From assembly GCA_905233795.1 (NCBI GenBank), contig CAJOFP010000005.1, forward strand, positions 5,702 to 16,020: DNA of 10,319 bases. Direction: 5' to 3'. A program made the position numbers and the translations under genes. The DNA is from an uncultured Oscillibacter sp. (lineage in GTDB: Bacteria; Bacillota; Clostridia; Oscillospirales; Oscillospiraceae). The notes under the pieces were generated by a model, which saw nothing but the letters and a program-made list of their open reading frames with translations, was not told the origin of the DNA and searched no databases. Positions 1-10,319 of the stretch are shown piece by piece (positions within the stretch are counted from its first letter, which is position 1; the number at the start of each line of letters is the position of its first letter).

Positions 1-632
1 TGGCGGCCATAAAAATAAATCACGTCCCAGTCGCCGAACGGCAAATCCAGACACGCCGACGCCGCTTTCTGTAAATATATATCTTTATCGCCCGCGTTTT
101 TGATTTCTACGGCGCGTGTAATTATATTTTCCTGTTCAAATACGCCGTATAATAAATTGACTTCCAATCCCGTCGCTTTGTCCGCCAATATAACCGACAG
201 CGTCTGGACTTGATTTTCTTGATTATTTTTATTTTTATTTTCAAACGCGCAAGGCAGACCCGGTAAGTTATACTTGCCGTGTAAAATCTCATGACGGACA
301 TAACGCAAATCCGCGCCCCAGAAACCGTCTTGAGTCGATAAATTCAAAGCGTTGACGCGAAAATCCCCGGTATTGGCGCCGCTGTATTCAAGCGGCAGAA
401 CATCCATAGACCATTTGCGCTCCAGACGCTGTTCATACGGATTCGCCGTAAAACCGTGATCGCCGGACAGATATAAATAATCCAGATTTTCGTCTAAATT
501 ATTATTTAAATTAAAATTCCGCCCGTAATAAATATGCAATAAATAGCCGTCCTGATTGACGCGCATTTGATACAGCGTATCACGGGTACGCAGCGTAAAC
601 AGATTTCTTTCTGGATCGTGTCTGATACTCAT
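1..632 (-). CDS. GH36 alpha-galactosidase, N-terminal part (runs off the left edge)
   Basis: Hydrolyses terminal alpha-1,6-galactose from raffinose, melibiose and related sugars. No signal peptide is visible, so it should act in the cytoplasm on imported sugar. My translation from the ATG at 632-630 gives 210 complete residues of a protein that is usually about 730. What is present is the N-terminal beta-sandwich domain of GH36: a YLLHIYYG motif near residue 31, GFTANPYE near residue 60, a DGFWGADLRYVRHEI segment, GKYNLPGLP, TGLEVNLLYGVF, and ACLDLPFGDWD near the edge. The catalytic barrel lies outside the window. An Asn/Lys-rich insert (NKNKNNQENQ, bases about 209-243) sits in an otherwise conserved stretch. 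It follows the AraC gene by 44 bases, an order like msmR-aga of Streptococcus mutans, so co-transcription is likely. The family call is firm; exact substrate is inference. Confidence 0.93.
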   Translation of the reverse strand, partial: MSIRHDPERNLFTLRTRDTLYQMRVNQDGYLLHIYYGRNFNLNNNLDENLDYLYLSGDHGFTANPYEQRLERKWSMDVLPLEYSGANTGDFRVNALNLSTQDGFWGADLRYVRHEILHGKYNLPGLPCAFENKNKNNQENQVQTLSVILADKATGLEVNLLYGVFEQENIITRAVEIKNAGDKDIYLQKAASACLDLPFGDWDVIYFYGR

Positions 633-641
633 GGAATAAAA

Positions 642-648
642 TCCCCCT
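642..648 (-). promoter_or_regulatory. Ribosome binding site of the alpha-galactosidase gene
   Basis: Reads AGGGGGA on the minus strand, about 9 bases before the ATG at 632. It fixes the start of the GH36 gene and shows that this gene has its own efficient translation signal, unlike the AraC gene before it. Confidence 0.6.
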
Positions 649-676
649 GTTATAATTCATATAAATTATTATAATT

Positions 677-1582
677 CTAATCCGTTTGATTTTCCGACGG
701 CAAGTCTGAATCTTGCGGAGGCCGGACGCGATACGATGTCGGGCTGACGCCGTAAAAAGACTTGAACATTTTAGAAAACGTCAACGCGTCGTCATAACCG
801 ACTTTACTGGCGATTTCTTTAATAGAATAATCCGTATTTTGTAATAATTCAACGCTTTTTCGCATTCGGACGCCGATTAAATATCTCTGGGGAGAAACGC
901 CGACGCGTTTATGAAAAATATTGGATAAATAGCTTCTGTCAATGCCGATAAACGCCGACAAATCCGAGATTTTCATATGATTATAATTGCCGTGAATATA
1001 ATCCAGCGCGTGATCAATATAAGAATCCGTGGAATATACGGCGTTGCGCTTGCCATGCCCGGAAGAACGATCACGGGATTCTATCGCAAGTCCGACGAAT
1101 TGATTTAATAAACCCTGCCGCCGCAAATCATTGGCGAGATTCAATTCCGGTTTGGACAATAATTGATTGACTAAATCATAAAATTTTTCGATTTTAATAT
1201 AACTGTTCAAAGCGTTGACGCCCTGCGTAAATCCGGCCTGTTCCATATAATAATCGGACTGATTCCCGCCGAAACTGACCCAGCAATAACTCCACGGCTT
1301 TTCCCGGCTCGCGTAATAATACGTCATTTCGTCGGGTTTGACAAGGAACATTTGACCGGCGTGTAACGCGATATGATTTCCGTTGACTTCCAAGAATCCC
1401 TCGCCGGACAAAATCACATGCAAATGATAACCGCGCCGGGCGACGGGGCCGAAACTCTTTCCGGGCGTTAATTGTTCCATGCCGCACATAAAAAGATATA
1501 ATTCCTCGCAAAGCCTGTGATGATATGTCAAACACCGGGTATTTTTCGTAACGAAATAATATTCATGCTCTTGATTTTTCAT
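677..1582 (-). CDS. AraC-family sugar-responsive transcriptional regulator (MsmR/RafR-like)
   Basis: A 301-residue DNA-binding regulator, probably an activator of the neighbouring sugar uptake and alpha-galactosidase genes. Residues about 51-106 form the cupin-like ligand-binding domain, with GYHLHVILSGEG, an LHAGQMFLVKP segment and the PWSYCWVSF motif typical of MsmR-type proteins. The C-terminal third carries two helix-turn-helix motifs (about 205-226, DLSAFIGIDRSYLSNIF, and about 253-275, IKEIASKVGYDDALTFSKMF), followed by the usual FYGVSPTSYR end. The start is the ATG at 1582-1580, since an in-frame stop lies three codons upstream. No Shine-Dalgarno is visible before it, in contrast to its neighbours. 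It lies between the permease genes and the GH36 gene and is separated from the permeases by a terminator. The family is sure; the ligand (an alpha-galactoside) is inferred from context. Confidence 0.93.
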   Translation of the reverse strand: MKNQEHEYYFVTKNTRCLTYHHRLCEELYLFMCGMEQLTPGKSFGPVARRGYHLHVILSGEGFLEVNGNHIALHAGQMFLVKPDEMTYYYASREKPWSYCWVSFGGNQSDYYMEQAGFTQGVNALNSYIKIEKFYDLVNQLLSKPELNLANDLRRQGLLNQFVGLAIESRDRSSGHGKRNAVYSTDSYIDHALDYIHGNYNHMKISDLSAFIGIDRSYLSNIFHKRVGVSPQRYLIGVRMRKSVELLQNTDYSIKEIASKVGYDDALTFSKMFKSFYGVSPTSYRVRPPQDSDLPSENQTD

Positions 1583-1625
1583 ATTATTTTATTATTTTAT
1601 TTTATCGGCTTATTTTATTATCGCG

Positions 1626-1671
1626 TAAAAATCGGACAGCCGCGGCGCATTTTCATTAGCGGCTGTCCGAT
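1626..1671 (-). terminator. Intrinsic terminator after the permease genes
   Basis: A perfect 13-bp inverted repeat (ATCGGACAGCCGC at 1631-1643 with its complement at 1659-1671) has a 15-base loop and is followed on the minus strand by five Ts (1626-1630). It lies about 136 bases beyond the stop of the last permease and before the AraC gene. It should therefore end the transport operon and insulate the regulator, which then needs its own promoter in 1583-1630. The T-run is short, so partial read-through is possible. Confidence 0.75.
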
Positions 1672-1730
1672 AAGCAATCCAGAAATCACGAGAAATCATG
1701 AGAAAGGCGACAATAAAAATCCGGCGATAC

Positions 1731-1797
1731 TAATAATATTATAATTTATAAATATTATAATAATATTATAATTTATAAATATTATAATAATATTATA
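1731..1797. repeat. 27-bp pure A/T tandem repeat, about 2.5 copies
   Basis: The unit begins TAATAATATTATAATTTATA. It is found at 1731-1757 and 1758-1784, and the first 13 bases recur at 1785-1797, with no G or C anywhere. Each unit is nearly self-complementary. It lies just downstream of the stop of the second permease gene, between it and the terminator. No function is evident; it may be a slippage-prone spacer. Confidence 0.8.
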
Positions 1798-1807
1798 TAT
1801 AAATTTA

Positions 1808-2647
1808 TTATAATTTGCCGCCGGAAGTGGCGATGCCCTCCACGAACTGTTTCTGGAAAATTAAATATAAAACGATCATGGGCAGACTGGCCATTAACGC
1901 CGCCGCCATTAATTCAGGATAGTTACTGGAAAACTGTCCCTGCATTTTGGCGAGACCGGCGGAAAGCGTCGTCGTCGCCGAGTTCGTACAGACAATCATG
2001 GGCCACATCAGGTCTTTAAAGGCGAACACGGCGGTCATGATTCCGAGAGAGACCATAGAAGAACGCGTCAGCGGCGCCATGATTAATAAAAATCTCTGGC
2101 CGATATTACAGCCGTCAATCGCGGCGGCTTCTTCCAAGTCTTTCGGAAGTCCCTGATAGCCGGTTTTTAATAAAAACGTGCCGAACGCCGTGACCATGCC
2201 GGGGAATACCAGCGCGAAAATCGTTTCCAGCATACCCAATTTAGAAACCATTAAATATTGCGGGATAATGAAAATCTGTCCGGGAACCATCATTTGAATC
2301 AACACGAGAGAGAATAAGAAATTCTTAAACGGGAATTTCAGACGCCCGAACGCGTAACCCGCCATTGTCGCCGTCAGGACCGCGCATAATACACGGAAAA
2401 AGATCATCAAGAGCGTGTTGCGATATAAATATAAAAAATTATAGCTCTTCCAGACGTTGACGAAATTATCAAATTTCCATGTGCTGGGGAAAATCACGAA
2501 CGGATTGATCGACGTGGATTCCGAAAGCGTTTTGAACGCCGTCAAAAGCATCCACAGGAAGGGGACCAGCATGGTAAATGACGCGATAATCAAAATCAAA
2601 TGAATCAAGCCCTGCGTGACGCGCTTTTGAATCGTGTAGCTGTCCAT
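1808..2647 (-). CDS. CUT1-family sugar ABC transporter permease, MsmG/MalG type
   Basis: A 279-residue inner-membrane permease, one half of the channel of a carbohydrate ABC importer. About six hydrophobic segments are visible (near 14-36, 72-98, 108-130, 139-160, 186-208 and 243-264). The EAA loop that docks with the ATPase is intact at 172-193 (EEAAAIDG, then PL), and the C-terminus FVEGIATSGGK is typical of MalG-like proteins. The start is supported by AAAGGGGG at 2656-2663, eight bases before the ATG. It lies 18 bases downstream of the first permease stop and so is in the same operon, as its last gene before the terminator at 1626-1671. The role in import is firm by family; substrate (alpha-galactosides or other oligosaccharides) is inferred from the GH36 neighbour. 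Confidence 0.94.
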   Translation of the reverse strand: MDSYTIQKRVTQGLIHLILIIASFTMLVPFLWMLLTAFKTLSESTSINPFVIFPSTWKFDNFVNVWKSYNFLYLYRNTLLMIFFRVLCAVLTATMAGYAFGRLKFPFKNFLFSLVLIQMMVPGQIFIIPQYLMVSKLGMLETIFALVFPGMVTAFGTFLLKTGYQGLPKDLEEAAAIDGCNIGQRFLLIMAPLTRSSMVSLGIMTAVFAFKDLMWPMIVCTNSATTTLSAGLAKMQGQFSSNYPELMAAALMASLPMIVLYLIFQKQFVEGIATSGGKL

Positions 2648-2665
2648 TTTCCAAGCCCCCTTTAT

Positions 2666-3556
2666 TTAATTATAAAATACCCATTTCTTCTCGGATTTCT
2701 GGAGAAGGAATGTAATTACCATAATAATCGCCAGCATACAGACGACAATCGCCGCGCCATAGCCCCGGTCATTATAAGTAAACGCGTGCTGATAGAAAAT
2801 ATACACGACGGACTGTACGGATTTTAAGGCCCGGTTCGTGTTATCCATGACCATGTAGACTAAATCGAATACCTGTAACGCGCCGATAATACGCGTCTGG
2901 ACGATAAAGAAAATAGTCGGGCTGAGCAGGGGGATTGTAATATTAAAAAATTGTTTGATTCCCGTCGCGCCGTCAATATCGGCGGCTTCGTAATAATCAT
3001 GCGGGATTTCCTGTAAGCCGGATAAGAATAAAATCATATTATAGCCGACGATAGACCATACGCCGATGACGCCTATAGAAATCCACGCGATGTTCGGATC
3101 GGAAATCCATTCCGTAGACGTATGGAACACGTTATTTAACAAGCCGAATTGCTGATTATATAAAAATTTCCACACCATAGCGACAGCGGCGGGCGCGGCG
3201 ACCATAGGCAGGAAGAAAATCGTCCGATAGCCGCCCCGGAACGCGATTTTGCGATTTAAAAACACGGCTAAAACAAGCGCGATACATACGGAGAACGGGA
3301 CTTCAATCAAAGCATATTTAAACGTATTCAACAACGCGCCCCAAAATTCGCTTCCCGCGAGAACCTGCTGATAATTCGACAGGCCGACGAAGATATTACC
3401 CATGCCGAAATCGCCGGTTTTCATGAAAGACTGATAGACCGTGTACGCAATCGGATAGAAATTTAATACAATCAATCCAATCATCGTCGGGGCGACGAAG
3501 AACAGCCCCCACGCGGCCTCATTTTTTTGGGCTTTTGTCATGCCTTTTTTCTTCAT
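2666..3556 (-). CDS. CUT1-family sugar ABC transporter permease, MsmF/MalF type
   Basis: A 296-residue inner-membrane permease that pairs with the product of 1808-2647. It has the usual short Lys-rich cytoplasmic N-terminus and then about six hydrophobic segments (near 15-38, 73-100, 111-131, 157-179, 205-230 and 266-286). Its EAA loop is at about 188-213 (YYEAADIDG, then IPLLSP). It lacks the extra N-terminal segments and large periplasmic loop of Proteobacterial MalF, as expected for a Gram-positive MsmF type. The leader holds GGGGAGGG at 3568-3575, about 11 bases before the ATG. A 122-base gap with a GC-rich hairpin separates it from the solute-binding protein gene, which may lower its expression relative to that protein. 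Confidence 0.94.
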   Translation of the reverse strand: MKKKGMTKAQKNEAAWGLFFVAPTMIGLIVLNFYPIAYTVYQSFMKTGDFGMGNIFVGLSNYQQVLAGSEFWGALLNTFKYALIEVPFSVCIALVLAVFLNRKIAFRGGYRTIFFLPMVAAPAAVAMVWKFLYNQQFGLLNNVFHTSTEWISDPNIAWISIGVIGVWSIVGYNMILFLSGLQEIPHDYYEAADIDGATGIKQFFNITIPLLSPTIFFIVQTRIIGALQVFDLVYMVMDNTNRALKSVQSVVYIFYQHAFTYNDRGYGAAIVVCMLAIIMVITFLLQKSEKKWVFYN

Positions 3557-3631
3557 ATTTTTTCATTCCCTCCCCTTTTCTATTTTAATATCTAAATATA
3601 ATAAAATATATAATAAATATAAATTAAATCT

Positions 3632-3658
3632 TTCCCCCTCCCCTTTCGGGGAGGGGAA
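3632..3658 (-). promoter_or_regulatory. GC-rich hairpin between binding-protein and permease genes
   Basis: TCCCC at 3639-3643 pairs with GGGGA at 3648-3652 around a 4-base loop. Beyond one bulged C the stem continues with CCCC/GGGG and TT/AA, giving about 11 pairs. On the minus strand it is followed by an A/T-rich stretch without a clean T-run. It lies 20 bases past the stop of the binding-protein gene. Known maltose-type operons use such a hairpin to stabilise the binding-protein mRNA or to attenuate transcription, keeping binding protein in excess over permeases. That role here is inference; the hairpin itself is visible. Confidence 0.65.
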
Positions 3659-3678
3659 GCGGGGAATTATTTTTTATA

Positions 3679-5055
3679 TTACTCGCGGGCAAGCGTCTCA
3701 TTCATGGACGCGGCGAGGGAATCTAAAATAGAATCCATCTGAGAGGGATCAATCCACGCGTTGACCAGTTCTTTCTGATACTGATCCGACCAACGGGTGG
3801 TATATTTAGAATAAGGCCGGAACACGAGCGTTCCCTGATTTTCGATATTAATAAACGCGTCAATATTCATGCCCTCAAACGCGTCGGAGAACTCTTCCGA
3901 AATGCCCATATAACCCGCCATCGTCACGCCTAATTGCGCCTGTTTCACCTGCATATCGTAAGAGCCGAACCATTCGATTAAGCTCCAAGCGGCGTCGGGC
4001 TGTTTGGTATCGGCGGCGGCGGCCCAGCCGAGACCGTTATAAATCGAGCAGCGTTCTTCAGGCTGCGCTACGCCGTCGCCGTTGGCGTCGTGATAGGGCA
4101 GCATGACCCACGCGTAATTCTGACTGCCGTCCTCATTGAAAGCGTCGTCATCGTCATAGAAAGATTTAATCATCCAAGAGCCTTGGGTAATCATAGCGGC
4201 GAGGCCGTTATTAAACATTGTGTCCGTGCCGTTTTCAGAAACGACATTCTGCGGCGCGAATACGTCGGAACATAATTTGCCGACAAATTCCATCGCTTCT
4301 TTCGTGTTGGGATTGTCCCATCCTGAAGTTTTATGATCTTCAGAGATTACATAGCCGCCGTAAGAATAAATAATATTAAACCAGCCGTCCTGATCGTTCG
4401 TCGTGTTCATGGCGACGCCGTAATAAGAACCCGCGCCGGCGTCCGTGATCGCTTTACCGGCGTTATAATAATCATCCCAAGTCCAATCATCCGTGGGATA
4501 TTCCACGCCCGCGGCGTCAAACAGGGCTTTGTTATACAACAGCGCGATAGTATCATGATCTTTCGGCACGGCGAACTGTTTGCCGTCGAGCGAGTATAAT
4601 GTCGTGATACCGTCGTAATAATTCGCCAGATCGATCACATCCGAATTATTAATATAATCCGTCAGATCCAATAATTTATTGGCCTCCATGTACATTTGGG
4701 CCGTGTTGGAGTGCATCCAGAACACGTCGGGCATTTGTCCGCCGGACGCGCCCGCCTCTAAGAGCGTCCAATAGTCATCCCATGTGACGACTTGGATATT
4801 CACGGGAATGCCGGAAACGGCGGTCCATTCCGCCGCGATTTCACGCAGTCCGGCGAGCTGGGTATTATCCCAGATTTTGACTTCCAGCGCGGTCGCCGAT
4901 CCGCCGGTATTGCCGGAATTATCCTCCGTGGCCGCGTCCGTGTTGGCATTGCCGCCGGAATTGGCGTTGTTTCCGCCGCAGGCGGCCAGCGTCAGGATCA
5001 TGACGACGGCCAGAAGCAGTACGGAAAGTTTGCGAAGTTTGCCGTGGTTGTTCAT
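3679..5055 (-). CDS. Lipoprotein sugar-binding protein of the CUT1 ABC importer (MsmE-like, SBP family 1)
   Basis: A 458-residue extracellular solute receptor anchored to the membrane by lipid. The N-terminus has a KLRK n-region, a hydrophobic core and the lipobox LAAC with Cys26, followed by a Gly/Asn/Thr-rich linker to about residue 54. The mature part shows the family 1 pattern: LEVKIWDN start, a DVFWMHSNTAQ segment at 111-119, PKDHDTIALLYNKALFDAAG at 164-183, a WTWDDYYNAGKAI segment, and GLAAMITQGSW near 285-294. Residues 323-334 (DANGDGVAQPEE) match an EF-hand-type calcium loop. Translation start is well supported by AAGGAGG at 5064-5070. First gene of the transport operon. CUT1 family is sure; the ligand is inferred to be an alpha-galactoside from the GH36 and AraC neighbours. 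Confidence 0.94.
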   Translation of the reverse strand: MNNHGKLRKLSVLLLAVVMILTLAACGGNNANSGGNANTDAATEDNSGNTGGSATALEVKIWDNTQLAGLREIAAEWTAVSGIPVNIQVVTWDDYWTLLEAGASGGQMPDVFWMHSNTAQMYMEANKLLDLTDYINNSDVIDLANYYDGITTLYSLDGKQFAVPKDHDTIALLYNKALFDAAGVEYPTDDWTWDDYYNAGKAITDAGAGSYYGVAMNTTNDQDGWFNIIYSYGGYVISEDHKTSGWDNPNTKEAMEFVGKLCSDVFAPQNVVSENGTDTMFNNGLAAMITQGSWMIKSFYDDDDAFNEDGSQNYAWVMLPYHDANGDGVAQPEERCSIYNGLGWAAAADTKQPDAAWSLIEWFGSYDMQVKQAQLGVTMAGYMGISEEFSDAFEGMNIDAFINIENQGTLVFRPYSKYTTRWSDQYQKELVNAWIDPSQMDSILDSLAASMNETLARE

Positions 5056-5063
5056 GCGGAGAC

Positions 5064-5070
5064 CCTCCTT
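5064..5070 (-). promoter_or_regulatory. Strong ribosome binding site of the solute-binding protein gene
   Basis: AAGGAGG on the minus strand, 8 bases before the ATG at 5055. It is the best Shine-Dalgarno match in the transport operon, which fits the need for excess binding protein. Confidence 0.8.
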
Positions 5071-5511
5071 TATTCATCTTTCATTGGGAAAAAATCTTGA
5101 AAAAAATTTTTCTTGCGATACTCGAAAATATCCGGGCGCGGAATCGGGGAAATTTAATAAAACGCCGGACAAATCCGGGGAAACAGGGGTGAAAATTCCC
5201 AATGAATATGAATAAAATATTAACGGATTTTGTGCGAAATTTATATGGATAAATGCGGGATTATAATAGAATCATGTGCGTATTTTTTTATTATTTTTTA
5301 TATCCCGTTTTCCGGCGATTGGATATAATTCCGGAAATTCGTCTGAAAATCCAAAATTTTCGTCCGAAAAATCCGTTAAAATTAACCGAATCCGATTAAA
5401 ATTTAAATTTTATCCGTTTGATTTTCTACCGTCAAAACCGGTTTGGACGCCAACAAAAGCCCATAAAATTCCCGATAGGTTAAGAAAAAATAAAATAAAT
5501 AAAAATAAAAT
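5071..5511. other. Gene-free stretch upstream of the transport operon
   Basis: I see no convincing gene. The stretch holds small perfect inverted repeats (CCGGA at 5165-5169 with TCCGG at 5174-5178, and a self-complementary 14-mer AAAATTTAAATTTT near 5398-5411) and A-rich runs near 5483-5519. Binding sites for the AraC regulator probably lie in the part nearest the transport operon, but I cannot point to one with confidence. Confidence 0.5.
5260..5265 (-). promoter_or_regulatory. Possible -10 element of the transport operon
   Basis: A perfect TATAAT on the minus strand about 200 bases before the binding-protein start. No acceptable -35 is found 16-18 bases upstream, where the sequence is a run of As. 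This is what an AraC-activated promoter often looks like, but TATAAT also arises easily in such A/T-rich DNA. The implied leader is about 200 bases. Confidence 0.3.
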
Positions 5512-5550
5512 AAAAAAAACGCCCCCACGCGGAATGGCAGCCGCGTGGGG
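5512..5550 (-). terminator. Strong intrinsic terminator of the small RNA
   Basis: A perfect 10-bp GC-rich stem (CCCCACGCGG at 5550-5541 on the minus strand with CCGCGTGGGG at 5532-5523) has an 8-base loop and is followed after GCG by eight Ts (5519-5512) and more T-rich sequence. On the plus strand the same stem is followed by ACTTTTTG, so weak bidirectional action is possible. Confidence 0.9.
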
Positions 5551-5646
5551 ACTTTTTGTGAGGGGAAAAAGGAGATTTCATGTCGGGCCCGTATTCCGCG
5601 TTCTGGCATACGCGGTCAGCCCGGAGTTAGCATTAACTAACCACGC
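5512..5646 (-). ncRNA. Candidate free-standing small RNA, about 130 bases, no family recognised
   Basis: This is a transcript unit defined by its promoter (5651-5679) and terminator (5512-5550), with no credible protein gene inside. Predicted start is near G5646 or G5644. Structures visible in order on the minus strand: a small hairpin GTTAG/CTAAC around 5640-5626; a two-part hairpin with outer CGGGC (5623-5619) and GCCCG (5588-5584) and inner CCGCGT (5615-5610) and ACGCGG (5601-5596); a hairpin CTTTTT (5571-5566) with AAAAAG (5557-5552) exposing a CCCCTCAC loop; and the terminator stem. The C-rich loop and the adjoining CTCCTTT could pair with Shine-Dalgarno sites, as in several Gram-positive regulatory RNAs. 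It lacks the SRP RNA GGAAGGAAGCAGCC signature and is too short for tmRNA or RNase P RNA. It could instead be a leader element of the transport operon 450 bases downstream. Confidence 0.68.
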
Positions 5647-5650
5647 GATG

Positions 5651-5679
5651 AATATAGCATATCGCCGCGGGCTTGTCAA
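5651..5679 (-). promoter_or_regulatory. Near-consensus sigma-A promoter of the small RNA
   Basis: Minus strand: TTGACA at 5679-5674, a 17-base spacer (5673-5657), then TATATT at 5656-5651, with TGC just before it giving an extended -10. This is a perfect -35, an optimal spacer and a 5 of 6 -10. It is the strongest promoter I find in the window. Confidence 0.88.
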
Positions 5680-5700
5680 GCGGGAAAATAAAAAATTTTT

Positions 5701-5739
5701 AAATTTTTTTAAAATTTCTCTTAAATTTCTTTTAAATTT
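5701..5739. promoter_or_regulatory. Phased AAATTT tracts upstream of the small RNA promoter
   Basis: AAATTT occurs at 5701, 5712, 5723 and 5734, exactly 11 bases apart, beginning about 22 bases upstream of the -35 of the minus-strand promoter. A further A5T5 tract at 5691-5700 lies even closer. AnTn tracts repeated near the helical period bend DNA, and A/T-rich DNA at this place can act as an UP element for RNA polymerase alpha. The phasing is seen directly; curvature and activation are inference. Confidence 0.6.
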
Positions 5740-5994
5740 CCGATTTTTCCTGTTTTCGCTCTTGCCAAGCCGAAAATAATTTTATATAATCCGTCCAACC
5801 TGAGGCCTGATTTTTACTAAATTTATTATTTTTATATTATTTTTATAAATTTTTATCTTAAATCGTCTGAAATCCCGGAAAAACAGCGTTTAAAAATATA
5901 TTAAAATTTATTTTATTTATTTTAATATATTTATATATTTTTAATATATTTAAATATAGCGCGAAAACCGGGAACCGATTGTATAACAGGCGCG
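5740..5994. repeat. A/T-rich gene-free stretch with a long A/T palindrome
   Basis: No gene is seen. AAATATATTAAAA at 5894-5906 and TTTTAATATATTT at 5920-5932 form a perfect 13-bp inverted repeat, and a third copy of the right arm lies at 5939-5951. The arms contain no G or C. It may be a simple spacer or a site that opens or forms a cruciform easily; there is no T-run placement that would make it a convincing terminator. Confidence 0.6.
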
Positions 5995-6000
5995 TATAAT
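5995..6000 (+). promoter_or_regulatory. Possible -10 element for the phosphoesterase gene
   Basis: TATAAT about 70 bases before the start of the metallophosphoesterase gene. The -35 position (near 5972-5977) is poor, so confidence is low. Confidence 0.3.
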
Positions 6001-6029
6001 AATATTAAAATAAAATCAGGCGGTCAGGA

Positions 6030-6046
6030 GCCGTCCGGCGGACGGC
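6030..6046 (+). promoter_or_regulatory. GC-rich hairpin in the phosphoesterase leader
   Basis: GCCGTCC (6030-6036) pairs perfectly with GGACGGC (6040-6046) around a 3-base loop, just before the purine-rich GGGAGGG ribosome site at about 6052-6058. It lies inside the presumed 5' leader. It may protect the mRNA 5' end; no T-run follows, so it is not a terminator. Confidence 0.5.
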
Positions 6047-6070
6047 GGAAAGGGAGGGAAGCGCAATTAT

Positions 6071-6598
6071 ATGAAAATTTTAATTTTATCCGATTCCCAC
6101 GGGGATGTGGACGCCATGCTGCAGGCGGTCAAAAAGACATCGCCCCAAATGGTCATTCATCTGGGTGACTGCTGGCGGGACGTGGAACCAGTCATGGAAC
6201 GCTTTCCGGAGCTTCCGTTTTACCGCGTCCCCGGCAACTGCGATTTTCGCCCGCAAAATCCTCTCGAACAGATTATCACGCTGGAGGGTCATCGCGTCAT
6301 GATCTGTCACGGCCACACGTTCGGCGTCAAACAGGGAATGCGGGAAGCCGAGGAAATCGCCAAAAGCGAAAAATTAGACGCCTTTTTATTCGGCCATACG
6401 CACCGTCCGTTGGTGGCGAAAAAGGGCCGGACGCTGTTTTTCAATCCGGGCAGCTGCGGTTTGGGGAATCCGTGTACATACGGCGTCCTGAACGCGGAAC
6501 GGGATAAGTTAAACGCGAGGGTTTACACGCTGAAAGAACTGGATTTATCGTCGTATATCAACCCGCGCCCCGGACTGGGTCAAGTATCCCGGATTTAA
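6071..6598 (+). CDS. YfcE/MJ0936-family metallophosphoesterase
   Basis: A 175-residue cytoplasmic, two-metal phosphodiesterase. All calcineurin-like metal ligands are visible: D8 and H10 in LSDSHGD, D33 in HLGDC, N56 in PGNCDF, H80 in CHGH, and H109 and H111 in FGHTHRP, followed by the typical NPGSCG at 125-130. Length matches the family (about 160-185). Proteins of this group cleave bis-pNPP in vitro, but the natural substrate is mostly unknown. The ATG start gives the standard MKILILSDSHGD opening; GGGAGGG lies about 12 bases upstream, slightly far. It is followed 21 bases later by its own terminator, so it is a single-gene transcript and not co-transcribed with the GdpP-like gene. Family sure, biological role unknown. 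Confidence 0.94.
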   Translation: MKILILSDSHGDVDAMLQAVKKTSPQMVIHLGDCWRDVEPVMERFPELPFYRVPGNCDFRPQNPLEQIITLEGHRVMICHGHTFGVKQGMREAEEIAKSEKLDAFLFGHTHRPLVAKKGRTLFFNPGSCGLGNPCTYGVLNAERDKLNARVYTLKELDLSSYINPRPGLGQVSRI

Positions 6599-6619
6599 CG
6601 GGATTTTACGCGATGGAAA

Positions 6620-6660
6620 AACCTCCCCTGTCAGTCTATCCGGGGGAGGTTCGCGTTTTT
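6620..6660 (+). terminator. Intrinsic terminator of the phosphoesterase gene
   Basis: AACCTCCCC at 6620-6628 pairs perfectly with GGGGAGGTT at 6643-6651, and the stem is followed by CGCG and five Ts (6656-6660). It lies directly after the stop at 6598. Confidence 0.85.
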
Positions 6661-6703
6661 GGACGCGTTTTTAAAAGTTTCTGCCTTGTATCAAACGCCG
6701 CTC

Positions 6704-6732
6704 TTGCGTCTTGCCGTGAAAAATGATATGAT
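6704..6732 (+). promoter_or_regulatory. Possible promoter of the GdpP-like gene
   Basis: TTGCGT at 6704-6709, a 17-base spacer, and TATGAT at 6727-6732 preceded by TGA, which gives an extended -10. The -35 is weak. The site lies between the upstream terminator and the coding start, where a promoter is needed, and implies a leader of about 85 bases. Confidence 0.45.
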
Positions 6733-6824
6733 AAATAAAATATATAATAAAATATATAATTTATATTTATTTTTTTACGGCTTTTCCCGTCGATTCAGCC
6801 GGAACGGAAGGGACGCGCTTACTT

Positions 6825-8993
6825 ATGGATTCCGTCAAAACCAATCAGCCGCCCGAATCGGACGCGCAAAACAAAAATAAAAATAAAAATACGCTATCTG
6901 ATTCTCAATCGCAAAATCAGGAAAAAAATATATTGCCTGATTCTAATTTTAATTCTAATTCTAATCATTCTAAATCGCAAGATAAAAATAATAAAAATAA
7001 AAAAATATTGTTCCGTCCGGATACGCGCAAACGGCCTCCGGATGCCAATATGATGGCTTATTTTATATTTTTAATTTTATTCGCGCTGGCCGCCATACCG
7101 TTTAATTTGACGCTGGCCGCCATAGAGGGCGTAATCGCGGCGGCGTTATGCCTCACGTTTGTCCGGGGACGCAAACAACGCCGCCGCCAATGGCTGCAAT
7201 ATATCGACAGTATCACCGGAAGCGTCAACACGGCGGGGAAATTTAATTTAATTAACTCACCGCTTCCCACAATGGTATTCCGGCCTGATACCGGCGGAAT
7301 TATCTGGAGCAATGAGGGATTTCAAAGCCTGACCAATATGCGCGAGGGATTATTTGAAACCCGTATGGACGATGTCATTCCCGGCTTTCCCGTGCAATGG
7401 CTTGTGGAGGGCAAACGGGAATGCCCGGAGAGATTAATTATAGACAATCGGCGGTTCCGCGTGTTTGGCAGTCTGGCGCGGGCGCGCGGCGCGGAACAGG
7501 CGATGATCGCCACGACTTATTGGGTCGAGACAACGGAATTTGACGCTTTAAAAACGCGTTACGAGGAATCCCGGCCCGTATTGGCGATTTTGCTTCTGGA
7601 TAATTACGAAGATTTGGTCAAGACGCTTTCCGACGCCCAAAGAAGCGCGTTAATGGCGAAAATCGACGGAAAAATTAACGACTGGACCCAAAACGGTTTA
7701 TTATTGCATACGGAACGGGATAGATATATATGCCTATTCGACGAAAAATTATTTGACCAATTCGCCGCCGAGAGATTCGCTATTTTGGATTTAGTCCGGG
7801 AAATTCGCACGGAGGACGGACAAAGCCCGACGCTTTCCATAGGCGTCGGCAAGGACGCGGAGGGATTCGGGGAGTTATACAAAAGCGCGGGGGTCGCGCT
7901 GGAAACGGCGTTGAGCCGGGGCGGGGATCAGGCCGTCGTGCGGAGCAAATTGGATTTCGCGTTTTACGGCGGCAGATCGAAAGCCACGGAAAAACGTACT
8001 AAAGTAAAATCCCGCGTCATGGCGAACGCGCTGGCGGAAATCATGAAAGACGCGGATATGATTTATATTATGGGGCACGCGTTTTCCGATATGGACGCGG
8101 TCGGCGCCGCCGCCGGGATTAACTGCGCGGCGCGGGCGTTACAAAAACCGTGTCATATTATTATCCGGGAAGATAAATCGGCGGCGCGGCCTTTGATTGA
8201 AAAATTACAGGCCGTCCCGGAATATGAGAATATTTTTATGGACCCGGACGAGGCTTTTTTGCAATTACAGCCCGGTACGCTTTTAATCGTCGTGGATACG
8301 AACAGGCCGGAACTGGTGGAAAGCCCGCAGATTTTGGAATCCTGCAACCGCGTCGCCGTGATTGACCATCACAGGCGCGCCGCGTCTTATATTGAAAACG
8401 CCGCGTTTAGCTTTCACGAGACATACGCGTCATCGGCGTCTGAATTGGTTTCGGAGCTGTTACAATACATGGTGAATCCGGGGGATTTATTAAAAGCCGA
8501 AGCTGAAGCGATGCTGGCTGGGATTGTATTAGACACGAAGCATTTCGCCCAGCGAACCGGGGGACGGACGTTTGAGGCCGCCGCGTTTTTACGCCGTTGC
8601 GGAGCCGATACGGAAAACGTACAGAAATTATTTCAGAATGATTTAAAAGAAATGGTTGCGCGTTATGATATTATCCGGCGCGCCGAGATTTACGATCACG
8701 GCATAGCGATAGCCGTCGCGGGTGAAAACGCGGATCGCGTGACGGCGGCGCAGGCGGCGGACGAGTTATTAACTCTCAAAGGCGCGCGGGCATCTTTCGT
8801 GATTTATTCCAATCAGAACGCCGCGTTAATTTCGGCGCGTTCTCTGGGGGATATTAACGTACAGGTGATTTTAGAGCCGCTGGGCGGCGGCGGCAATTCG
8901 ACGGTCGCCGGGGGACGTATCGAAAACGCCGCGCCCGCCGAAATCCGCGCCCGTATCATAGAATCGATTGAGCGCTATTTCGAGACGGCGTGA
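6825..8993 (+). CDS. gdpP: GdpP-like cyclic di-AMP phosphodiesterase (DHH-DHHA1, membrane-bound)
   Basis: Hydrolyses c-di-AMP to pApA at the inner membrane, controlling potassium, osmotic and wall homeostasis. The 722 residues read: a low-complexity Asn/Lys/Ser/Gln-rich extension (about 1-60), two membrane segments (about 76-94 and 96-113), a PAS-like region (about 140-235), a degenerate GGDEF domain (about 250-375, ERDRY at 297-301 where an active motif would be), DHH (about 400-560) and DHHA1 (about 600-720). DHH metal residues are intact: H418, D422 and D424 in GHAFSDMDA, D491 in VVDTNRP, IDHH at 513-516, D570 in GIVLDT. The DHHA1 GGGGH motif reads GGGGN (687-691). Usual length is about 650, the excess being mostly the N-terminal extension. 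Start: ATG with GGAAGGGA at 6806-6813; a restart at Met76 would lack a ribosome site. Family sure; full activity uncertain because of the His-to-Asn change. Confidence 0.93.
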   Translation: MDSVKTNQPPESDAQNKNKNKNTLSDSQSQNQEKNILPDSNFNSNSNHSKSQDKNNKNKKILFRPDTRKRPPDANMMAYFIFLILFALAAIPFNLTLAAIEGVIAAALCLTFVRGRKQRRRQWLQYIDSITGSVNTAGKFNLINSPLPTMVFRPDTGGIIWSNEGFQSLTNMREGLFETRMDDVIPGFPVQWLVEGKRECPERLIIDNRRFRVFGSLARARGAEQAMIATTYWVETTEFDALKTRYEESRPVLAILLLDNYEDLVKTLSDAQRSALMAKIDGKINDWTQNGLLLHTERDRYICLFDEKLFDQFAAERFAILDLVREIRTEDGQSPTLSIGVGKDAEGFGELYKSAGVALETALSRGGDQAVVRSKLDFAFYGGRSKATEKRTKVKSRVMANALAEIMKDADMIYIMGHAFSDMDAVGAAAGINCAARALQKPCHIIIREDKSAARPLIEKLQAVPEYENIFMDPDEAFLQLQPGTLLIVVDTNRPELVESPQILESCNRVAVIDHHRRAASYIENAAFSFHETYASSASELVSELLQYMVNPGDLLKAEAEAMLAGIVLDTKHFAQRTGGRTFEAAAFLRRCGADTENVQKLFQNDLKEMVARYDIIRRAEIYDHGIAIAVAGENADRVTAAQAADELLTLKGARASFVIYSNQNAALISARSLGDINVQVILEPLGGGGNSTVAGGRIENAAPAEIRARIIESIERYFETA

Positions 8994-9050
8994 CGCGTTC
9001 AGACCGGAAGCGCGTAAAAAATATATAAATAATATATAATATATAAAATA

Positions 9051-9056
9051 AGGAAG
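9051..9056 (+). promoter_or_regulatory. Ribosome binding site that fixes the TTG start of the LRR gene
   Basis: AGGAAG seven bases before the TTG at 9064. There is no in-frame ATG between here and the start of the mature domain, so this site and the signal peptide that follows decide the start. Confidence 0.7.
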
Positions 9057-9063
9057 CGATAAA

Positions 9064-10319
9064 TTGATAACGCGGACGCGTAAAAAATATAAAAATAAAA
9101 AATTATATATAATTTTAAATTTAATTTTATATATAATTTTAAATTTGATTTTATTAAAATTTTACACGCCGTCCGCGCTGGCCGCGAATAACTACGGCGG
9201 GACGTGCGGCGACGGCGTTTCTTGGAATATGGGCGACGACGGGCTTTTAACGATCAGCGGCAAAGGCGAAATCAGCGATTTTGTAAACGCCCGCTCCGCG
9301 CCGTGGTATGCAAACGGGCATATTTTAAATATAGAACGGATTCAAGTCAATTACGGCGTGACCGGAATAGGCGCGAACGCGTTTACGGGCTGTAAAAATC
9401 TGACCGGCGTATATCTTCCGGCCAGCGTGTTAAAAATCGGCAATTCGGCGTTCGCCGGGTGTGAGAATTTGACGGATATTACGCTTGAAGAGGGATTGAG
9501 ATCAATAGGCAATCACGCGTTCAGCGAATGCGTATTATTATATAATATAAAATTGCCGGATAGTTTATCTCAAATCGGACAGGCGGCGTTTTCACGCTGT
9601 GAAAGTCTGGAAAAAATCGCGCTGGGGAATAGAATCACAAAAATCGAGCCGTATTTCTGCAAAGGCTGTTATAATTTATCTCAAGTCGATTTGCCAAATA
9701 ATCTTACGTCGATTGGTCAGGAGGCTTTCGCGGACTGTGAGGCGCTGAAAAATTTATATCTGCCGCGCCGCGTATCGGATATAGGCCCCGGCGCGTTCGC
9801 GGGCTGCGCGTATCTGGAAGAGATTGACATTCCGGCGAGCGTGACGGAAATCCGGGAGGGCGTATTCAGAAACAGCGGTTTAGAAAAGATATATCTGCCG
9901 AACGGGTTAAATTCTATAGCGGCGCGGGCGTTTGAAAGCTGTTATAATTTACAAGAGATTTATTACGCCGCGAACCGGACGCGCTGGAATCAGATTCGCA
10001 TGGATGACTTGCGTCAGCAAATTAGTTCGATGGGGATTCGCGTGATTTTCGCCGACGACAGCGCGGCGGAGTCTCCGGCTGTGATTGAGAAAATCACGTT
10101 TGACGGGTGGCGCGTGTCGATAGAGATTTCCGGGGAGCCGGGAACCGGGACGACGTTATTCGCGGCGTTTTATCAGGCTGACGGGCGTTTTCTGGGCTTG
10201 CGCGTACAGGAAGCGGACGAGGCTCGGACATATTCCGTCGCGGAAATCGCGGGGGCGGGACGCGTCAAAGCCATTTTACTGGACCCGGACGGGCGTCCTA
10301 TGGCGAAAGCCAAAGAACA
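9064..10319 (+). CDS. Secreted BspA-like leucine-rich-repeat surface protein (runs off the right edge)
   Basis: Translation from the TTG at 9064 gives 418 complete residues, open at the window end. Residues 1-40 form a signal peptide: a basic n-region (RTRKKYKNKK), a long hydrophobic core and a cleavage site at SALA followed by AN. Next comes the CGDGVSWNMGDDGLLTISGKG module (about 48-68) common at the start of Clostridial BspA proteins. Residues about 100-312 hold nine LRR_5 repeats of 23 residues (one of 22), pattern I-G-x-x-A-F-x-x-C-x-x-L-x-x-I-x-L-P, starting at I102, 125, 148, 171, 194, 217, 240, 263 and 285. After a WNQI repeat end, about 343-418 look like a beta-rich module with an FYQADGRFLG motif. 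Likely role: adhesion or host and matrix contact. It starts 70 bases after the GdpP-like gene with no terminator between, so it may be co-transcribed. Cell-wall anchoring cannot be judged. Confidence 0.9.
   Translation, partial: MITRTRKKYKNKKLYIILNLILYIILNLILLKFYTPSALAANNYGGTCGDGVSWNMGDDGLLTISGKGEISDFVNARSAPWYANGHILNIERIQVNYGVTGIGANAFTGCKNLTGVYLPASVLKIGNSAFAGCENLTDITLEEGLRSIGNHAFSECVLLYNIKLPDSLSQIGQAAFSRCESLEKIALGNRITKIEPYFCKGCYNLSQVDLPNNLTSIGQEAFADCEALKNLYLPRRVSDIGPGAFAGCAYLEEIDIPASVTEIREGVFRNSGLEKIYLPNGLNSIAARAFESCYNLQEIYYAANRTRWNQIRMDDLRQQISSMGIRVIFADDSAAESPAVIEKITFDGWRVSIEISGEPGTGTTLFAAFYQADGRFLGLRVQEADEARTYSVAEIAGAGRVKAILLDPDGRPMAKAKE
9103..9150 (+). repeat. 24-bp tandem duplication in the signal peptide
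   Basis: Bases 9103-9126 and 9127-9150 are the same 24-mer with one difference (TTA against TTG, both Leu). They encode LYIILNLI twice (residues 14-21 and 22-29), which lengthens the hydrophobic core of the signal peptide of the LRR protein. Confidence 0.9.

Follow-up and report, generated by a model that had tools for sequence, protein, structure and literature searches.

A probable iron-responsive small RNA gene of Oscillibacter that also occurs as the 3' end of mRNAs in its relatives

The stretch of DNA analysed here (the window, 10,319 nucleotides from an uncultured Oscillibacter sp.) carries on its minus strand what is best read as a real, free-standing small RNA (sRNA) gene of non-housekeeping type. 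We consider it probable, at roughly 0.75, that its product is an iron-starvation-induced sRNA that acts in trans through an anti-Shine-Dalgarno (anti-SD) segment and that exists in two forms, as a separate gene and as the tail of mRNAs. The evidence for this explanation is the anatomy of the gene, its conservation, covariation in the terminator stem, an operator-like palindrome associated with iron-transport genes, and synteny. The gene appears not to have been described before in gut bacteria of the Oscillibacter type; no description of an iron-responsive sRNA of Oscillibacter-type gut Clostridia was found in the titles and abstract beginnings of the open-access PMC literature.

The gene has its own promoter and intrinsic terminator, lies between genes and holds no conserved reading frame. 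In the direction of transcription it comprises a promoter, a palindrome, a hairpin, a largely unpaired segment, AUCUCCUUUUUCCCCUCA, and a terminator with the loop CUGCCAUU. By sequence and promoter scan, the promoter (5651..5679, minus strand) is of the sigma-A type, with the -35 box TTGACA at 5679-5674, a 17-nt spacer, the -10 box TATATT at 5656-5651 and an extended TG at 5659-5658, one base ahead, as a first, sequence-only reading had described it. That reading also called it the strongest promoter in the window. It does reach the top score of the window-wide scan (11 of 12) and alone of the two best sites has the extended TG, but it shares this score with a plus-strand site at 5762. Promoter-like sites outnumber those in shuffled sequences across the window (46 vs 21.2, sd 5.4), and the promoter match alone is therefore weak evidence.

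The predicted transcript of about 133 nt (5512..5644, minus strand) is placed by fold z-score and homologues, its start being deduced from the -10 box. The RNA from 5645 to 5513 folds at -54.1 kcal/mol (z = -4.0), a value equalled in none of 200 shuffles; of the four hairpins proposed earlier, three are firm and the fourth is weak. The internal G+C-rich hairpin (5584..5623), identified from the fold, varies in sequence and length among homologues, as judged by eye. The terminator, found by scan and alignment, was first described as a 10-bp GC stem followed by eight Ts. The eight Ts stand, whereas the stem (5521..5552) has 12 pairs, ten of them G-C, around a loop of eight (5533-5540), and one G precedes the U tract (5512..5519), so that the whole element spans 5552-5512. 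Among the 19 terminator-like sites of the window, which are no commoner overall than in shuffles (17.0, sd 4.3), its stem has more pairs, and more G-C pairs, than any other.

The gene-free region of 1 kb noted earlier is present, the gap extending from 5055 to 6071. On its far side, divergent from the sRNA, lies a YfcE-like metallophosphoesterase gene (6071..6598, plus strand), assigned by Pfam PF12850 and synteny. The next gene downstream on the same strand encodes an ABC sugar-type substrate-binding protein (3679..5055, minus strand) and starts 457 nt beyond the sRNA terminator. This protein had no match in 17 other sRNA loci, in which flanks of a few kb were searched, and its gene is probably not part of the sRNA unit. 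Elsewhere in the window, positions 1735-1815, between an AraC-type regulator gene and an ABC permease gene, are nearly pure A+T with repeated TTATAATATTATAATTTATAAATA-like units.

The segment AUCUCCUUUUUCCCCUCA (5559..5576, minus strand) is complementary to the Shine-Dalgarno region and, we presume, resembles the 3' end of 16S rRNA. Its mean unpaired probability is 0.73. As judged visually in an alignment of 30 homologues, no other unpaired stretch is as well conserved as this C/U tract, from which a few rows depart (e.g. L048, L058, L059 and L063). Among 12 free-standing copies its mean unpaired probability exceeds the transcript average in 11, by a margin of 0.02 in one; in two copies it does not clearly surpass the average in openness (0.35 vs 0.41 and 0.40 vs 0.38). 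The T run that follows CTCC is 6, 5, 3 or 2 long in 17, 7, 2 and 1 of the 30 rows, respectively, three rows lacking the motif. This variation in length, which is out of frame, makes coding unlikely, in agreement with the earlier statement that no credible protein gene is present.

The sequence-only reading had proposed a search for homologues and for covariation, and both support the gene. A DNA search of 60 related genomes gave only five places at E<1e-4 beyond the window's own genome (G000), three of which (in G026, G030 and G019) share promoter, palindrome, C/U tract and loop with the window. A covariance model (R1) of these four sequences matched in 68 of 86 same-genus genomes at E<=0.1, the weak matches being probably mostly due to chance. 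From 30 of the stronger matches we built a second model (R2) of the 70-nt core, which gave 49 places in 37 of the 86 genomes at E<=1e-4. These 30 match R2 by construction, since it was built from them; they had already been found by R1, and all except R1's own four are independent of that model. In the other 49 genomes, including 18 of the 42 of good quality, R2 had no match at this threshold. The terminator stem shows two-sided changes in 11 of its 12 pairs and 96.4% paired cells, as high a value being reached in none of 500 shuffles; paired cells dropped to 36-58% when the alignment was slid. The alignment (30 matches, 26 distinct rows) was fitted to the structure of the model, which leans it toward pairing.

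Records with the core include Oscillibacter valericigenes An411, Oscillibacter sp. PC13, three Candidatus Oscillibacter species and a Dysosmobacter, as well as uncultured Oscillibacter and Oscillospiraceae; in O. valericigenes and in PC13 the core occurs as an mRNA 3' UTR. An exact-pattern scan of genome contigs gave 73 loci, and the 20 with a core-model match at E<=1e-6 (21 matches, one locus having two) are all titled Oscillibacter, Dysosmobacter or Oscillospiraceae. The other 53, among them many Pelagibacteraceae and several Lachnospiraceae, were set aside as having no nearby operator, except L106, an Oscillibacter locus cut by a contig end with an operator 29 nt upstream of the pattern match; in L104 the operator lies 3.3 kb from the match. 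At the family level 44 of 400 genomes matched at E<=1e-3, eight of them belonging to the same genus. Among 17 of the 24 family-level loci, L138-L141 alone carry an operator upstream on the matching strand, and the remainder, which look like ordinary G+C-rich terminators without such an operator, were rejected. The mRNA form, complete with operator, DUF3793 and flavodoxin, was seen at four places belonging to two further genera of this family.

The first reading had missed the homologues and the anti-SD stretch, and also a palindrome, GTTAG-N6-CTAAC, at the predicted transcription start (5626..5641). Pattern scans and comparison with relatives mark it as the presumed operator, on which a DtxR-family iron repressor would act. 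Its sequence in the window is GTTAGTTAATGCTAAC (5641-5626), and it begins 9 nt past the -10 box. In the genus the same palindrome lies upstream of genes for FeoA (PF04023), FeoB (PF02421) and DUF3793 (PF12672) proteins, and upstream of flavodoxin (PF00258) and ABC transporter (PF00664, PF00005) genes. Because it is shared with feoA, feoB, flavodoxin and DUF3793 genes, it is most likely, judged from sequence, a DtxR-family operator. Its half-sites presumably resemble DtxR/IdeR boxes, and we take the palindrome to be unlike the Fur consensus. A DtxR-family gene (PF02742) is present in eight of nine genomes searched, including the window's own.

In that genome, which is 77% complete and in 455 contigs, the strict palindrome occurs at 3 sites and the reversed control at 8, hence without genome-wide enrichment. 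The first of the three sites is at the sRNA, the second lies 23 nt ahead of an ABC transporter gene, and the third falls at the 5' part of a frame for a methyltransferase, the domain of which begins well downstream of the palindrome. A copy with one mismatch, GTTAGTCATTTATAAC, detected by eye and missed by looser pattern scans, ends 25 nt before the feoA-feoB fusion gene of the same genome. The feoA and feoB genes appear there to be fused in one frame (L369, from about 1150). As own-genome counts are unenriched, the case for a putative operator is built on position and on relatives. In five other genomes strict sites and reversed controls numbered 3 and 0 (G030), 7 and 1 (G087), 12 and 1 (G013), 7 and 1 (G108), and 7 and 3 (G081). 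The strict palindrome lies within 1.5 kb upstream in 42 of the 49 core places, against a chance expectation of 0.56% of positions that was derived from 6 strict sites in 1.6 Mb of one relative, G108. Of 17 loci studied with wider flanks, 16 had the operator upstream and one the reversed control.

The spacing is nearly fixed. The gap between -10 box and operator is 9 nt in nine, 10 nt in two and 6 nt in one of the 12 free-standing copies (positions were assumed for the G084 copy, which has no -35 match), and 11 of the 12 have TTGACA with a 17-nt spacer. A promoter match stands directly upstream of the operator in 11 of 12 free-standing copies, 25 of 26 mRNA forms and 4 of 4 places with the nearest operator 152-192 nt from the core. 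Each of the 12 free-standing genes has one palindrome within 1.5 kb upstream, and tandem pairs some 35-60 nt apart were seen at many iron-type promoters (L039, L049 and others).

The genomic context divides the 49 places into forms. In 12 the operator precedes the core by 20-118 nt, and neither a DUF3793 nor a flavodoxin frame intervenes (free-standing form). In 26 the core comes after a frame for DUF3793, flavodoxin or both, the operator being farther upstream (mRNA-tail form). The window's own locus is free-standing and not a 3' UTR, and G030 has two such copies. The free-standing sRNA gene proposed from the sequence is thus upheld by homologues that share the order promoter, operator, anti-SD segment and terminator, with the refinement that in many relatives the element is an mRNA 3' UTR. 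In four places the nearest operator is 152-192 nt upstream, again with neither frame between; these (L335 and L321 of G106, L058 and L330) are possibly longer free-standing RNAs, and G106 has four core matches. Seven places have no operator: G080:C55 sits 99 nt from a contig end, G032:C69 has an upstream stretch of the full 1.5 kb, and among the remaining five, four are weak (E above 1e-5) and G007:C55 is not.

Within the flanking DNA covered, 13 of the 49 places, the window included, have a divergently oriented yfcE-like gene ahead of the unit; three are free-standing (G000, G026 and G072) and ten are mRNA forms. Seven of the 13 were seen in wider context, and G081:C15, outside the 49, has the same layout. 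Divergent YfcE-like phosphoesterase genes were also noted to recur beside the iron-regulated unit (L296-L309; window 6071-6598). On the same strand, feoA and/or feoB follow in 14 of the 49 places, and after the 12 free-standing copies feoA/feoB follow in three (G069, G072 and G030:C64), the others having none of the genes queried. A search for DUF3793 found none in G072 or in the incomplete G000, and G026 carries DUF3793 elsewhere. The most economical account starts from an ancestral 3' UTR form, with the frames lost or relocated afterwards; the direction of this change is presumed.

The same distribution would fit a cis-acting 3' UTR element that stabilises its own DUF3793/flavodoxin mRNA or autoregulates it by pairing with its ribosome-binding site, the free-standing copies, that of the window among them, being what remained once the reading frames had been lost or moved. 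On that account one would expect what is seen at the 26 of 49 places that are 3' UTRs of such mRNAs, at the four operator-bearing places outside the genus, all of mRNA form, and in G000, G026 and G072, where the free RNA adjoins yfcE at the position in which relatives have the DUF3793 mRNA. Decaying copies, however, should not retain operator, anti-SD segment, terminator and promoter, yet all 12 free-standing copies retain the first three, 11 have the TTGACA promoter and G030 has two copies, which makes the remnant idea unlikely. We regard as slightly less likely still that the repressor is another metal regulator, such as an MntR-like manganese sensor or Fur, and that the RNA answers another signal. 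DtxR and MntR belong to one family and the own-genome regulator was assigned by Pfam PF02742 alone, but the genes that share the operator, FeoA, FeoB and flavodoxin, are typical of iron and not of manganese control.

From the position of the next minus-strand gene, 457 nt past the terminator, one could imagine that the RNA is an attenuator or riboswitch-like leader, terminated ahead of the sugar-ABC operon. This is very improbable, given that downstream genes differ among homologues with no conserved regulated gene directly downstream, that the substrate-binding protein is unmatched at the 17 other loci searched, that a presumed operator and an anti-SD segment are unexpected for a sugar attenuator, and that no riboswitch reaches its Rfam threshold. 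A chance pairing of unexpressed promoter-like and terminator-like sequences in A+T-rich intergenic DNA would accord with the surplus of promoter-like matches; conservation, stem covariation and the fixed operator spacing contradict it and leave it hardly any credibility.

Known identities were sought in Rfam. The sequence-only reading had seen no known RNA signature, and no family reached its gathering score: the whole window (E up to 1) gave 5 sub-threshold matches, none overlapping the RNA, and positions 5500-5700 (E up to 10) gave 27, all sub-threshold. The best of the latter, P6 (E 0.0018; 19 bits vs a threshold of 50), covers the terminator stretch only. RyhB and PrrF were absent among the matches of both searches. 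A plasmid search with a 186-base query gave no match. A generic terminator was also considered and rejected, GCCAT loops being rare (5 of 192 listed terminator-like matches in 400 kb of a relative); these five are two hairpins, neither with UGCCAU, and the 192 count one hairpin several times.

The preferred reading, an iron-starvation sRNA, would work as follows. With sufficient iron, a putative DtxR-family repressor would sit on GTTAG-N6-CTAAC at the transcription start and block the strong promoter, whereas under iron shortage the RNA would be made. Being probably conditional on iron starvation, it should be abundant only under low iron. The single-stranded CUCCUUUUUCCCCUC may then pair in trans with Shine-Dalgarno regions, and translation of selected, probably iron-using, proteins would fall. 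A trans-acting blocker of ribosome-binding sites is suggested because the conserved, open CUCCUUUUUCCCCUC adjoins a terminator and stands under a fixed iron-type operator. The terminator loop UGCCAU could possibly pair with AUGGCA start regions, which is only an idea. In relatives with the mRNA form, a single transcript would both code for the iron-free substitute and contain the silencing RNA, which would presumably be released from it. We give about even odds to a broader proposal, namely that a portable anti-SD/terminator module of about 70 nt, nearly always under an iron operator, serves as the 3' end of flavodoxin/DUF3793 mRNAs and, after these frames were lost or relocated, as a free sRNA gene beside yfcE, that one transcript makes the substitute and silences the iron users, and that relatives show both states of the conversion.

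Targets were searched by pairing the core, in RNAduplex, with 1371 gene starts, called crudely, from 1.6 Mb (45%) of G108. Strong pairings numbered 5, 8, 27 and 68 at cut-offs of -25, -22, -20 and -18, with no excess over flank-shuffled (means 1.7, 10.2, 29.1 and 70.8) or fully shuffled sRNAs (2.2, 11.7, 30.8 and 74.3); the 5 at -25 fall within the shuffled maxima of 5 and 6. Genes with Fe-S motifs were not favoured in G108 (25 vs 1346 genes, p = 0.29). Among 20 starts (of 24 matches) of a NuoE/HndA-like hydrogenase subunit, AUGAGGGGAGA or a near variant occurs in seven, all of them among the closest matches. Among 30 of 67 matches, a KorD-like ferredoxin subunit pairs with the core at -8.6 to -25.2 kcal/mol, not significantly more strongly where the genome has the RNA than where it lacks it (17 vs 13, p = 0.12). 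These suggestive observations make the two iron-sulfur protein genes, named from a reading of their sequences and not by family search, candidate targets of the sRNA.

The best explanation is that the window RNA may work like two Gram-positive sRNAs, the relation being one of description. FsrA of Bacillus subtilis is described as iron-repressed, Fur-controlled and FbpABC-assisted, with a C-rich motif that binds Shine-Dalgarno sequences (PMC9410917). As described there, it is like the window RNA in its C-rich anti-SD motif and in iron control, here presumed, and differs in Fur control, in contrast to the DtxR-type-looking operator at the transcription start here. IsrR of Staphylococcus, described as a genus-wide, terminator-bearing iron-starvation sRNA, has two Fur boxes and three single-stranded C-rich regions, two in loops and one beside a stem, and the same account reports no orthology to other iron sRNAs (PMC9410917). 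The window RNA differs from it, as so described, in its one long C/U tract adjoining the terminator and in its 3' UTR form; both FsrA and IsrR are set apart from it by their descriptions and not by sequence alignment. With RyhB and PrrF it would share the functional class of iron-sparing repression.

The nearest system in layout, going by its published descriptions, is RsaC of Staphylococcus aureus, a metal-starvation sRNA from the 3' end of the MntR-repressed mntABC mRNA that acts in a metal-sparing response (PMC9438474; PMC12421985). It is given as 584-1116 nt long, manganese-linked and released by RNase III (PMC9438474). RsaC thus parallels the 26 of 49 places at which the core ends a presumably metal-regulated mRNA, and differs from the present RNA in that the core here is about 70 nt, iron-linked and found also as a free-standing gene. 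IdeR is a member of the DtxR family, and mycobacteria belong to a different phylum; we know of no 3' UTR form of the mycobacterial sRNA MrsI. MrsI is predicted to be under IdeR, described as a functional homologue of Fur (PMC9410917). Compared by this description, presumed control of the IdeR/DtxR type is the point of likeness.

If the preferred reading is true, common gut commensals run an iron-sparing response through an RNA of their own that seems distinct from RyhB, PrrF, FsrA and IsrR. Since one locus carries the mRNA-tail form in some close relatives and the separate-gene form in others, the derivation of sRNA genes from 3' UTRs can be put to a direct test here. The uncharacterised DUF3793 family, for which only one paper, on a fungal plant pathogen, was found in the open-access PMC literature covered, gains a context of iron starvation together with flavodoxin. 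DUF3793 and flavodoxin genes were repeatedly seen behind an iron-type operator, often followed by feoA-feoA-feoB (L057:442-1472 and similar loci), and the DUF3793 protein is therefore a candidate iron-starvation protein.
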